Shown here: piece after piece, positions 1-64,000 of the stretch
Layout of the letters: the number at the start of each line of letters is the position of its first letter
Position numbering within the stretch: position 1 is the stretch's first letter
From: Dysosmobacter sp.
GTDB lineage: Bacteria > Bacillota > Clostridia > Oscillospirales > Oscillospiraceae
Assembly (NCBI GenBank): GCA_026169195.1
Contig: JAPFEH010000051.1
Coordinates: 1 to 64,000, forward strand
Direction: 5' to 3'
Length of the DNA stretch: 64,000 nt
Position numbers and translations under genes: made by a program
The notes under the pieces: generated by a model
What the model was told of the DNA's origin: nothing
Databases searched by the model: none
The model's input: only the letters and a program-made list of their open reading frames with translations

Positions 1-117
1 ACCCAAAACTTCTTCTATTTCTCGATGACTTTTCACAGCCGCTATCATCGTATTGATTACGGGGAGAAGCTATTGGATATGTGTATACCTTCTCTCGGAC
101 ATGATAATACCCCCTGA
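1..117 (+). other. possible 3' end of a gene cut by the window edge
   Basis: Reading frame 1 is open from the window edge to a TGA at 115-117 (38 residues, ending in GHDNTP). The stop lies inside the left arm of the terminator at 110-154, which supports an upstream gene being transcribed rightward into it. The other two forward frames close much earlier. I do not recognise the peptide, so its coding status is uncertain. Confidence 0.3.
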
Positions 118-154
118 TGTAGTACTCTTATTTTCCTACATCAGGGGGCTTTTT
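110..154 (+). terminator. rho-independent terminator
   Basis: A 13-bp perfect stem (CCCCCTGATGTAG, 110-122, with 136-148) with a 13-nt loop is followed by CTTTTT. The T tract makes it directional for the plus strand, so it ends whatever enters from the left edge. Confidence 0.85.
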
Positions 155-220
155 GTCTATTGTCCGTTTTTACTGGACCTGTGCACGGTTTTTGAGGGGG
201 AGTTTTGAAGATTTTGCAGG

Positions 221-814
221 TTACCAGCAAATCTTTGCCGGCGTTCCCCGATCCATCAGACCGGTCCGGCGCAGCACCGGAAGCAGGGCCGAAAACAGCA
301 GCACCAGCAGCACGGTCTGAATTGGCAGCATGATGAGATTTTTCACAGCGCTGCCGGCGGCTGTCAGATACCACGCCTTTCCGCTGAGAATCGCCATCCA
401 CAGCGCTCCCAGCACCACATTCTGCACATTGGTCAGCAGCTTTGCCAGAAAGATCCGGCGAATGGTGATCTGCGTCCGGTAAAAGAACAGCGCGTAAGTC
501 AGCACGCCCAGCATGGTGGTCAGCGTATACCCCGGAAAAAAGGGATACCCGCCGCCGCCCGTGGCAAAAAAGCTCAGAATGTCCTCCGCAAAGGCAAACA
601 GCAGCCCCAGCACGGGCCCGCACACCATCGCGCATACGGACCGCGCCAGAAACCCCCATGTGATCCGGGCGCCTCCCGGCAGCGGCATCGACTGCAGCTG
701 CCCCAGCGCCATGCACATGGCGATCATCAGCGCGGCAAACAGCAGCTTTCGCAGGTCCTTGACCTCACTGGCGGCAGTGCGCCAATAGGCAGCGGAAAAG
801 GGATGTGGATACAT
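221..814 (-). CDS. folT: folate-family ECF transporter S component
   Basis: This is a 197-residue, very hydrophobic protein of the ECF S-component type, with about six membrane segments. After a short cytoplasmic N-terminus the first helix starts near residue 24 (LLFAALMIAMCMALG), followed by the family pattern of a GP.LGLLFAFAEDIL loop and FFPGYTLTTMLGVLTY. S components bind the vitamin and associate with a shared EcfAA'T energizing module, which is not in this window. The AGGAGG ribosome-binding site sits 6 nt before the ATG. A THF-type riboswitch lies directly upstream, which independently supports folate as substrate. FolT is the likeliest member; other S components are less likely because of the riboswitch. 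Confidence 0.85.
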   Translation of the reverse strand: MYPHPFSAAYWRTAASEVKDLRKLLFAALMIAMCMALGQLQSMPLPGGARITWGFLARSVCAMVCGPVLGLLFAFAEDILSFFATGGGGYPFFPGYTLTTMLGVLTYALFFYRTQITIRRIFLAKLLTNVQNVVLGALWMAILSGKAWYLTAAGSAVKNLIMLPIQTVLLVLLFSALLPVLRRTGLMDRGTPAKICW

Positions 815-822
815 AAAAAATT

Positions 823-871
823 CCTCCTTCTGTATTCGGCAGTCCGTTTTCGGAACGCCGCACAGAGGAGG
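823..871 (-). promoter_or_regulatory. SD-sequestering hairpin (riboswitch expression platform)
   Basis: On the minus strand the pyrimidine stretch CCTCCTCTGT (862-871) can pair with ACAGAAGGAGG (823-834), which contains the folT Shine-Dalgarno sequence. An inner GCGGC/GCCG pairing extends the hairpin. This suggests control of translation initiation rather than transcription. The pairing is read directly; the regulatory role is inferred. Confidence 0.55.
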
Positions 872-895
872 GCAGCAAAACCCGCGCCTTCATGC

Positions 896-1058
896 GGCAG
901 CGGGATGCGGAAGATACACTGCAAGGCGCCTTGCCTTTTCGTCCGGAAAACAACTCCCCGTTTTTCCGGCACTTGACCGTCAGCCGCCGGTTTACCGGCT
1001 CAGACGCTGAACAATCGCCCAGCGCGACGGTCTTTCACACGTATCTTCCTACTCTGCC
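896..1058 (-). promoter_or_regulatory. THF-type riboswitch aptamer with enlarged P3 arm
   Basis: The minus strand shows the two conserved halves of the folate riboswitch: 5' GGCAG-AGTAG-GAAGATAC (starting at 1058) and 3' GTATCTTC-CGCATCC-CGCTGCC (ending at 896). P1 is GGCAG/CTGCC and P2 is GAAGATAC/GTATCTTC. P3 closes with GACCGTC/GACGGTC. Known members are about 90-100 nt; this one is 163 nt because of a long P3 and an extra region. The loop that should pair with the CATCC strand is only partly complementary here (GGGCGAT). Its position, 7-14 nt after a promoter and directly before folT, fits well. Confidence 0.7.
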
Positions 1059-1071
1059 TGAAATTGGTATT

Positions 1072-1100
1072 ATCATACTCCTTTTTTCCGCCGGATGCAA
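1072..1100 (-). promoter_or_regulatory. promoter of the riboswitch-folT transcript
   Basis: Minus-strand TTGCAT (1095-1100), 17-nt spacer, TATGAT (1072-1077). Transcription would start near 1065, just before the aptamer. Confidence 0.65.
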
Positions 1101-1103
1101 CAG

Positions 1104-1140
1104 AAAAACGCCCCGGGATCCGAAGATCCGGGGGCGTTTT
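1104..1140 (-). terminator. terminator of the rnf operon
   Basis: Inverted repeat CGCCCCCGGATC / GATCCCGGGGCG with a short TTCG-type loop lies 18 nt after the rnfB stop and is followed on the minus strand by TTTTT. Confidence 0.85.
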
Positions 1141-1157
1141 CAGAAATTCCGGAAAAA

Positions 1158-2054
1158 TTACTGGGCGGAAGAAGCAGCGGCTTCCTCAGCGGCCTTCTTG
1201 GCGGCAGCGGCCTTTTCAGCCTGTGCCTTTTTGATGGCCTTGTACTTTTCCTTCTCCTCGGCAGTCGCCACAGGAATGATCGCGTCACGGGGGCAGACCT
1301 TCGTGCAGAGCTTGCAGCCCACGCACTTGTCATAATCCACCACGGCAACGCCGTTCACCACATGGATGGCGTCCTTCTTGCACTCCCGCTCGCACAGGCC
1401 GCAGCCAATGCAGGAGCTGGAGCAAACGCTCATGGCAGCCTTGCCCTTGTCCTGATTGGCGCAGGTCACGTGGACCTTCTTGGAAGCGGGCACGGAAACG
1501 ATCAGGTGACGGGGGCAGGCCGTCATGCAGGCGCCGCAGTTGGTGCACTTCTCAGGGTCCACCACAGCGGTCCCGTTCTCGCCGATGCTCATGGCGCCGA
1601 ACTGGCAGGCAGTGACGCAGGAGCCGAAGCCCAGGCAGCCGAACTGGCACTCCAGAGGACCGGCAGCCACCTTGGTGGCGGAAACACAGTCCTTCACGCC
1701 CACGTAATCATAGCGCTTCTTGGCGTTGATGCCGCCGGTGCAGCGGACAAACGCCACCTGACGCTCGCCGGTGGGCGCCGCCATTCCCATAATCTCGGCA
1801 ATGGCAGCCGCATTTTCAGGGCCGGCAGGGGCGCAGGCCGTAACAGGGGCATCCCCCGCCAGAATGGCAGCGGCACAGCCGCCGCAGCCGGGATAGCCGC
1901 AGCCGCCGCAGTTGGCGCCTGCCAGATGGCTCAGGATCGCTTCCTCCCGGGGATCCTTTTTAACCTCAAAGATCTTGGAGGCGACGGCCAGAATCAGGCC
2001 GAACACAGCGCCCAGCACACCCAGCACGACGATCGCATACAGTACATTCATCAT
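1158..2054 (-). CDS. rnfB: Rnf complex subunit RnfB (polyferredoxin)
   Basis: RnfB is the membrane-anchored iron-sulfur subunit that takes electrons into the Rnf complex, which couples reduced ferredoxin oxidation and NAD+ reduction to export of Na+ or H+. The 298-residue protein has one N-terminal membrane helix (residues 3-25). Next comes the RnfB-specific cluster motif NCGGCGYPGC (C49, C52, C57, then C60), then several CxxCxxCxxxCP ferredoxin motifs such as CTNCGACMTACP and CVGCKLCTKVCP. The C-terminal 40 residues are an Ala/Lys-rich helical tail. It is the last gene of rnfCDGEAB, the usual clostridial order, and lies 14 nt after rnfA. Confidence 0.97.
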   Translation of the reverse strand: MMNVLYAIVVLGVLGAVFGLILAVASKIFEVKKDPREEAILSHLAGANCGGCGYPGCGGCAAAILAGDAPVTACAPAGPENAAAIAEIMGMAAPTGERQVAFVRCTGGINAKKRYDYVGVKDCVSATKVAAGPLECQFGCLGFGSCVTACQFGAMSIGENGTAVVDPEKCTNCGACMTACPRHLIVSVPASKKVHVTCANQDKGKAAMSVCSSSCIGCGLCERECKKDAIHVVNGVAVVDYDKCVGCKLCTKVCPRDAIIPVATAEEKEKYKAIKKAQAEKAAAAKKAAEEAAASSAQ

Positions 2055-2068
2055 GATCTCTTACCTCC

Positions 2069-2659
2069 TTACCAGATCTTCAGGCCGGAGAAGCCCATGA
2101 ACGCCAGCGCCATCAGACCTGCGGTCACCAGCGCAATGGGGAAGCCCTCAAATGCCTTGGGATAGTCCGCAAACACCAGACGCTCCCGGATGCTGGCAAA
2201 CAGCACGATGGCCAGCAGGAAGCCCAGACCGCCGGTGATGCCGTACACCACGGAGGAGATGAAGCTGTAATCGTTCTGCACGTTCAGCAGCACCACGCCC
2301 AGAACCGCGCAGTTGGTGGTGATCAAAGGCAGATACACACCCAGAGCGGTATACAGAGAGGGCATGGACTTCTGCAGGAACATCTCAATGAACTGCACCA
2401 GAGACGCAATGACCAGAATGAAGGCCACGGTCTGCATATAGCCCAGTCCCAGAGGAATCAGCACGAACTTGTTCACCGCAAAGCACACGGCGGAAGCCAG
2501 ACCCATAACAAAGGTCACGGCGATGCCCATGCCGACAGCGGTATCGACTTTTTTGGAAACACCCAGGAAGGGGCAGATGCCCAGGAACTGGGAGAAGATG
2601 AAGTTGTTCGCCAGAATGGCGCCCAGCGTGATCGCCAGAAGTTCAAAAATTTGATCCAT
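2069..2659 (-). CDS. rnfA: Rnf complex subunit RnfA
   Basis: This 196-residue integral membrane protein has six predicted helices and is a paralogue of RnfE. The two form the pseudo-symmetric membrane core that carries an iron-sulfur cluster between them. It shows the family start (NNFIFSQFLGICPFLGVSKK) and the conserved TTNCAVLG segment, both with a cysteine expected to ligate the inter-subunit cluster. It begins 15 nt after rnfE, with a GGAGGAGCG ribosome-binding site. Confidence 0.96.
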   Translation of the reverse strand: MDQIFELLAITLGAILANNFIFSQFLGICPFLGVSKKVDTAVGMGIAVTFVMGLASAVCFAVNKFVLIPLGLGYMQTVAFILVIASLVQFIEMFLQKSMPSLYTALGVYLPLITTNCAVLGVVLLNVQNDYSFISSVVYGITGGLGFLLAIVLFASIRERLVFADYPKAFEGFPIALVTAGLMALAFMGFSGLKIW

Positions 2660-2674
2660 TTCTTACGCTCCTCC

Positions 2675-3295
2675 TTATTTCTTGGTCTTGGACAGAGCCC
2701 ACTGCATGGCAGCGATCAGGCAGGCCAGCGTCAGGAAGCCGCCCACGGGCAGGGTCAGCATACCGGCAGGGAACTGGGAGGGCAGGATCTGGATACCCTT
2801 GCCGTCCACGCCCAACAGGCCGGCGCCGAAGGTGCCCGCGCCCAGAAACTCACGGATGATGCACATAATCAGCAGTACCACGGTATAGCCGAAGCCCTGA
2901 AACACGCCGTCGAAGAAAGAGGCGGCAACGCCGTTCTTGTAGGAGAAGGCTTCCGCACGGCCCAGAATGATGCAGTTCACCACGATCAGGGGAATGAACA
3001 CACCGAGGGACTCCGCCAGAGCCGGTACAAACGCCTGCAGGAACAGATCCACCATGGTAACGAAGCCCGCGATGACCACGATGAACATGGCGATCCGGAT
3101 CTTATCGGGGACGATCTTGCGGATCAGGGAAATGATGACGTTGGACAGGGTCAGAATCACCAGAACGGCGACGCCCATGCCAAGGCCGTTAAAGAAGGAG
3201 GTGGTAATGGCCATGGTGGAGCACATACCCAGCACCTGCACCAGAACGGGGTTCTGGGTCAGGAGGCCTTCCATAAACTGTTTTTTCAGATTCAT
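2675..3295 (-). CDS. rnfE: Rnf complex subunit RnfE
   Basis: This 206-residue membrane subunit is homologous to RnfA. The signature NPVLVQVLGMCSTMA near residues 15-29 and VNCIILGRAEAF near 109 carry the paired cysteines of the RnfA/RnfE cluster. About six membrane helices are visible. It is preceded by AAAGGAGGAGCTGACTT and lies 18 nt after rnfG in the same operon. Confidence 0.96.
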   Translation of the reverse strand: MNLKKQFMEGLLTQNPVLVQVLGMCSTMAITTSFFNGLGMGVAVLVILTLSNVIISLIRKIVPDKIRIAMFIVVIAGFVTMVDLFLQAFVPALAESLGVFIPLIVVNCIILGRAEAFSYKNGVAASFFDGVFQGFGYTVVLLIMCIIREFLGAGTFGAGLLGVDGKGIQILPSQFPAGMLTLPVGGFLTLACLIAAMQWALSKTKK

Positions 3296-3313
3296 AAGTC
3301 AGCTCCTCCTTTC

Positions 3314-3946
3314 TTAACCCATGACGCCGGCCACAGCCAGCGCCGCGTTGACGCCGGTGGTCACGCCCTTGGTAGACACGGTGGCGCCGGAGATGGCATC
3401 CACGTTGGAGCCGACCGTCAGGGTGCCGTCCGCAGCGCTCTTGCCCTCAAACTGGCTCAGAACGCCCACGCCGGCATCGGTGGGTTCATTGTTCATGACC
3501 TTGGAGCCGATGCCCGCGGTCTCAGAGTTCTTAACAACGGAAACGCCGGTGACAACGCCCTCGGCGTCCACGCCCACCATCATTTCAATGCTGCCCTGAG
3601 AACCGGAAGCCACGATCTTCAAGGCATAACCGGCAGGTGCGCCGCCGGACTGGACCTCATAGGCCTCCGTGACCTTGGCGCCGGCAGCATCTGCGGCGGC
3701 GGTCATCTCAGCGGTGATCTCCAGAGCATCGGAGAAGGTGCTGCCCTCGGGATCGGCCACCACCTGCTGCATGGCAGCTTCGGTTTTGGCCTTGTTGGCA
3801 GCGGTGATGTTGGGTTCGGTGATCTTGTTGACCAGACCCAGCAGGCCGGCCACGACCACGCAGGTCAGGAACAGGGTAACGGTCAGCTTGATGATGTACT
3901 TGGGATCCATATTGATCTTTTCTTTGGTCTTCACTTCGTTACTCAT
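3314..3946 (-). CDS. rnfG: Rnf complex subunit RnfG (covalent FMN protein)
   Basis: This 210-residue protein has one N-terminal membrane helix (about residues 18-40) and an extracytoplasmic FMN-binding domain. The SGAT motif at residues 186-189 provides Thr189, the expected phosphoester attachment site for FMN. Its ATG overlaps the rnfD stop (ATGA), implying translational coupling. An internal Met at residue 13 is a weaker alternative start. Confidence 0.95.
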   Translation of the reverse strand: MSNEVKTKEKINMDPKYIIKLTVTLFLTCVVVAGLLGLVNKITEPNITAANKAKTEAAMQQVVADPEGSTFSDALEITAEMTAAADAAGAKVTEAYEVQSGGAPAGYALKIVASGSQGSIEMMVGVDAEGVVTGVSVVKNSETAGIGSKVMNNEPTDAGVGVLSQFEGKSAADGTLTVGSNVDAISGATVSTKGVTTGVNAALAVAGVMG

Positions 3947-4962
3947 TTCGCAGCCGCCTCCTTCTTATCGGATTTCACGACACCAAAACGAGTGGGCTTG
4001 GTGTACTTGTCGATCAGGGCCACGCACAGGTTCATGACCATGATGGAATAGCAGACGCCCTCGTTATAAGAGCCAAAGTAGCGGATCAGAACCGTGAACA
4101 GGCCGCAACCGATGCCGAAGATCAGCTGGCCCTTCTTGGTGACGGGAGAGGTGGCATAGTCGGTCGCCATGAAGAAGGCGCCCAGCATCAAACCGCCGCC
4201 GAAGATGCTGTACAGCATCCAGTCCAGACCGGAGCCGGACTTGGGGAACAGGAAGCTCAGCACAGCCACGGTGGCGATGTACGCCACAGGGGTCTGCCAG
4301 TTGATGACCTTCCGCCAGATCAGGTACACACCGCCCAGCAGCAGCAGGGCAGCGGAAACCTCGCCCAAAGAGCCGCCGGTCTTTCCAAGGAACATATCCG
4401 CCACACTGTAAACGCTCTTCAGACCCTCCATATCGCCGGTCTTCATGTAAGCCAGCGGGGTAGCCGCAGTAACGATATCCGCAGCGGCGCCCATCAGGGG
4501 AGCCTTGTTGGCAGCGGCGTCGATCCAGGTGGTCATCACACCGGCATAGCTGCCCAGCAGGAACGCACGGCCTGCCAGAGCGGGGTTGACAAAGTTCTTG
4601 CCGATGCCGCCGAAGAGCTGCTTGACCACAATGATGGAGAAGAAGCCGCCGATGAGGATCATCCAGTAGGGCGTGGTCACGGGGCAGACGAACGCCAGCA
4701 GCATACCGGTGACCACAGCGGAGAGATCGCCCACGGACTGGGGCTTTTTCATCAGCTTGCGGTACAGCCACTCCCAGAAGATACAGCCGATCACGGAGAC
4801 GGCCGTCAGGGTCAGGGCCTTCATGCCGAACCAGATCACAGCCCACAGCAGAGCGGGCAGCATGGCAACGATCACGTCCAGCATGATGGAGCGGGTAGTC
4901 TCATTGCTGCGGATGTGAGGATTTGAAGTGGCAATGAGCTTCAGATTCTTGTAATCAGTCAT
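3943..4962 (-). CDS. rnfD: Rnf complex subunit RnfD
   Basis: This 339-residue polytopic membrane subunit belongs to the NqrB/RnfD family and carries covalent FMN in the membrane arm of the ion pump. The N-terminus SNPHIRSNETTRSIMLDVI and the FVNPALAGRAFLL segment are characteristic. The flavinylation region reads AATPLAYMK, retaining the threonine. Its start overlaps the rnfC stop (ATGA). Confidence 0.96.
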   Translation of the reverse strand: MTDYKNLKLIATSNPHIRSNETTRSIMLDVIVAMLPALLWAVIWFGMKALTLTAVSVIGCIFWEWLYRKLMKKPQSVGDLSAVVTGMLLAFVCPVTTPYWMILIGGFFSIIVVKQLFGGIGKNFVNPALAGRAFLLGSYAGVMTTWIDAAANKAPLMGAAADIVTAATPLAYMKTGDMEGLKSVYSVADMFLGKTGGSLGEVSAALLLLGGVYLIWRKVINWQTPVAYIATVAVLSFLFPKSGSGLDWMLYSIFGGGLMLGAFFMATDYATSPVTKKGQLIFGIGCGLFTVLIRYFGSYNEGVCYSIMVMNLCVALIDKYTKPTRFGVVKSDKKEAAAK

Positions 4963-6338
4963 TTGTTCACAGCCTCCTTCTCTTCCTTGGCTTCCTTGGC
5001 TTTCTTGGCCTCCGCGGCAGCCTTGTCAGCCGCGGCCTTGTTCTTGACCAGCTGCTTGCCGGTCTTGAACATCTGGGTCAGATGCATCCGGGCGGGGCAG
5101 ACATAGGCGCAGGCGCCGCACTCCATGCAGTCCATCACATGGGCCTCGTTCAGCTCATCCACCATGCCCTTTTCGGCATACTGATACATGAACAAGGGCT
5201 CCAGATGTACGGGGCAGGCCGCCACGCACTTGCCGCAGCGGATGCACTGGGGATGCTCCACGGTCTGCTCTTCCTTGCCGCAGAACGCCAGCATGGCGCC
5301 GGTGCCCTTGCCCACGGGAACGTCGACCGTATATTGGGCCATACCCATCATGGGGCCGCCGGCAATGATCTTGTAAGTGCCGTCCTTCAAGCCGCCGCAG
5401 GCGTCGAACAGCAGGGAAACGGGGGTGCCGATGGGGCACTCGATGTTCTTAGGCTCCATGACGCCGGAGCCGGAAACCGTGACGATCTTGCTCACCACGG
5501 GCATGCCCTTGGTGATGGCCCGGTAAATGGCGCAGGTGGTGTTGATGTTGAACACCGCGCAGCCGATGTTGCTGGGCAGACCGCCGGGAGGCACCTGCTT
5601 GCCGGTAATGGCCTGACAGAGCTGCTTCTCACCGCCCTGCGGATAGCGGCAGCGCAGGGGCTCCACCACCACGGGGGCATTGGTCTCGGCGATGACCTTG
5701 TTCATGGCGTCAATGCCGTTTTGCTTGTTGTCCTCCACGCCGATGATGACCTTGTCCACACCGAACATCTTGGCCAGATACCTGCAGCCGCCGATGATCT
5801 CCTCCGGCCGCTCCAGCATGGTGCGGTGGTCGCCGGTGATATAGGGCTCGCATTCAGCGCCGTTGATCAGAACGTGATCCACCTTGCCGATACCGCCGGA
5901 GATCTTCACGTGCGTGGGGAAGGTCGCGCCGCCCATACCGACGATGCCGGCGTTTTTGACCAGCTCCACCATCTCATCCACAGAGAGCGCGTCGGGATCC
6001 GCGGGTGCAACGACTTCCTCACTGAGCGTGTCCTGAAAATCGTTTTCGATCACCACGGACATCATGTTGCCGCCCATGGAATAGGGGCGGGGCTCCACGG
6101 CCTTGACCTTGCCGGAAACACTGGCATGGATCGGAGCGCCCAGACCACGGAACTCACCGATCTTCTGACCCACCTTGACCGGATCTCCCGCTTTGACAAG
6201 GGGAGTGCAGGGTGCGCCAAAGTGCATCGACATGGGGATGACCACCTCTGCCGGGGGTGCCAGCTGTTCGATGGCCTTTTCATTGGTCGCGGCCTTCATA
6301 TCATGGGGATGAACGCCGCCAAAGAAAGCTTGTGCCAT
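4959..6338 (-). CDS. rnfC: Rnf complex subunit RnfC (NADH-binding)
   Basis: RnfC is the peripheral subunit where NAD+ is reduced. The 459-residue protein has an N-terminal Rnf/Nqr barrel-sandwich region (HFGAPCTPLVKAGDPVKVGQ). An NADH/FMN-binding region follows (GMGGATFPTHVK, INGAECEPYITGDHR). Near the C-terminus are two 4Fe-4S motifs, CIRCGKCVAACP and CMECGACAYVCP, then an Ala/Lys-rich tail. I start it at the ATG at 6338 (MAQAFFGG) because GAGGTG lies 7 nt upstream; the frame is open 31 codons further upstream but that extension is not family-like. It is the first gene of the operon. Confidence 0.95.
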   Translation of the reverse strand: MAQAFFGGVHPHDMKAATNEKAIEQLAPPAEVVIPMSMHFGAPCTPLVKAGDPVKVGQKIGEFRGLGAPIHASVSGKVKAVEPRPYSMGGNMMSVVIENDFQDTLSEEVVAPADPDALSVDEMVELVKNAGIVGMGGATFPTHVKISGGIGKVDHVLINGAECEPYITGDHRTMLERPEEIIGGCRYLAKMFGVDKVIIGVEDNKQNGIDAMNKVIAETNAPVVVEPLRCRYPQGGEKQLCQAITGKQVPPGGLPSNIGCAVFNINTTCAIYRAITKGMPVVSKIVTVSGSGVMEPKNIECPIGTPVSLLFDACGGLKDGTYKIIAGGPMMGMAQYTVDVPVGKGTGAMLAFCGKEEQTVEHPQCIRCGKCVAACPVHLEPLFMYQYAEKGMVDELNEAHVMDCMECGACAYVCPARMHLTQMFKTGKQLVKNKAAADKAAAEAKKAKEAKEEKEAVNK

Positions 6339-6704
6339 TGTCTTCACCTCATTTTTACTGCTGATAGCGTCCGACGCATGAACCGCTCTGTCACCGGCCG
6401 AGCGGAAAAGCCGCCCCGGACACACTACCACATACTGTGCTTCATTTTACACCTAAAAACAAAAAATGTCCAGACTGTGAACACAGTTTTTTGACGAAAT
6501 ATGTTGTTTTTTTCACAAGTTTTTCCCGTTTTTTCCAGCGCATTCCAATACAGGAAGCCGGTTGCCCGCAAAGAAAGCGCTTTGCTCCCGTCCCTCGGCC
6601 CTTTCTCCCGCTTCATGGGATTGCTTCTTTTCAGAAAACATGCTACACTGTGTCACACCCCGTTCGACATTCATCGACTTGACAACTATCTGGAGGATCT
6701 TCCT
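6339..6704. other. divergent intergenic region between rnf operon and DUF975 gene
   Basis: This 366-bp stretch has no supported gene. It holds the leftward rnf promoter (6444-6472), about 100 nt of rnf leader with a GC-rich hairpin, and a rightward promoter candidate TTGCTT (6621-6626), 17-nt spacer, TACACT (6644-6649) for the DUF975 gene. Confidence 0.6.
6444..6472 (-). promoter_or_regulatory. rnf operon promoter
   Basis: Minus-strand TGGACA (6467-6472), 17-nt T-rich spacer, TAAAAT (6444-6449). It lies about 105 nt before the rnfC start. Confidence 0.6.
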
Positions 6705-7535
6705 ATGATGCCATTACTGATCGACCGCAAACAGCTCAAACGCGACATGAAGGGCCTGCTCTCCTCGGCGCAGGTATCCCCCCGTTTGATGACCGCCCTG
6801 TATCTGGGACTGCTCCTTGTCCTGAATCTGGTAAACGGCCTTTCCGGCAGTTCCGGACTGCTTTCCACGTTCCTTTCGATCCTCACCTCCCTGCTGGGCA
6901 TGGTGCTGGGGGCCGGCTTTGTCCTGTACTGCATGGCGGTCCGCCGCGGGGAGCGGGCGGAATTCCTGACCCTGTTTGACGGCTTTTCTTTTGTGGGAAA
7001 GCTCATTTCCCTGACCATCATCATGTATTTCTTTGTCGCCCTGTGGACCATGCTGTTTGTGGTTCCCGGCATCATCGCCGCCTACCGCTACCGCTTCGCT
7101 CTTTATAATCTGTATGAAAACCCCGGAATCGGCGTTTTCGACGCGCTCAACATGAGCAAACGGCAGACTTACGGCTACAAGGGCCAGCTGTTTTTGCTGG
7201 ACATGAGCTATCTGGGCTGGACCCTTCTGGCCTCCCTGCCTGCCACCATCTATAACGGCATGATCTATGAGCAGATGCTGGAAGAGACCATGGCCTCCAT
7301 GGGCGCGATTCCGGGCATGATCTCCGCCGCTTCCGGCGGCTCCGGTCTCGCCGCAATGCCCTTCTGGGCTTGGACGCTGCTGATGGGCCTGTGGCAGATC
7401 GCGGTGGCTGTCTTTTACCTGCCCACCTATCAATGCGTGGAGCTCGGCTATTTTGAAGCCGCCAAAAGCACCTCCGGCATCGGCAGCGGCGTAAGCGGTT
7501 CCCGACAGGCCCCCGATGATCTGGGCGGATTCTGA
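6705..7535 (+). CDS. DUF975 family integral membrane protein
   Basis: This 276-residue membrane protein has five or six hydrophobic segments. Family features are the N-terminal RKQLKRDMK, the VVPGIIAAYRYRFALYNLYENP block followed by ALNMSKRQTYGYKGQLF, and the terminal YLPTYQCVELGYFE. The function of the family is unknown. GGAGG at 6692-6696 fixes the ATG at 6705. It appears monocistronic and ends at the terminator at 7580-7611. Confidence 0.85.
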   Translation: MMPLLIDRKQLKRDMKGLLSSAQVSPRLMTALYLGLLLVLNLVNGLSGSSGLLSTFLSILTSLLGMVLGAGFVLYCMAVRRGERAEFLTLFDGFSFVGKLISLTIIMYFFVALWTMLFVVPGIIAAYRYRFALYNLYENPGIGVFDALNMSKRQTYGYKGQLFLLDMSYLGWTLLASLPATIYNGMIYEQMLEETMASMGAIPGMISAASGGSGLAAMPFWAWTLLMGLWQIAVAVFYLPTYQCVELGYFEAAKSTSGIGSGVSGSRQAPDDLGGF

Positions 7536-7579
7536 GTCTCCTTCCGCACTCCATACTTCGCCATATTGAAAATGTACAG

Positions 7580-7611
7580 CGCCCCCGCGGTTTTCAGAAC
7601 CGCGGGGGCGT
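7580..7611 (+). terminator. bidirectional terminator between convergent genes
   Basis: A 13-bp GC-rich stem (CGCCCCCGCGGTT with AACCGCGGGGGCG) lies between the convergent DUF975 gene and the ECF S-component gene. The T tract is short on both strands. Confidence 0.7.
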
Positions 7612-7637
7612 TTCAAACTGTCAAAAACGTGCAGCGG

Positions 7638-8183
7638 TCACAGCTGCGGGAACTGCCTGCGGACGTAGCCGCTCTTGCGGAGCGCCATCGCCAGCAGGGT
7701 GGACGCCGACAGGCCAAAGGCCGCCTGCACCAGATTGCTGGGGATGCCGGCCATTCCCGCCAGCAGGTTTCCTGCCAGAAAACCGTCAAACAGGGCATAT
7801 CCCGCGATCATGATGGTCTCCGCCGCCGCGCCGCACACCAGCAGCGCCCAGCTTTTCTTATGCAGCGCCCGATACAGCCATGCCGCCGTCAGACCCATCA
7901 GCGCCTTGATCGCCAGCGTTGCCGGCACATAGATGCCATATCCGCCCAGCAGATCCGCCAGCGCAGGGCCCACACCGCCAGCCACGGCGCCATAGACCGG
8001 CCCCAGCAGATACGCCCCCAGCAGCACCACGGTATCTCCCAGATTCATAAAACCGCCGGTGGGAGACGGGATCATCAAAACGGTGGTGGCGACATAGCCC
8101 AGCGCAATAAACAATCCGGTCACCACCAGCATTTTGACCTTGTGGGAAGCGGCCGTCCGCCCCTGCTCCATGGTATGTTCCAT
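7638..8183 (-). CDS. ECF transporter S component, probable vitamin B6 (PdxU-type)
   Basis: This 181-residue hydrophobic protein has six predicted helices. The S-component pattern is clear: ALGYVATTVL near the start, then PSPTGGFMNLGDTVVLLGAYLLGPVYGAVAGGVGPALADLLGG, and VPATLAIKALMGLTAAW. The substrate is not visible in the sequence. The divergent neighbour is a MocR/PdxR-type PLP-dependent regulator, and such pairs usually handle pyridoxine or pyridoxal, so B6 uptake is inferred. The ATG at 8183 follows GGGAGGAG at a suitable distance. It needs EcfAA'T encoded elsewhere. Confidence 0.75.
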   Translation of the reverse strand: MEHTMEQGRTAASHKVKMLVVTGLFIALGYVATTVLMIPSPTGGFMNLGDTVVLLGAYLLGPVYGAVAGGVGPALADLLGGYGIYVPATLAIKALMGLTAAWLYRALHKKSWALLVCGAAAETIMIAGYALFDGFLAGNLLAGMAGIPSNLVQAAFGLSASTLLAMALRKSGYVRRQFPQL

Positions 8184-8295
8184 AAAATGTTCTCCTCCCT
8201 GTCTCTGGTTGATATTGTCATCATAGCGGATTTGTGATATGTTTGAAATATCCAATTTCTATCTTTTTTATAAGGTCAGATGAGGGAGGGGTTCC
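8184..8295. promoter_or_regulatory. divergent control region of the ECF gene and the MocR regulator
   Basis: This AT-rich 112-bp spacer separates the divergent starts. A leftward TATGAT box (about 8221-8226) is visible, with a poor -35. The segment GATATGTTTGAAATATCC (8247-8264) is an imperfect inverted repeat and the best candidate for a regulator site. Confidence 0.4.
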
Positions 8296-9687
8296 ATGTT
8301 GACCTATGCCATGGAGGACCGCGGGGATCTGCCCCTGTATGAATATCTCTACCGGTGTGTGCGGGAGGACATTTTGACCGGCATCCTGCCTTCCGGAGAG
8401 CGTCTGCCCTCCAAGCGGGCTTTGGCGGAGCATCTGCGGGTCTCCGTCATCACGGTGGAAAATGCCTACCGCCAGCTGGAAGCCGAAGGGTACGTTTATA
8501 CGCTCCCCAAGCGGGGATTTTTCGTCAGTCCGGTGGAGCGGGTGCCGCCGGCTGCCGCGGCGCCCGGTATTCCGCCCGAACCGGAGTCCCCGCGCTGGCG
8601 GCTGGATCTGAGCCGCAGTCAGGCCGACGCCTCCTGCTTTCCCGTAGCCGCTTGGGCGCGCCTGACCCGTCAGGTTCTTTCAGACGGTGCATTTCTGGCC
8701 CCCGCCCCCCATCAGGGGCTGCTGGAGCTGCGGCGCGCCATTGCCGATGACCTTCGCGCCTTTCGGGGCATGGCGGTATTTCCCGAGCAGATCGTCATCG
8801 GCGCCGGCGCCGAATATCTGTACCTGCTGCTGGCGCAGCTGCTCAGTCCGGGCGGCTCCGTGGTCTTTGCCGCGGAGGACCCGGGGTATCCCAAAATCTG
8901 TCAGGTTTATCGGGCCTGCGGCGTGTCCTGCCTTCCCGTCCCGCTGGACAGTCAGGGGATGGATCCGGACGCCCTGTCCGCCTCCGGCGCCTCTGTGGCA
9001 CACATCTCCCCCGCCCACCATTATCCCACCGGAATCGTGACGCCCATCGGCAGGCGGCAGGCGCTGCTGCGCTGGGCGGAAGCCTGCGGCGGCACGATCA
9101 TCGAAGATGATTACGACAGCGAATTCCGCTTTACAGGCCGTCCCATCCCCACCCTTCAAAGCATTGACAGCAGCGGCAGGGTCATTTATATGAACACCTT
9201 CTCGCAGACCATCTCTCCCTCCATGCGCGTGGGGTTTATGGTGCTTCCTCCCCGCCTGCTGGAGCGGTACCGGCGGGAACTGGATTTTTATTCCTGCACC
9301 GTTCCCGTTCTGGACCAGCACATTCTGGCCCGTTTTCTCTCCGGCGGGCACTATGAACAGCACCTTTCCCGTATGCGCAAGGAATACCGTTCCCGGCGGG
9401 ACGCCGTCATCGAAGCGTTCCGGAACAGCCGTTTTGCCCATCAGGTCACGTTTTCTGAGCAGGCTGCCGGATTGCACTTTCTGCTGCGGCTGGACACGGA
9501 GCAAAGCGATCAGACGCTCCGCCGGAAAGCGGAGCGTCTGGGGGTAAAGCTGGCGTTCCTGTCAGAATATGCGGCAGCGCCGCTGCCGGAATATGACCAC
9601 ACGCTGGTCATCAACTACGGCGGTCTGGCGCCCGACCGCCTTCAGGAAGCCGTCTCACTGCTGGAGGACGTATTTGCGGAAGCGTAA
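8296..9687 (+). CDS. MocR/PdxR-family regulator with aminotransferase-like domain
   Basis: This 463-residue protein has a GntR-type winged helix (residues 14-76: SGERLPSKRALAEHLRVSVITVENAYRQLEAEG) joined to a fold-type I aminotransferase domain. Such proteins sense pyridoxal phosphate and usually activate B6 synthesis or uptake genes; the divergent ECF S component is the likely target. The cofactor ring-binding EDDYDSEF (270-277) and Arg311 are kept. The position of the Schiff-base lysine in TFSK is glutamine (Gln304, codon CAG at 9205-9207), which would prevent an internal aldimine. The start follows GGGAGGGG. Confidence 0.9.
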   Translation: MLTYAMEDRGDLPLYEYLYRCVREDILTGILPSGERLPSKRALAEHLRVSVITVENAYRQLEAEGYVYTLPKRGFFVSPVERVPPAAAAPGIPPEPESPRWRLDLSRSQADASCFPVAAWARLTRQVLSDGAFLAPAPHQGLLELRRAIADDLRAFRGMAVFPEQIVIGAGAEYLYLLLAQLLSPGGSVVFAAEDPGYPKICQVYRACGVSCLPVPLDSQGMDPDALSASGASVAHISPAHHYPTGIVTPIGRRQALLRWAEACGGTIIEDDYDSEFRFTGRPIPTLQSIDSSGRVIYMNTFSQTISPSMRVGFMVLPPRLLERYRRELDFYSCTVPVLDQHILARFLSGGHYEQHLSRMRKEYRSRRDAVIEAFRNSRFAHQVTFSEQAAGLHFLLRLDTEQSDQTLRRKAERLGVKLAFLSEYAAAPLPEYDHTLVINYGGLAPDRLQEAVSLLEDVFAEA

Positions 9688-9720
9688 GGCTTCCGCACGG
9701 TTCCCATCACGCCCGACGCC

Positions 9721-9795
9721 GGCGGAATGCACTTCCGCCGAGCATTTCGATCTTCCAAGGGTGGAGGCAGCCTTGAGCCGCCGGAACCCAAAAAG
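9721..9795. repeat. structured repeat, copy A
   Basis: About 75 bp made of a hairpin (GGCGGAA/TTCCGCC), GAGCATTT, CCAAGGGTGGAGG, a second short stem, and GGAACCCAAAAAG. Copy B at 9888-9961 has the same order, but its first stem has different bases that still pair. Confidence 0.6.
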
Positions 9796-9887
9796 TATAG
9801 CTGCCGGACAAGACCGGGTCCCCGCACAGCGGGGCGGCGCGTTTGCGTCGTACAAGCGTTTTGGCCGAAGGCCAAAACCTTGGCGCA

Positions 9888-9961
9888 GGGGCAATTCATT
9901 TGCCCCGAGCATTTGAAATATCCAAGGGTGGAGGTCGCCCCAGCGACCGGAACCCAAAAAG
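9888..9961. repeat. structured repeat, copy B
   Basis: This is the second copy of the element at 9721-9795. The first stem is GGGGCAA/TTTGCCCC and the second stem is GGTCGC/GCGACC. The single-stranded blocks GAGCATTT, CCAAGGGTGGAGG and GGAACCCAAAAAG are identical to copy A. Confidence 0.6.
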
Positions 9962-9993
9962 AAACACCAGCCTGTTGGCTGGTGTTTCTTTTT
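9962..9993. terminator. bidirectional terminator next to attL (original tRNA operon terminator)
   Basis: An 11-bp stem AAACACCAGCC/GGCTGGTGTTT with a TGTT loop is flanked by CTTTTT on the plus strand and TTTTT on the minus strand. Before integration of the element it would have stood directly after the tRNA-Cys 3' end. Confidence 0.85.
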
Positions 9994-10015
9994 GGAGGTG
10001 ACACCCGGATTTGAA
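9993..10015. repeat. attL, 23-bp copy of the tRNA-Cys 3' end
   Basis: TGGAGGTGACACCCGGATTT plus GAA is identical to 21201-21223, the 3' terminus of tRNA-Cys including the CCA complement. Bases on both sides of the 23 bp differ between the two copies. Confidence 0.92.
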
Positions 10016-10117
10016 TTGAAGCATGCGTGCAAAATGCTGTAAAAAGCAATTAACAAAAGTCTTTGTTTTCAATGCTTTGTGGGTTTCACTGTAAAATGCC
10101 GTAAAACGTTGAAAAAT

Positions 10118-10131
10118 CTGTAAGGGGTAAA
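10118..10131. repeat. arm-type direct repeat near attL
   Basis: CTGTAAGGGGTAAA also occurs at 21117-21130 near attR in the same orientation. Looser TGTAAAA copies lie at 10090-10106. These are likely integrase arm-binding sites. Confidence 0.6.
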
Positions 10132-10142
10132 AGTTGGGGTAT

Positions 10143-10565
10143 TTAATTAGCACAAGATGCAGATTTCTCCTCACCTTTTTTTACGGCATCCTCGACCATT
10201 TGCGCAATATTCATCGCTGGCAATACAACAGGTTCTACTTCTGGCTGCGCAGTTAACAGAGAAATTTGACTTCTGATATAAGGAAAGACAATCGCAACTG
10301 CATTTTGCTGAATAATGGTCTTGCGATCCTCAACATGATCCTCTAAACGAAAGTAGCCTGATGCTCTTACCACAAAGGTATATTCATCTTCCTTTGTTCC
10401 AATTACACGAATGCTAGCAACAAATTCTCCATTTTCGCGTTCTTCAAAATTGAAGCCAAATTCGACGCTTAAATCGTTTTCGCTCCTAAAGTTAACACGG
10501 TTAAACGCTATTTCATCAAACACTAAATGATCTAGCTTTAATACGCAGTTATTCTCTGCATTCAT
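10143..10565 (-). CDS. SecB-like chaperone (toxin-antitoxin-chaperone type)
   Basis: This 140-residue protein resembles the SecB export-chaperone family. It has the beta-strand N-terminal half (LKLDHLVFDEIAFNR ... VEFGFNFEE). The diagnostic C-terminal block is QNAVAIVFPYIRSQISLLTAQPEVEPVVLPAMNI, matching the SecB FPYaR..I..L......P.L.LP.VN pattern. Gram-positive bacteria lack a housekeeping SecB, and such solitary homologues are typically dedicated chaperones of an antitoxin. It is third in a three-gene minus-strand unit behind a TacT-like GNAT and an unknown protein. AGGAG lies 7 nt before the ATG. Base composition is clearly more AT-rich than the host. Confidence 0.8.
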   Translation of the reverse strand: MNAENNCVLKLDHLVFDEIAFNRVNFRSENDLSVEFGFNFEERENGEFVASIRVIGTKEDEYTFVVRASGYFRLEDHVEDRKTIIQQNAVAIVFPYIRSQISLLTAQPEVEPVVLPAMNIAQMVEDAVKKGEEKSASCAN

Positions 10566-10594
10566 AGCAAAACTCCTAACGTTGTCTGATTATA

Positions 10595-10978
10595 TTATGC
10601 GGCTCTAACTCTTTCATCCGGCCCAAGAGGATAATCAGAATGAACTTTTCTGCTATCAACTATACTTTTCGATTTTAACAAGGCTGACTGAACTTCTGCT
10701 GAATTTAGGAGAAAAGCCTTAACGTCTAATGAGATCGAACAAAGGAATTCCTTTGCCGGACTGTATACGTCCTTTGGACTTAGCAGCGAAGAAATATCAA
10801 TATCTGGTATATCTTCCACTAAATCCGTCCCGTCCACGCGGCAAGATAGTTCTTCCCTAATTCTCATGAAAAAAGAATCTCTACGCTCTAGAGATTTAAT
10901 ATCGGGACGCATCGCCTTTTCAAAAAAAGTCTGCGCTTCACCATGCTTTAACAAAATTCTGCATCCATACACACCCAT
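10595..10978 (-). CDS. uncharacterised protein, candidate antitoxin of the GNAT/SecB unit
   Basis: I do not recognise this 127-residue protein. It is charged, with a hydrophobic start (MGVYGCRILLKHGEAQTFFEK), a mixed helical middle, and a polar C-terminal tail (SIVDSRKVHSDYPLGPDERVRAA) that looks disordered. In toxin-antitoxin-chaperone modules the antitoxin sits between toxin and chaperone and has an unstable C-terminal chaperone-addiction segment. Position and tail fit that role, but no DNA-binding motif is evident. It starts at the ATG at 10978, 12 nt after the GNAT stop, with GAGGTG 6 nt upstream. A GTG three codons earlier is the alternative. Confidence 0.6.
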   Translation of the reverse strand: MGVYGCRILLKHGEAQTFFEKAMRPDIKSLERRDSFFMRIREELSCRVDGTDLVEDIPDIDISSLLSPKDVYSPAKEFLCSISLDVKAFLLNSAEVQSALLKSKSIVDSRKVHSDYPLGPDERVRAA

Positions 10979-10990
10979 ATAATTCACCTC

Positions 10991-11509
10991 TTAAACCTGC
11001 GAATTGACATATCTTTCTGCCACAGCCTTATCAATAAAATCAATTCGCATAGGAATTGTGCCAAGATATCTCAAGTCTTCCCTTTTAGGGTATTCTTCAA
11101 ACCCTGCATCTAAATACCACTGTTGCTTATCATCAAGCGCATCAATAACCAAAAATCTGATTGGCAAGTTCCTTGAAAGTTTTTCCGCATCAGACATAAG
11201 CCTAGTCAATACGCGCTTGCCTATCCCCATCTGCTGTACGCGGGTATCAATCGCAATATACGATATTTCAAATGCAATATATTCTTGGTCCGTCACATAG
11301 TATTCTTCATTTTCATCACAAAGCCACACAAGCCTGATCATGCAATTTCCAACTAGATGTCCATCAACCAAGATATTATATGCTAAACCTTGCTTGCACA
11401 GCGTTTTGCTATACGCATCCTTAATTCGATCATCAATACTCCGAATGCCGCACGATATAGAATTAGGAGGAATATCCTCTGTCATAACAGTAAGTCGTAA
11501 TTCTGACAT
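10991..11509 (-). CDS. GNAT acetyltransferase, TacT-like toxin candidate
   Basis: This 172-residue GNAT-fold protein has an acetyl-CoA pyrophosphate loop at residues 92-98 (QQMGIGK). It then has LSRNLPIRFLVIDALDD and WYLDAGFEEYP (Tyr132), closely matching the layout of TacT toxins that acetylate aminoacyl-tRNA. It is the first gene of a unit with an unknown protein and a SecB-like chaperone, 12 nt from its neighbour. The ribosome-binding site is weak (GAGG about 15 nt upstream). It could instead be an ordinary small-molecule acetyltransferase; the genetic context favours a toxin. Confidence 0.75.
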   Translation of the reverse strand: MSELRLTVMTEDIPPNSISCGIRSIDDRIKDAYSKTLCKQGLAYNILVDGHLVGNCMIRLVWLCDENEEYYVTDQEYIAFEISYIAIDTRVQQMGIGKRVLTRLMSDAEKLSRNLPIRFLVIDALDDKQQWYLDAGFEEYPKREDLRYLGTIPMRIDFIDKAVAERYVNSQV

Positions 11510-11792
11510 TTATTTTATCACAGCCTCGAAAACGAGAATTTGCTTGATCCGTTTAGTAATCGTACATCATTTTTTTGAGATTTTCAATAGATACTGCTGA
11601 TTTTATAACTACGATATAATCTTTTTGTCAATAGTTTCTCTTAATGGTTTCTGAATCTTTAAGCGATTTCTATTTGATCCTTAAATAATGTATTTATACG
11701 TTTAGAAAAATATATTTAGTAATACTGCACCTTCCTCCCACTAATATCCAATAAAATTGCACGTCTATGTGCAACTCATCTCAATAAAATTT
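11510..11792 (-). other. AT-rich upstream region of the GNAT/SecB-like unit
   Basis: No gene is supported here. The minus strand carries a promoter, TTGACA (11626-11631), 18-nt spacer, TATAAA (11602-11607), leaving a leader of about 85 nt before the GNAT start. The rest is AT-rich sequence with no clear repeat. Confidence 0.6.
11602..11631 (-). promoter_or_regulatory. promoter of the GNAT/unknown/SecB-like unit
   Basis: Consensus -35 TTGACA and -10 TATAAA with an 18-nt spacer on the minus strand. Confidence 0.65.
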
Positions 11793-11814
11793 GCCGGGGA
11801 TGTTACTCCCCGGC
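11783..11814 (-). terminator. terminator of the small-gene operon
   Basis: Stem GCCGGGGA/TCCCCGGC (11793-11800 with 11807-11814) is followed on the minus strand by AAATTTTATT. It lies 8 nt after the stop of the last small gene. The RelE operon terminator at 13816 has the same stem. Confidence 0.75.
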
Positions 11815-11821
11815 CTTCTGT

Positions 11822-11986
11822 TTATTGCTCATTTCCAAGCTCCATCAGAAGCTTTACGGCCTCCAGTCGCTCCCCCGGTGTAGCCTGTAGGTTATCTCTG
11901 ATCTGCCGGAGGGCTGCGGCTTGGCACCTCTTCTCCTGCTCGCGCAAACGCGTCCGCAAATCTTGACGGCGTTCCTCCTTATTCAT
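11822..11986 (-). CDS. small hypothetical protein
   Basis: This 54-residue, highly charged helical protein (MNKEERRQDLRTRLREQEKRC ... EAVKLLMELGNEQ) is not recognised. The ATG at 11986 follows AGGAGG by 9 nt and overlaps the upstream gene by 8 bp. The upstream in-frame extension lacks a ribosome-binding site. It is the last gene of the satellite's small-gene operon. Confidence 0.6.
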   Translation of the reverse strand: MNKEERRQDLRTRLREQEKRCQAAALRQIRDNLQATPGERLEAVKLLMELGNEQ

Positions 11987-12293
11987 GCTGTGCAGCCTCC
12001 TTTCCTTGCTGGTATGCGTCTTTTGTCCATGTGAGCATAAATGCAGCATAGCGCACAAGAAACGGGTTTTCCTCAAATTCTTCAAGCATATTGTTCTCCC
12101 GAAGTGTATCAACGATGCTCTCCGCACTTTCTGCCCACGGCATTTTTTCTCCGGCTTTTCCGCAATCAAAACATTCATTCAGAATTTCTACGGACATTTC
12201 TAGTATCTTTCGCTCCGGCTCATTTGCTGGCCGACCGGCTCCGGCCTCCTGCTCGGCGATGAATGCCTCGGCGGTTGTTGGAAATGTAATCAT
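11979..12293 (-). CDS. hypothetical protein of the satellite
   Basis: This 104-residue acidic protein (MITFPTTAEAFIAEQEAGAGRPANEPERKI...) is not recognised. Its start at 12293 overlaps the upstream stop (ATGA) and has GGAGGCGG upstream. The overlaps on both sides show it is a true member of the operon. Confidence 0.65.
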   Translation of the reverse strand: MITFPTTAEAFIAEQEAGAGRPANEPERKILEMSVEILNECFDCGKAGEKMPWAESAESIVDTLRENNMLEEFEENPFLVRYAAFMLTWTKDAYQQGKEAAQHE

Positions 12294-12511
12294 ACAGCCG
12301 CCTCCACCTTCTCCAGAAGGTCCTGTATAGAACAAAGCACAAGGTTAAGCGCAGGCGTATACACATCTTCCATTCTCGTATAAAAGCTCGCTTCATAGCC
12401 CTTTGAGTTCTTATGCTCCTGTTCCATATCCTCTAGGATCATACCAAAGGTTGCAAAGATCAGTTTAAGCAAAAAGCGTGCGCCGTCCATATCAATCGTT
12501 CTTACTTCCAT
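12290..12511 (-). CDS. small hypothetical protein
   Basis: This 73-residue protein (MEVRTIDMDGARFLLKLIFATFG...) is mostly helical and not recognised. It is coupled by ATGA overlap to the next gene. Confidence 0.55.
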   Translation of the reverse strand: MEVRTIDMDGARFLLKLIFATFGMILEDMEQEHKNSKGYEASFYTRMEDVYTPALNLVLCSIQDLLEKVEAAV

Positions 12512-12589
12512 CGTCTATCCTCTTTCTATTGTTTTCTGGAGGGGGCCATGATAAACTATCATCATAGCCCCGCTCTGGGGTTACAGGCT

Positions 12590-12626
12590 CCTATATCCGC
12601 TGATTGGTCGTCGGTTCGGATATAGG
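12590..12626. repeat. inverted repeat between small genes
   Basis: CCTATATCCG (12590-12599) and CGGATATAGG (12617-12626) form a 10-bp stem with a 17-nt loop. It has no T tract on the minus strand, so it may be an attenuator or a binding site rather than a terminator. Confidence 0.4.
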
Positions 12627-12634
12627 GGCTTTCC

Positions 12635-12910
12635 TCATGCCACACAAAAACGGCGACTGGTGCTGATTTTGGTGAACTGCTGGGCCAGATCAGGCAGCGC
12701 CTTTTTCAGTGCGGCGGTGTCGAGGCGGGAGGAAGTCACCGCCTTATAGGTCACTTTCCAGTCTGTCCCGTTGATGGCGTCAACACCCTCGGCGTCCATG
12801 TGGGCTTTGATGCTGTCTTGGATGCTGTCGATCTCGGCAGTCAGCTCCTCGGCCATACGGCGCAGCTCCCGCAACTCCTTGATCTTTCCGTCCATTTCGT
12901 TGATACTCAT
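12635..12910 (-). CDS. phage-type small protein, YqaJ-accessory-like
   Basis: This 91-residue protein starts with a helical coiled region (DGKIKELRELRRMAEELTAEID). It ends with GTDWKVTYKAVTSSRLDTAALKKALPDLAQQFTKISTSRRFCVA. That ending is a recurrent tail in clostridial phage and island proteins, often next to or fused with YqaJ-type recombinases. Its function is unknown. AAGGAGG precedes the ATG. It is the first gene of the leftward small-gene operon. Confidence 0.65.
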   Translation of the reverse strand: MSINEMDGKIKELRELRRMAEELTAEIDSIQDSIKAHMDAEGVDAINGTDWKVTYKAVTSSRLDTAALKKALPDLAQQFTKISTSRRFCVA

Positions 12911-13021
12911 TGAGATGCCTCCTTGTTATTTTGCGGAGCGCGGCGGCTGTAGTAGGCACCATTCGGAACGTCACCGACCTTTGTCATGACCAGTCCCGCC
13001 GCTCTCTATGGTCTTATTATA

Positions 13022-13104
13022 GTATATAGCAGGCATATATTCAATAGACAGAACAGCCAAATATATAGCAAGCATACTGTATATATTGTATATAGCAATC
13101 ATAT
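13022..13104. promoter_or_regulatory. triple-repeat operator of the toxin-antitoxin operon
   Basis: Three near-identical 17-bp units, each containing TATATAGCA and a trailing CATA, occur at 13022-13038, 13061-13077 and 13088-13104. TATAAT boxes at 13102-13107 and 13116-13121 abut the last unit. They are likely operators of the RHH protein or the toxin-antitoxin complex. Confidence 0.6.
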
Positions 13105-13144
13105 AATATATATGGTATAATTCAGATAAGGAAAGGAGGCCAAC

Positions 13145-13348
13145 ATGGGCGATAAATACACGGACGCACAGAAAAAAGCGTCTATCAAGTATCTGAAAGA
13201 AAAAACCGACAGCATACAAATTCGGACGCAAAAGGGGACTAAGGATCGGTGGAAAGATGCCGCTGCCGTGCGCGGAAAATCCCTTAACCAGTTCATTGTT
13301 GATACGATGGAAAATGAAATTTCTGAAGGAGGTGCCAATATTGTCTAA
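13145..13348 (+). CDS. ribbon-helix-helix DNA-binding protein
   Basis: This 67-residue basic protein has an Arc/MetJ-type pattern: a beta strand TDSIQIRTQKGTKDR followed by KDAAAVRGKSLNQFIVDTMENE. It probably represses its own operon through the three upstream repeats. AAGGAGG lies just before the ATG, and its stop overlaps the following gene. Confidence 0.75.
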   Translation: MGDKYTDAQKKASIKYLKEKTDSIQIRTQKGTKDRWKDAAAVRGKSLNQFIVDTMENEISEGGANIV

Positions 13349-13559
13349 CCGTGAAAAATGTATAGCGATCCTTGACAGCTTCACGGAAATACAGCTTGCC
13401 AATATCGCAACGCTGTTACAGGCTGCGAAAGACGCTATTGTAGAGGCCACGGACGACGCTTTTTGCAATGCGCTGTATGAGGATTACAAGTCGGATCCGG
13501 ACAAGGGGCAGGCAGTCAGTCTGGAAGATGCTGCAAAGGCTCTGGGGGTGTCGCTGTGA
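13341..13559 (+). CDS. antitoxin partner of the RelE toxin
   Basis: This 72-residue acidic protein (LSNREKCIAILDSFTEIQLANI ... VSLEDAAKALGVSL) has the size, acidity and C-terminal EDAA..LGV.L pattern of antitoxins paired with RelE-type toxins. It starts at a TTG (13341) preceded by GAAGGAGGTG and overlaps both neighbours. A longer in-frame start has no ribosome-binding site. Confidence 0.7.
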   Translation: MSNREKCIAILDSFTEIQLANIATLLQAAKDAIVEATDDAFCNALYEDYKSDPDKGQAVSLEDAAKALGVSL

Positions 13560-13807
13560 CTTATAGGATCGTCATTGAAAAACCCGCCATGAAGTTCCTG
13601 CAAAAACAACCACAAGCACAGCGGGAGCGGATTTTAAGGGCCATACAGGGTCTCCCAGACAATGGGGATATAAAATCATCCATGAGCGGCCACGAAAACC
13701 TTTACAGGCTTCGCATAGGCTCTTACAGGGTGATTTACACCATAGAGGACGATTTACTCATTGTACGAGTGTTGACCGTTGGCAACCGCGGAGACGTCTA
13801 TAAGTAA
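13556..13807 (+). CDS. RelE/ParE-family toxin
   Basis: This 83-residue protein has the RelE fold sequence: YRIVIEKPAMKFLQKQPQAQRERILRAIQGLP, then LYRLRIGSYRVIYTIEDDLLIVRVLTVGNRGDVYK. The basic R..R.YRV.Y core and terminal GNRGDVYK are those of ribosome-dependent mRNA interferases. It starts at a GTG that overlaps the antitoxin stop. Confidence 0.9.
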   Translation: MTYRIVIEKPAMKFLQKQPQAQRERILRAIQGLPDNGDIKSSMSGHENLYRLRIGSYRVIYTIEDDLLIVRVLTVGNRGDVYK

Positions 13808-13815
13808 AACAAGAG

Positions 13816-13840
13816 GCCGGGGAGTGATCCCCGGCTTTCT
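13816..13840 (+). terminator. terminator of the RelE operon
   Basis: GCCGGGG/CCCCGGC stem, then CTTTCT, 8 nt after the toxin stop. Confidence 0.7.
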
Positions 13841-13946
13841 GCTTGAAAAGATATTTTGGTTGTGAAAAGGACGTAAAAAAGGAGCCTACCGCCATCACAC
13901 CTCACTTAAGAGGATACAATCGACAACGATGTGCTCCATTTAATTA

Positions 13947-14198
13947 TTATATACCACATATCAAAGAAAATACAAGTTCAAGACTATTAGGGAGTAAGCA
14001 CAGAGCGAGGGCTGCCCACAAGGGCAGCCCTCTTGTCTTATCCCTCGTCGGAATCTTCCGCTTTTTTGTCGGAAAATCCTTCAGTAGTTTCATAAACCGT
14101 TCTGTAAAGCCCTGATCTCGCGCATCAAATGTAATGCAGTCCCCACTTTCATTCACTTGGATTCGCTTGACTCCACTTTGCAATGTGATCTTGTCCAT
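13947..14198 (-). pseudogene. phage-type gene with a replaced 3' end
   Basis: The first 42 residues (MDKITLQSGVKRIQVNESGDCITFDARDQGFTERFMKLLKDF) read like a normal phage structural or tail-associated protein start. Beyond that the frame runs through an 11-bp hairpin (14007-14032) and ends in unrelated residues. The gene looks truncated by a deletion or insertion near 14060. Confidence 0.45.
14007..14032. terminator. strong hairpin downstream of the truncated gene
   Basis: GAGGGCTGCCC/GGGCAGCCCTC with an ACAA loop. The plus-strand tail is TTGTCTTA and the minus-strand tail is not T-rich, so the direction is unclear. Confidence 0.45.
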
Positions 14199-14248
14199 GT
14201 TTCTCTCCTTTTGTATCCAAATCTTGGAAATAAGTTGTTTTTAACCAC

Positions 14249-14449
14249 TCAGTTATCGCCTGCAAAAATTTGGATACAGTACTTTTGCACTGCCCAGTCC
14301 TCACCGCCGCTGTGATACCGATGCAGCATCTTTGCGGCGCTGGGGTCTTTGTCTGCCAAATCCTCAAGCTGCCCAATAATCCGGGAATCGTTGGTGCTGA
14401 TAGTCGCCATCTCCCCATCATGGAGCCAGCTAATATTTGTTTCGTTCAC
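14249..14449 (-). CDS. small hypothetical protein
   Basis: This 66-residue protein (MNETNISWLHDGEMATISTNDSRIIGQLEDLADKD...) starts at a GTG with GGGGAG upstream. It resembles short structural or immunity-type phage proteins but no family is assigned. It follows the scaffold-like gene by 13 nt. Confidence 0.55.
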   Translation of the reverse strand: MNETNISWLHDGEMATISTNDSRIIGQLEDLADKDPSAAKMLHRYHSGGEDWAVQKYCIQIFAGDN

Positions 14450-14462
14450 TAGCAGTCTCCCC

Positions 14463-14942
14463 TTACAGCTGGCCTCGCAGCATAGCGTTGATAAGCTGGT
14501 TGCTTGCCCGGGTGTCCTTGCGCTTTTCGGTCAACTGCTTTGCATAATCTTCAATGGCCTTGCCCAGACCGCTTGCGCTGATCTTTCCCGCTGCCAAATC
14601 TCTCCGGGCCTTTTCCGCCGCCTCTGTGTCGATCTCGCGCCGATCCAGATCATCGAGCTGCACCGTGGACCGGATCTCTTTATATGCGCTCTCCTGTTTG
14701 GCCCGCTGCTCCCGCTCCTGTCGTTCACGGTATTCTGCTGCCAGTCTACGGCGGGTGGCCTGATACTCCGGGTTGTTGCGCTCCATATCAGCCTTTACAA
14801 GAGCGTCAAGATATGCGTCCTCGGTCGCATATTTGCTGCGATCCACAAGGTCGAATGCAGAAGGCTGGTCAAATCCAAGCCTCTCCGCAATCTTTGCCCG
14901 GGTGCTCTCGGTGGTTTCAATTTTCATGTCCATTTCTGCCAT
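14463..14942 (-). CDS. phage-type helical protein, possibly scaffold-like
   Basis: This 159-residue, highly charged protein is almost entirely helical (YRERQEREQRAKQESAYKEIRS, KARRDLAAGKISASGLGKAIEDYAKQL). Composition and place in the packaging-type block suggest a scaffold-like or capsid-size role, but no motif proves it. AAAGGAG precedes the ATG. If the element is a satellite, this is a candidate for a protein acting on helper capsids. Confidence 0.45.
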   Translation of the reverse strand: MAEMDMKIETTESTRAKIAERLGFDQPSAFDLVDRSKYATEDAYLDALVKADMERNNPEYQATRRRLAAEYRERQEREQRAKQESAYKEIRSTVQLDDLDRREIDTEAAEKARRDLAAGKISASGLGKAIEDYAKQLTEKRKDTRASNQLINAMLRGQL

Positions 14943-14957
14943 TGTAAAAAACTCCTT

Positions 14958-15146
14958 TCAAACATCAATAATAACAGTCTTACATTTTTTCAGATATTGC
15001 CGGGCCTCTTGCTCAGTCGAAAACGGTCTTGCTTCATGTCCCGCATAGTTTGCATGCCACCCGGCGGGGGTCTGTATGATAATCCCGACTTCGGGGTCTG
15101 GTATTGCTTGCCGCAGCTTCTCCAGCCGCTTTTGAATGTCCTTCAT
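14958..15146 (-). CDS. small hypothetical protein
   Basis: This 62-residue protein (MKDIQKRLEKLRQAIPDPEVGIIIQTPAGWHANY...) is not recognised. It overlaps the upstream gene by 4 bp (ATGA). Confidence 0.6.
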   Translation of the reverse strand: MKDIQKRLEKLRQAIPDPEVGIIIQTPAGWHANYAGHEARPFSTEQEARQYLKKCKTVIIDV

Positions 15147-15433
15147 GGTTCGTCACTCTCCGGCTCTGGCAATTCCAGCTTTCCCACCTCTATCGCCTCG
15201 TCGATCATCTGATAGAACGACAAGGAAAGGGCGTCCACCCCCTCCACGGGATGGGGATAGATCACGATCCGCCGCCTGTCCGGTGTATATGCGCCATATT
15301 TCAGCAGGTATTCAAGTGGATCAAGGCTTGTCAAAAACTCTTGTCCACCCTCTAGAATAAAAGTCGTTTTGTCCGCCGACAATGTTTTCAGGTATTCCCG
15401 CAAGGCTTCAATCCGCTCTTTAGTACTTGCCAT
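15143..15433 (-). CDS. hypothetical phage-type protein
   Basis: This 96-residue protein (MASTKERIEALREYLKTLSADKTTFILEGGQEFLTSLDPLEYLLKYG...) is not recognised. It overlaps the TerS-like gene by 14 bp and the next gene by 4 bp, so it belongs to the same transcript. Confidence 0.65.
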   Translation of the reverse strand: MASTKERIEALREYLKTLSADKTTFILEGGQEFLTSLDPLEYLLKYGAYTPDRRRIVIYPHPVEGVDALSLSFYQMIDEAIEVGKLELPEPESDEP

Positions 15434-15800
15434 TGGTTTCCTCCCTCCATCTCTCCAGCTCCCGCAACTGCTCCAGAATGTCCGTCTGCTCGGTCAGCTT
15501 CAACGCATATTCCAGTGTCGAGCGAGCGGCCTGTATGCGGGCTGTAGCCTGTTCATCCGTGTTTCCCATGATCTCCGTGAGTGTGGAGATTGCAAGGGTA
15601 AGAGCCTGCTGCGCCTGTCGGGTTGCGTCCTGAACGAGATTTCCAAACGCTTCACGGTAGCGCTCTAAAAACTCCGAATCTTTCAGGTATCCCCGCAGGG
15701 TGCTTTCTCCAATTCCTGCGGTCTTTGCTGCCTCTGCCCTTGTGCGGCTCACCAAGAGGGCTTGCAGGGCTTTTTCTTTGCGCGGTGTTATGGGTATCAC
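15420..15800 (-). CDS. small terminase subunit-like HTH protein
   Basis: This 126-residue protein has an N-terminal helix-turn-helix (KALQALLVSRTRAEAAKTAGIGESTLRGYLKD, about 8-42) and a long helical C-terminal region, the usual plan of phage TerS-like proteins of the phBC6A51 type. In satellites a resident TerS redirects the helper's packaging motor to satellite DNA; no large subunit is present here, consistent with that. It overlaps its neighbours on both sides. Confidence 0.65.
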   Translation of the reverse strand: MIPITPRKEKALQALLVSRTRAEAAKTAGIGESTLRGYLKDSEFLERYREAFGNLVQDATRQAQQALTLAISTLTEIMGNTDEQATARIQAARSTLEYALKLTEQTDILEQLRELERWREETNGKY

Positions 15801-16147
15801 CCCTTTCTTTTGTTGGTTTCTGCGGCTTTCTGACGGTCATAGAGGGCAATCCAATCATGGAGGCACATAGTCACCAGCCACGGCTCACGGCTGCGGCGGT
15901 GGAACAAGGCGGGCACTCCATCGTGGAATTTTTCAGCGTCCCTTACCGCCTGTTTCATGGCCTCCGGCACATTCAGCCGCTCTACCCGCTTGCACTCGAT
16001 ATGTACCCCGGGGAGACCGGTCAAGTCCGGTACTTCCCCGAAAGACAGGGAGCCGCCCCGCTCAATAGGGTAGCCATATTCGCGGAGCAGGGCAGCAAGT
16101 TCCCTCTCCCCGGCTGCGCCCCTGCGTTGGGATGATCTACCGGCCAT
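15797..16147 (-). CDS. PD-(D/E)XK nuclease, Holliday junction resolvase-like
   Basis: This 116-residue protein has the Hjc-type active-site pattern: Glu14 in GERELAALLREYGY, Asp41 in GEVPDLTGLPG, and Glu51-Cys-Lys53 (HIECKRVE). It likely resolves branched DNA produced by replication or recombination of the element. Its start is followed directly by the coupled TerS-like gene. Confidence 0.8.
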   Translation of the reverse strand: MAGRSSQRRGAAGERELAALLREYGYPIERGGSLSFGEVPDLTGLPGVHIECKRVERLNVPEAMKQAVRDAEKFHDGVPALFHRRSREPWLVTMCLHDWIALYDRQKAAETNKRKG

Positions 16148-16203
16148 CTAACAGTCTCCCTTTTGTCACAATCCAGTCTATAAGCTACTGCTCCTTTCAA
16201 ATC

Positions 16204-16414
16204 TGTACTTGACCACTTTATTTTTCACTCCACCAAAACCGTTATCTATACGCAAGGTGGTATAGTACAGCCTAACCGTTGCAGCACAATGGATTGCGTA
16301 TTATACCACCCCCCTCCAGTACAAAACCTGTACTCGCCATTTAGAGCCGTACAATACCGGGGGGGCAAGTACGGAAACCTTTGATATTACTAGGAAAAAT
16401 CCGTACTATACCAC
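16204..16414. repeat. origin-like repeat field next to the primase gene
   Basis: GTGGTATAGTAC (16257-16268) is the exact reverse complement of GTACTATACCAC (16403-16414). A third copy, GTATTATACCAC, lies at 16298-16309. Additional AGTAC/GTAC cores occur at about 16205, 16319, 16330, 16349 and 16369, around a C/G-homopolymer region. Repeat fields next to a Rep/Pri gene are typical replication origins of satellites. Confidence 0.6.
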
Positions 16415-18283
16415 TTTTGAAAGGTCTGACGAGAGAACATTGTCAAAGGGTGTTTCAGTATCGTCCGGGAGTTCTTCAAAACCGCTACCCTCCGGCTCCG
16501 TCAGGGCTTGAATATACCAAACCCGATCTGAGTTGCCCCCAGTGTGGAAATACCTCACATCCCCGCCTTTCTTTAGATCCTGCTTTGCTCTTTTTACGGC
16601 GGTAAAGGTGTATCCGGCGGTTTTGGCCTTTTCATCTAAATCGGCAGTAGGCATCGCACCCCCGGCTTCATGCAGAGTTTTCATAATGAACGCCTTGCAA
16701 TCCTCCCGCACGGGTGAAGATTTTGCCTGTTCCGCCCCCATGATATACTCACGATCCCGCCGCCAGCTTGTCCCCTCTTTCTGTATCTGTTCATCACTGT
16801 CAATAGAGAAAAGAATGGTCTCCTGCAGCTGGGCATAATTGTTTTTCTCATTGGATAGATAACGTATGCCCTGCTCCTCAGTAAATCCGGCCATGAGCAC
16901 AGAGCGGGCAATATCCCAAATGTCGGCGCTGTCTGCAATGCGGTCTCGACCGCTGGCCCCCTTGCGCTTGTTGGTATGGCAGACGATCAACGCCGTGGTG
17001 TTAGTGTCCTCTCCAATTGTAATGAGCTGGGCCGTACAATCCCGCATTTCGTTCCGGCTCCCCATGTTTACTTTAGGCGGGGTAAAGCCCTGTATGGGGT
17101 CAAAGACACACAAGGCGGGCCGAAAGTGCCGCAGTACCTTTTCCAATTCCTCAGAGCCGAATTTCAACTTGTGGAGCATCCCGGAACGATCTCCGACAAA
17201 ATCCGGGGTAATGATATTTTTCATGTTGGCCCCGGCAAGGCGCAGTTTTTTCCGCAGTTTCTTTCTTACACTGTCCTCTGTGGTCAAAAACATAATTTTC
17301 ATCGGTTCACGGGCATATTCCGGTGGGTCGAGTATACAGGTTGTGCCGTTGCTCAAGGCCGCAATGATATGGCACCACAATGTGGTTTTTCCTATACCTC
17401 CATCCGCCGCAATAACCGATATTTGCCCCGCTGGTATCCATCCGGGGACAAGCCATTTTGCCTCTTCCTCTGGAAAATCCTCCAACGATTTGAACAGGGA
17501 AAATAGAGGGTCTTGAGTTGGCTCCCACTCCGGCGTTTTGGTTATAAGTTGGGCTATCAACTCGCAAGACTTTTCGTCTCCAAACTTGGCAATCAAGTCA
17601 GAAACATCCCCATGTTCCGGGATCTCCGTCCACACGCTGGAGAGGTCGAGCACACGGACGCTCGCCGCGACACCGTGAAGTGCGGCGGCGGTTTCCTGTG
17701 CATAGTCTTTCCCCACCCGATCGTTATCTTGGAAGATGCACACATGGATGCCCCGCAGTTGCTCCGTGTATTCAGGCTTCCATTTCCCCGGCCCCGCTCC
17801 ATCCGCACCGCTCACAGCATCCCAGCCCAGGCGATGGAGGTTGTCCGCATCCTTTTCACCCTCTGCAACGGCAACACATCCAGTCAGTTCCCCGGCTATG
17901 TAAAGGCTTGGCCTGACGCCCTTTCGGTTCCAGACCCAACCGCCTTTACCGTCTGGCTGCCGCCATCTAAAATGCTTATCAGAATAACGGAGTTTTTGAA
18001 CACCTCCGGGATAATTGTATATTGCTACGATTTGCGGGCGTTCCTGTGGCTCCTCACGCTGCTCATAAAACAAATCTGCAGGCTTCAACCCAACACAGGC
18101 AATGATGTCCCGCGTATCACACCCGGCTTGACATTTTAATACAACACCTTTCTGCCCGCGACCAATGGAAAGGCTCTGCTTGCGGTCATCGTGACAGGGG
18201 CAGTGGGCCATATATTGGTTCTCATTGCACCGTTTCACGCCATCAAAATGCCGTAGTACCTCGTGAATGTCCGTTGCCGTCAC
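16406..18283 (-). CDS. primase-helicase (CHC2-type zinc finger, TOPRIM, RepA-like ATPase)
   Basis: This 625-residue replication protein starts with a zinc-finger-like region (HCPCHDD near 27-33 with C51 and C55). A TOPRIM domain follows (AEGEKDADNL at 140-149, FQDNDRVGKDY at 184-194). A RecA-fold ATPase then has Walker A AADGGIGKTT (292-301) and Walker B ALCVFDPIQGF (390-400). The C-terminal 100 residues look like a winged-helix region (TADLDEKAKTAGYTFTAVKRAKQDL). This domain order is typical of phage and satellite replicases. It overlaps the preceding gene by 4 bp and ends in the origin-like repeats. Confidence 0.9.
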   Translation of the reverse strand: MTATDIHEVLRHFDGVKRCNENQYMAHCPCHDDRKQSLSIGRGQKGVVLKCQAGCDTRDIIACVGLKPADLFYEQREEPQERPQIVAIYNYPGGVQKLRYSDKHFRWRQPDGKGGWVWNRKGVRPSLYIAGELTGCVAVAEGEKDADNLHRLGWDAVSGADGAGPGKWKPEYTEQLRGIHVCIFQDNDRVGKDYAQETAAALHGVAASVRVLDLSSVWTEIPEHGDVSDLIAKFGDEKSCELIAQLITKTPEWEPTQDPLFSLFKSLEDFPEEEAKWLVPGWIPAGQISVIAADGGIGKTTLWCHIIAALSNGTTCILDPPEYAREPMKIMFLTTEDSVRKKLRKKLRLAGANMKNIITPDFVGDRSGMLHKLKFGSEELEKVLRHFRPALCVFDPIQGFTPPKVNMGSRNEMRDCTAQLITIGEDTNTTALIVCHTNKRKGASGRDRIADSADIWDIARSVLMAGFTEEQGIRYLSNEKNNYAQLQETILFSIDSDEQIQKEGTSWRRDREYIMGAEQAKSSPVREDCKAFIMKTLHEAGGAMPTADLDEKAKTAGYTFTAVKRAKQDLKKGGDVRYFHTGGNSDRVWYIQALTEPEGSGFEELPDDTETPFDNVLSSDLSKVV

Positions 18284-18657
18284 CTCCCAGCCTTCTCTAT
18301 GGCCTCCGCCGCCCGCTCAATCTCTTTCGCTCTGTGCTTCATACTGTGGATGAACCGCACCTTTTCAGCATCATCACCGGGCAAATAATACCCGGTCGAG
18401 CAGTCGGACAGAATAGGAACGCCGGCAAGCCGCTCCGTTGCGATCATGGCGCGTACTGTACGCCCATCGAGGTTGGTCATTGCGGTAATGTGCCGGAGGG
18501 GCACAGCGTTTGCCCGGCCATGTGAAAGAAGTCTTGAAATGGGTCCGTTCCACGTGGTAGAATCACTTTGGGAATTGCCGCTTGTCCAGTGACTTTCCCG
18601 CTCCGCCCGTTCTGCTGTGCCACCAGCAGGGCGGGCTTTCTCTTTTCTGTCACGCAC
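18280..18657 (-). CDS. HTH-type satellite protein upstream of the primase
   Basis: This 125-residue protein has a winged-helix-like region (ISRLLSHGRANAVPLRHITAMTNLDGRTVRAMIATERLAGVPILSD) and then YYLPGDDAEKVRFIHSMKHRAKEIERAAEAIEKA. Proteins of this plan often precede replicases in clostridial islands and may load or regulate replication. It overlaps genes on both sides. Confidence 0.65.
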   Translation of the reverse strand: MRDRKEKARPAGGTAERAERESHWTSGNSQSDSTTWNGPISRLLSHGRANAVPLRHITAMTNLDGRTVRAMIATERLAGVPILSDCSTGYYLPGDDAEKVRFIHSMKHRAKEIERAAEAIEKAGR

Positions 18658-18844
18658 TCTCTGTCACCCCCGCCTGCTGGTTAATCCACTGTTTGAACGC
18701 TTCCGCCGGAATGCGGGTGCATCCGCCGATCCGGGCCACAGGGAAACCCTCCAAATGCATCCATCTGTAAATGGTTGGGCGACTCACAGAAGCAACTTCC
18801 GCCGCCTCCGTCGGGGTATAGGCTAAACGATCCAGAGTTTTCAT
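18650..18844 (-). CDS. AlpA/excisionase-family DNA-binding protein
   Basis: This 64-residue MerR-like winged-helix protein (YTPTEAAEVASVSRPTIYRWMHLEGFPVARIGGCTRIPAEAFKQWINQQ) is of the AlpA/Xis kind. It is the first gene of the leftward replication operon, divergent from the repressor, where satellites usually encode an excision factor or activator. GAAAGGAGG precedes the ATG. Confidence 0.85.
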   Translation of the reverse strand: MKTLDRLAYTPTEAAEVASVSRPTIYRWMHLEGFPVARIGGCTRIPAEAFKQWINQQAGVTESA

Positions 18845-18877
18845 GTTATCCTCCTTTCACTCCTTTCAAAATTGCTC

Positions 18878-18963
18878 TTGACTTCTCCAGCCTCTATGCT
18901 AAGATAAATAGAGATAGGATGATTTTCTGGCTAACTATATTTTACTTCCAGAAAATCATTATA
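18878..18963. promoter_or_regulatory. divergent control region with repressor operator
   Basis: The rightward promoter is TTGACT (18878-18883), 16-nt spacer, TAAGAT (18900-18905). The leftward promoter has an extended -10, TGCTATAAT, at 18958-18966. Between them ATGATTTTCTGG (18919-18930) and CCAGAAAATCAT (18948-18959) form a perfect 12-bp inverted repeat with a 17-bp gap, overlapping both transcription starts. Confidence 0.65.
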
Positions 18964-19026
18964 GCAAGATTTTCATTTCAAAAAATCACAATAACCATTT
19001 TTTCAGTCAATCAGTGGAGGATGTGT

Positions 19027-19746
19027 ATGGAGCGGTTAATATTTCCGGTTACTAAAAAAGAGGCCGAAAAGAGCGGGAGGAAATATTCGTCAGAGGAAAA
19101 TAAAAATGCTCTTTTCCCCTCGCAGTTAAGAGAACTGCGAAAGAAAAAGGGCATATCGCAGGAAAAGCTTGCGCGTGATCTGGGAGTCTCTAAATCCACA
19201 ATAGGTCTTTATGAAACCGGAGATACGTTGCCTGACGCTAAAACACTACATGACATAGCGATTTATTTTGATATTTCGATAGATTGGTTGCTTGGCTTGT
19301 CTACTGTTCCAACCTCAAATAAAAATGTTAGAGATGTTTGCGAGTATATTGGCCTTTCAGCCGAAGCTGTATCTGCACTAAGGTTTGATATGCGAGAAAA
19401 AGGAGAACATCGGCCAATTTCCAAAATAATTGATTATTTAATTCGAGAGTTCTATATATCTTTTTTATCCACTCACATTTGGAATAAATTAAAGGATTCT
19501 ACCATAGAATCAATAGTTTTAGACGGAAAAATGCAAGATGTCCTTATAGACCGAAAAAAATATAATAAGTGGCGCTTTCTATCTATCTGCGAAGATCTAT
19601 ACGATAAAGTGGAAAAAGAAATATCTTCCGAATTGAAGGAAGCGGCAAAAAGGGAAATGTACGTTGATCTAGAGAAGATTCAACGCGATACAGAAGATCG
19701 ATTGAAACGGATTTGCGCAGTGCGAACCCAAAAAGATAAAAAATGA
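19027..19746 (+). CDS. CI-like XRE-family repressor of the satellite
   Basis: This 239-residue protein has an XRE helix-turn-helix at about residues 33-88 (LRELRKKKGISQEKLARDLGVSKSTIGLYETG...). A helical C-terminal domain of about 150 residues lacks a visible LexA/CI protease motif, so release by a helper-phage protein, as for Stl repressors, is plausible. The ATG at 19027 lies 6 nt after GGAGG. It is transcribed toward int, divergent from the AlpA-like operon. Confidence 0.85.
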   Translation: MERLIFPVTKKEAEKSGRKYSSEENKNALFPSQLRELRKKKGISQEKLARDLGVSKSTIGLYETGDTLPDAKTLHDIAIYFDISIDWLLGLSTVPTSNKNVRDVCEYIGLSAEAVSALRFDMREKGEHRPISKIIDYLIREFYISFLSTHIWNKLKDSTIESIVLDGKMQDVLIDRKKYNKWRFLSICEDLYDKVEKEISSELKEAAKREMYVDLEKIQRDTEDRLKRICAVRTQKDKK

Positions 19747-19849
19747 AAATCCGCCCCCGGTGCGGTCACACCGGGGACGGCTATAAGGGCAGTAAACTTT
19801 CCTACAGCCTACTGCCCTTCCATCATATACGAAAATGGGAGGAATTGCA

Positions 19850-21100
19850 ATGCCAAGAAAAAGTAATACCAGAGCCGCACAGGGATCAGGGAGCATCCGG
19901 CAGAGATCAGATGGAACATGGGAGGCTCGCTTTGTTGTGGGACACGATTCAGGGACAGGCAAACCAATTCGCAAATCTATATACGCCAAAACGCAGAAGG
20001 AAGTCCGGCAGAAATTAGCTCAGGCAGTTGCCGCCGTTGACAACAAAGCATACAGAGAACCTTGCAAAATGACTTTGGGGGAATGGCTGGATATATGGGC
20101 AGATACATACTTGAACGGCGTAAAGCCCCGGACATCGAAGATATACAGGGATGACATCCGACTGCATATCAAGCCTTATCTAGCCGCGATCCGTCTGGAC
20201 GAGCTGAACACTCACACGGTTCAGGAATTCTTAAACACGCTGGCAACCAAAGGGAAGAAAACTCCAATGCGGGATGATTGCAGAAAAATTATAAAGAAGG
20301 ATGGTAAAACTGTATACAACTTTGCCCCCCTCTCCCCAAAGACCGTTAAAAACGTTCATGGCGTCTTGCACAGTGCACTTAGGCAGGCAGTTATCAATAA
20401 ATACATTCCTATGAATCCTGCAGACGGGGACTTCTGCACACTCCCAAAAATCGAAAAACAGGAGATCAACCCCCTTGACGAGCCTCAGATTGCTGCCTTT
20501 TTAAAGGCTATTCAAGGAAACGAGTACGAAGACATTTTCATTGTGACGCTGTTTACAGGGATGCGGGAAGGTGAGGTGCTGGGCCTCACTTGGGACTGTG
20601 TAGACTTCGACCACGGCATTCTACGGATTAACAAGCAGATGCAGCTCCATCAGGAAAAGGGCATGAACGCCTACCAGCTTGTTCCCGTCAAGAACAGCAA
20701 GAATCGGACCGTGACCGCCGCACCATTCGTGATGACACAACTGCGGCGCCACAAAATATCTCAGGCAGAACAGAGGCTTCGTGCAGGGGCATTATGGCAG
20801 GCAAGCAACCTTGTCTTTACCAATGCCGTTGGCGGACATATAACAAAGCCAACACTGTACCGATCCTACAAAAAAGTTGTTGCCTCTATCGGCAGACCAG
20901 ATGCCCGTTTCCACGATCTCAGGCACAGTTATGCCGTTGCTGCAATCCGCTCCGGTGATGATATCAAAACCGTACAAGGCAATCTGGGCCATGCCACCGC
21001 CGCCTTTACTCTGGACGTTTATGGACACGTCACCGATCAGATGAAGCAGGACAGCGCCAGCCGCATGGAGGCCTTTATCAAGAGTGTTTCCGGTTCCTGA
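19850..21100 (+). CDS. int: tyrosine-type site-specific integrase
   Basis: This 416-residue integrase has an N-terminal AP2-like arm-binding domain (GSGSIRQRSDGTWEARFVVG...). A SAM-like core-binding domain (about 65-180) precedes the catalytic domain with TGMREGEVLGLTW (Arg), HDLRHSYA (His-Leu-Arg), LGHATAAFT (His) and DVYGHV (catalytic Tyr). The ATG at 19850 follows GGGAGG by 7 nt. It lies 100 bp from the att copy in tRNA-Cys, as expected for tRNA-targeting integrases. Confidence 0.96.
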   Translation: MPRKSNTRAAQGSGSIRQRSDGTWEARFVVGHDSGTGKPIRKSIYAKTQKEVRQKLAQAVAAVDNKAYREPCKMTLGEWLDIWADTYLNGVKPRTSKIYRDDIRLHIKPYLAAIRLDELNTHTVQEFLNTLATKGKKTPMRDDCRKIIKKDGKTVYNFAPLSPKTVKNVHGVLHSALRQAVINKYIPMNPADGDFCTLPKIEKQEINPLDEPQIAAFLKAIQGNEYEDIFIVTLFTGMREGEVLGLTWDCVDFDHGILRINKQMQLHQEKGMNAYQLVPVKNSKNRTVTAAPFVMTQLRRHKISQAEQRLRAGALWQASNLVFTNAVGGHITKPTLYRSYKKVVASIGRPDARFHDLRHSYAVAAIRSGDDIKTVQGNLGHATAAFTLDVYGHVTDQMKQDSASRMEAFIKSVSGS

Positions 21101-21116
21101 AATAAGGTATAAATTC

Positions 21117-21130
21117 CTGTAAGGGGTAAA
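21117..21130. repeat. arm-type direct repeat near attR
   Basis: CTGTAAGGGGTAAA is identical to 10118-10131. A degenerate AAGGGGTAA follows at 21133-21141. Confidence 0.6.
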
Positions 21131-21164
21131 TGAAGGGGTAACCGACTTAAAACAGGCATAAGAA

Positions 21165-21195
21165 AAACCCTGTAACCATTGCAGTTACAGGGTTT
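21165..21195. terminator. element-borne terminator after int and tRNA-Cys
   Basis: A 12-bp stem AAACCCTGTAAC/GTTACAGGGTTT with a 7-nt loop. On the minus strand it is followed by TTTTTC, placing a working terminator 6 nt beyond the tRNA-Cys 3' end. Confidence 0.8.
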
Positions 21196-21200
21196 CGCTA

Positions 21201-21223
21201 TGGAGGTGACACCCGGATTTGAA
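21201..21223. repeat. attR, within the tRNA-Cys 3' end
   Basis: This 23-bp sequence is identical to 9993-10015. The element restores a complete tRNA gene at this junction. Confidence 0.92.
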
Positions 21224-21275
21224 CCGGGGAATGAGAGTTTTGCAGACTCTTGCCTTACCACTTGGCTATGTCACC
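21201..21275 (-). tRNA. tRNA-Cys(GCA)
   Basis: The cloverleaf folds with acceptor GGTGACA/TGTCACC, anticodon loop CTGCAAA (GCA) and an encoded CCA. Its 3' end is the integration site of the satellite. Confidence 0.97.
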
Positions 21276-21290
21276 AGATCTGATATCCTT

Positions 21291-21319
21291 ATTATATGCG
21301 AACCTTCCGGAAAAGTCCA
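21291..21319 (-). promoter_or_regulatory. promoter of tRNA-Cys
   Basis: Minus-strand TGGACT (21314-21319), 17-nt spacer, TATAAT (21291-21296), 15 nt before the tRNA. Confidence 0.6.
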
Positions 21320-21336
21320 CACTGTTTTTTTAATAC

Positions 21337-21368
21337 TCCGATGCCCACACAAGGGTGTGGGCATCGGA
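21337..21368. repeat. hairpin between tRNA-Gly and tRNA-Cys
   Basis: A 14-bp perfect stem (TCCGATGCCCACAC with GTGTGGGCATCGGA) begins 2 nt after the tRNA-Gly CCA. It lacks a T tract, so it may guide 3' processing or be a weak terminator. Confidence 0.6.
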
Positions 21369-21369
21369 C

Positions 21370-21445
21370 TGGAGCGGGCTACGAGGCTCGAACTCGCTAC
21401 CTCCACCTTGGCAAGGTGGCGCTCTACCAGATGAGCTAAGCCCGC
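21370..21445 (-). tRNA. tRNA-Gly(GCC)
   Basis: Acceptor GCGGGCT/AGCCCGC, anticodon loop TTGCCAA (GCC), encoded CCA. Confidence 0.97.
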
Positions 21446-21448
21446 AAG

Positions 21449-21524
21449 TGGTGCCCAGAGCTGGAATCGATCCAGCGACACGTGGATTTTCAGTCCACTG
21501 CTCTACCAACTGAGCTATCTGGGC
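21449..21524 (-). tRNA. tRNA-Phe(GAA)
   Basis: Acceptor GCCCAGA/TCTGGGC, anticodon loop CTGAAAA (GAA), encoded CCA. Only 3 nt separate it from tRNA-Gly. Confidence 0.97.
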
Positions 21525-21578
21525 AAATCTTTCACCGCGCCAGCGGCGCGGTATGGGGAATTGCAACCCCAAAAGGGA

Positions 21579-21605
21579 CCCACGAGATGCAAACCATCTC
21601 GTGGG
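21579..21605 (-). terminator. hairpin after tRNA-Asp
   Basis: An 11-bp stem CCCACGAGATG/CATCTCGTGGG with TCCCTTTT following on the minus strand, 3 nt after the tRNA-Asp CCA. It may partly terminate or help 3' processing. Confidence 0.55.
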
Positions 21606-21608
21606 AGA

Positions 21609-21685
21609 TGGCGACCCGGAACGGGCTCGAACCGTCGACCTCTAGCGTGACAGGCTAGCGTTCTAACCAACTGAACTACCGGGCC
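21609..21685 (-). tRNA. tRNA-Asp(GTC)
   Basis: Acceptor GGCCCGG/CCGGGTC (one G-T pair), anticodon loop CTGTCAC (GTC), encoded CCA. Confidence 0.97.
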
Positions 21686-21697
21686 ATATAATAACGA

Positions 21698-21774
21698 TGG
21701 TGGGAACAACTGGACTCGAACCAGTGACCCCCTGCTTGTAAGGCAGGTGCTCTAACCAGCTGAGCTATGCTCCC
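21698..21774 (-). tRNA. tRNA-Val(TAC)
   Basis: Acceptor GGGAGCA/TGTTCCC, anticodon loop CTTACAA (TAC), encoded CCA. It is first in the cluster. Confidence 0.97.
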
Positions 21775-21805
21775 CTGCTGCCGCACTTGTCAGACGGCAA
21801 AAGTT

Positions 21806-21834
21806 ATTATACGAAAAACCCTTCCGAATGTCAA
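21806..21834 (-). promoter_or_regulatory. promoter of the tRNA cluster
   Basis: Perfect consensus TTGACA (21829-21834), 17-nt spacer, TATAAT (21806-21811), about 31 nt before tRNA-Val. Confidence 0.85.
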
Positions 21835-21853
21835 CCCTTTTTTTGAAAAAATC

Positions 21854-22744
21854 TTATTCTCTTTTCCGCATATCCGACAGCAGCCCTTCCAGCTCCTCCC
21901 GGGAGAACGTTTGAACGCTGTCACAGAAGCGGCAGGTCAATTCCGCGCTGCCCTGTTCATCGATCAAATTGCGCAATTCTTCAGGTCCCAGACTGATGAG
22001 CGCCCTTTCCATCCGCTCCCGGCTGCAATAGCACCGGTACTCAACAGGGCTCTTCTCCAGAATCTCCAGTTCAAAATCCGGCATGACGCGCCGCAGCAAA
22101 GACTCCGGATCCCCGTTCTCCTTCAGAAGCGCCGTCACCGACCCTGCGGCCAGAATGCCGCCCTCCACCTTGGAGATGACCTCCTCGCCGGCACCGGGCA
22201 GCAGCTGGATCAGGTATCCGCCAGCGGTCAGCACGCTCCGGTCCCGATCGATCAGAACGCCCAGTCCGCAGGCCGTCGGAATCTGTTCCGACTCCACAAA
22301 ATACGCCGCCAGATCCTCGGCGATCTCGCCGCCCAGCAGGCTGACGCTCCCCACATAAGGCTCTTTCATATTCAGGTCCCGGATCACTGTCAGCATTCCC
22401 TCATGGCCTACCGCAGCGCCTACGTCCAGCTTTCCGTCCGGCCGCAGAGGCAGTTCCACAGAAGGGTCGTCCACCTTGCCGCGGACGTTTCCCTGATTGT
22501 CCGAAACTGCCAGAACCGTCCCCAAGGGTCCGTCTCCCTTGATCTGCAGCGTTACGCTGGCGCCATCGCCCTTCAAGGCGTTGCCCAGCATCGAAGCTGC
22601 CGCCAGCGCACGGCCCAGAGCCGCCGTGGCCACCGGCGTGGTGTGGTGGATCTGCCGCGCCCGTTCCGTCAGGTCTCTGGTGGACACTGCCACAGCCTTG
22701 ACAAAGCCATCCTTGCTGATGGCCCGTACCAATTGATCGCTCAT
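21854..22744 (-). CDS. hslO: Hsp33 redox-regulated chaperone
   Basis: Hsp33 is a cytoplasmic holdase switched on by oxidation of its zinc site. The 296-residue protein has the HSP33 N-terminal fold (ALGRALAAASMLGNALKGDGASVTLQIKGDGPLG) and the C-terminal zinc ligands CYC and CRFC. The ATG at 22744 has AAAGGAG upstream and forms an ATGA overlap with the methyltransferase stop. It is the last gene of the yerC-methyltransferase-hslO operon. Confidence 0.96.
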   Translation of the reverse strand: MSDQLVRAISKDGFVKAVAVSTRDLTERARQIHHTTPVATAALGRALAAASMLGNALKGDGASVTLQIKGDGPLGTVLAVSDNQGNVRGKVDDPSVELPLRPDGKLDVGAAVGHEGMLTVIRDLNMKEPYVGSVSLLGGEIAEDLAAYFVESEQIPTACGLGVLIDRDRSVLTAGGYLIQLLPGAGEEVISKVEGGILAAGSVTALLKENGDPESLLRRVMPDFELEILEKSPVEYRCYCSRERMERALISLGPEELRNLIDEQGSAELTCRFCDSVQTFSREELEGLLSDMRKRE

Positions 22745-23520
22745 GATATTCGCTCCTTTGATCTCGTTTCCTCTTCCGGCCGGACAGCCCGCACGATCCA
22801 CCGGTCTGCCTCCGCCTTCGGCGGGTGGCTGGTCAGATCTCCGGTAAAGGTGATCTGCTCAAAGCCCGCATCCGTCAAAAATGTCCGCAGCTCCGTTTCC
22901 GTCCATGCCCGCTCCCGGTGCTCTTCAAAATCCCGGTCCCAAGCGCCTTCCTCATTGAGCCGGAACAGATCCACCTGATAGGTGCATACCTTTGTCCGCT
23001 CGCTGAAAAAGGTGCGCCAGACACAGAAGCTCTCCTCCGTTTCATCCATATACATCTGCCGGTCCATACGCCGCAGCTTGTAAGGGGTGTTCACATCAAA
23101 AAGAAACGCTCCGCCGGGCCGCAGCCATCGGAACACCCGGCAAAAAGTCTCCCGCAGGTCCCGCTCCCGCGTCAAATAGTTCAAAGAGTCCAGCGTGGAT
23201 ATGGCCGTATCTACCGGCTCAAGCAGCCGCAGGCGGGGCATGGACTGATGCAGAAACAGAGGCGCGCGCCCTTCCAGCACCGCCGCTTTGCTCACAGCCT
23301 GCGTCAGCATCTCTTCCGAACCGTCCGTGGCAGTCACCTGATATCCGCGCTCCGCCAGCAGACAGGCAATGGTCCCCGTGCCGCAGGCCAGATCCAGCAC
23401 AGACCGAACGGGAATCTTACTTTTCCGGAACAGCTTTTCCAGAAAGTCCGCCCGCTTTCGATAGCTTCCGTCCGCCATCAGGGTGTCATAGCTGCCGGCC
23501 AATGCATCATAACTGCTCAT
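22741..23520 (-). CDS. class I SAM-dependent methyltransferase
   Basis: This 259-residue methyltransferase has the SAM-binding motif I VLDLACGTGTIACLLAERG (about 41-59), an acidic motif II ATDGSEEML, and the post-motif DTAISTLDSLNYL. The N-terminal MSSYDALAGSYDTLM is common to a clostridial group often found next to hslO. The substrate is unknown. Both ends are coupled to neighbours by ATGA overlaps. Confidence 0.88.
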   Translation of the reverse strand: MSSYDALAGSYDTLMADGSYRKRADFLEKLFRKSKIPVRSVLDLACGTGTIACLLAERGYQVTATDGSEEMLTQAVSKAAVLEGRAPLFLHQSMPRLRLLEPVDTAISTLDSLNYLTRERDLRETFCRVFRWLRPGGAFLFDVNTPYKLRRMDRQMYMDETEESFCVWRTFFSERTKVCTYQVDLFRLNEEGAWDRDFEEHRERAWTETELRTFLTDAGFEQITFTGDLTSHPPKAEADRWIVRAVRPEEETRSKERIS

Positions 23521-23813
23521 GTTTTCTGCTTCTTCATCCGGCTGAAAATCTTTTCATACGCGCCGGTACCGTAGCTCAAAGAGCGGTTCACCCGGCTGAT
23601 GGTGGCGCTGGACGCGCCGGTCCGCTCCAGAATTTCATTGTAGATCATTCCGTCGTCCAGCAGGGACGCCACTTCAAACCGCTGCTCCATGGAGCGCAGT
23701 TCAGAAATCGTACAAAGATCCTGAAAGAAGTCATAGCACTCCTCTTCATCCTTCAGCTGCAAAATCGCTTTGTATAACTGATCGCTTTTTTCTTTTTTGC
23801 CGATCTTCACCAT
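23517..23813 (-). CDS. YerC/YecD family TrpR-related protein
   Basis: This 98-residue member of the TrpR-like YerC/YecD family has LYKAILQLKDEEECYDFFQDLCTISELRSMEQRFEVASLL, then the helix-turn-helix NEILERTGASSATISRVNRSLSYG. It is probably a DNA-binding regulator of unknown target. I start it at 23813, where GGAGG lies 8 nt upstream. The in-frame extension to 23882 would overlap the -10 region. Confidence 0.88.
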   Translation of the reverse strand: MVKIGKKEKSDQLYKAILQLKDEEECYDFFQDLCTISELRSMEQRFEVASLLDDGMIYNEILERTGASSATISRVNRSLSYGTGAYEKIFSRMKKQKT

Positions 23814-23872
23814 AGGAAACGCCTCCTCCGGCACGCTTTTGTAGTTCCGGCGGCTCTGCCGCGTCTTTTTAC

Positions 23873-23901
23873 ATTTTAACATTGTACTGCGTGAAAGTAA
23901 A
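23873..23901 (-). promoter_or_regulatory. promoter of the yerC-methyltransferase-hslO operon
   Basis: Minus-strand TTTACT (23896-23901), 17-nt spacer, TAAAAT (23873-23878). Confidence 0.6.
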
Positions 23902-24040
23902 GAGGTGCCGGCAGGAAATTTTTGATGCTTTAAAGTATGATGTCCCCGCCGGCACGCACCCCTTCCGCAGCAGCGGCATATGCTGAATCAAACCAGACCT
24001 CCGGCAAGGCGGTCTCCAATTCTCAGGAGGTGGGAACACC

Positions 24041-24733
24041 ATGTCAATCTTTCAGCTGCAGTCTTTTGCCGCGGAGCGGGAGTGGACTGTCGACGGCATT
24101 CCGGTCCTGACGGCCTCGGTCTCCCTTCCGGAGCCGGTCCCGGCAGCGGACAAAACCGCCCGCCGCATCCTGCGCTATTACCGGCTGCAATGCCGCGCCT
24201 ACCTCCGTTACTGCGAAAAATGGCTGCTGCCCCCTGCACAGGCGGCATACCGGTCCGCGCTGGAGACCAGCGCCCCTCTGCCCTGCTTTCACGCTTCTCT
24301 GGAATACCGCGTCACCTTGCAGGATCCCAACTTTTTAAGCCTGTATACCCAAACCCGCGAGATGACGCCCGCAGGCCGAACCCTCTTGACACGGCGGGGA
24401 GATACGTGGGATCTGGCAGCCGGCTACCCGATCCCCCTGTCCGATTTTTTTCCGGTCCGAAGTCCTTGGAAGCGTCAACTGATGGCATGGGCTGCACAGG
24501 ATATCCAGCGGCAGGAGCGGGCAGGGACTGCCCGATACAGCATTTCACAGCCCGGAAAACTGCGCCGGCAGTTCCACACGCAAAACTATTATCTGACGCC
24601 GGAGGGATTGACCATATTTTTCCCCATGTATGCCATCGCGCCCTCCGCCGAGGGGATCCCCGCCTTCACAATCCCTTACGCCCAGCTGCAATCCAACGCC
24701 TTTTCCCGCTTTCTCACCGAGGGAGAGCCGTAA
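24041..24733 (+). CDS. DUF3298-domain protein
   Basis: This 230-residue protein ends in an RsiV/DUF3298-type domain (QNYYLTPEGLTIFFPMYAIAPSAEGIPAFTIPYAQL). The first half is DUF4163-like (ASLEYRVTLQDPNFLSLYTQTREM...). Such domains often bind peptidoglycan or lysozyme. No signal peptide is visible, which is unusual for the family and suggests a cytoplasmic or leaderless form. CAGGAGG precedes the ATG. It appears monocistronic. Confidence 0.75.
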   Translation: MSIFQLQSFAAEREWTVDGIPVLTASVSLPEPVPAADKTARRILRYYRLQCRAYLRYCEKWLLPPAQAAYRSALETSAPLPCFHASLEYRVTLQDPNFLSLYTQTREMTPAGRTLLTRRGDTWDLAAGYPIPLSDFFPVRSPWKRQLMAWAAQDIQRQERAGTARYSISQPGKLRRQFHTQNYYLTPEGLTIFFPMYAIAPSAEGIPAFTIPYAQLQSNAFSRFLTEGEP

Positions 24734-24737
24734 AAAA

Positions 24738-24776
24738 GATCCGGAAGCGGTCTGCCCGCTCCCGGATCCTGATTTT
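24738..24776. terminator. terminator between convergent genes
   Basis: Stem GATCCGGAAGCGG / CCGCTCCCGGATC with a short loop, followed by CTGATTTT on the plus strand. It is shared by the DUF3298 gene and the AGCS gene. Confidence 0.7.
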
Positions 24777-24779
24777 CTG

Positions 24780-26195
24780 TTACCGCTGAAGCTGTTTGCC
24801 GTCGTGCGCCCGCACAGACTTGACCACCATATTGGTCAGCGCAAACAGGGCCACCGCATTGGGAATGACCATGAGGTTATTGAACATATCGGTCATCTCC
24901 CACACCAGATCATTGGACGCCACCGTGCCTAAGAAAATGAACACCAGCGCCAAAACAGAATAGACTGCTACGCCCTTTCTGCCGAACAGATACTCCACGT
25001 TGATCTTACCGAACAGGTTCCAGCTGAGGATGGTGGAAAACGCGAAGAAGAACAGGCAGATCGCCACGAACATCGCGCCGGCCTCAACACCCATAACGCT
25101 GCCGAAGGCCGTCTGCGCCAGATTGGTCTTATTGAGCGCCTCGCTGGCCGCAGCGGCGCCGCACTCTGCCAGAGGTCCGCCGGGGGTATACAGCGTGGAG
25201 ATGACCACCAGCGCATTCAGCGTCAATACCACGAAGGTATCCATAAACACGCCGATCATGGCCACCACGCCCTGATCATGCGGATCCGCGACGTTGGCCT
25301 GTGCGTGGGCATGAGGGGTGGAGCCCATACCGGCCTCATTGGAAAACAGTCCCCGCTTGGCGCCCTGACTGATGGCCTCTTTCAGCGCATAGCCAAAGGC
25401 ACCGCCGATGATGGCCTGCGGCTGGAAGGCATACTTGAAAATCATGCCGAAGGTTTCGGGCAGATACTGAATGCGCATCACCAGAACCACCAGACCGCCC
25501 AGCAGGAAAACCACCGCCATGACAGGCACCAGCTTTTCCGTAACAGCAGCCAGACGCTGCACACCGCCCACAAAAATGAAGCCGCAGATAACCACCAGCA
25601 CCACGCCCACGATCCAGGAAGGCACGCCGAAGGCCGTTTCAAAGGTGGAGCCGATGGAGTTGGACTGCACCATGCAGCCCATGAAGCCCAGCGCCAGAAT
25701 GATCGCCACGGCAAAGAAGCCCGCTAAAAACTTGCCGAAACCGCCCCGAAACGCCGTGGTGATATAATAAACAGGGCCGCCCTTATAGGAGCCGTCATCA
25801 CTTTTCTGACGGGTCTGGATCGCCAGCGTTGCCTCGGCATAAATGGTGGCCATGCCGAAAAAGGCGATGACCCACATCCAGAAAATCGCACCGGGACCGC
25901 CTGCCAGAATGGCGCCGGAGCCGCCGACAATATTGCCGGTGCCTACCTGCGCGGCAATGGCGGTTGCCAGCGCCTGAAAGGAGCTCATGCCATGCTCGTG
26001 CTTCCCGCCCCGCAGAGACAGGTTGCCGAACACCTTGCGCATTCCCTCGCCGAAGCAGCGGACCTGAACGAACCGGGTCTTGATGGAATACCAGAGACCC
26101 ACGCCCACCAGCAGGAACACCAGAATGTAATTGGATAGATACGTGTTGATTTTTACCACGATGTCGAGCAGCGTGGCTTCTACGGATGCGAACAT
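24780..26195 (-). CDS. alanine/glycine:cation symporter (AGCS family)
   Basis: This 471-residue transporter has about 10-11 membrane helices. AGCS signatures include QALATAIAAQVGTGNIVGGSGAILAGGPGAIFWMW, FSNEAGMGSTPHAHAQ and AFSTILSWNLFGKI. It imports glycine or alanine with Na+. I start it at 26195 (MFASVEATLLD) after GGAGGGAAG; the 76-codon upstream extension is the riboswitch leader. The glycine riboswitch upstream points to glycine. Confidence 0.95.
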   Translation of the reverse strand: MFASVEATLLDIVVKINTYLSNYILVFLLVGVGLWYSIKTRFVQVRCFGEGMRKVFGNLSLRGGKHEHGMSSFQALATAIAAQVGTGNIVGGSGAILAGGPGAIFWMWVIAFFGMATIYAEATLAIQTRQKSDDGSYKGGPVYYITTAFRGGFGKFLAGFFAVAIILALGFMGCMVQSNSIGSTFETAFGVPSWIVGVVLVVICGFIFVGGVQRLAAVTEKLVPVMAVVFLLGGLVVLVMRIQYLPETFGMIFKYAFQPQAIIGGAFGYALKEAISQGAKRGLFSNEAGMGSTPHAHAQANVADPHDQGVVAMIGVFMDTFVVLTLNALVVISTLYTPGGPLAECGAAAASEALNKTNLAQTAFGSVMGVEAGAMFVAICLFFFAFSTILSWNLFGKINVEYLFGRKGVAVYSVLALVFIFLGTVASNDLVWEMTDMFNNLMVIPNAVALFALTNMVVKSVRAHDGKQLQR

Positions 26196-26207
26196 AGCTT
26201 CTTCCCT

Positions 26208-26243
26208 CCAAAAAAATAAACGGACCAGCTGGATTTCCAGCTG
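26208..26243 (-). terminator. riboswitch-controlled terminator
   Basis: Stem CAGCTGGA/TCCAGCTG followed on the minus strand by GTCCGTTTATTTTTTT, between the aptamers and the gene. It is the likely expression platform of the glycine switch. Confidence 0.75.
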
Positions 26244-26296
26244 CCCCGAACAAGAAAGCACAGAATCGCGCAGACGGTACCCGTCTACGTCATTCC

Positions 26297-26458
26297 ACTC
26301 TGTCCTTTTACCTGAGAGATTCAGCAGTTTCCCGCCTTGCACCTTCGGTCCCCGTTGCCGGGCTTCTCCAGAGCCACATCCATTTCTAGTCCCCGCCCGT
26401 ATTCGGGCGCCTGAGAGTTTCACTCCTTCGGCAGGCTTGCGCCATTCCCCTAGAAACT
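26297..26458 (-). promoter_or_regulatory. tandem glycine riboswitch
   Basis: Two aptamers are readable on the minus strand. The first has GGCGCAAGCC, CCGAAGGAGTGAAACTCTCAGG and GGGACTAGA. The second has CTCTGGAGAAGCCC, CCGAAGGTGCAAGGC and AATCTCTCAGGTAAAAGGAC, ending in AGAG. Glycine binding normally prevents the downstream terminator, switching the symporter on. Confidence 0.95.
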
Positions 26459-26486
26459 TCGTTTGCCGTTTTTTGATTGTAGCCTT

Positions 26487-26515
26487 ACTATACTATGTCC
26501 GCCACTGGTTGTCAA
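26487..26515 (-). promoter_or_regulatory. promoter of the glycine riboswitch transcript
   Basis: Minus-strand TTGACA (26510-26515), 17-nt spacer, TATAGT (26487-26492), about 25 nt before the first aptamer. Confidence 0.75.
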
Positions 26516-26687
26516 CTGTGTTTTTCCATAAAACATCCGGCTGCCGGCAGCGCACTCACTTTCATTATGGACAAACCGCCCCTTGCGGCGGGCGCGGCAG
26601 ACAGCGCCCTGTTTGATGAGGCCCTCCGCACGGCGGAGAGCCTCATCCTGTTTGCAAGCACCCATACAGGCGGCCCCGCCGGATGCG

Positions 26688-27380
26688 TCACAGCTCTTCC
26701 ACAGCCGCCACACCCTCTACGCGGTGAATGCCTTCCAGCAGTGTTTCGATCCTGCATTTTTTGTTGAGCCGCAGGGAGAAAATGGCACAGGCATTATGAT
26801 GCTCGCTGCCTACCGCCCGTGTGATCTCCATGTTCAAAACCTTGACATTTTTCTCCCGATACAGCTTCAGCACCTGCTCCAGACACGTCCGGTCCGTGTA
26901 CTCCATGTACAGATTGATCTCCGGTGCATTTTCCAGAATCCGGTATTCCAGCTTGGAAAACAATTCCTCTGCCACCACAACCAGAAACGTCGCAAAGATC
27001 GCCCCTTCATAAAAGCCGCCGCCAACAGCCAGACCGATGATCGCGGATGCCCACAGGCCGGCCGCCGTGGTCAGCCCCTTTACCCGCTGGCGGCGCGTCA
27101 CGATGATGGTACCGGCGCCGATAAAGCCCACACCGGCCACGACCTGCGCCCCCAAACGGGCCATATCCGTATAATAATGCAGCTCCAGATACAAAAACTG
27201 ACTGGTGAGCGTCGTCATTGCCGCGCCCAGACAGATCAGAATATGCGTGCGGAATCCGGCAGGACGCCGCTTGTACTCCCGCTCGATGCCGATGATGCCG
27301 CCGCAAAGAACCGCCAGAAACATCCGGACCGTCACGGACAGCAGGCTGACGTCCCGCAGCCCGTCAAATATGGATAGCAT
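26688..27380 (-). CDS. MgtC/SapB family membrane protein
   Basis: This 230-residue protein has an N-terminal MgtC domain with four to five helices (GGIIGIEREYKRRPAGFRTHILICLGAAM, GVGFIGAGTIIV, KGLTTAAGLWASAIIGLAVGGGFYEGA) and an ACT-like cytoplasmic C-terminal region. The family is linked to Mg2+ homeostasis and ATP synthase modulation. It lies 11 nt after a second mgtC paralogue, which it closely resembles. Confidence 0.92.
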   Translation of the reverse strand: MLSIFDGLRDVSLLSVTVRMFLAVLCGGIIGIEREYKRRPAGFRTHILICLGAAMTTLTSQFLYLELHYYTDMARLGAQVVAGVGFIGAGTIIVTRRQRVKGLTTAAGLWASAIIGLAVGGGFYEGAIFATFLVVVAEELFSKLEYRILENAPEINLYMEYTDRTCLEQVLKLYREKNVKVLNMEITRAVGSEHHNACAIFSLRLNKKCRIETLLEGIHRVEGVAAVEEL

Positions 27381-27391
27381 AGCGTCCCTCC

Positions 27392-28114
27392 TCAGATCTC
27401 GTCAATGGTGCGGACGCTTTCCAGCTCGGAAATCGCCGCCAGCACATGGGTATGGGGCTGCTTTGTGTTCAGACGGATGGAAAAAACCGCACTGGGATAG
27501 CGCTGTGTCTCCTCCCGCCCGCGCTCAATGTCCACCTCGTAGATATTCACATCCAGCGTCTTGATGCGGCCAATGATATCGCCCAGATCGTCCAAAGAAG
27601 AAAACTCCACGTATACATTCATATTGCGGGCGTTTTCAATGATAAAGTTTTCCAGATACGGCAGCAGCCGGATCGACAGAAAAATCAGCACGAACGCCAG
27701 AATCACGCACTCATAAAACCCCGCGCCGATGGCAAGGCCCATGCAGGCAGACGCCCACAAGCCCGCCGCCGTGGTAAGCCCTTTTACCTCCTGCCGTCCT
27801 GTAACGATGATGGTTCCGGCACCGAGAAAGCCGATGCCGTTGATGACCTGCGCGCCAAAACGGGCTGCATCCGTGCGGATCCCCACCACACCGGCAGTCT
27901 GCGCCCACGGGCCTTCCAGCATCAAAATCTCGTATTGGCTCAGCAGCATAGTCAGCGCCGCCCCTAGACATACCAGCATATAGGTGCGGAAACCCGCCGC
28001 GCGGCGCTTTTTCCCCCGTTCCAACCCGATCAGACCGCCAAAGGCCATAGCCGCCGTCAGCCGCAGCATCACGGACCAGATATTCAATTCCCGCAAATAA
28101 TCCAGCCACTCCAC
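27392..28114 (-). CDS. MgtC/SapB family membrane protein (first of tandem pair)
   Basis: This 240-residue paralogue of the next gene has the same signatures (GGLIGLERGKKRRAAGFRTYMLVCLGAALTM, GIGFLGAGTIIVTGRQEVKGLTTAAGLWAS) and an ACT-like C-terminal domain. I start it at the GTG at 28114 because GGGAGG lies 9 nt upstream; the family start VEWLDYLRELNIW agrees. It follows a structured leader of about 135 nt. Confidence 0.9.
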   Translation of the reverse strand: MEWLDYLRELNIWSVMLRLTAAMAFGGLIGLERGKKRRAAGFRTYMLVCLGAALTMLLSQYEILMLEGPWAQTAGVVGIRTDAARFGAQVINGIGFLGAGTIIVTGRQEVKGLTTAAGLWASACMGLAIGAGFYECVILAFVLIFLSIRLLPYLENFIIENARNMNVYVEFSSLDDLGDIIGRIKTLDVNIYEVDIERGREETQRYPSAVFSIRLNTKQPHTHVLAAISELESVRTIDEI

Positions 28115-28256
28115 GCAGGCAATCCTCCCAATAGAAATTTGAAAGGAAGAACCGGCATTTCGCCACTTCTTCCTCGTTTCACACCGCACAGATCCGGCAG
28201 CTGATCCGGTCCTGCGGCATATCCATGTTGGTGTGTGCGCTCACTTTTATTGATCG
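28115..28256 (-). promoter_or_regulatory. structured 5' leader of the mgtC pair (candidate regulatory RNA)
   Basis: On the minus strand, CTCG...CGAG encloses CACAC/GTGTG and CCGCA/TGCGG around a CCGGATC-rich inner part. A second hairpin, GGAAGAA/TTCTTCC with GGC/GCC inside, follows just before the GGGAGG site. It does not match the M-box or another riboswitch I can recall. Confidence 0.45.
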
Positions 28257-28285
28257 AGCGTACCATCCCTATGTAACTTTGTCAA
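28257..28285 (-). promoter_or_regulatory. promoter of the mgtC pair
   Basis: Minus-strand TTGACA (28280-28285), 17-nt spacer, TACGCT (28257-28262). Confidence 0.6.
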
Positions 28286-28391
28286 TCTTTTTCTATTTCC
28301 CCTCCAATAATTTGGATACTTCAACAAAAGCTTTCGTCCCTTTTTGTATTTTACATCTGGCAAAAGCTGTAATTTTTACATTTTCTGAAAC

Positions 28392-28423
28392 ACAGCCCCC
28401 GGACGCTGCCGTCCGGGGGCTGT
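28392..28423 (-). terminator. terminator of the cysteine desulfidase gene
   Basis: A 14-bp stem ACAGCCCCCGGACG/CGTCCGGGGGCTGT with a 4-nt loop. The T tract (GTTTC) is short on the minus strand. Confidence 0.65.
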
Positions 28424-28509
28424 ACACTTCAGCCGTTTCCATCTGATTTCCGCGCAAATGCATGAACCGTCCCAGCCCCGACGCAGTCGGCGTTGTCAAG
28501 GCCATGTCC

Positions 28510-29787
28510 TCACCTGCCCACCATGATATCCAGAATCTCCTGATCCGTGGACCGCATTCCAAGACGGGCCAGCCGCCCCACATTGTCAATGGTGTTTTCC
28601 ACGCCCTTCTGGATGATGCCCTCTCCGTCCACGAACTGGTGGCCGCCGTTGACATACATATGATAGCCCATCAGTCCCGCATCCACCGCCGAGGCGATTT
28701 TGGCCGCGCAGGAGGGCTTTGCCCCGTCGCAGATCATTCCTGAGCAGATCGCCAGCGTGTTGGCAATGGTATGGGCGATCACCTCATAGCGTCCGCCTTT
28801 CAAATACGCGATCCCTGCCGCCGCGCCGCAGCCGGCGCTGACCGCACCGCAGAAGGCGGACAAGCGTCCGATGCCGGTCTTTTGATGAATGGTCACCAGA
28901 TCCGCCACAGCCAGCGCCCGATACAGCTCTTCCCGTCCGGCGTTCAGCTCCTTTGCATATTCAATGACCGGAAGCGATGCGGTCATCCCCTGATTGCCGC
29001 TGCCGGAGACGATCACCACCGGCAGCTCGCAGCCGCTCATGCGGGCGTCGGAGCCTGCCGCGGCGGCGGCTTTTGCCCGCACCGCCACGTCGTCTCCATA
29101 CAGACTCCGCAGGGTCTTTCCGACCTCTGCGCCCCAGCCCCCCTGCATGCCGGCTTCGGAAATCGCGGTATTGTATGCCACCTGCCGCTCCAGAAGCTCC
29201 GCCACATCGGCGGTCTCCAGACAATCCGCAAACGCCACGATCTCCTCCACGCTCAAAACAGAGCGGTCCGTCTGCTGCTCGCCGCCGTCTGTCTGGCTTT
29301 CCGCCTGATGCAGTATCGCGTCGTCCCTCTGTACCAGAACGATGTTGGTGTGGTAATCCACGATCTCGCAGCAGGCTGTGTGTCCTGCCGCCGTCACCGT
29401 CACACGGATGAAGAACACGCGGTCCCCCTGCGCGGGGACCACCTCGATGGCGCAGCGCTTCAAAAGCGCTTCCATGGCCTTGATCTCCTCCGCCGTCACC
29501 TGCGAAAGAACCTCCAGCCCCAGTTCCGGGCGGCCGGCTGCCATTCCCGCCGCAGCAGAGGCCTCGATTCCCTTCAAGCCTCCTGTGTTGGGTACTGTCA
29601 CGGCCTTGACATTTTTGATGATGTTCCCGCTGACCTCCACCCGGCACTGCTCCGGTTCGGCTCCCAGCGCCTTTTGTGCGCAGGCCGCCGCCAGCGCAAT
29701 GGCGATCGGCTCCGTGCATCCCATGGCAGGGATCAGCTCCTCTTCCAAAATCTTCACATATTCCTGATAATGACATGTCCGTTCCAT
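28510..29787 (-). CDS. cyuA: L-cysteine desulfidase family protein (CyuA / UPF0597)
   Basis: This 425-residue protein resembles the CyuA/CdsB iron-sulfur enzymes that degrade cysteine to pyruvate, ammonia and sulfide. Signatures are IPAMGCTEPIAIALAAACA, VSGNIIKNVKAVTVPNTGGLKG, VSGSGNQGMTASLPV, CGAVSAGCGAAAGI, and CSGMICDGAKPSCAAKIASAVDA with the cluster cysteines. It starts at 29787 after GGAGG. The paralogous serine dehydratase alpha chain is a distant alternative. Confidence 0.88.
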   Translation of the reverse strand: MERTCHYQEYVKILEEELIPAMGCTEPIAIALAAACAQKALGAEPEQCRVEVSGNIIKNVKAVTVPNTGGLKGIEASAAAGMAAGRPELGLEVLSQVTAEEIKAMEALLKRCAIEVVPAQGDRVFFIRVTVTAAGHTACCEIVDYHTNIVLVQRDDAILHQAESQTDGGEQQTDRSVLSVEEIVAFADCLETADVAELLERQVAYNTAISEAGMQGGWGAEVGKTLRSLYGDDVAVRAKAAAAAGSDARMSGCELPVVIVSGSGNQGMTASLPVIEYAKELNAGREELYRALAVADLVTIHQKTGIGRLSAFCGAVSAGCGAAAGIAYLKGGRYEVIAHTIANTLAICSGMICDGAKPSCAAKIASAVDAGLMGYHMYVNGGHQFVDGEGIIQKGVENTIDNVGRLARLGMRSTDQEILDIMVGR

Positions 29788-29821
29788 AGGCGGCGCCTCC
29801 TTTTCTTTCCTTTGATTATAC

Positions 29822-29855
29822 AAAAAAGCCGGACCGGAAACAAGTCCGGACCGGC
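29822..29855 (-). terminator. terminator of the ZIP transporter gene
   Basis: Stem GCCGGTCCGGA/TCCGGTCCGGC followed by TTTTTTG on the minus strand. Confidence 0.85.
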
Positions 29856-29905
29856 GCAGAACAGCAAATCCCGTGTTCTTCTTTTCATGTTCATAACAGT
29901 GCAGG

Positions 29906-30694
29906 TCAGCTCAGCAGCACGTCCAGCAGCATCATCACCAGAAACCCCGCCATCACACTGGCTGTCCCCGCGTGGGAATGTTCCCCCAGCTGTGCCTCCG
30001 GAATCAGTTCCTCCACCACCACATAGATCATGGCTCCGGCGGCGAAGGCCAGCACCCACGGCATGATGCCGGCAATGCTGCCGGCCGCCAATACGGTCAG
30101 CAAGCCAAACACCGGCTCCACCACGCCGCTGGCAGCGCCGCAGAGAAACGCCTTTGTTCGGGACACGCCCTGCGAACGCATGGGCAGCGACACAGCCGCT
30201 CCCTCCGGAAAATTCTGCAATCCCATGCCCAGAGCCAGCGCCACAGCCCCCGCCAAAGCGCCGCCCTCACCGGCGGCTGCCGAAAAGCTCAGTCCCACCG
30301 CCATTCCCTCCGGAATGTTGTGCAGCGTCACAGCCAGCACCACCATCGTTGTGCGCTTCCAATGGGCAGGCAGGCCCTCCGCCTCGTCACTGCCAATATG
30401 AAGATGGGGCAGCAGGCGGTCCAGCAGCAGCAAACACAGTCCGCCCAGCAGAAAACCGCCGCCCACCGGCAGCGCCACTCCCTGACCGGCTGCCTCCGCC
30501 ATCTCCATGGCGGGGATCAGCAGGGACCACACAGAAGCCGCCACCATGACTCCGGCGGCAAATCCCAGAAAGACCTTTTGCATCGTGCGGGACATTTCCC
30601 TGCGGAAAAAGAACACCATTCCCGCACCCAGCACGGTAGCGAGACAGGTAAACCCTGTGCCCACAGCCGCATACAGCAATTCCTGCCGGAGCAT
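29906..30694 (-). CDS. ZIP-family divalent metal transporter
   Basis: This 262-residue membrane protein has eight predicted helices. The ZIP metal-site motifs are HNIPEGMAVG in helix IV and QNFPEGAAVSLP in helix V. A His-containing loop (LPHLHIGSDEAEG) precedes helix IV. It likely imports zinc or iron, like ZupT. AAGGGG lies upstream of the start. Confidence 0.93.
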   Translation of the reverse strand: MLRQELLYAAVGTGFTCLATVLGAGMVFFFRREMSRTMQKVFLGFAAGVMVAASVWSLLIPAMEMAEAAGQGVALPVGGGFLLGGLCLLLLDRLLPHLHIGSDEAEGLPAHWKRTTMVVLAVTLHNIPEGMAVGLSFSAAAGEGGALAGAVALALGMGLQNFPEGAAVSLPMRSQGVSRTKAFLCGAASGVVEPVFGLLTVLAAGSIAGIMPWVLAFAAGAMIYVVVEELIPEAQLGEHSHAGTASVMAGFLVMMLLDVLLS

Positions 30695-30725
30695 TTCCGC
30701 ACCCCTTTCTGATTAAAAAAGCAAA

Positions 30726-31091
30726 TCACCGGAACACATTCCAGTAAAGCAGCAGTCCCGCCGGCAGCAGGATCTGCAAAAGCAGGATCGCCGGAATCCC
30801 GTAGCGAAAAGACTTGTGCAGCGTTTTGTGGCGCCACACCCGCATTCCCAGCAGCGCGCCCGCGCTGCCACCCAGCGCCGCCAGCAAAAACAGCGTCTTT
30901 TCCGGCACCCGACGGGTCCCGTCATGCCTCTCCTTATATTTTGCCTTCCATTTGTCCCATCCAAACACCAGAAAGGTCACCAGATTGATTGCCAGCAAAT
31001 AAACCGCCAGCAGTCCCCACGGATTCCCGACCACGACCCAAACCGTGTCAAACCGGGCCTCCGGCAGATAAGAAAACCGCTCCGCTTCCAT
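30726..31091 (-). CDS. DUF1294 family membrane protein
   Basis: This 121-residue protein has the DUF1294 core LLAVYLLAINLVTFLVFGWDKWKA ... RRVPEKTLFLLAALGGSAGALLGMRVWRHKTLH, three helices in total. Its function is unknown. I start it at 31091 after GGGGAG. It lies 31 nt before the ZIP gene and may share its transcript. Confidence 0.85.
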   Translation of the reverse strand: MEAERFSYLPEARFDTVWVVVGNPWGLLAVYLLAINLVTFLVFGWDKWKAKYKERHDGTRRVPEKTLFLLAALGGSAGALLGMRVWRHKTLHKSFRYGIPAILLLQILLPAGLLLYWNVFR

Positions 31092-31119
31092 ACTTCTCTC
31101 CCCGCGCCCGAAGACGCTC

Positions 31120-31153
31120 AAAAACAAGACTGACCGGATCCTCTCCGGTCAGT
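31120..31153 (-). terminator. terminator of the psu operon
   Basis: Stem ACTGACCGGA/TCCGGTCAGT followed on the minus strand by CTTGTTTTTG, 17 nt after the psuG stop. Confidence 0.85.
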
Positions 31154-31170
31154 CCAGTTTATCAAAAAAT

Positions 31171-32094
31171 TCAAGCCTTGGCAAGCGCAGCCAGCTCCAC
31201 GGCAGTCCGGGCCGCGACGCGGGCATTGTTGAACACCAGCTGGATATTGGAATCCAGAGAATCCCCGCCGGTCAGATCCTTCACCCGTGCCAGCAGGAAG
31301 GGCGTGGTGGCCTTGCCATGGATCCCCTGTGCGCGGCTCTCCGCAATGGCCTGATCGATGGCCTGATTGATTACATCGGCGTCCATGGAGTACTCCTCCG
31401 GAATGGGGTTGGTCACCAGCATGCCGCCCTTGAGCCCCATCTCCCGCTGGGCATGGAATGCCGCCGCCAGCTGGGCAGGGGTGTCGATCCGGTAATCCAC
31501 GCCGAAGCCGGACTTGCGGGTATAGAACGCAGGCAGCTCATCGGTGCCGTAGCCGATCACGGGCACCCCCTTGGTCTCCAGATACTCCAGCGTAAGCCCC
31601 AGATCCAGAATCGACTTGGCGCCGGCGCAGACCACCAGCACAGGCGTCTGACCCAATTCCTCCAGATCGGCGGAGATGTCCATGGTGGTCTCCGCTCCCC
31701 GATGAACACCGCCGATGCCGCCGGTGGCAAAGACGGAAATGCCGGCCATATGGGCGATCATCATGGTGGTGGTGACGGTGCAGGCGCCGTCCTCTCCCCG
31801 TGCCACCAGCACCGGCAGGTCCCGGCGGGAGGCCTTGGTGATCTCCACGCCCTTCTTGCCGAAATACTCGATCTCGTCCGCTGTCAGACCGGCTTTCAGA
31901 CGGCCGCCGATGATGGCGATGGTGGCAGGCACCGCGCCGTTTTCGCGGATGACCGTTTCCACCGCCAGCGCCGTCTCCACATTCTGGGGATACGGCATGC
32001 CGTGGGAGATGATGGTGGATTCCAGCGCCACCACGGGGCGGCCCTCCGCCAGAGCCTGCGCGACTTCAGGGGCAATGTCCAGATAACGATTCAT
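31171..32094 (-). CDS. psuG: pseudouridine-5'-phosphate glycosidase
   Basis: PsuG splits pseudouridine 5'-phosphate into uracil and ribose 5-phosphate. The 307-residue protein starts with PVVALESTIISHGMPYPQN and carries GAVPATIAIIGGRLKAGL, ATGGIGGVHRGAE and TNPIPEEYSMD, all family hallmarks. It ends the psuK-ygjV-psuG operon. Confidence 0.97.
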   Translation of the reverse strand: MNRYLDIAPEVAQALAEGRPVVALESTIISHGMPYPQNVETALAVETVIRENGAVPATIAIIGGRLKAGLTADEIEYFGKKGVEITKASRRDLPVLVARGEDGACTVTTTMMIAHMAGISVFATGGIGGVHRGAETTMDISADLEELGQTPVLVVCAGAKSILDLGLTLEYLETKGVPVIGYGTDELPAFYTRKSGFGVDYRIDTPAQLAAAFHAQREMGLKGGMLVTNPIPEEYSMDADVINQAIDQAIAESRAQGIHGKATTPFLLARVKDLTGGDSLDSNIQLVFNNARVAARTAVELAALAKA

Positions 32095-32109
32095 AACAGG
32101 ATACCTCCA

Positions 32110-32637
32110 TTAAGATTTACAAACTTCTTTTCGAATATCAAAGCGCCAGACAGCCAGCGCAAAGGACGCCAGTGCCGCCACCTCGATGGCCGCACAGGAA
32201 TAGGAGCGGGCCATCAGATTATAAAGGAGCATCAGCGGGGAATTCAGCAAAAACAGCAGACGGGTCAGCCGCATATCATGAACCCACAACGCCACCGTGG
32301 TCAGCATCATGGCGCCACCCAGCAAAAGGCAGTAAGCCCCATCCCATGTCAGCAGGGGGGATACCCCGTAGCACACCAGAAAAAAGACGAGCCACAGGGG
32401 ATTTTTTGCCCACGGGCGGTCATTGCAGGCACAGACCGCTGCCCGCCCCAGCCCGATCAAATTGATGAGAACACCGGTCCACGCCCCCAGCAGCCCGTAA
32501 TGGACAACCCACAGCACACAGCACAGCAACTGAAGGGACAGGATCTTTTTTCTGCTGCCGCTTTGCAGCGCCGTAATGGCAATCAGGGAACCTGCCAGCC
32601 CCAAAAGCTGGATCAGGAAGAAAGAAACGGATGTCAT
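32110..32637 (-). CDS. YgjV-family inner membrane protein
   Basis: This 175-residue protein has five or six helices with the YgjV pattern QLLGLAGSLIAITALQSGSRKKILSLQLLCCVLWVVHYGLLGAWTG. Its role is unknown. Because it lies between psuK and psuG with gaps of 15-18 nt, it may be a pseudouridine-related transport or membrane component. Confidence 0.78.
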   Translation of the reverse strand: MTSVSFFLIQLLGLAGSLIAITALQSGSRKKILSLQLLCCVLWVVHYGLLGAWTGVLINLIGLGRAAVCACNDRPWAKNPLWLVFFLVCYGVSPLLTWDGAYCLLLGGAMMLTTVALWVHDMRLTRLLFLLNSPLMLLYNLMARSYSCAAIEVAALASFALAVWRFDIRKEVCKS

Positions 32638-32655
32638 GGAACTCCTTTCCGCAGT

Positions 32656-33747
32656 TCAAAATTCAACGTGCCCGGCTGCCCGTTCCTGCAGGGCTTTGGC
32701 ACTCATGGCAGGATTGATGGTCTCGTCTCCCTCCATGGCGATGGCGGAGGCAGCCAGTCCCGCCCGCGCCGTGCCCTCCAGATCCGTGCCCTGCAGGTAG
32801 GCCCATGCAATGGCAGCCATGAACGCATCACCGCAGCCGGTGGTGTTTCGCATTTGGGCGGGAAGCACCGGCAGATGGACCGCGCCGCGGTGGTCGGCGG
32901 CAAAGACGCCGTCTCCTCCCAGCGAAATAAAGACCCGCCGCAGTCCGCTCTCCAGCAGCGCATCTGCCGCGGCCCGAAGGCTTTTTTCATCGCGGATCGG
33001 TACGCCGGAGAGCAGCTCCGCCTCCATGCGGTTGGGCTTTAGGGTATGGAACCTGCCCAAAACCGGACGCAGCTTGCCCGCCTTGGCAGTGGAAACCGGA
33101 TCCGCAAACACAGGCACCGGACAGTTTTCCGCTAGCCAGATGATGCTCTCCTGTGGAATGTTGGTGTCGATCACCACCACCTGACTGGAAAAGAGCAGCT
33201 TCTGACGGGCTGCCAGAACCTGCGGCGTCAAGTGGTCATAAATCTCCATGTCGCTGAGAGCCAGCGCCATATCGCCCTTTTCATCATTGATGAACAGGTA
33301 GGTGGAGGTCCGCCCGCCTGAGATGATGGGGGATTGAGAAATGTCGATCCCCAGCTCCCCGCAGCTGGCTGCCAGCTTCTGCGCGTTCAAATCGTCTCCG
33401 AACACCGTCAGCATCCGCACGTCCATCCCCAGAAGCGCCATGTTGTGGGCAATGTTCCGCCCCACGCCTCCCAGCGACGTCCTGACCGTACCGGGGTTGG
33501 AGTCCTGCGCCACCAGAGGGCCTGCAGGCTGTCCGCCGATATCCACGTTGACGCCGCCCACCACCGTAACATAGGGGGCGGTGCGGACAATGTAGCCTTT
33601 GCCCGTGATATAGCCCTTCTTCATCAGATTGGAGATGTGGACTGCCACCGAGGAGCGGGTGATCCCCGCCTTTTCTGCCAGTTCCTGCTGGGAGATCAGA
33701 GGATTTTCTTCGATCCAGTTCAGCAGCTGCCGTTCCCGCTGGGTCAT
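32656..33747 (-). CDS. psuK: pseudouridine kinase with N-terminal winged helix (PfkB family)
   Basis: This 363-residue protein has a winged helix-turn-helix at residues 5-55 (LLNWIEENPLISQQELAEKAGITRSSVAVHISNLMKKGYI) joined to a PfkB kinase. The kinase carries GGVNVDIGG near its start and the active-site NTTGCGDAFMAAIAWAYLQG with the catalytic Asp. PsuK phosphorylates pseudouridine for PsuG. The fused DNA-binding domain suggests it also regulates its own operon. Confidence 0.93.
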   Translation of the reverse strand: MTQRERQLLNWIEENPLISQQELAEKAGITRSSVAVHISNLMKKGYITGKGYIVRTAPYVTVVGGVNVDIGGQPAGPLVAQDSNPGTVRTSLGGVGRNIAHNMALLGMDVRMLTVFGDDLNAQKLAASCGELGIDISQSPIISGGRTSTYLFINDEKGDMALALSDMEIYDHLTPQVLAARQKLLFSSQVVVIDTNIPQESIIWLAENCPVPVFADPVSTAKAGKLRPVLGRFHTLKPNRMEAELLSGVPIRDEKSLRAAADALLESGLRRVFISLGGDGVFAADHRGAVHLPVLPAQMRNTTGCGDAFMAAIAWAYLQGTDLEGTARAGLAASAIAMEGDETINPAMSAKALQERAAGHVEF

Positions 33748-33800
33748 GCGCCTGCCCCTTTCTAAGCAAAAGTCTAGTTTTTATCGCAATGTTTATTTTT

Positions 33801-33828
33801 ATCATATTCATTTTTTTGAAAATGTCAA
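33801..33828 (-). promoter_or_regulatory. promoter of the psu operon
   Basis: Minus-strand TTGACA (33823-33828), 16-nt spacer, TATGAT (33801-33806). Confidence 0.75.
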
Positions 33829-33896
33829 TGGCTTTCTGCAAATTTTCCCCGTCCCTGCCGACTATCCCCCACCGGCGGCCATCGGCCGCACATCAC

Positions 33897-33925
33897 TGGA
33901 CAGCAGGCTCCGTTCCACGTATACT
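33897..33925 (+). promoter_or_regulatory. promoter of the LytTR operon
   Basis: TGGACA (33897-33902), 17-nt spacer, TATACT (33920-33925), about 26 nt before the LytTR start. Confidence 0.65.
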
Positions 33926-33951
33926 GAAAGCACAGAAAGGGGGGTGTGCCT

Positions 33952-34392
33952 ATGCACGTGGACGTTCAGCTCGATCCGACCCTGAAAGAAGTGACCGTAA
34001 TAGTCCGCGCGCCTGCCCGAACTGCAGAGGTCGATGCTCTGTTAGCCCGGCTGAACAGTCGGGACGGCCGGCTGCTGGGCTTTCGGGACGGCGAAGCGGT
34101 CCCGCTGGAGCCGGCGTCCATCCTCCGCTTTTACGGAGAAGACAAAGGCGTTCTGGCGCAGACGGCGTCCGGTCTCTGGACTGTGCGGGAGCGGCTTTAT
34201 GAATTGGAGCAGCAGCTGGAGGGCCACCGGTTCGTGCGGGTCTCTCACTCCGAGATCATCAACCTGCAGGCGGTAACGGCGCTGGATCTGCGTCTCACCG
34301 GTACCATCCGCATCACGCTGGCGGACGGCGCCGCAGTGTGCTATGTCTCCCGCCGATATGTCAAACGCATCAAGGAGGTGCTGGGAATATGA
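33952..34392 (+). CDS. LytTR DNA-binding regulator without receiver domain
   Basis: This 146-residue protein has a short N-terminal region and then a LytTR domain (about 45-143: ILRFYGEDKGVLAQTASGLWTVRERLYELEQQL, FVRVSHSEIINLQAVTAL, YVSRRYVKRIKEVLG). Such stand-alone LytTR regulators are usually coupled to DUF3021 membrane proteins that inhibit them, as here by ATGA overlap. AAAGGGGGG lies 8 nt before the ATG at 33952. Confidence 0.9.
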   Translation: MHVDVQLDPTLKEVTVIVRAPARTAEVDALLARLNSRDGRLLGFRDGEAVPLEPASILRFYGEDKGVLAQTASGLWTVRERLYELEQQLEGHRFVRVSHSEIINLQAVTALDLRLTGTIRITLADGAAVCYVSRRYVKRIKEVLGI

Positions 34393-35261
34393 AACGGCTG
34401 TATGAACCGGAGCTGCTGCGGCGGCAGCTGCTGTGCGGTGTTCTGGGGGGACTTGCAGCCATGGTGCTGGTTCCGCTTGCAGTGATCTGGCTGAATTCGC
34501 TTTCCGTTCTGCCGGAGCATAACGCCAGCTTGATCGTGCGCAATGCGGTGCTGGACGCCACCCGCTGGTCCTGGCAGGGGCTTTTGGCGCTGGAACTGGC
34601 GCTGGCCTTTGCCTTCGGGTTTCTGATCGGGCTGGCGGCGCCCCCCATGGAGGGGAGCGGCCGCTCCGTAGCGGTACGCACGGTGCTGCACCTGACCATT
34701 TCCTCGGCGCTGTATCTGGGTCTTTGCGCCGTGTGCGGCCTGTGGCCCGGCAGCTGGCAGAGCACGGTCCTCCTGCTGGGTATTTACTGGTTTCTTTATG
34801 CCGTGGTGTGGTTTCTGCGATACCTCCATTGGCGCTCTGAGATCCGGAAGATCCGGGAGCGGCTGGGACTGGCCCCGCCGCAGCCGTCCGGCGGATGGAT
34901 GCGCCTTCGCCCCCTGCGCGGCTATTTCCTGCTGGCTGCCGCAGCAGAGCTGGGTCTGCCGCCGCTGCTCCGCCTGTTGGAAACCGGCAGCGACTTCCCC
35001 GTTTTGACCGGTCTGCTGTACCCCTATCTTCTGCTGCCCCTCTTTGGTGTGATGACCGGATGGAGCATCGGACGGCGGCACGGTGTTGTGTGGCTGTATC
35101 CCCTTTTCTGCGGTCTACTGCCCATTCCATGGATCGTTCTTTTGTATAATGCCAGCGCATTCTTTCATGTGGGCATGATTTTCATTCCCGCTCTGGCCGG
35201 AACCCTGCTGGGCGCGCTGGTCCGCCGGTTCCGGAGCAAGGAGGGTCCTCATGAACCGTGA
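34389..35261 (+). CDS. DUF3021-like membrane protein with duplicated membrane half
   Basis: This 290-residue protein has an N-terminal DUF3021-like half of four helices (about 10-155) with a short cytoplasmic helix (WRSEIRKIRERLGL). A second four-helix half follows from about residue 178 (RGYFLLAAAAELGLPPLLRLL ... GMIFIPALAGTLLGALVRR). Single-domain DUF3021 proteins are about 140 residues, so this looks like a fusion. It probably holds the LytTR regulator inactive at the membrane. It starts within the LytTR stop. Confidence 0.7.
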   Translation: MKRLYEPELLRRQLLCGVLGGLAAMVLVPLAVIWLNSLSVLPEHNASLIVRNAVLDATRWSWQGLLALELALAFAFGFLIGLAAPPMEGSGRSVAVRTVLHLTISSALYLGLCAVCGLWPGSWQSTVLLLGIYWFLYAVVWFLRYLHWRSEIRKIRERLGLAPPQPSGGWMRLRPLRGYFLLAAAAELGLPPLLRLLETGSDFPVLTGLLYPYLLLPLFGVMTGWSIGRRHGVVWLYPLFCGLLPIPWIVLLYNASAFFHVGMIFIPALAGTLLGALVRRFRSKEGPHEP

Positions 35262-35742
35262 GATCCGGCTCTACAATCTGATCCTGCCCGTATGGCTTCT
35301 CTGGCTGCTGCCGCAGACATGGCTGGCGGTACTGCCGGGCAATCTGGCTGTGGACTGTCTGGTGCTGTACGGGGCGCTTTCCCTCCTGCACCGCACGGAC
35401 AAGGGCGCTTTGTTCCGCCCTCTGTGGTGGCGGTTCTGGCTGCTGGGCTTCGCCGCTGACTTTCCGGGTGTCCTCTGGATGCTGCCGGCCTTTTTCACCA
35501 CAATGGGCGACAATTTCTGGGCCAATGCCATGGAATTTGTGATGCACGATCCCTTTGGCCACCCGCTGGCATTCTTCTGGACGCTGGCAGCCATCACCAT
35601 TGCCGGATTCTTTGTTTACCGGTTTGATCTTGCCTGCATGAGACGGCACTGTCCCGCGCTCTCTCAGGCGGAGCAAAGGAAGGTCGCCCTTGCCATGGCA
35701 GTTGTGACTGCGCCGTGGACTTTTTTGATCCCCGTCTATTAA
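35251..35742 (+). CDS. hypothetical membrane protein of the LytTR operon
   Basis: This 163-residue protein has about four hydrophobic segments (NLILPVWLLWLLPQTWLAVLPG, WLLGFAADFPGVLWMLPAFF, AFFWTLAAITIAGFFVY, VALAMAVVTAPWTFLIPV). No family is recognised. It overlaps the previous gene by 11 bp and has AAGGAGGG upstream, so it is translationally linked to it. Confidence 0.75.
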   Translation: MNREIRLYNLILPVWLLWLLPQTWLAVLPGNLAVDCLVLYGALSLLHRTDKGALFRPLWWRFWLLGFAADFPGVLWMLPAFFTTMGDNFWANAMEFVMHDPFGHPLAFFWTLAAITIAGFFVYRFDLACMRRHCPALSQAEQRKVALAMAVVTAPWTFLIPVY

Positions 35743-35809
35743 AAGATGCGCAAGCATGGAACAAATCCGTCTCTTTTGCCGTCAGAACAGGCAAAGGAGG
35801 CGGATTTTC

Positions 35810-36637
35810 ATGAAAAAACGGTTTTTATTTCTGGCGCTTTACGGCGCTCTCTGCCTGCTGGCAGCCTGCGCCGCGCCAAGTGCTCCGGCAGACGGCGGCG
35901 AACCGGCCGAAGCGGAACAGGTCACAGAGACATTCCGCCTGATCGACGGCGGCGGGCGCGGTCAAACCGCCGTTCTGGCAAAGGCGGACGGGGGGGCCGG
36001 CGACGTCTATACGCTGGATATTTTCAGCGCTGCGGACGTCTCTCTGGAAGGCGCTGAGGAAAGCGGCCTTACCATCGACCGGGCGCCGCGGGCCGGCGCG
36101 CTGATCGAGGTCACTCATGACGGAATGGTGCTGGAGTCCTATCCCGCCCGATTCGCCAACGTGTCCGCCGTGCGGGTCCTGCAGGGCGGCTTTGATGACC
36201 GCTGCGCGCTCTATCTGGAGGTTCTGGAAGATCTTTGGGAGGCGGGAGGAGCCTTGAGTCAAGACAGCCCCGCCTATATCGGCGCCGACCTGTCTCAAAC
36301 CAGCCTCAGTGAAAGTGAACAGGCAGCCGTGGTCTGGATCTTCGCCGGCCTTCATGGCGCGGAGGGGCTGGAAGCCACCTATGACGAACTGGTGGAGCAG
36401 GGATATATCCGCGAAACAGACGCGGACGGCGCTGAATTCCCCCACTGGGAGGACGGCCTCCTCTTCACCATTACGGAAAAAGAGACCGGCAGCGCACTCA
36501 CCGCCCCGACACTGGCCTTTGACGCCGAAGTGTGGCGTTCCGCGCTTGGCGCCTGTTTCTTTTCGGATTGTTCCTCCACGGCAGATCCCTCCGGTCACTG
36601 GAACCAGTACAAGGTAGGCGCTCAGGCAATTTCCTGA
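35810..36637 (+). CDS. putative lipoprotein
   Basis: This 275-residue secreted protein has a lipoprotein signal (KKRFLFLALYGALCLLAACAAP, lipobox LAAC with Cys near residue 21). The mature part is acidic with no recognised domain. Later cysteines occur in ACFFSDCSS near the C-terminus. The ATG at 35810 follows AAAGGAGG. It is 67 nt after the membrane gene and may belong to the LytTR operon. Confidence 0.75.
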   Translation: MKKRFLFLALYGALCLLAACAAPSAPADGGEPAEAEQVTETFRLIDGGGRGQTAVLAKADGGAGDVYTLDIFSAADVSLEGAEESGLTIDRAPRAGALIEVTHDGMVLESYPARFANVSAVRVLQGGFDDRCALYLEVLEDLWEAGGALSQDSPAYIGADLSQTSLSESEQAAVVWIFAGLHGAEGLEATYDELVEQGYIRETDADGAEFPHWEDGLLFTITEKETGSALTAPTLAFDAEVWRSALGACFFSDCSSTADPSGHWNQYKVGAQAIS

Positions 36638-36656
36638 CCGCTTCCAGACACAGCAG

Positions 36657-36698
36657 CAAGCCCTCTGGTGCAGGAACGTTCCTGCACCAGAGGGCTTG
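36657..36698. terminator. 42-bp perfect palindrome between convergent genes
   Basis: CAAGCCCTCTGGTGCAGGAAC is followed immediately by its exact reverse complement with no spacer. It separates the lipoprotein gene from the convergent membrane-protein gene. T tracts are short (CGTTCTGTT), so it may act as a bidirectional terminator. Confidence 0.6.
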
Positions 36699-36715
36699 CG
36701 TTCTGTTCCGACTGC

Positions 36716-38800
36716 TCAGATTTTTGCCAGAATCAGCACCGGCAGCGTCCAAAGCAGCAAAAAGACCTCCAGCAAAAGCGGCGTCATCAGTCCATAGGCT
36801 CCCTGAGACACCAGATAAAAGGCCAGCAGCGTCCCGATCACGCTTCCCAGCAAAGACAGCACCGCCGTCCGCCGCACCGCGCTGCACATCCTGCGGCTGC
36901 CCACGACCGTTTCCGCATAAGGCAGAAGTCCCTCCCGCAGCAAAAAGGCCCGCGGCAGGTCCCGGTCCTGCTCCGCTTCGCTGAGCGCCACACGGCTGGT
37001 CAGATCCGGAAACTCCACCCGCACGCCCTTGTGAAATTTCCGTTTCAGCAGCGCAGGCGTGATGTTGGGATCTCTGGATGCCAGAATGGGCAGAATATGG
37101 CTGCGGTGCATCATCCGCAGCGCGAAATCCACCGTTTCCGCCGGATTGTATTTGACTGCGAACACTGCGGTCAGATGCCGGTCCACCGCCAGAAACACAC
37201 CGGTTTTCAGCTTGATGTCCCCGGGGATCCGCACATTCATCTTCCGCATGAACGAGACCGTTCCCAGCAGCACCGATTCCCCATGGATCGCAGCGGAATA
37301 GCCGCCCTCCTCATAAAAGCTGAAATCCACCGCCGTCTCATAACGGCCCGTCTCACTGCGGAGCAGCCCGTCAAACAGCCGCTCCAGACCGCAGCCGGCG
37401 CAGCGCGCCATGGTGGCGGCATAGGACATGACCTTTTGCCGTTCTTCTCCATAGATCTTGATGCCGTTGAGCTGGATCGTTCCCGGCGGGAACAGGTCCG
37501 CGTCCGTAACGATCATGGTCCTGCGGCGGCTGATCCGGTCCGCGCCGGACCATCCGGCCACGGCACAGCCGGCCTTTTGCAGCCGGCGGGCCAGAGCGGA
37601 AAAGGGCAGTCCCCAGCACAGGGGCAGGGCAAAGGTGGCTCCCGCCGCCAGAATGGCCGACCAGTTCAGGAAAAAGTCCGCGCCGCGCTCCTGTCCCAGC
37701 GAGCTCAGCCCCGCAAAGACAACCGAACCGACCAGCACCAGCGGCAGCAGCGCCGTCTGCCACAGGACAAACCCCTCTTCCCGAATGGCTGTGGTGTAAA
37801 ATCCGGGAACACTGCCCCGCTGCTTGCAGGCGCCCTGCTCCGTGTCCGCCACCAGATAAGGGGGCTGGTCATCCAGCGCCGCCGTGCGGAAGGTGTCATA
37901 AAATCCGCGGCTCTCCCGGCTCAGTCCCCACTGGGCAAACACCAGCGCCAGACAGGCCGCAGCGCCGTATGGCGGCACGGCAGTCCGTTCCGGCAGCAGC
38001 AGGCACGCGCCGCAGTCCGCCAGCGCCGCCAGCACCGACAGTGTCACCAGCAATTCGCTGACACACCGCTTCCGCCGGAGCATCGAGACGCCTTTTCCAA
38101 TCACCTGACGGCACAAAAGCGCCGTGATCCCCAGACAGGCCATTACAACAATGCTCTGAAACCGGAAATCCCCCGTCCACATGGGGATCGCCACGCCGCT
38201 TTGCTCCACAAGCATCAAAACCACCGGCACCAGCGCCGTCAAAAGCGCGGGCCACAGCCCGCCCCTGCGTTGGCGGTACTCCGCGCGGAAGTCCTCCGCC
38301 GCATCTGCCAGCGGCGGCTCCGGACCGATGGGCTCCGGCTCCGGTTCCGGCTCCGGTTCCGCACTGTCATACAGTTCTTCCGTCTCCTCCAGCTTCCGTC
38401 TGGAAAAAAGCCCCCGCCGGGGCTTGAGCAGCGGCTCTGCCCGCTCCTCCATGACGGCCTCCACCGTGCTGCCCACGACCTCCTCCAGAGAGATGGGTCT
38501 GGGATCCTCCGGAATTTCCGGCGGCTGCGGATCCTCCGGCGGCTCCGCTTTTTCCGGACCCGCATCCGTTTCCGGACGGTCCGCCGGCTTTTCCGGCACA
38601 GGCTCCGACCGCTCCGCCGGCAGCGCCTGCTCCTCCGCAGGCTCCGCCTCCCGGACGGTCCGCTCCACATCCTCCAGAATCTTCTGCTGCCGGCTGCTCC
38701 CGTATTCCGCCAGAATCTCCTCCAGCGAAAACGCCTCCTCCAGCGGAGGGACATCCGTCAGCGGCACGTCATATTGCGTTTTTTCCTGATGTTCAGACAT
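36716..38800 (-). CDS. degenerate P-type ATPase-like membrane protein
   Basis: This 694-residue protein has a 170-residue acidic Pro/Glu-rich cytoplasmic N-terminus (including PEPEPEPEP near 149). The membrane and cytoplasmic layout after it resembles a P-type ATPase: helices from 185, ALPLCWGLPFSALARRLQKAGC (391-412) at the place of the PCALGLA helix, then VTDADLFPPGTIQLNG (431-446) where the phosphorylation motif DKTGTLT should be. The TGDGxND hinge is also missing. The protein therefore cannot work as a classic pump and may be a regulatory pseudo-ATPase. AAGGAG precedes the ATG at 38800. Confidence 0.75.
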   Translation of the reverse strand: MSEHQEKTQYDVPLTDVPPLEEAFSLEEILAEYGSSRQQKILEDVERTVREAEPAEEQALPAERSEPVPEKPADRPETDAGPEKAEPPEDPQPPEIPEDPRPISLEEVVGSTVEAVMEERAEPLLKPRRGLFSRRKLEETEELYDSAEPEPEPEPEPIGPEPPLADAAEDFRAEYRQRRGGLWPALLTALVPVVLMLVEQSGVAIPMWTGDFRFQSIVVMACLGITALLCRQVIGKGVSMLRRKRCVSELLVTLSVLAALADCGACLLLPERTAVPPYGAAACLALVFAQWGLSRESRGFYDTFRTAALDDQPPYLVADTEQGACKQRGSVPGFYTTAIREEGFVLWQTALLPLVLVGSVVFAGLSSLGQERGADFFLNWSAILAAGATFALPLCWGLPFSALARRLQKAGCAVAGWSGADRISRRRTMIVTDADLFPPGTIQLNGIKIYGEERQKVMSYAATMARCAGCGLERLFDGLLRSETGRYETAVDFSFYEEGGYSAAIHGESVLLGTVSFMRKMNVRIPGDIKLKTGVFLAVDRHLTAVFAVKYNPAETVDFALRMMHRSHILPILASRDPNITPALLKRKFHKGVRVEFPDLTSRVALSEAEQDRDLPRAFLLREGLLPYAETVVGSRRMCSAVRRTAVLSLLGSVIGTLLAFYLVSQGAYGLMTPLLLEVFLLLWTLPVLILAKI

Positions 38801-38833
38801 GCACAGCTCCTTTTTGGTGTCCTGACCCACCGG

Positions 38834-39601
38834 TCAGCTCCGCTGACGGACTGCCTCGTACAGCAAAATTGCCGCAGCCGCGGAGGCATTCAGGGAATTC
38901 AGCCTGCCCCGCATGGGGATGCTGATGAGGAAATCGCAGTTTTCCGCAGCCAGACGGGTCATTCCCTCGCCTTCGCTGCCGATCACAATGGCGGCCGGCC
39001 CCTTCAAATCGGCATCATACAGGTTCGTAGAGCCGTTTGCCGCCGTGCCGAACACCCAGACCCCCTGCTTCTTCAAATCCTTCAGCAGCGCCGGAATATT
39101 GGGCACTCTCGCCACAGGCACATGGGCCACCGCACCGGCAGACGTCTTGGCCACCACGGCAGTCAGCCCTGCGCTGCGGCGCTTGGGAATGACCACGCCA
39201 TGAGCGCCTGCGCATTCCACCGTCCGGATGATCGCGCCCAGATTGTGGGGATCGGAGATCTCATCGCAAACCACCAGCAGCGGCTGCTCCCCCTTGGCGG
39301 CGGCAGACTCCAGAATGCTCTCCACCGTCACATACTCCCGCACCGCCGCCAGCGCGATCACGCCCTGATGGGCGTGGGTGCGGCTCATGTTGTCCAGCTT
39401 GCGCCGGTCCGCGTCCACCACCACGATCCCCGCAGCCCGCGCCTTGGAGGCAATGTGCCCCAGCGTCTTATCGGTCTCACCTTTTAAAATGAAAATTTTA
39501 TCGATGGTCTCACCGGCCCGCAGGGCTTCGATCACGGCATTGCGGCCTTCGATCACGCCGTCCGCCTCTGCCGTCAGAAGATTTTTTCTCTGTTCGTCCA
39601 T
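38834..39601 (-). CDS. rlmB: 23S rRNA 2'-O-methyltransferase (RlmB type)
   Basis: This 255-residue SpoU-family enzyme methylates a guanosine ribose in 23S rRNA. The N-terminal RNA-binding domain starts GVIEGRNAVIEALRAG. The SPOUT motifs follow: LLVVCDEISDPHNLGAIIRTVECAGAHGVVIPKRRS, IVIGSEGEGMTRLAAENCDFLISIPM and LNSLNASAAAAILLYE. The gene reads away from ftsH. Confidence 0.95.
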   Translation of the reverse strand: MDEQRKNLLTAEADGVIEGRNAVIEALRAGETIDKIFILKGETDKTLGHIASKARAAGIVVVDADRRKLDNMSRTHAHQGVIALAAVREYVTVESILESAAAKGEQPLLVVCDEISDPHNLGAIIRTVECAGAHGVVIPKRRSAGLTAVVAKTSAGAVAHVPVARVPNIPALLKDLKKQGVWVFGTAANGSTNLYDADLKGPAAIVIGSEGEGMTRLAAENCDFLISIPMRGRLNSLNASAAAAILLYEAVRQRS

Positions 39602-39715
39602 AATTTCTCCTTTGCATCCAGCACTTTTTGCTATTCAGCGTTTAGTATACCATACCGGCCGCATACAATAAAGCATGAATTTACAGAAACTTCACGAAAA
39701 AGCAGGACCCGCGCC

Positions 39716-39744
39716 TTGCCCCTTCTTCCGGTTTATGGTATATT
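39716..39744 (+). promoter_or_regulatory. ftsH promoter
   Basis: TTGCCC (39716-39721), 17-nt spacer, TATATT (39739-39744). Confidence 0.6.
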
Positions 39745-39785
39745 ATGTTTCAGTTTTTCGCTTCTCTGAAAGGAGTTCTCCATAC

Positions 39786-42008
39786 ATGGATCAGAACAAC
39801 AAAAAAAATCCCCGATCAAACGGCGGGAAAAACAACAACTGGCGGGGGCTGGTATCCCTCATCAGCTGGGCGCTGCTGCTGACCGTCATCGTCAGTCTTG
39901 CCACCAGCTACATGGGCAGCACCGGCCGCAGCGCCTCCTCCGTGGCTTTGGAATACGGAGAGTACCGGGACATGGTCACAGGCGGCGATGTCCAGTCTGT
40001 GGACTTTGACAACGAGGAGGACCTGCTGCTCATTACGCCTGTGGACGGCTATGTTTACACCGCCGCAGACGGTACGTCCTACACCAAAAGCACGGATGAC
40101 AAGGGCAACGCCGTCTACACCACCGGCAAGGCGGACAGCAAACCCGTCTCGCTGCAGTTTTTCACGGTGAAGGTCGAATCCAACGACGCCATCATCGCCT
40201 TTTTGACGGAATACGGCGTCCATGACATCGATCAGGAATACAAGCCCCAGATGGGCTTCTTCACTGCGCTGCTTTTGAATATGGCGCCCTTCTTTATCAT
40301 CATGGCCGTGATGATGCTGGTGATGAACATTGCCGCCAAGAAAAGCGGCATGGGCGGCATCGGCGGGATCGGCGGCGTGGGCAAGGCCAACGCCAAGGTA
40401 TACATGGAAAAGCAGACCGGCGTTACCTTCGCCGATGTGGCCGGTCAGGACGAGGCCAAGGAATCTTTGACCGAGATCATCGACTTCCTTCACAACCCCG
40501 GCCGTTACACCGAGATCGGTGCCAAGCTGCCCAAGGGCGCGCTGCTGGTAGGCCCTCCGGGCACCGGAAAGACCCTGCTGGCAAAAGCTGTGGCCGGCGA
40601 GGCCAATGTCCCCTTCTTCTCCATTTCCGGCTCCGACTTTGTGGAAATGTTCGTAGGCGTGGGCGCCTCCCGTGTGCGGGATCTCTTCAAGGAAGCCAGC
40701 AAGGTCGCGCCCTGCATCGTGTTCATTGATGAGATCGACACCATCGGCAAATCCCGCGACAGCCGCATGGGCGGCAACGACGAGCGGGAACAGACGCTCA
40801 ACCAGCTGCTGGCGGAGATGGACGGCTTTGACCCCACGAAGGGCATCATCCTGCTGGCTGCAACCAACCGTCCGGAGGTGCTGGATCAGGCGCTGCTGCG
40901 CCCCGGCCGGTTTGACCGCCGCATCATCATCGACCGGCCCAATCTGGCCGGACGGCTGGCAACCCTTCAGGTCCATACCCGCAACATCAAGCTGGCGGAG
41001 GATGTCAACTTGAAGAAGGTCGCCCTTGCCACGGCCGGCTGCGTAGGCGCGGACCTTGCCAATCTGGTGAACGAGGCCGCCTTGCGGGCCGTTCGAAAGG
41101 GCCGCAAGCTGGTGACGCAGGAAGATCTGCTGGCCGCCTTTGAACTGGTGATCGCCGGCACGGAAAAGAAGGGCAGCGTCCTCACGGAATTTGAGAAAAA
41201 GCTGGTGGCATACCACGAGGTCGGACACGCCATGGTGGCCTATAAGCAGAAAAACAGCGAGCCTGTGCAGAAAATCACGATTGTCCCCCACACGCAGGGT
41301 TCTCTGGGTTATACGCTGCTGATGCCCGAGGAGGATAAGACAGAGCTGCGCACCCGGGACGAGCTGATGGCGAAGATCGCCGTGTCCATGGGCGGCCGTG
41401 CCGCAGAGGAAGTGGTGCTCAACACCATGACCAACGGCGCCTCTCAGGATATTCAGGACGCCACCAACGTGGCCCGGAACATGGTGGCCATGTTCGGCAT
41501 GAGCGACCAGTTCGGCATGATGGCTCTGGCCTCCCGCCGCAACCAGTATCTGGACGGCGGCTACGGCATGGACTGCGCGCAGGATACCGCCGCCCAGATG
41601 GATAAGGCCGTGAAGGAGATTCTGGACGAGTGCTATCGTCAGGCTGTGGAAACCATTCGGGAATGCCGGGAAGATATGGACAAGGTGGTCGCGTATCTGC
41701 TGGAAAAGGAGACCATCACCGGTGCGGAGATGGTGGCAATCATCGAAGGACGGGATCCGGAGCTGGTGGACGAAGCCTATGCCTCCACCCGTTCTCAGGA
41801 GGAAGGCCGCGCCTTGACGGGCGACATCGAGCCTGCCGCCAGAAAGGTCCACATGATCTCCCAGAAGATCGAAGCGCCGGCAGAGCCCGCAGACGCCCCG
41901 CAGGAATCCGCAGACGCCCCGCAGGAACCCACGGACGCCCCGCAGGAACCTGACGGGCATACACCGGAGCAGTCTGCCGATTCCCCCGACGAACATCATC
42001 CGGAATAA
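39786..42008 (+). CDS. ftsH: ATP-dependent zinc metalloprotease FtsH
   Basis: This 740-residue membrane-bound AAA+ protease degrades unassembled membrane and short-lived proteins. It has two membrane helices (about 24-41 and 175-195), Walker A GPPGTGKT (from 256), Walker [13 protein letters not shown], and the zinc site HEVGH (477-481). The C-terminus carries a Pro/Glu tail with three copies of DAPQE, unusual for FtsH. I start it at 39786 after AAAGGAG. Confidence 0.97.
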
Positions 42009-42064
42009 TTTCAAACAGGTGTGCTCTCCGGCGCACCTGTTTTCATCAAAGGAGTGAACAGCCG

Positions 42065-42586
42065 ATGTCCATTCGATCTGCTGCTGCCGCCGATCTGCCG
42101 GCCATTGCCGCCATCTATGACGCCATTCTGGAGCAGGAAGCTGCCGGTCCGGTCTATACCAACTGGCAGCGGGGCGTCTATCCCACCATCGACACCGCCC
42201 GTCAGGCTCTGGAGTCCGGAACGCTGTATGCAGGCGAAGAAGACGGGATGCTTTGGGGTGCGGTCATCCTCAACAGCATCCAGCTGCCGGAGTACCGCGT
42301 CATTCCATGGTCCATCCCCGCGGAAGAGACGCAGGCGGCCGTCATTCATACCCTTTGCATCCATCCCGCGCAGGCGGGACAGGGCCGCGCCCGGCAAATG
42401 GTGGCCTTCTGCGAGGACGAAGCCCGCCGTCAGGGGAAATCCGTCATGCGGCTGGATACCTGGGAGGGGAATCTCCCCGCCAACCGTCTTTATCCGGCAC
42501 TGGGCTACCGCTTTGCCGGCGCCACGGAGTTCTTCTTTCAGGGATTCATCCGCGAAGTCCTCAACTGCTACGAAAAATTGCTGTAA
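42065..42586 (+). CDS. GNAT family N-acetyltransferase
   Basis: This 173-residue GNAT has an N-terminal IRSAAAADLPAIAAIYDAIL, an acetyl-CoA-binding segment IHTLCIHPAQAGQGRARQMVAFCEDEARRQG, and WEGNLPANRLYPALGYRFAG. It resembles small-molecule or ribosomal-protein acetyltransferases rather than a toxin. It starts 56 nt after ftsH with AAAGGAG and probably shares its transcript. Confidence 0.88.
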   Translation: MSIRSAAAADLPAIAAIYDAILEQEAAGPVYTNWQRGVYPTIDTARQALESGTLYAGEEDGMLWGAVILNSIQLPEYRVIPWSIPAEETQAAVIHTLCIHPAQAGQGRARQMVAFCEDEARRQGKSVMRLDTWEGNLPANRLYPALGYRFAGATEFFFQGFIREVLNCYEKLL

Positions 42587-42591
42587 TCAGC

Positions 42592-42630
42592 AAAAAAAGA
42601 CGGTGTGCCGGCGGCACACCGTCTTTTTTT
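42592..42630. terminator. bidirectional terminator
   Basis: GACGGTGTGCCG/CGGCACACCGTC stem flanked by A7 and T7 tracts, after the GNAT gene. Confidence 0.92.
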
Positions 42631-42723
42631 ATAACCGAATCTCGCAGAGCTTGCGCCCGCAGGCGCAAAAAGATGGAATCCGTTTTCTGCCACCAACCGG
42701 TTTGACGCGGCATTCCTGTTTGC

Positions 42724-44073
42724 TTACGGCAGGGTCTTTGCCACCTTCTGGTAGGCATAGAGAAAATAGGCGATCTCCGCCGCCGCCGTGATCCCCCAAG
42801 AGCACACATACAGCAGGTAGAGAGACGCAATGGTCCCGAACCACGCAAACACGGTATAGACCCAGACAATGCGGAACACGCAGGAGCCGAGGATCACAAT
42901 GACCATCGGCACGCCGCTCTTTCCAAGTCCGCGGGAGGCGGCGATGGCACAGTCCATGAACGCGGACACGCCATAGGAAAGGCTCATGATGGTAAGCCGG
43001 TGCATTCCCGCCTCAACGACGGCCGGATCCGTGGTGAAGATCCCCAGAAACGGTCTGCCCAGTATCAGAAGCACCACTCCCAAAATCAGGCCGGTCCCGA
43101 AGGAATAGGCCAGACTGATCAGGAAGCTCCGCCGGATACGGTCTTTCCTTCCCGCGCCGTAATTCTGCCCGATGAAGCTGCCGCAGGCCGTATAGAATGC
43201 AGCCATCACATCGTAGATCAGGGGATCCGCGTTGGCAGCGGCGGAATTCCCTGCCACCATGGTGGCGCTGAAGGTGTTGACGCCCACCTGAATAAACAGG
43301 TTCGCCAGCGCAAAGATGCCGTTTTGCATGCCGGAAGGCAGGCCAATGGCTAAAATCGCCTTGGTGCGGCTTTTGTGGAACCGCAGATCTGCCGGACGCA
43401 GGCCATAGCTCTCCTCCCGGCTGCGCAGCAGCGCCGAAAGCACCAGCGCGGCAGAAATATACTGGGAAATGATACTGGCCACCGCCACGCCCGCCACATC
43501 CATCTTGCAGACAATGACAAAAAACAGGTTCAGCACAATATTAATCAGACCCGCGATCGACAAATAGCACAGCGGCCGCCGGGTATTTCCCACAGCGGAA
43601 AACACAGCGTTGCCGAAATTGAACACAGCCAGCGCCGGCATTCCCAGACAGTAAATACGGAAATACCGCACAGCCCCGGACAGCAGCTCCGCCTTGGTAT
43701 TCAGCGCTTCCAGAATCACTTCGGCAAAGCCCCAGCCGCAGACCAGCAGCACCAGTCCCACCACACCGCTCACCAGCGCGGCGGAATGGACCGTATCCGA
43801 AAGGCCCCTGCGGTCCCCCGCGCCAAAGTGGTGGGCCGCCAGCACATTGATGCCGCCGGACATGCCGATGAGGAATCCGGTAAAAAGCGATACCAGAATC
43901 GTGGTGGAGCCAACTGCACCCAGTGCCGCAGAGCCGGCAAACCGGCCCACCACCGCCACATCCGCCATATTGAACAGGACCTGCAGCAGATTGGATAAGA
44001 TCAGCGGGATACTGAACAACATGATCTGCTTTGCCAGAGGTCCTCTGGTCAGATCCCGCAGCGCCGTATTCAT
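42724..44073 (-). CDS. MATE family efflux transporter
   Basis: This 449-residue, 12-helix cation-coupled exporter has the NorM/DinF-type start (LAKQIMLFSIPLILSNLLQVLFNMADVAVVGRF) and duplicated halves (IGLPSGMQNGIFALANLFIQVGVN). The substrate could be drugs or metabolites. The ATG follows AAAGGAG. Confidence 0.95.
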   Translation of the reverse strand: MNTALRDLTRGPLAKQIMLFSIPLILSNLLQVLFNMADVAVVGRFAGSAALGAVGSTTILVSLFTGFLIGMSGGINVLAAHHFGAGDRRGLSDTVHSAALVSGVVGLVLLVCGWGFAEVILEALNTKAELLSGAVRYFRIYCLGMPALAVFNFGNAVFSAVGNTRRPLCYLSIAGLINIVLNLFFVIVCKMDVAGVAVASIISQYISAALVLSALLRSREESYGLRPADLRFHKSRTKAILAIGLPSGMQNGIFALANLFIQVGVNTFSATMVAGNSAAANADPLIYDVMAAFYTACGSFIGQNYGAGRKDRIRRSFLISLAYSFGTGLILGVVLLILGRPFLGIFTTDPAVVEAGMHRLTIMSLSYGVSAFMDCAIAASRGLGKSGVPMVIVILGSCVFRIVWVYTVFAWFGTIASLYLLYVCSWGITAAAEIAYFLYAYQKVAKTLP

Positions 44074-44211
44074 GATATCCTACTCCTTTTCTCTCTCATG
44101 TTCTCTCTCAATTTGCCGTTCCCCAGTGTAGCATAGGGCGGCAGGCTTCTCAACCGTGATTTCCGCCAAATTCCAGCGCTTTTCCATGCCGCTGACCGTC
44201 GCTTACCAAAA

Positions 44212-44247
44212 AGATAAGCGCCGGCACATGGATGCCGGCGCTTATCT
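44212..44247 (-). terminator. terminator of the marR-ABC operon
   Basis: A 15-bp stem AGATAAGCGCCGGCA/TGCCGGCGCTTATCT with TTTTTGG following on the minus strand. Confidence 0.9.
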
Positions 44248-44309
44248 GACTCTGCCGAACAAGCGGTTTTCCGTTTGTCCGGCAGTTCTTTTGCTGACAG
44301 CAGCCCCGT

Positions 44310-46205
44310 TCAGGAAAGCTCTGCCTGCCCCGTATAAAGCTGATAATATCTCCCGTGCTGAGCGATCAGGTCGTCATGATCCCCCCGTTCCATGATCTGC
44401 CCCTGCTCCAGCACCATGATGGCCTTGGCATTGCGGACCGTACTGAGCCGGTGGGCAATCACAAACACCGTCCTGCCCGCCATGAGCCGGTCCATGCCCT
44501 CTTCAATCAGTTTTTCCGTGCGGGTATCAATGGAAGAGGTGGCCTCATCCAGAATCAGCACCGGCGGGTTGGCGCAGGCCGCCCGTGCAATGTTCAAAAG
44601 CTGCCGTTCTCCCTGACTCAGATTTCCGCCATCGCCGCTGAGCCATGTCTGGTAGCCTTTGGGCAGGCGGCGGATGAATCCATCCGCGCCCGCAAGCCGC
44701 GCGGCCGCCTCGACCTCTTCCTCCGTGGCATCCAGCCGTCCGTAGCGGATATTATCCGCCACGGTACCGGTGAACAGGTGCGTCTCCTGCAAAACCACGC
44801 CAAGAGACCGGCGCAGCGAATCCTTTTCGATCTCCCGCACGTCGATCCCATCATAGGTGATGGTGCCGCTCTGGATCTCATAAAAGCGGTTGATGAGGCT
44901 GGTAATGGTGGTCTTTCCGGCTCCGGTGGAGCCCACAAAGGCGATTTTCTGCCCCGGCTTTGCAAAGAGTGAAATATCGTGGAGAATGATCTTGCGGTCA
45001 TCGTATCCAAAGACCACATGGTCAAACCGCACATCCCCCCGCAGGGGCGTCAACGTCCCATCGGGGTGCTTCCATGCCCAGCTGCCGGTATCAAAGTCCG
45101 CCTCTTTCAAATGGCCGGCTTGGTCCTCCGTGACCCGCACCAGCTGCACGCTGCCGCAGTCCGGCTCCGGCGGCGTCTCCATCACCTCAAATACCCGCTC
45201 CGCTCCCGCTACTGCGGAAAGGATCGTGTTCACCTGCTGAGAAATTTGCGTAACGGGTTGACTGACCTGACGGGCATACTGCAAAAAAGCCGCCAGATCT
45301 CCCAGCCGGAATCCGCCGCCCGAGATCGCCAGCATGGCGCCCACACAGCAGGTAATGGCATAATTGATGTGGCTCAGGTTCCCCATGGCGGGCATCATCA
45401 TGCCGCCGTAGATCTGTGCCCGGGTCCCTGCCTGCCGGTACGCCTCGTTGCGGGATGCAAACCCTTCTCTGGCAGCTTCCTCGTGGTTGAAGACCTTGAT
45501 GACCTTCTGCCCTTCGATCATCTCTTCGATATAACCGTTGACCTCGCCCAGCGCCTTCTGCTGCGCCGCAAAATACCGGCGGCTGCGGCCGCCAATGATC
45601 TTGACCACCAGCAGCATCACTCCCAGCATTCCCACTGTAATCAGAGTCAGCAGGGGGCTCAGCACCACCATCATCGCCAGTGTTCCGGTAAAGGTCAGCG
45701 TGCAGGAAAGAAGGCTTCCAAAGCTGTTGTTCAGCGCCTCGGAAATGGTTTCAATATCATTGGTATACCGGCTCATCAGCTCGCCATGGGTATGGGCATC
45801 GAAATAGTTCAGCGGCAGACGCTGCATCTTCTGAAACAGGTCCGTCCGGATCTGTGCCACAGTATTCTGGGACACGTGGACCATCACGCGGGCATAGCCG
45901 AAGGAACAGACCGCCCCCGTCAGGTACACCGCCGCCATCAGGCACAGCTCCCGTGCCAGTCCCGGAAAATCCCCCGGCAGGATATAGTCGTTGATGAGCG
46001 GCTTGATGAGATAGGAGCCGCCCACCGTGCAGGCGGAGCTGATGACCAGAAGCACCACCACCGCTGCCAGATGCAGCTTATAACCGCTCAGGTAGCGCAT
46101 CAGTTTCCCCAGTGTCCGGCGCAAATCCTTTGGTTTCTGGACGGCTCTCCCATGCCCATGTCCATGACCATGGCCGGCGGGGCCTGTTTTTTTCTGTTCA
46201 GCCAC
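44310..46205 (-). CDS. ABC exporter half-transporter, His-rich N-terminus
   Basis: This 631-residue half-transporter has a six-helix export domain and an ATPase domain with Walker A GSTGAGKTT, signature LSQGERQLLNIARAA and Walker B VLILDEATSSID. The N-terminus contains the motif GHGHGHGHG (about residues 11-19), unusual for this family and a possible metal-binding tag. It starts at a GTG with AAGGAG and overlaps the partner gene by 8 bp, implying a heterodimer. Confidence 0.93.
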   Translation of the reverse strand: MAEQKKTGPAGHGHGHGHGRAVQKPKDLRRTLGKLMRYLSGYKLHLAAVVVLLVISSACTVGGSYLIKPLINDYILPGDFPGLARELCLMAAVYLTGAVCSFGYARVMVHVSQNTVAQIRTDLFQKMQRLPLNYFDAHTHGELMSRYTNDIETISEALNNSFGSLLSCTLTFTGTLAMMVVLSPLLTLITVGMLGVMLLVVKIIGGRSRRYFAAQQKALGEVNGYIEEMIEGQKVIKVFNHEEAAREGFASRNEAYRQAGTRAQIYGGMMMPAMGNLSHINYAITCCVGAMLAISGGGFRLGDLAAFLQYARQVSQPVTQISQQVNTILSAVAGAERVFEVMETPPEPDCGSVQLVRVTEDQAGHLKEADFDTGSWAWKHPDGTLTPLRGDVRFDHVVFGYDDRKIILHDISLFAKPGQKIAFVGSTGAGKTTITSLINRFYEIQSGTITYDGIDVREIEKDSLRRSLGVVLQETHLFTGTVADNIRYGRLDATEEEVEAAARLAGADGFIRRLPKGYQTWLSGDGGNLSQGERQLLNIARAACANPPVLILDEATSSIDTRTEKLIEEGMDRLMAGRTVFVIAHRLSTVRNAKAIMVLEQGQIMERGDHDDLIAQHGRYYQLYTGQAELS

Positions 46206-47961
46206 CGATACTCACTCCTTCCTGCTGGGCGCGGTACACATCCCGGTAAAGCGCGCAGTGCTCCATCAGCTCGCTGTGCGTTCCCCGTGCCGCAATCCGT
46301 CCCCCATCCATGACCAAAATCAAGTCCGCGTCGCAAAGGGAGGTCACCCGCTGGGCGATGATGAGCTTGGTCGTATCCTTCAATTCTCTGGCAAAGGCTT
46401 CGCGGATCTTCGCATCCGTGGCGGTATCCACCGCGCTGGTGGAATCGTCCAGAATCAGGACCTTCGGTTTTTTCAAAATCGCCCGCGCAATGCACAGCCG
46501 CTGCTTTTGACCGCCGGAAACATTCACGCCGCCCTGCCCCAGATCCGTATCCAGTCCGTCCGGAAGCCGTTCCAGAAATTCATCGGCACAGGCTGCCCGA
46601 CAGGCATTCCACAATTCCTCCTCCGTGGCGTTGGGATCGCCCCACAAAAGGTTTTCCCGAATGGTGCCGGAAAAGAGGGTGTTTTTCTGCAGCACCATGG
46701 AGACGGCATCCCGCAGATGCTCCATGGTGTACTCCTTCACCGGACGGCCGCCCACCAGCACGGTCCCCTCTGTTGCCTCATAGAGCCGCGGGATCAGGGA
46801 GACCAGCGTGGTCTTTGCACTGCCGGTTCCTCCTAAAATTCCAACCGTCTGTCCGGAGCGGATCTCCAGATCAATGTCCCGCAGGATCCACTCCGCCGCC
46901 TCCGGTACATATTTGAAGGAAACATGGTCAAACCGGATGCTTCCATCCGCCACAACGGCAGGATGCAGGATGCCGTCCCCGTCCTGCTGGCTTTGCGCCT
47001 CCTGATCCGTTATGGAAGGCACTTCCTCCAGCACCTCCACGATCCGTCTGGCACAGGCCACAGACCGGGTCAGCATCATAAAGATCATGGAGACCATCAT
47101 CAGCGACATCATGATCTGGGTGATATAGGTGAAAAAGGTAATAAGCTTTCCCGTGTCCAACGCTCCGGCATACACCAGCTTGCCGCCAAACCACATGACC
47201 GCAATGATGGTGCCGTAAACGATCAGCATCATAATGGGCATATTGATGACCACGGCGCCGAACGCCCGCTCCGAGGTGCTTTTCAGCGCGCTGTTGCGCC
47301 GGGAAAATTTTTCCTCCTCATGGGGCTCCCGCACAAAGGATTTCACCACGCGGATCCCCGTCAGATTTTCCTGCACCACCAGATTCAGCGCATCTGTTTT
47401 CTCCTGCAAAGAGCGGAAAATCGGGTTCACCCGTGCCAGAATCACCGCGACCACCACCGCCAGCAGCGGCAGGGACACCAAAAACACATTGCTCAGCTGG
47501 CGGCTGATGCGGACAGCCAGAAACAGCGCCGCAACCAGCATCACCGGAGCCCGCACCAGAAGCCGCATCCCCATCATCAGGGAAAGCTGCATATTGTTCA
47601 CATCGTTGGTCAGTCTCGTCACCAGAGAGGCCGTGGAAAACCGCTCGATATTGGAAAAGGCAAAGGTCTGGATATGGTCATATTCCGCCCGGCGCAGATT
47701 GGCGCCGAAGCCCTGCCCCGCCACGGAAGAACACACTGCACTGCCAAGACCGAAGCACAACGACACCAGTGCCAGCACCACCATCAGCCCGCCCTTGCGG
47801 AGAATGAAGCTCTGGTCTCCGTTTGCAATGCCGATGTCCACAATATCACTCATGACCAGCGGGATCAGCAGTTCAAAGACCGCCTCTGCCCCGCTGCACA
47901 AAATACCGAAGCCGATCCATTTGGCATAGGGTCTGGCATGCGGCCAAAGTTTTTTCATCAT
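46198..47961 (-). CDS. ABC exporter half-transporter (partner subunit)
   Basis: This 587-residue half-transporter has Walker A GGTGSAKTT, signature NVSGGQKQRLCIARAI and VLILDDSTSAVDTATD, where the catalytic Glu after Walker B is Asp. That is the degenerate-site pattern of heterodimeric exporters, and its partner has Glu. It starts at 47961 (MMKKLWPHARPYAK), overlapping the MarR stop; the second Met at 47958 is equally possible. Confidence 0.94.
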   Translation of the reverse strand: MMKKLWPHARPYAKWIGFGILCSGAEAVFELLIPLVMSDIVDIGIANGDQSFILRKGGLMVVLALVSLCFGLGSAVCSSVAGQGFGANLRRAEYDHIQTFAFSNIERFSTASLVTRLTNDVNNMQLSLMMGMRLLVRAPVMLVAALFLAVRISRQLSNVFLVSLPLLAVVVAVILARVNPIFRSLQEKTDALNLVVQENLTGIRVVKSFVREPHEEEKFSRRNSALKSTSERAFGAVVINMPIMMLIVYGTIIAVMWFGGKLVYAGALDTGKLITFFTYITQIMMSLMMVSMIFMMLTRSVACARRIVEVLEEVPSITDQEAQSQQDGDGILHPAVVADGSIRFDHVSFKYVPEAAEWILRDIDLEIRSGQTVGILGGTGSAKTTLVSLIPRLYEATEGTVLVGGRPVKEYTMEHLRDAVSMVLQKNTLFSGTIRENLLWGDPNATEEELWNACRAACADEFLERLPDGLDTDLGQGGVNVSGGQKQRLCIARAILKKPKVLILDDSTSAVDTATDAKIREAFARELKDTTKLIIAQRVTSLCDADLILVMDGGRIAARGTHSELMEHCALYRDVYRAQQEGVSIGG

Positions 47962-48395
47962 TCCTCCCGATCCTCCTCCAGATTTCCGATGATGTGCTCC
48001 AGCTGTGTCCGGAACTGCCGGCATTCCTCCGCTGAAAAGCCCCGCAGCATGACAGCCTCCGTGTCCTGAAAGATGCGGCAGAAGCGGGCCTGCAATTCTT
48101 TTCCTTTTTCCGTCAGCGTAATCAGTCTCTGTCGGGCGTCACTGCCGCTGACGGTACGGGTCACCAGCTCCCGCTCCTCCATCCGGTCTAAAATCCCATT
48201 GGCCGTGGACGGCTTGACCCGCAAAAACGCCGTCACATGGCACTGAAGCGCCTGTCCCCCGTGACGATGCAGATACATCAGCACATGGGTCTGCACCGGC
48301 GTCACATCGCAACCGGATAATCTGGCGTCCATCCGCGCTTTGGCAAGATGCGCGCATCGCCCCAGCATCGGGCCGAGTGTCATTGGCTGATCCAT
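47958..48395 (-). CDS. MarR family repressor of the ABC exporter
   Basis: This 145-residue MarR-type winged helix has TPVQTHVLMYLHRHGGQALQCHVTAFLRVKPSTANGILDRMEERELVTRTVSGSDARQRLITLTEKG. It starts at 48395 with GGGAGG upstream. Two adjacent 15-bp palindromes over its -10 region indicate autoregulation. The product is coupled to the exporter genes. Confidence 0.93.
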   Translation of the reverse strand: MDQPMTLGPMLGRCAHLAKARMDARLSGCDVTPVQTHVLMYLHRHGGQALQCHVTAFLRVKPSTANGILDRMEERELVTRTVSGSDARQRLITLTEKGKELQARFCRIFQDTEAVMLRGFSAEECRQFRTQLEHIIGNLEEDREE

Positions 48396-48418
48396 TCCAG
48401 CACCTCCCGTTCCTTGTA

Positions 48419-48469
48419 TGCTAATGATTAGCATGCTAAATATTAGCACGCTTCATTCGCCCCCGTCAA
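48419..48469 (-). promoter_or_regulatory. promoter with tandem MarR operators
   Basis: TGCTAATGATTAGCA (48419-48433) and TGCTAAATATTAGCA (48434-48448) are two directly abutting palindromes. The promoter is minus-strand TTGACG (48464-48469), 18-nt spacer, TAATAT (48440-48445), the -10 lying inside the second palindrome. Confidence 0.85.
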
Positions 48470-48563
48470 TGTGCAATCCGATGATATTTTTTGAACATTT
48501 TATGAATAAAAGTCCTGAAATTCCCAGTGTTGTAAATAAATTGTGAAGCTTCCCGTCATGCTG

Positions 48564-48694
48564 TTGACTTTCGCCCGTTGACCGGATATGATAAACACAT
48601 CAAGCAGAAAGCTTGTATACACACACCATTTTCCCTCTCCTTTCTCTATATCAAATGGAAACACGGGCGGTTCAAATGAACCGCCCGTGTTTCC
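48564..48694 (+). ncRNA. candidate small RNA with its own promoter
   Basis: TTGACT (48564-48569), 17-nt spacer, TATGAT (48587-48592) would start a plus-strand transcript near 48600. It runs about 95 nt to a 17-bp hairpin with an AAAT loop (48657-48694). No open frame with a ribosome-binding site fits. The existence of the RNA is inferred. Confidence 0.4.
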
Positions 48695-48703
48695 GCCTAT
48701 TCG

Positions 48704-48736
48704 CAAAAAAGGCAGCCGCCCCGCAAGGGGGCGGCT
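48704..48736 (-). terminator. terminator of the GDSL hydrolase gene
   Basis: Stem AGCCGCCCC/GGGGCGGCT followed by GCCTTTTTTGCG on the minus strand, 12 nt after the stop. Confidence 0.85.
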
Positions 48737-48747
48737 CTTTGTTCATT

Positions 48748-49656
48748 TCAGGTGTTTCCAGCTGCCGGCTGTTCCGCTGCCGGCTCTGCTCCAACAGGGT
48801 GCGTCCGCAGATATTCCAACCAGACCTTGCAGCCCTTGGTGTTCAGATGAACGCCGTCGGAGGTCCACTCGTCCCGCAGGGAGCCTCTTTCATCGCACAG
48901 CGCTGCCGCCACATCCAGATAGGGGCACTGCTTTTCCTCAGCCAGCCGCAGGATCACCTCGTTATACGCCTGAATACGGGTGTTGTTGACATAAGTCTTT
49001 TTTGCCTCCTGCTTGGCGCTGACTGCCGGAAGGGTCTGCAAAACGACCTCGCTGTCAGGATGATCCGCCCGCAGCCGGTCAATCAGCTTCCCATACTGCC
49101 GGTAGTAGGTATCCGTGCCGTTCCAGCCCAGCTCGTTGACGCCCAGCATCACATAGATCCGGTCAAACTGCTTATCCTTCATGGCGTCCAGCAGCGGCAT
49201 CTTACCGGTATCCGTATCCACCTTTTTGGAAAAGACCGACTCCACTGTGGCGCCCACAGCGGTATAGTAAGTCCCTGCATTCAAGCCGCTGTAAAGGCGG
49301 AAGCCCTCCGTGCGGGAATCTCCCAGAAATGCGGTCTGTTCAAAATATGTATCCTCCACCGGAGCTCCTTCCGCCACCGGTCCTGCGGCCGTTTCCGCCG
49401 GCTCGCCGGCAGGCTGCTCCGGCTCTTCCTGCTTCCACACAGAAGAAACTCCTTCGCAGGCATCCTCCAGCTGGATCTGCGGCTTTTCCGGCTCATAGAC
49501 CGGCGGAGCTGCCGGAGCCTTCGCCGGAGAATCCGCCGCCACGCTTCGATGTCCTCCGGAGGTCACCATCAGCCCTGCTGCAAACAACAGGAGCAACGTC
49601 GCCGGCAATCGGATCCAGCGTGTTCTCCTCCGTCTTCTCTGTACTCTCTTTCCCAC
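48748..49656 (-). CDS. secreted SGNH/GDSL hydrolase
   Basis: This 302-residue protein has an Arg-rich N-terminus, one membrane/signal segment (LPATLLLLFAAGLMVTSG), and a Pro/Glu-rich linker to about residue 100. An SGNH hydrolase domain follows: GDSRTEGF (nucleophile Ser), MLGVNELGWNG, QTLPAV and DGVHLNTKG (catalytic Asp-His). It may deacetylate cell-wall sugars. I prefer the GTG at 49656, 6 nt after GAGGTG, over the GTG three codons upstream. Confidence 0.87.
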   Translation of the reverse strand: MGKRVQRRRRRTRWIRLPATLLLLFAAGLMVTSGGHRSVAADSPAKAPAAPPVYEPEKPQIQLEDACEGVSSVWKQEEPEQPAGEPAETAAGPVAEGAPVEDTYFEQTAFLGDSRTEGFRLYSGLNAGTYYTAVGATVESVFSKKVDTDTGKMPLLDAMKDKQFDRIYVMLGVNELGWNGTDTYYRQYGKLIDRLRADHPDSEVVLQTLPAVSAKQEAKKTYVNNTRIQAYNEVILRLAEEKQCPYLDVAAALCDERGSLRDEWTSDGVHLNTKGCKVWLEYLRTHPVGAEPAAEQPAAGNT

Positions 49657-49793
49657 TGTTGCCACCTCGTTTTCCGTCCCAATGAACCTTTCTATTATTA
49701 TAGACGAAATACAACGAAAAAGGTCGAAACAAAATATAAAAAATTTTTCGCATTTTTTTATGGAAACCGCCAGTGCCGCTAAAAGCGGCCTTG

Positions 49794-49831
49794 AAAAACC
49801 AGCTTAACGGACTTCCGTCAAGCTGGTTTTC
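49794..49831 (-). terminator. terminator of the nucleotidyltransferase gene
   Basis: Stem AACCAGCTTGACGGA with TCCGTTAAGCTGGTT (one mismatch), then TTTTTC on the minus strand. Confidence 0.85.
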
Positions 49832-49862
49832 ATTCTGTTTTCCGGGCTGTTCCGCCCGCTTT

Positions 49863-50789
49863 TCATTTCCTGTCCTCCCGCAGGCTTTCCGGATAGACGC
49901 CGCTGTCATGGAGCCTTTTCAGCTCTGCCGCCACAGTCTCCCGGTCCTGCTGATAGGTCATGCCGAACCACTTGTCCACAGAATGCAGCACGTCCACCTC
50001 CAAGGCTCCGGTCCGCATCTGGCGGTCCACCATCATGGGCAGCAGGCACTCGGCTTTCAGATTCTCTCCGGCTTCCTCCCGCAGGAACGTTTCAAAGTAT
50101 TCCCGCAGCGCAGGGAAAATGGAGGGGGCAAAGCCCCAGAAATTCATCGAAACGATCGTATCCGGCGCCAAATCCCTGTCCTCTGCCAGATCCCGCAGAG
50201 AGCCGTCCGGATAAAGCTGGACCTTCAGCGCCTCACGAACGCTCTGCAGCTTCCCGTCTCTCACGGTGCAGACGCCCCGTGACACGGTGCCATGGAGACT
50301 GGCGGTATTTTTCAGCAGATACCCCACCATCACGGCGTGTCCCTGTTCCGGCAGACGCACCAGCGCCTCGTAGATGGTGCGGTAAGCGTCGATGCCGTAA
50401 TAATCGTCGGCGTTGATGACGCAGCAGGGGCCGTCCACCACATCTGCCGCGCACAGCAGGGCATGGACGGTGCCGAAAGGCTTCACCCGTCCATCCGGAA
50501 TGGAATAGAAGTCCGGCACAGAGGAAAAGTCCTGAAAGGCGTAGGCCACCTCTACCGGACTGCCGTCCTTTGCGGTCTTCTGCCGCAGATAGCCGCCGCA
50601 CAGCTGTTCCATCATCTCCTCCATCTCCGGCTTGATGATGAACACGATCTTATTAAATCCCGCCCGCAGGGCGTCATAAATGGAATACTCCATCAGGATC
50701 TCCCGATGGGGGCCGATCCCATCCACCTGTTTGCTGCCGCCGTAGCGGGAGCCAAGTCCCGCAGCCATGATGACCAGTGAAACTTTCAT
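49863..50789 (-). CDS. sugar-phosphate nucleotidyltransferase-like protein
   Basis: This 308-residue protein has a GT-A fold nucleotidyltransferase start (VSLVIMAAGLGSRYGGSKQVDGIGPHREILMEYSIYDALRAG). Then come FGTVHALLCAADVVDGPCCVINADDYYG (metal-binding Asp pair) and MNFWGFAP. It belongs to a clade that activates a sugar 1-phosphate; the exact sugar is unknown. AGGAG precedes the ATG at 50789. Confidence 0.85.
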   Translation of the reverse strand: MKVSLVIMAAGLGSRYGGSKQVDGIGPHREILMEYSIYDALRAGFNKIVFIIKPEMEEMMEQLCGGYLRQKTAKDGSPVEVAYAFQDFSSVPDFYSIPDGRVKPFGTVHALLCAADVVDGPCCVINADDYYGIDAYRTIYEALVRLPEQGHAVMVGYLLKNTASLHGTVSRGVCTVRDGKLQSVREALKVQLYPDGSLRDLAEDRDLAPDTIVSMNFWGFAPSIFPALREYFETFLREEAGENLKAECLLPMMVDRQMRTGALEVDVLHSVDKWFGMTYQQDRETVAAELKRLHDSGVYPESLREDRK

Positions 50790-50879
50790 ATGTCGCTCTC
50801 CTATCCTTCTCATCCTGTGCTTGCGCAGTGGTTCACTTTTGTCTACCTTACCTTATTTTCCTCCGGTTTGCAACTGCCC

Positions 50880-50931
50880 TTGACTTTTTTTCACATCCGG
50901 ATATAATATGAAAACAATTCTCAGTTTGATA
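50880..50931 (+). promoter_or_regulatory. zur-znuCB promoter and candidate Zur site
   Basis: TTGACT (50880-50885), 16-nt spacer, TATAAT (50902-50907). Just downstream, ATGAAAACAATTCTCAGTTT (50908-50927) has AAAAC/GTTT symmetry and an ATTCTCA half like Fur-family boxes. Confidence 0.6.
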
Positions 50932-50944
50932 AGAGGAACGCGAT

Positions 50945-51361
50945 ATGGCATATACCACCAAACAACATCAGGCCATTCTCCGCTGTCTGGAGCAGCGGGC
51001 CGAGGAGGCCCTGACCGCCGCCGAGGTGGCGGAGGAGCTGCGGCAGTCCGGCTGTCCCGTCGGTCTTGCCACCGTGTACCGGCAGCTGGAAAAGCTGGAA
51101 GCCGCCGGACGGATCCACAAGATCCCCACGGAGGAAGGCGCTTTTTTCCAATATTGCCCCCACCCCCGCGAGAGCCGCGCCTGCTTCCTGCTGCGGTGTG
51201 AATGCTGCGGCCGCATTGCCCATCTGGACTGTGCGCAGTTGGACGCCCTCTGCCGTCATCTGGACGCCACCCATCACTTCTGCATCGACCCCCGCAAAAC
51301 CGTGTTCACCGGCCGCTGCCGCAGCTGCGGAGAAAAGGAGACTGCCCATGAATCCCAATGA
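50945..51361 (+). CDS. zur: Fur-family regulator, probably Zur
   Basis: This 138-residue Fur-family protein has an N-terminal winged helix (LTAAEVAEELRQSGCPVGLATVYRQLEKLEAAGRIHKI) and a metal-binding C-terminal domain. The latter has structural-zinc cysteine pairs CECCG and CRSCG, and a HHFCID segment. Zinc specificity is inferred from the coupled znuC-znuB genes. The start follows AGAGG. Confidence 0.88.
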   Translation: MAYTTKQHQAILRCLEQRAEEALTAAEVAEELRQSGCPVGLATVYRQLEKLEAAGRIHKIPTEEGAFFQYCPHPRESRACFLLRCECCGRIAHLDCAQLDALCRHLDATHHFCIDPRKTVFTGRCRSCGEKETAHESQ

Positions 51362-52061
51362 ACTGATCGTCTGTGAAAAGCTCACCCTCGGCTATGAGGG
51401 ACAGCCGGTTCTGACCGGTCTGGACCTCACCATCCGCGCCGGGGATTATCTTTGCATCGTGGGAGACAACGGTTCCGGCAAGTCAACTCTGCTGCGGGGA
51501 CTGCTGGGACTGATCGTTCCCCAGTCCGGTTCAATCCGCCGCGCTCCGGATCTGGAACGGGGGAATCTGGGGTATCTGCCCCAGCAGACCCGCGCGCAAA
51601 AGGATTTTCCCGCCACCGTTTTTGAGGTGGTACTCTCCGGCTTTCTCAGCCGGAAGGGCATCCGCTTCTTTTATTCCGCAGCCCAGAAATCCGAAGCCCT
51701 GATGAACATGGGCAAGCTGGGGATCCTGGAACTGAAAGACCGGAGCTACCGGGACCTGTCCGGCGGTCAGCAGCAGCGGGTCCTGCTGGCCCGCGCCCTG
51801 TGCGCCGCCAGCCGCTTATTGATTCTGGACGAACCGATCACCGGACTGGACCCCGCTGCCGCGCAGGATCTTTATAAGACCCTCTCCTATCTCAATCAGA
51901 AAGAGGGCATGGCCATCGTCATGGTGACCCATGACCTGAAAGCCGCCCTCCGCAGCGCCCGGACCGTGCTGCATATCGGTCATCGGGGCACCTTCCTCGG
52001 TACAGTCGCCGACTATCTCGCCTCGCCTCAGGGGCGGCGCTTTCAGGAGGCAGACCTATGA
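51348..52061 (+). CDS. znuC: zinc ABC transporter ATP-binding protein
   Basis: This 237-residue ATPase has Walker A GDNGSGKST, Q-loop YLPQQTRAQKDFPAT, signature LSGGQQQRVLLARAL, and Walker B LLILDEPITGLD. It starts at 51348 with AAAAGGAG, inside the zur coding end, so both are coupled. Manganese cannot be excluded as substrate, but the Zur-like regulator favours zinc. Confidence 0.93.
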   Translation: MNPNELIVCEKLTLGYEGQPVLTGLDLTIRAGDYLCIVGDNGSGKSTLLRGLLGLIVPQSGSIRRAPDLERGNLGYLPQQTRAQKDFPATVFEVVLSGFLSRKGIRFFYSAAQKSEALMNMGKLGILELKDRSYRDLSGGQQQRVLLARALCAASRLLILDEPITGLDPAAAQDLYKTLSYLNQKEGMAIVMVTHDLKAALRSARTVLHIGHRGTFLGTVADYLASPQGRRFQEADL

Positions 52062-52867
52062 ATCTTTTCCAGATGTTCTCCTATCCCTTTATGCAGCGTG
52101 CCCTGATCGCCGGCGTGCTGGTGAGCCTGTGCGCCGCGCTGCTGGGAGTCTCTCTGGTGCTCAAGCGGTACTCCATGATCGGGGACGGGCTGAGCCATGT
52201 TTCCTTCGGAGCGCTGGCCATTGCCGTGGCGCTGGGCGTCACCCCCTTGTGGTTCTCCATTCCGGTGGTGATTCTGGCCGCCTTTTTGCTGCTGCGGGTG
52301 GCGGACAATCCCCGCTGGAACAGCGATGCCGCCATTGCCGTCATGAGCGCCTCCTCCCTTGCCATCGGCATCATGGTGATCTCCCTGACCACCGGCATGA
52401 CCACGGATGTGGATAACTATATGTTCGGCAGCGTGCTGGCCATGACCCGCGCGGATGTCGTGCTCTCCGTGGTGCTGTGCTGCGGCGTACTGACACTGTT
52501 TGTCCTGTTTTACCACAAGATTTTCGCCATCACCTTTGACGAAAATTTTTCCCGCGCCACCGGACTGAAGGTGGGCCGCTACAATACGCTTCTGGCGATT
52601 TTGACGGCGCTGACCATTGTGCTGGGGATGCGGATGATGGGCGCCATGCTGATCTCCTCTCTGGTGATCTTTCCCGCTCTGACCGCCATGCGCCTGTTCC
52701 GCAGCTTCCGGGGCGTGGTGCTCTGCGCCGCGGTCTCCTCTGTATTCTGCTTCTGCGCAGGTCTGACGATCTCCTTCCTGTTCTCCACACCGGTCGGCGC
52801 CACCGTAGTCACGGTCAATCTGGCGCTGTTTCTTCTCTCCTGCGGAGCACGGCTGCTGCGGCGGTGA
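52058..52867 (+). CDS. znuB: zinc ABC transporter permease
   Basis: This 269-residue permease of the ZnuB/AdcB family has eight or so helices and signatures RALIAGVLVSLCAALLGVSLVLKRYSMIGDGLSHVSFG and MMGAMLISSLVIFPALTAMRLFRSF. It overlaps znuC by 4 bp. No solute-binding protein gene follows, so ZnuA must be encoded elsewhere. Confidence 0.93.
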   Translation: MNLFQMFSYPFMQRALIAGVLVSLCAALLGVSLVLKRYSMIGDGLSHVSFGALAIAVALGVTPLWFSIPVVILAAFLLLRVADNPRWNSDAAIAVMSASSLAIGIMVISLTTGMTTDVDNYMFGSVLAMTRADVVLSVVLCCGVLTLFVLFYHKIFAITFDENFSRATGLKVGRYNTLLAILTALTIVLGMRMMGAMLISSLVIFPALTAMRLFRSFRGVVLCAAVSSVFCFCAGLTISFLFSTPVGATVVTVNLALFLLSCGARLLRR

Positions 52868-52966
52868 CGGTCCGGCAGGGTGTATGACCGCCGCGGCGTT
52901 TCCTGACACGCTTTGGAATCGCCGCGGCAATCCCCTTACTTATTTTAATTAAATGTCAAATTTCTC

Positions 52967-53050
52967 TTGCCTTTTCTATAAAAGCGTGCTATATTGTTGA
53001 TACTAGAAAGTGTAAGCTGCGGAGTGGGCCCAATGGTCCGCTCTTTTTGT
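52967..53050 (+). promoter_or_regulatory. rimP operon promoter and leader attenuator
   Basis: TTGCCT (52967-52972), 17-nt spacer, TATATT (52990-52995). Then a GCGGA..GGCC / GG.TCCGC hairpin with TCTTTTTG (53019-53048) lies before rimP. Hairpins of this type at this site are known as rimP leader attenuators in Firmicutes. Confidence 0.7.
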
Positions 53051-53113
53051 TGGTCATTTTTGCGTGCTTAAAATTTGAAAAAACTGTCAAGTCAAGTAAA
53101 GTGAGGTTTGCCT

Positions 53114-53575
53114 ATGAAGAAGATCACAGAACTGACTGCCGAACTGGCGGCACCTGCCATTGCGGAACAGGGCTGTACCCTGTGGGACGTCGAGTATGTC
53201 AAAGAAGCCGGCACCTGGTATCTGCGGGTCCTTCTGGACAAGGAGGGCGGCGTGGACATTCTGGACTGCGAGGCCATCTCCCGCAAGCTCTCCGATCTGC
53301 TGGACGAGGCGGATCCCATCGAAGGCAGCTACACGCTGGAAGTCGGCTCCGCCGGCGCCGAGCGGGCCTTGAAGCGCCCCTCTGATTTTCAGCGGTATCT
53401 GGGCAGCCCCGTGCTGGTGAAGCTGTACCGGAGTCTGGACGGCCGGAAGGAATTTGCCGGCCACCTCACCGCTTACGATGAGACCGACGGCAGCATCACC
53501 GTCACCGTCGGCAAAGACGCGCTGACCTTTGCCAAAAAGGATGTGGCGCTTGTCCGCCTGCGGGTGGAGTTTTAA
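53114..53575 (+). CDS. rimP: ribosome maturation factor RimP
   Basis: RimP acts in 30S assembly. This 153-residue protein has the N-terminal domain LTAELAAPAIAEQGCTLWDVEYVKEAGTWYLRVLLDKEGGVDILDCEAISRKLSDLLDE and the signature YTLEVGSAGAERALKRPSDFQRYLG. The usual family text is EVSSPGL.RPL, so SAGAER is a divergent form. It starts at 53114 after GTGAGG. It is the first gene of the translation operon. Confidence 0.95.
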   Translation: MKKITELTAELAAPAIAEQGCTLWDVEYVKEAGTWYLRVLLDKEGGVDILDCEAISRKLSDLLDEADPIEGSYTLEVGSAGAERALKRPSDFQRYLGSPVLVKLYRSLDGRKEFAGHLTAYDETDGSITVTVGKDALTFAKKDVALVRLRVEF

Positions 53576-53635
53576 GAACGGAACCCCTGCGATCTGAAAA
53601 GTCGTATTGAAAAAAAGAATAAGGAGAAACAGACA

Positions 53636-54805
53636 ATGAAAGGCAAAAAGCAGAAGGAACCCGCCGGTATGAACCCTGCGGAGATCTTCGCCGCTCTGGC
53701 ACTCTTGGAAAAAGAGCGGGGAATTCCCCGGACCTTCATGATGGATAAGATCATTCAGGCCATCACCACCGCCTACAAGCGCGACCACACCGATGTGGAA
53801 AACGTCATTGTGGACGTGGATGAAGAGCACCAGACGCTGAAGATGTTCGTGCAGAAAAACGTGGTGGACGAGGAGGATTATGTCGACCCCGAAAACGAGC
53901 TGACTCTGGCGGAGGCCAAAGCCATCTCCGCCCGCTATGAGATCGGCGACATCGTGAACATTCCCGTGGACAACACGGAATTCGGCCGCATTGCCGCCGG
54001 CAACGGCAAGCAGGTCATCATTCAGGGCCTGCGGGAAGCCGAGCGCGGCATGGTATATGACGAATACAACTCCAAGCAGCATGAGATCCTCACCGGCGTT
54101 GTCACCCGCATCGACCCCCGCAACGGCAACGTATCTCTGCGCATCGGCACCGGCACCGAGTCCACCGAGGCGCTGCTGATGTCCGGCGAGCAGGTCCCCG
54201 GCGAGGAGATGGCAGAGGGCATGCACGTGAAGGTCTATGTGGTGGACGTCCGCCGTTCCACCCGCGGGCCTCAGATCCTGATTTCCCGGACCCATCCGGG
54301 ACTGGTCAAGCGCCTGTTCGAGCTGGAGGTCCCCGAAATCTACGATGGCACCGTGGAGGTGCGCTCCATCGCCCGGGAAGCCGGCAGCCGCACCAAGATG
54401 GCTGTCTGGAGCAATGACGAAAATGTGGATCCCATCGGCGCCTGCGTCGGTCCCAAGGGTCAGCGGGTAGCTGCCATTGTGGATGAGCTGCGGGGCGAGA
54501 AGATCGACATCATCAAATACAGCGAAGATCCCGCCGCCTTCATCGCCGCCGCGCTGGCTCCCGCCGACGTGCTGGATGTCCGGATGGCAGACGAGGGCAA
54601 ATCCTGCCGCGTCACCGTTCCCGACGACCAGCTGTCCCTTGCCATCGGCAAGGAGGGACAGAACGCCCGTCTGGCCGCCCGTCTCACCGGCTATAAAATC
54701 GACATCAAGCCGCAGAGCTATCAGGACACCGAAGACGAAGCGCCTGTGGACGAAGCCTTGGAAGAAGCGGCGGAAGACGCTTTTGAAGGCGAACTTACCG
54801 AATAA
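53636..54805 (+). CDS. nusA: transcription termination/antitermination factor NusA
   Basis: This 389-residue protein has the N-terminal RNA polymerase-binding domain, an S1 domain (YEIGDIVNIPVDNTEFGRIAAGNGKQVIIQGLREAER, GVVTRIDPRNGNVSLRIG), and two KH domains (DPIGACVGPKGQRVAAIVDELRGEKIDII, LAIGKEGQNARLAARLTGYKIDI). The acidic C-terminal tail is short, as in Firmicutes. AAGGAG precedes the ATG. Confidence 0.97.
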   Translation: MKGKKQKEPAGMNPAEIFAALALLEKERGIPRTFMMDKIIQAITTAYKRDHTDVENVIVDVDEEHQTLKMFVQKNVVDEEDYVDPENELTLAEAKAISARYEIGDIVNIPVDNTEFGRIAAGNGKQVIIQGLREAERGMVYDEYNSKQHEILTGVVTRIDPRNGNVSLRIGTGTESTEALLMSGEQVPGEEMAEGMHVKVYVVDVRRSTRGPQILISRTHPGLVKRLFELEVPEIYDGTVEVRSIAREAGSRTKMAVWSNDENVDPIGACVGPKGQRVAAIVDELRGEKIDIIKYSEDPAAFIAAALAPADVLDVRMADEGKSCRVTVPDDQLSLAIGKEGQNARLAARLTGYKIDIKPQSYQDTEDEAPVDEALEEAAEDAFEGELTE

Positions 54806-54826
54806 TTGCGGAAAGGCGGTTGCACC

Positions 54827-55105
54827 ATGCCAAAAGTGAAAAAGATCCCCCAGCGGCAGTGTGTTGGCTGCCGGGAAATGAAGGACAAAAAGGCGCTCCT
54901 GCGGGTCGTCCGCTCCCCCGAGGGGGCAGTCAGTCTGGACTTCGGCGGCAAAAAGCCCGGACGCGGCGCCTATGTATGTCATGATGTGGAGTGCCTGAAG
55001 CGGGCGCGGAAAGCCCGTGCGCTGGAGCGGGCCTTTGAGACCGCCATTCCTCCCGAGGTCTATGACGCCATGGAGGCAGAACTGCGAGGTGCGGATGGAC
55101 AGTAA
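54827..55105 (+). CDS. rnpM: RNase P modulator RnpM (YlxR)
   Basis: This 92-residue protein has the YlxR signature PQRQCVGCREMKDKKALLRVVRSPEG and PGRGAYVCHDVECLKRA. It binds RNase P RNA in related Firmicutes. It starts at 54827 (MPKVKKIPQR), 21 nt after nusA, with an AAAGGCGG site. Confidence 0.93.
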   Translation: MPKVKKIPQRQCVGCREMKDKKALLRVVRSPEGAVSLDFGGKKPGRGAYVCHDVECLKRARKARALERAFETAIPPEVYDAMEAELRGADGQ

Positions 55106-55769
55106 CCGGATCCTCTCCCTTCTGGGACTGGCACTGCGCGGCGGAAATCTGGCAGTGGGCGAAGAACCTGTGGAAGCCGTTGCCCGTGCCCGGGACGCCC
55201 GGGTGCTGCTGCTGGCTTCCGACGCAGCGGACAATACCCGCCGTCGGGTGGAGCATTTTGCACAGGCCGGTCAATGCCTGTGGCTCCGCATCCCCTTTAC
55301 CAAAGCAGAGCTGGGGCAGGCCGTGGGCCGTTCCTCCGCCGCCATTGCCGCAGTCACGGATATCGGGCTGGCAACTGCTGTTGTCCGCCGGCTGGCGGAG
55401 CTGGATCCCGCACGATACGACGAAGCCGCCGCCAAGCTGGAACTGAAGGCAAAGCGGGCTGCCGAGCGCAAAGCCGAGCAGGCTGCCCATGAAAAAAATC
55501 TGCGGCAGGGAAAGCGCAAGCCCAAAAAGGCTCCGCTTCAGGAGCCGGAACCTCCGCAGCAGCCGCTCCCCGCAGCCGGCTCCGCTCCCCGAACCGCTTC
55601 CAAACGCACCGCGGTCCCTTCCCGCCGTCCCAACCAAACCGGCGGACGCCCCCGCACCGCCGGAGGAGGCCGTTCAAAGCCGCGGACCGCTCCCAACCCC
55701 TATGCACACAGCCGCCCCGTCAAAAAAGGAAAGGGGTCCTTCCGCAAAAAGGAATCCCAAGGGCGCTGA
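55095..55769 (+). CDS. L7Ae-type protein YlxQ with long basic tail
   Basis: This 224-residue protein has an L7Ae/L30e domain in its first 100 residues (RILSLLGLALRGGNLAVGEEPVEAVARARDARVLLLASDAADNTRRRV). Ordinary YlxQ is about 100 residues. Here a C-terminal 120-residue Lys/Arg/Pro-rich, low-complexity extension follows (ending KKGKGSFRKKESQGR), probably an RNA-binding tail. The ATG at 55095 overlaps the rnpM end and has GAGGTG upstream. Confidence 0.85.
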   Translation: MDSNRILSLLGLALRGGNLAVGEEPVEAVARARDARVLLLASDAADNTRRRVEHFAQAGQCLWLRIPFTKAELGQAVGRSSAAIAAVTDIGLATAVVRRLAELDPARYDEAAAKLELKAKRAAERKAEQAAHEKNLRQGKRKPKKAPLQEPEPPQQPLPAAGSAPRTASKRTAVPSRRPNQTGGRPRTAGGGRSKPRTAPNPYAHSRPVKKGKGSFRKKESQGR

Positions 55770-55803
55770 CTTTATAAATTCCCCCGAAAATGAGGTGTTT
55801 TGA

Positions 55804-58191
55804 TTGGCTATTGAAAAATACAGGGTTCATGAAGTGGCAAAGGACTTCGGTCTGCCCACCAAGATCATTGTGGAGATCCTGACCAAGTATGCAGCCGCTC
55901 CCAAGAACCATATGCAGGTCCTCACCGACCATGAGCTGTCTGTGATCTTCGATTATCTGACTCAGCACAACCAGGTATCCGGCATTCAGGTCATCTATGC
56001 CGATACCCAGCCCCGGCCTCAGGAGCAGCGGGCAGCCAAGCCTGCAGCCGCTTCCCAGCAGGCGGCGCAGCCCCAGCACAAGCCTGCCGGCAGGCAGCCG
56101 GAGCAGCACCGCCCCGCAGCGCCGCAGGCTCCTGCTCCGGCAGCACAGGCTTCCCGAAAGCCCGCGGAGCCTGCCAAGCAGCCGGTGGTGCAGCAGCCCA
56201 CCACCCGCATCCCCCAGAAAAAGATCGTCGATACCCGGAAGGGCGGCGATGTGAACCTCGCCAAGTATGACGAGCGTCTGGAGGATCTGGGCGGCGAGCG
56301 CGGCGCGCGGATGCAGAAGCAGGGCGGCAAGGAAAAGTTCCGCAACAACCAGCGCCGCAACAACGCGACCTTCTCCAACAAGCGCCGGCAGGATGAGGCC
56401 GAGCGTATGCGCCGCCTCCAGCTGGAGATTGCGAAAAAGGCGCCTGTGAAAGTCCAGATCCCCGATGAGATCAGCGTCGGCGAGCTGGCCAGCCGCATGA
56501 AAAAAACCGGCGCCGAGGTGGTCAAATGCCTGATGAAAAACGGCATCATGGCCTCTCTCAGCCAGATCATCGACTTTGATACCGCCGCCATCATCGCAGA
56601 AGAGATGGGCTGCAAGGTCGAAAAAGAAGTCGTGGTCACCATTGAGGAAAAACTCATCGACGTCTCCGAAGATAAAGCGGAGGATCTGGTTCCCCGCGCT
56701 CCCGTTGTGGTGGTCATGGGTCACGTTGACCACGGCAAAACCTCCCTGCTGGATACCATCCGCAACACCAGTGTAGCCTCCGGCGAAGCCGGCGGCATCA
56801 CCCAGCACATCGGCGCCTATCAGACCCGGATCAACGGAAAGCCCATCACCTTCCTTGACACCCCGGGCCACGAGGCCTTTACCTCCATGCGCGCCCGCGG
56901 CGCCATGGTCACCGACATCGCCATTTTGATGGTGGCCGCGGATGACGGCATTATGCCCCAGACCATCGAATCCATCAACCACGCCAAGGCGGCCGGCATT
57001 CCCATTATCGTGGCGATCAACAAGATCGACAAGGACAGCGCCAACCCCGACCGCGTGCTCCAGCAGCTGACCGAGCACGGTCTGGTGCCCGAGGACTGGG
57101 GCGGCGACACCATTTGCTGCAAGGTTTCCGCCAAGAAGAACATCGGCATTGACAATCTGCTGGAAATGGTGACGCTGACTGCCGAGATGGCAGAGCTGAA
57201 GGCCAACCCCAACCGGGCGGGTCAGGGCACCGTCATCGAGTCCCGGCTGGATAAGGGCCGCGGCCCCGTGGCAACCCTGCTGGTGCAGAACGGCACCTTG
57301 AAGCAGGGCGACATCATCATTGCAGGCACCGCCGTTGGCCGTGTCCGTACCATGATGGACTATAAGGGCGCCCGTCTTACCGAGGCCGGTCCCTCTGTCC
57401 CCGTGGAGATCGCCGGTCTTTCCGAGGCTCCTGTCGGCGGCAGCCCCTTCTTCGCCGTGGCGGATGAGCGCATGGCCCGCGAGCTGGTGGAGCAGCGCAA
57501 GGCGGAAGAAAAGGCCAAGATGCTGGCTCCCACCCAGAAGGTTTCCTTGGAGAACCTGTTTGACCAGATTCAGGCCGGCGAGCGCAAGGAGCTGGCACTG
57601 ATCGTCAAGGCAGACGTGCAGGGCAGTGTGGAGGCTGTGAAATCCTCTTTGGAAAAGCTCAGCAACGACGAGGTCAACGTTCGTGTGATCCATGGCGGCG
57701 TCGGCGCCATCAACGAATCCGACGTGATGCTGGCTGCCTCCTCTAACGCCATCATCGTGGGCTTTAACGTGCGTCCTGACGCCGCAGCCCGGGAAAGCGC
57801 CGTTCGCCAAAATGTGGATATGCGGATGTACCGGGTCATTTATGACGCCATCGACGAAATCGAAGCTGCCATGAAGGGCATGCTGGCGCCGCAGTACCGC
57901 GAGGTGGTTCTGGGACACGCGGAAGTCCGTCAGACCTATAAGGTCTCCGGCATCGGCACAGTGGCAGGCTGCTATGTGCAGGACGGCAAGATCGTCCGGG
58001 CCTGCTCCGTCCGCGTGGTGCGGGACGGCATCGTGATCCACGAGGGCAGTCTGGCCTCTTTGAAGCGGTTCAAGGACGATGCCAAGGAGGTCCAGCAGCG
58101 CTTTGAATGCGGCTTGACCGTTGAAAAGTTCAACGACATCAAGGAAGGCGACATTATCGAGGGATATACCATGGAGGAGATCCCCAGATAA
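55804..58191 (+). CDS. infB: translation initiation factor IF-2
   Basis: This 795-residue GTPase has the N-terminal IF2-N domain ([21 protein letters not shown]), then a Gln/Pro/Ala-rich spacer of about 100 residues. A second IF2-N and the G domain follow: [16 protein letters not shown] and NKID. Domains II-IV follow to the C-terminus ([33 protein letters not shown]). It starts at a TTG (55804) after GAGGTG, which is unusual for this gene. Confidence 0.97.
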
Positions 58192-58226
58192 TGATGCGCT
58201 GACCGCTGGTTACAATCAGACATCAC

Positions 58227-58262
58227 ACAGGGGCGGCGACCGCGTCGCCGCCCCTGTTCCTT
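58227..58262 (+). terminator. internal terminator or attenuator between infB and rbfA
   Basis: A 14-bp stem ACAGGGGCGGCGAC/GTCGCCGCCCCTGT with a 3-nt loop, followed by TCCTTTCCCTTT. It would reduce transcription from infB into rbfA. Confidence 0.6.
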
Positions 58263-58382
58263 TCCCTTTCTGAAACTGCGGCGCACAGCAGTTCCTGCCA
58301 GACCCGCCGCATCCAATGCGCCCCGCCAAAGGGGCATCATCCCCGCTCCCGGATCGGGAGCATATAAGGAGGTTCATGATCC

Positions 58383-58775
58383 ATGCCAAGCAATCGAATC
58401 GGCCGCATCAACGAAGAGATCCAGCGGGAGCTGGCCAGCCAGCTCCGCCAACTGAAGGACCCCCGTGTCTCGCAGGTCGGGATGGTCTCCATCACCCGTG
58501 TGGACACCACCAGTGACCTGCGGTTTTCCAAAGTCTTTGTCAGCGTATTGGACAAAAGCCGCGAAAAAGATGTGCTGAAAGGCCTGAAATCCGCCTCCGG
58601 CTTTCTGCGGCGGGAGCTGGGCCGCGCCCTGCAGCTGCGCTATACGCCGGAGCTGCAGTTCATCGGCGACGATTCCATCCAGTACGGCGCCCACATTCTG
58701 GAGGTCCTGCGGGATCCGGAAAAGGTCAAGCCCGTCAATCCCGATAATGACGCCGTACTGCCCGAGGAGGAATGA
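58383..58775 (+). CDS. rbfA: ribosome-binding factor RbfA
   Basis: This 130-residue KH-fold 30S maturation factor has NRIGRINEEIQRELASQLRQLKDPRVSQVGMVSITRVDTTSDLRFSKVFVSVL and LRRELGRALQLRYTPELQFIGDDSI. AAGGAGG precedes the ATG. Its end overlaps the region before nrnA. Confidence 0.96.
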   Translation: MPSNRIGRINEEIQRELASQLRQLKDPRVSQVGMVSITRVDTTSDLRFSKVFVSVLDKSREKDVLKGLKSASGFLRRELGRALQLRYTPELQFIGDDSIQYGAHILEVLRDPEKVKPVNPDNDAVLPEEE

Positions 58776-58777
58776 CG

Positions 58778-59734
58778 ATGCTGACTGCCGCCGAGACCGC
58801 CGCACTGCTGAAAACCTTTGACAATGTGCTGATCCTCACCCACGTCCGCCCGGACGGGGACACCGTCGGCTGCGCCGCGGCCCTGTGCGCCGGTCTGCGC
58901 GCACTGGGGAAAACCGCGTATCTGCTGCCGAATCCCGGTCTGACCGATACCACCGCGCCCTATCTGCTCCCCTACGCCGCTCCGGAGGACTTCACGCCGG
59001 AGCGGGTCGTGTCCACGGATATCGCAACCGTAGGGCTGTTTCCGGAGAATGCCATGCCTTATGCCGGACGGGTGGATCTGGCCATTGACCATCATCCTTC
59101 CTTTGAGCATTTCGGCAAAGCCAACGCGGTCCGTCCGGAGGCTGCCGCCTGCGGCGAACTGATTTATGACATTCTGGCTGCTCTGGGACCCATCACTCCG
59201 GAAATGGCGCTGTCCCTTTACACGGCTGTCTCCACGGACACCGGCTGCTTTGCCTATTCCAACACCACCCCCCACACCCATCGTGTGGCAGCGGCCCTGA
59301 TGGAGACCGGTATCGACTACCGCAGCGTCAACAAGCTCTTTTTCCAGACCAAGACCCGAAAGCGGATGCAGCTGGAGGGCGCTATGCTGGCAGATATGGA
59401 ATTTTACGATCGGGATCGGGTGGCCGTCCTTTCCGTCCCCATGTCCCTGATGGAGCAGGTCCATGCCACGGAAAGCGACGCCGAGGACCTGAGCGCTCTG
59501 GGCGGCCAGATTCAGGGCGTGGACTGCGCCGTCACCATGCGGGAGCTGCGTTCCGGAGTCTGGAAGCTGTCCGTGCGCACCGGCCCGCGGATCAACGCCA
59601 GCAGCGTCTGCCGGGCATTGGGCGGCGGCGGCCATGCCGCGGCGGCCGGCTGCACGGTTGAAGCCGACTACGCAGAAGCCAAGCGCCGCATTCTGGCAGC
59701 GATCGCACAGACGGCACCCGACTTCGTGGAATAA
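58778..59734 (+). CDS. nrnA: DHH-family nanoRNase / pAp phosphatase
   Basis: This 318-residue protein has the DHH motifs THVRPDGDTVGCAAAL, DIATVGLF, and DHHPSFEHFGKANAV, plus a DHHA1 domain ending GGGGHAAAAG. It degrades oligoribonucleotides and 3'-phosphoadenosine 5'-phosphate. I start at 58778, 7 nt after GAGGAGG; the ATG at 58772 is too close to that site. Confidence 0.93.
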   Translation: MLTAAETAALLKTFDNVLILTHVRPDGDTVGCAAALCAGLRALGKTAYLLPNPGLTDTTAPYLLPYAAPEDFTPERVVSTDIATVGLFPENAMPYAGRVDLAIDHHPSFEHFGKANAVRPEAAACGELIYDILAALGPITPEMALSLYTAVSTDTGCFAYSNTTPHTHRVAAALMETGIDYRSVNKLFFQTKTRKRMQLEGAMLADMEFYDRDRVAVLSVPMSLMEQVHATESDAEDLSALGGQIQGVDCAVTMRELRSGVWKLSVRTGPRINASSVCRALGGGGHAAAAGCTVEADYAEAKRRILAAIAQTAPDFVE

Positions 59735-59763
59735 GAACCACCCCCAACAAAGGAGATATTTCC

Positions 59764-60630
59764 ATGCCAAACGGCATCCTCATCATTGATAAGCCCGCTG
59801 ACTGGACCAGCATGGACGTCTGCGCCAAGCTGCGGGGCATTCTGCGGGAAAAGCGGGTGGGCCACGGCGGCACACTGGATCCCATGGCCACCGGTGTGCT
59901 TCCGGTCTTTGTGGGGCAGGCGACCCGCGCCGTAGAATTTGCGGAGAACAGCCGGAAAGAATACGTGGCCGGCCTGCGTCTGGGGCAGGTGACCAACACA
60001 CAGGACACATCCGGAGACATTCTGGAGACCCGTCCCGTCACGGTCAGCCGGACCGATGTGGCAGCTGCCCTCCAGCGCTTTCTGGGGGAGATCCAGCAGA
60101 TCCCTCCCATGTACTCTGCCATCAAGATCGGCGGGCAAAAGCTCTATGATCTCGCGCGGAAGGGCAAGGAGGTGGCGCGTCCCCCGCGGCCGGTCACCAT
60201 TTATGAGCTGGAGCTTTTGGAACAGGTCAGCGAGACGGACTTCCGTTTCCGCTGCGTCTGCTCCAAGGGCACCTATATCCGCACCCTCTGCCACGATATC
60301 GGGCAGGCTCTGGGCTGCGGCGGCACGCTGTACAGCCTGCGCCGCACCATGGCGGCGGGCTTTACCTTGGAGCAGGCCGTTTCGATTCAGGCTGTGCAGG
60401 AACACGGCGAAGCCCTGCTGCTGCCCGCGGACAGTCTCTTTGTCCAGTATCCGCTTCTGCCGCTTTCGTCGGACAGACAGGAAAAGCGGGTCCGCTGCGG
60501 CAATCCCATTCCCATGCCGTCTCTTCCGGACGGCACTTACCGCGTCTGCGGTCAGGACGGCACCTTTCTCTGTCTCTCTCAGGCAAAAGACGGCACCCTG
60601 ACCTCGATCAAGAACTTCTTTGGAGCGTAA
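59764..60630 (+). CDS. truB: tRNA pseudouridine-55 synthase TruB
   Basis: This 288-residue enzyme makes the T-loop pseudouridine. Motifs are GILIIDKPADWTSMDVCAKLRGIL, GHGGTLDPMATGVLPVFVG with the catalytic Asp, and SKGTYIRTLCHDIGQALGCG. A PUA-like C-terminal region follows. AAAGGAG precedes the ATG. Confidence 0.96.
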   Translation: MPNGILIIDKPADWTSMDVCAKLRGILREKRVGHGGTLDPMATGVLPVFVGQATRAVEFAENSRKEYVAGLRLGQVTNTQDTSGDILETRPVTVSRTDVAAALQRFLGEIQQIPPMYSAIKIGGQKLYDLARKGKEVARPPRPVTIYELELLEQVSETDFRFRCVCSKGTYIRTLCHDIGQALGCGGTLYSLRRTMAAGFTLEQAVSIQAVQEHGEALLLPADSLFVQYPLLPLSSDRQEKRVRCGNPIPMPSLPDGTYRVCGQDGTFLCLSQAKDGTLTSIKNFFGA

Positions 60631-60634
60631 CGAT

Positions 60635-61543
60635 ATGTCCACAAAGGAAAAAGTCATAGCTCTCGGCTTCTTTGACGGCGTCCATCTCGGGCACGCCGCC
60701 CTGCTGCGGCGCACCGTGGAGGCCGCCGCGGCGCGCGGCGTCATCCCCGCAGTGTTCACCTTTGACCGGGTACCGAAGGAAGTCGTCACCGGAATCCCCT
60801 GCCCCCTGATCAACTCTCCTGACGACCGCAGGGATCTGGTCCGCCGCCTGTACGGCATTCAGGACGTCATCATGGTTCCCTTTGATGATGAAATGCGGAC
60901 CACCGCATGGGATGATTTTATTACGGAGATTCTGGTAAAACGGTACCACGCCGTTCATCTGGTGGCAGGCCATGACCACCACTTCGGTCACAAGAACCAA
61001 GGCTCTCCGGAACTGCTGACGCAAAAATGCGCGCAGCTGGGTCTGGGCTGCGACATCATCCCCAAGGTGGAGGTCGGGGGCATCACGGTCAGCTCCACCT
61101 ATATCCGCCGTCTGGTGGAGCTTGGTCAAATCGAGCGCGCCAACGCCTTTCTGGGGCATCCCCATGTGCTGACGCAGGTGGTGCGCCACGGCCGCCGCAT
61201 CGGACACACCATCGGCATTCCCACCGTGAATCTGGTGGCGCCGCCCCATGTGCTGGTTCCAAGTCACGGTGTTTATGCCACACGGGTAGTCCTGCCGGAC
61301 GGGACCGCGCACCCCGCGGTTACCAACGTGGGCACCCGTCCCACGGTGAACAACGGCCCGGATGTGACCGTGGAAGCGTGGCTTCTGGACTTTGACGGAG
61401 ATCTGTACGGCCAGACCGTCCGCGTGGAATTCCTGCGCCACATTCGAGATGAGGTGCGCTTTGACTCTCTGGATGCGCTGAAAACCCAAATCGTGCGGGA
61501 TGCGGATGCCACGCGCCTCTGCTTTCAGGAGCTGCCCTTATAA
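60635..61543 (+). CDS. ribF: bifunctional riboflavin kinase / FAD synthetase
   Basis: This 302-residue protein has the FAD synthetase domain (ALGFFDGVHLGHAALLRRTVEAA, GHDHHFGHKNQG, SSTYIRRLVELGQIERAN). The kinase domain carries GRRIGHTIGIPTVNL, HGVYATRVVLPDG and TNVGTRPTVNN, where the nucleotide-binding PT motif is visible. It makes FMN and FAD, also needed by the Rnf complex. The start at 60635 uses GGAGC; a TTG 15 nt upstream is less likely. Confidence 0.95.
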   Translation: MSTKEKVIALGFFDGVHLGHAALLRRTVEAAAARGVIPAVFTFDRVPKEVVTGIPCPLINSPDDRRDLVRRLYGIQDVIMVPFDDEMRTTAWDDFITEILVKRYHAVHLVAGHDHHFGHKNQGSPELLTQKCAQLGLGCDIIPKVEVGGITVSSTYIRRLVELGQIERANAFLGHPHVLTQVVRHGRRIGHTIGIPTVNLVAPPHVLVPSHGVYATRVVLPDGTAHPAVTNVGTRPTVNNGPDVTVEAWLLDFDGDLYGQTVRVEFLRHIRDEVRFDSLDALKTQIVRDADATRLCFQELPL

Positions 61544-61587
61544 GAACGGGGCTGCACCGCCCGTTCCCGCCGCACCTGATCCATGAT

Positions 61588-61631
61588 AAAGGAAGAACCG
61601 CGCAGGGAAATCCCTGCGCGGTTCTTCCTTT
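61588..61631. terminator. terminator ending the translation operon
   Basis: A 21-bp perfect stem (AAAGGAAGAACCGCGCAGGGA with its complement) and a 2-nt nominal loop lie between the convergent ribF and the next small gene. A/T-rich ends on both sides make it bidirectional. Its right arm overlaps the stop of the small gene. Confidence 0.85.
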
Positions 61632-61902
61632 ATATCAGCGCCGCAATGAGCCACACAAGGCCGATTCCGGCCGCCCCCATCGAGGTGTATACCGCCGGAC
61701 TCAGATCCCTCCAGATCCGGCTGAAGCGTCCGTGGTCGCCGCCGGCATAATTGCGGGCGACCCGCCGCGCTTCCTCTACCAGCTCCTTCGACGTGACCCC
61801 CTCTCCGGCAGCGTCATTCCGCACAATAAAAATCGCCTGTTCAAAAAACCGCTGGTCCGGGGAATCCACCACCACGACCCGTCTGGAAATACCTTTCACC
61901 AT
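61630..61902 (-). CDS. small conserved membrane-anchored protein
   Basis: This 90-residue protein (MVKGISRRVVVVDSPDQRFFEQAIFIVRNDAAGEGVTSKELVEEARRVARNY) has a cytoplasmic N-terminal part and one C-terminal membrane helix (VYTSMGAAGIGLVWLIAALI). I recall similar short proteins in related clostridia, but no function is known. AGGAGGC lies before the ATG. Confidence 0.75.
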   Translation of the reverse strand: MVKGISRRVVVVDSPDQRFFEQAIFIVRNDAAGEGVTSKELVEEARRVARNYAGGDHGRFSRIWRDLSPAVYTSMGAAGIGLVWLIAALI

Positions 61903-61993
61903 ACGTCCATGCCTCCTGAAGTTGATAGTTCCAGTTTGCCGCAGCGGCAGGAACTTTATACCACCTCAGAAAATTTCGCCCCTATGGAAGCGC

Positions 61994-64000
61994 TCAGACC
62001 TCCCGGCTCTCCGGCTCCCAGTATAGCACCTGAATCCCGCAGTCATCCTGCAGCCGCTCCCGCCGGATGCTCTCGGTCATCATCAAGCCTGCCAGAACCT
62101 GCGGGTCCTCACCTTCCCAGCCGGCCAGCAGGTTCTGAAGCCACTCGTCCCGTTCCGCATCTGCCACGCCGTCACTGACCATCACCACAAAGCTCCCCGG
62201 TTCCAGCGGCACCCGCGTCACATCCGGCGGCGCCGGAGTGCCCCGCAGTCCCGCCGGCAGGCTGCTGCCGGTGACCCGCCGCACAGCTCCGCCTTTTTTC
62301 AGATAGCTGGGAGCGGCTCCGTACTTATAAAACACCGCTTCTCCTGCTGCCGGATCAAAGACGCACAGGTCAATGGTGGTAAAGCTGCCCGTCTCCGCCC
62401 CCCGCAGCGCCATGGCGTCGTTCAGCGTTTTCAGCGCCGCCTCCGGTTCGATCCCCGCCTCTAAAAACTGCCGCAAAAGGCGGCAGGTCAGCGCCGATTC
62501 TTTTCTGGCCGGTTCCCCGCTTCCCATGCCGTCTGCCAGCAGCAGGCACCAGACGCCCCCATCCTGCCGGAACGAGACCACCGTATCTCCGCAGGCACTC
62601 TCCCCTTCCTTGGGCCGCAGCGCCGCCCCGATCCGGCACACCGCATCCACAGCGCCGGATACCGGAACCGCCGCTCCCAGCCCCGCCGCCGTTGCCGTCA
62701 GCAATTCGCTGAGCTGGGCATACTGCCCCCGCGCGCTGCGGCGGGTCTCCTCCAGCTGCCTCCGGTACTGCTGCCGCAGCAGATACGCCGACAATTCTCC
62801 GTTGACTGCCGTCAGAAAATCGGGCAGGTGGATGCAGCGGCTTGTAAAATAACCGGGAAAATCCTTTGCCATGGCTCTTCCCCGCTCCAGAAGATAGGGC
62901 GTGGCGTCATTGAGCGCATTAAACGTGCCGGTATACTCCCGCTGCCAGCAAAGGTCGCATAAGGCACAGCCCCGACAGACTCTTTCCGCAGCCCGGTCAA
63001 ACACAATGGCCGGATTTTCCTCCGTGGACTGCGGTGTGTTCCGCCCCATGCTGTCATAGAGCTCCCGTAGCGCCGCTGCCGCCTTTGTCAGCCGCTCTTT
63101 CAGCTGAATACCGCCCAAAGCGGCTGTTTTTTCCGCCCGCTTGATCCGCTTGCCTCCGAACAGCCGCCCCGGCAGCAGCAGGAACATGCCCATTCCCATC
63201 AGCGCTTCCAGCAGCAGCGGGCGGGCAAAGGGATCGTTGGCAGGCAGCAAAACCGCCAGCGCCGCTGCCAGAAAGGCGCCTGACGCACCAATCCGCCGGC
63301 AGCCCTGCCGGCTTCCCGTCGCCAGTCCCGCAAGGCCGAAAACCGCCGTAAAAATCCCGCTGCCGCTGCCGGCGCACAGGTCTGCTGTCAATCCCAGGCC
63401 AAGACCTGCCCATGCCCCCGCCGTCGCTCCCCGCTCATAAGCGGTCCAAGCCAGCAGAGCGCACAGCAGCGTCCGTCCCACCGAAATTCCCTGAAGCTCC
63501 AGATCCCACAGCCCCAGCAGCAAGGCCGCACCCAAAAGCACGGTCCCGTCCGCTGAAGCGGGCGTTCCCTCCATTTCCAGTGCCGGACGAAACATCCATG
63601 CGGACACACCGGTCAGCACCGACGCGGTCAGGCAGGGCGTCAGCTTTTCCACAGGCGACAGCGACTGCACCACATAGATCCCCCATACCGCCAGAGACAA
63701 AAGCCCTGCCGTGACCGCCTGCACCTTCGGCCGCGCCAGCAGCGCGCTTCCCTGAAAGGCAGATGCCGCCGTCAAAATCAAAACCGCAATCGCCAGATGA
63801 GGCAGAGCGGCGGAAAACTCCAGAAACAGCAGCGCACCCACGGCATTGCCGGCCAGAGCTGCCGCTCCCCACAGCCCCGGTCCGGCAGCCGCTGTCAGTC
63901 CCAGCGCAAACGGGGCGTACCCGCCGGCTGTCCGTCCGGCGGTCAGCGCCGCTCCCAGAAAAAAGCGGATGCCTGCGCCCAGCAGACGCGCCGCCTGCTC
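61994..64000 (-). CDS. spoIIE: stage II sporulation protein E, PP2C phosphatase (5' end cut off)
   Basis: SpoIIE dephosphorylates SpoIIAA to activate sigma-F in the forespore. The frame is open to the window edge, giving 668 residues without a start. The first 250 or so are membrane helices, followed by a linker with CRGCALCDLCW. The C-terminal PP2C domain has GDTVVSFRQDGGVWCLLLADGMGSGEPARKES with metal-binding Asp residues, and VMVSDGVADAERDEW. The membrane part is shortened only by the window edge. Confidence 0.93.
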   Translation of the reverse strand, partial: EQAARLLGAGIRFFLGAALTAGRTAGGYAPFALGLTAAAGPGLWGAAALAGNAVGALLFLEFSAALPHLAIAVLILTAASAFQGSALLARPKVQAVTAGLLSLAVWGIYVVQSLSPVEKLTPCLTASVLTGVSAWMFRPALEMEGTPASADGTVLLGAALLLGLWDLELQGISVGRTLLCALLAWTAYERGATAGAWAGLGLGLTADLCAGSGSGIFTAVFGLAGLATGSRQGCRRIGASGAFLAAALAVLLPANDPFARPLLLEALMGMGMFLLLPGRLFGGKRIKRAEKTAALGGIQLKERLTKAAAALRELYDSMGRNTPQSTEENPAIVFDRAAERVCRGCALCDLCWQREYTGTFNALNDATPYLLERGRAMAKDFPGYFTSRCIHLPDFLTAVNGELSAYLLRQQYRRQLEETRRSARGQYAQLSELLTATAAGLGAAVPVSGAVDAVCRIGAALRPKEGESACGDTVVSFRQDGGVWCLLLADGMGSGEPARKESALTCRLLRQFLEAGIEPEAALKTLNDAMALRGAETGSFTTIDLCVFDPAAGEAVFYKYGAAPSYLKKGGAVRRVTGSSLPAGLRGTPAPPDVTRVPLEPGSFVVMVSDGVADAERDEWLQNLLAGWEGEDPQVLAGLMMTESIRRERLQDDCGIQVLYWEPESREV

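Follow-up and report, generated by a model that had tools for sequence, protein, structure and literature searches.

A three-gene unit near the attL end of an integrative element

The window (the whole stretch of 64,000 nucleotides analysed, from Dysosmobacter sp.) contains three tightly spaced minus-strand genes, as the original prediction had it, which encode a candidate GNAT toxin, a middle protein and a SecB-like chaperone (Table 1) and are separated by gaps of 12 nt (GNAT/middle) and 29 nt (middle/SecB-like). The motifs quoted in that prediction were all found in the trio proteins. For the middle gene the favoured start is ATG 10978, which is preceded by AAGAGGTGA; an alternative GTG start at 10987 would give a protein of 130 aa (10987-10595). 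The unit was said to be AT-rich, and indeed its GC content, 0.39, is lower than that of the 10 kb to its left (0.59) and of the remainder of the surrounding element (0.49).

Table 1. Positions in the window of the trio, its associated signals and the boundaries and integrase of the surrounding element.
Feature	Coordinates	Strand	Remarks
GNAT toxin candidate	10991..11509	-	172 aa; CoA loop VQQMGIGK; WYLDAGF
Middle protein, proposed antitoxin	10595..10978	-	127 aa from ATG 10978
C-terminal R-A-A of middle protein	10598..10606	-	ClpXP-degron-like
SecB-like (CmdC-type) chaperone	10143..10565	-	140 aa; Pfam, PADLOC, profile against solved SecB
Possible promoter TTGACA-18-TATAAA	11602..11631	-	Read in sequence; absent from promoter-scan list
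attL, 23-bp copy of tRNA-Cys 3' end	9993..10015		Repeat of tRNA end
attR, 3' end of tRNA-Cys (tRNA 21201-21275)	21201..21223		23-bp repeat
Tyrosine integrase of trio-bearing element	19835..21100	+	Pfam PF00589 7.3e-21

This element, 11.2 kb between its 23-bp repeats and integrated at tRNA-Cys, has the trio at the attL-proximal position claimed for it, starting 128 bp from the attL copy. Along with the integrase it encodes CI-like repressor, HTH_17, primase/helicase-like and RusA-like proteins and gives a weak match to a terminase small subunit, and it looks like a phage satellite (PICI-like), as judged from genes alone with part of the element ORFs scanned. A second TA module, entirely on the plus strand, comprises genes for a TacA1-like RHH protein (13145-13348) and a ParE/RelE-like toxin (13556-13807), together with one for a short protein. 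The tRNA-Cys site has been used more than once, since identical 23-bp tRNA-Cys repeats in the same-genus genome G210 enclose another element, 12.7 kb long (L075, G210:C22:74500-91500) and with an integrase-like ORF (by eye). This relative did not reveal an empty att site, its flank gene being placed on a separate contig and its tRNA-Cys occupied by that other element.

The trio had also been credited with its own TTGACA promoter. The sequence is really there, with TTGACA (11631-11626), an 18-nt spacer and TATAAA (11607-11602) lying 92 nt from the GNAT start; however, the promoter scan omits the site, its rule being that the second hexamer must end in T, reports a weaker one at 11587-11559 instead, and finds promoter-like sites not above shuffles (4 versus a mean of 5.8), and promoter activity is therefore left unproven.

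Similarity of the GNAT to toxins of TA systems

The window GNAT matches Pfam Acetyltransf_1 at 21.2 bits (cut-off 20.7) and keeps the N-terminal CG motif, the CoA loop and the catalytic Tyr, Y132 in WYLDAGF aligning with the catalytic Tyr145 of KacT. Among the best eight rows of the GNAT profile against the PDB, seven are toxin-named (7byy, KacT twice, GmvT, AtaT twice and AtaT2), and the eighth, 6ajn, is presumably AtaT. By sequence it is thus closest to KacT/AtaT-type toxins, which top the profile ranking, in agreement with its description as TacT-like. A fold comparison did not separate toxins from N-terminal acetyltransferases.

In tblastn searches, the window GNAT found no relative among phages and one among plasmids (E<=0.01), and that of Pseudoflavonifractor sp. 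An44, which carries a corresponding trio, found one phage and five plasmids (E<=1e-3). An RHH antitoxin gene (DUF1778/TacA1) lies directly upstream of the GNAT in four of these seven relatives (annotated as such in three and identified by Pfam in the Vibrio one; Pfam was also run on two of the three annotated genes, all but that of E. coli, and confirmed both); the remaining three have a short upstream gene without RHH match, and an annotated SecB within 2-2.5 kb was found in none of the seven. Because four of the seven follow a DUF1778/TacA1 gene, the trio GNAT is placed among TA GNATs. It matches no PD-T4-9_A model, that is, the ADP-ribosyltransferase of CmdTAC, and no RHH gene adjoins it in the window, where no minus-strand ORF of at least 50 aa lies between 11510 and 11821. 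It is thus a TA-type GNAT without RHH partner, first in its operon.

Its family suggests that the GNAT is toxic and acetylates aminoacyl-tRNAs. GNAT substrates are nonetheless of wide variety, the GNAT TA system PacTA for instance obstructing DNA binding by Fur (PMC9561280), and the fold comparison leaves room for other activities; a three-gene defence or stress unit, whose GNAT effector acts on a protein or another non-tRNA target while middle protein and chaperone still control it, is a minority possibility of some weight, against which speak the first rank of GNAT TA toxins by sequence profile and the RHH antitoxins that precede four of the seven relatives. We consider it very improbable that an ordinary TacT is at hand, with the TacA1-like RHH protein encoded at 13145-13348 as its antitoxin and the middle and SecB-like genes as a separate antitoxin-chaperone remnant. 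This RHH protein belongs to the same element and matches Pfam TacA1 at 7.2e-5, above cut-off, but its gene is 1.6 kb distant, is on the opposite strand and neighbours that of the ParE/RelE-like toxin, and it was rejected as antitoxin of the GNAT; moreover, the GNAT relatives with an RHH gene have it directly upstream, and none stands next to the trios of the two other genomes described below (by eye).

SecB-like chaperones and the genes preceding them

The identity of the chaperone is solid, as had been proposed: the protein reaches 26.5 bits against Pfam SecB (cut-off 26) and 2e-17 against PADLOC PD-T4-9_C, which makes it CmdC-type, and an 8-row SecB profile matches solved SecB at 2.5e-8. Relatives were collected with SecB profile A1, which hit 13 of 394 order genomes (E<=1e-3) and 15 of 291 class genomes (E<=1e-5), and with the single window SecB protein, which hit 6 of 300 family genomes; together with genome G151, these represent 32 distinct genomic places. 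Upstream of the SecB-like gene lie a GNAT in three places, an ADP-ribosyltransferase (ART) in three, a small protein of a type that we denote WWLY..AD in four (one divergent, by eye), a HigBA-like pair in six and an MqsA-like gene in one (both by eye). No TA-like pair precedes 14 of the 32 (by eye), and in one, L020, which starts at the contig start, the upstream region is not judgeable. A phage record (L006) adds a fourth ART locus to the three genomic ones, and in all four the ART gene precedes a SecB of the same family and matches PD-T4-9_A (E 3.6e-8 to 1e-3). No GNAT was found upstream of the SecB matches in the phage and plasmid records L007, L008, L009 and L052.

Conserved linkage of the trio in three genera

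Two further genera of the family, represented by Pseudoflavonifractor sp. An44 (G066) and G151, show the GNAT-middle-SecB order as well. With the window GNAT as query, 5 of 300 family genomes were hit (E<=0.001), namely the window's own, G066, G151 and two weak ones; the weak GNAT matches L004 and L005, in sensor-kinase-like and MATE-like ORFs (by eye), were discarded. A three-row GNAT profile hit three of the 300 family genomes (E<=1e-5), all of which carry the ordered trio, and two of 394 order genomes (E<=1e-6), in both cases inside a GNAT-middle-SecB trio, so that the linkage is conserved and not a matter of homologues occurring independently. No relatives turned up when viral contigs were scanned with A4 and with each of the window proteins.

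The An44 trio stands alone as a cassette of GC 0.43-0.44, flanked by ORFs of 0.57-0.65, and in G151 a trio of GC 0.43-0.46 adjoins prophage-like ORFs (by eye), its GNAT being cut by the contig end. In these two trios, identity to the window proteins has fallen to 29 and 23% for the GNAT and to 19 and 18% for SecB. The anatomy of the trio, which recurs across three genera in as many genomic settings, is beyond chance. Solitary SecB-like genes do exist, as the 14 places without a TA-like pair illustrate, and a small-molecule GNAT might by accident have come to lie beside one of them; yet order, close spacing and low GC are the same in three genera despite such divergence, and this linkage makes chance neighbourhood the least credible of the explanations considered.

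The middle protein as proposed antitoxin

The window middle protein, called unrecognised from the start, has no counterpart among the families of Pfam, PADLOC, NCBIfam and PHROGs, no match in the PDB and none among the phages or plasmids searched. It is homologous to the protein in the same place of the G151 trio (BLASTP 6e-9; z 12.8), whereas no homology to the An44 middle protein is detectable (z 2.5; no BLASTP alignment), and it is here that the trio comparison is weakest. Against two of the four ART-linked middle proteins it shows no similarity (z -1.0 and -0.1), and the G151 protein reaches z 4.1 with one ART-linked middle protein (one of 28 pairs tested).

The middle proteins of the trio end in RAA (window) and in KSA and HCA (counterparts). 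A C-terminal Ala is found in 12 of the 18 proteins upstream of TA-linked SecB, distributed as 3/3 in GNAT, 4/4 in ART, 4/4 in WWLY..AD (W) and 1/7 in HigA/MqsA types. The background is 3 of 57 window ORFs, the window middle protein counted among them, and 5 of 127 ORFs of at least 150 aa (window plus fetched loci). Without the seven HigA/MqsA-type loci the count is 11/11 (p 8e-13), values which, owing to this exclusion, hold for the other types only. An aromatic residue 11-14 positions from the C-terminus (8 of 11 tails versus 34% background, binomial p 0.0098) was dismissed as evidence, the position having been chosen afterwards. The antitoxin CmdA, as other TAC antitoxins, is described as ending in a ClpXP recognition sequence, LAA (PMC11618068). 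On the basis of its position and its alanine C-terminus, the middle protein is proposed as candidate antitoxin. Its tail is a putative, as yet unproven chaperone-addiction segment, for which the structure model consulted is uninformative (pLDDT 35).

Comparison with known TAC and GNAT toxin systems

The trio has the general traits of a toxin-antitoxin-chaperone (TAC) module, namely a SecB-like chaperone and three co-directional, close genes of conserved linkage. With CmdTAC (PD-T4-9), composed of the ART CmdT, the antitoxin CmdA and the SecB-like CmdC, it has in common the toxin-antitoxin-chaperone order, a chaperone matching PD-T4-9_C and an antitoxin ending in Ala, but its toxin is a GNAT instead of an ADP-ribosyltransferase, and the window middle protein is unlike the ART-linked ones (two of four compared). 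The HigBA-SecB TAC (HigBAC, Rv1955-1957 type) is likewise tripartite with the SecB-like chaperone last; its antitoxin is of HTH type, whereas the trio middle protein has no HTH match. Where the trio has a GNAT, this system has the HigB ribonuclease as toxin (PMC9098466). The GNAT-RHH type II TA systems TacAT, KacAT and AtaTR, finally, share with the trio a GNAT toxin with N-terminal CG motif, CoA loop and catalytic Tyr, but in the trio there is no RHH/DUF1778 gene upstream, the toxin gene comes first, the antitoxin candidate is without RHH match and a SecB-like chaperone is added.

SecB-associated TA systems are often from different families (PMC4257090), the TAC toxins named in PMC11618068 are ribonucleases and an mRNA ADP-ribosyltransferase, and GNAT toxins are described with DUF1778 (RHH) antitoxins (PMC9177977). 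In the open literature searched (titles and abstract starts), whose scope did not extend to the survey of TACs by Mets et al. 2024 or to Sala et al. 2013, no GNAT toxin with a SecB-like chaperone was recognised, in line with the original statement that no described unit of this kind was known; the claim of novelty is limited accordingly. PMC11618068, PMC4257090 and PMC5105189 contain neither 'GNAT' nor 'acetyltransferase' in their main text, and papers with both GNAT and TAC or tripartite-TA words treat the two apart in the parts covered. We read the GNAT as toxin as what is new, the TAC organisation being already known.

Taken as a whole, the trio of these gut bacteria is likely a TAC module in which a TacT-like GNAT stands in place of the usual toxin. 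In such a module the GNAT would use acetyl-CoA to acetylate charged tRNAs and so stop translation, and the middle protein would bind it and hold it off. By analogy with CmdTAC and other TACs, the SecB-like chaperone would bind the C-terminal tail of the middle protein, and in its absence ClpXP would read the alanine-ended tail and destroy the antitoxin; a trigger, probably a phage protein, would draw the chaperone off, free the toxin and abort the infection. In CmdTAC the chaperone is reported to stabilise the antitoxin until a phage capsid protein competes for it, whereupon ClpP removes the antitoxin and the toxin acts (PMC11618068), and for E. coli HigBAC the activator is the lambda major tail protein (PMC11980606). 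It is from such precedents that we infer chaperone dependence and phage sensing of the trio. CmdT by itself is reported to lack high toxicity, which CmdT and CmdA together do have (PMC11445053), and the GNAT produced singly may therefore be silent. If a GNAT is truly under SecB control, tRNA acetylation would join the chaperone-gated weapons.

Exchange of chaperones between toxin types

Between the window SecB and the ART-linked one of the phage record L006 identity is 60%, and a 17-row chaperone tree pairs the two (99/98), while the two other GNAT-linked SecBs pair together (95/93). As the window SecB branches with an ART-linked one and not with the GNAT-linked ones, a chaperone lineage has been exchanged between GNAT and ART modules; either at least two chaperone lineages have served GNAT modules, or the window unit was re-assembled with an ART-type chaperone. 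The GNAT label alone is not clustered on the tree beyond chance (a value as low arose in 122 of 500 shuffles), which is what an exchange of parts would lead one to expect. Exchangeable parts also agree with the addiction segments moved between TAC antitoxins by Bordes et al. (PMC5105189).

The chaperone may serve to sense phages while the weapon attached to it is interchangeable, and the window chaperone with a GNAT and its close kin with an ART offer a natural test of whether sensor and effector are swappable. We give about even chances to the broader reading in which SecB-like chaperones are exchangeable phage sensors, one lineage being wired to both ART and tRNA-acetylating GNAT warheads via unrelated antitoxins with nothing in common but a chaperone-bound tail ending in alanine, and the window unit would be a natural sensor-warhead hybrid that converts phage sensing into charged-tRNA acetylation.

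Other TAC-like units

A CmdTAC-like ART-antitoxin-SecB unit is present on the unannotated human gut phage scaffold MT837118.1 (L006:3855-5235), and three same-family genomes carry CmdTAC-like units (L078:6690-7925, L076:4093-5407 and L077:4589-5773) with a GC of 0.35-0.50 in their toxin and SecB ORFs; the first of these gives the An44 genome a second TAC. The WWLY..AD units (L011:418-1896, L019:327-1911, L033:325-1881 and, on the reverse strand, L037) are TAC-like in make-up, with a WWLY..AD protein of 133-188 aa, a protein of 203-236 aa ending in AA and a SecB-like gene, and the L033 copy stops within the WWLY..AD motif. These small proteins have no match in Pfam (L011 and L019) or in PHROGs and NCBIfam (L011, L019 and L033), and the WWLY..AD protein is possibly an undescribed toxin.
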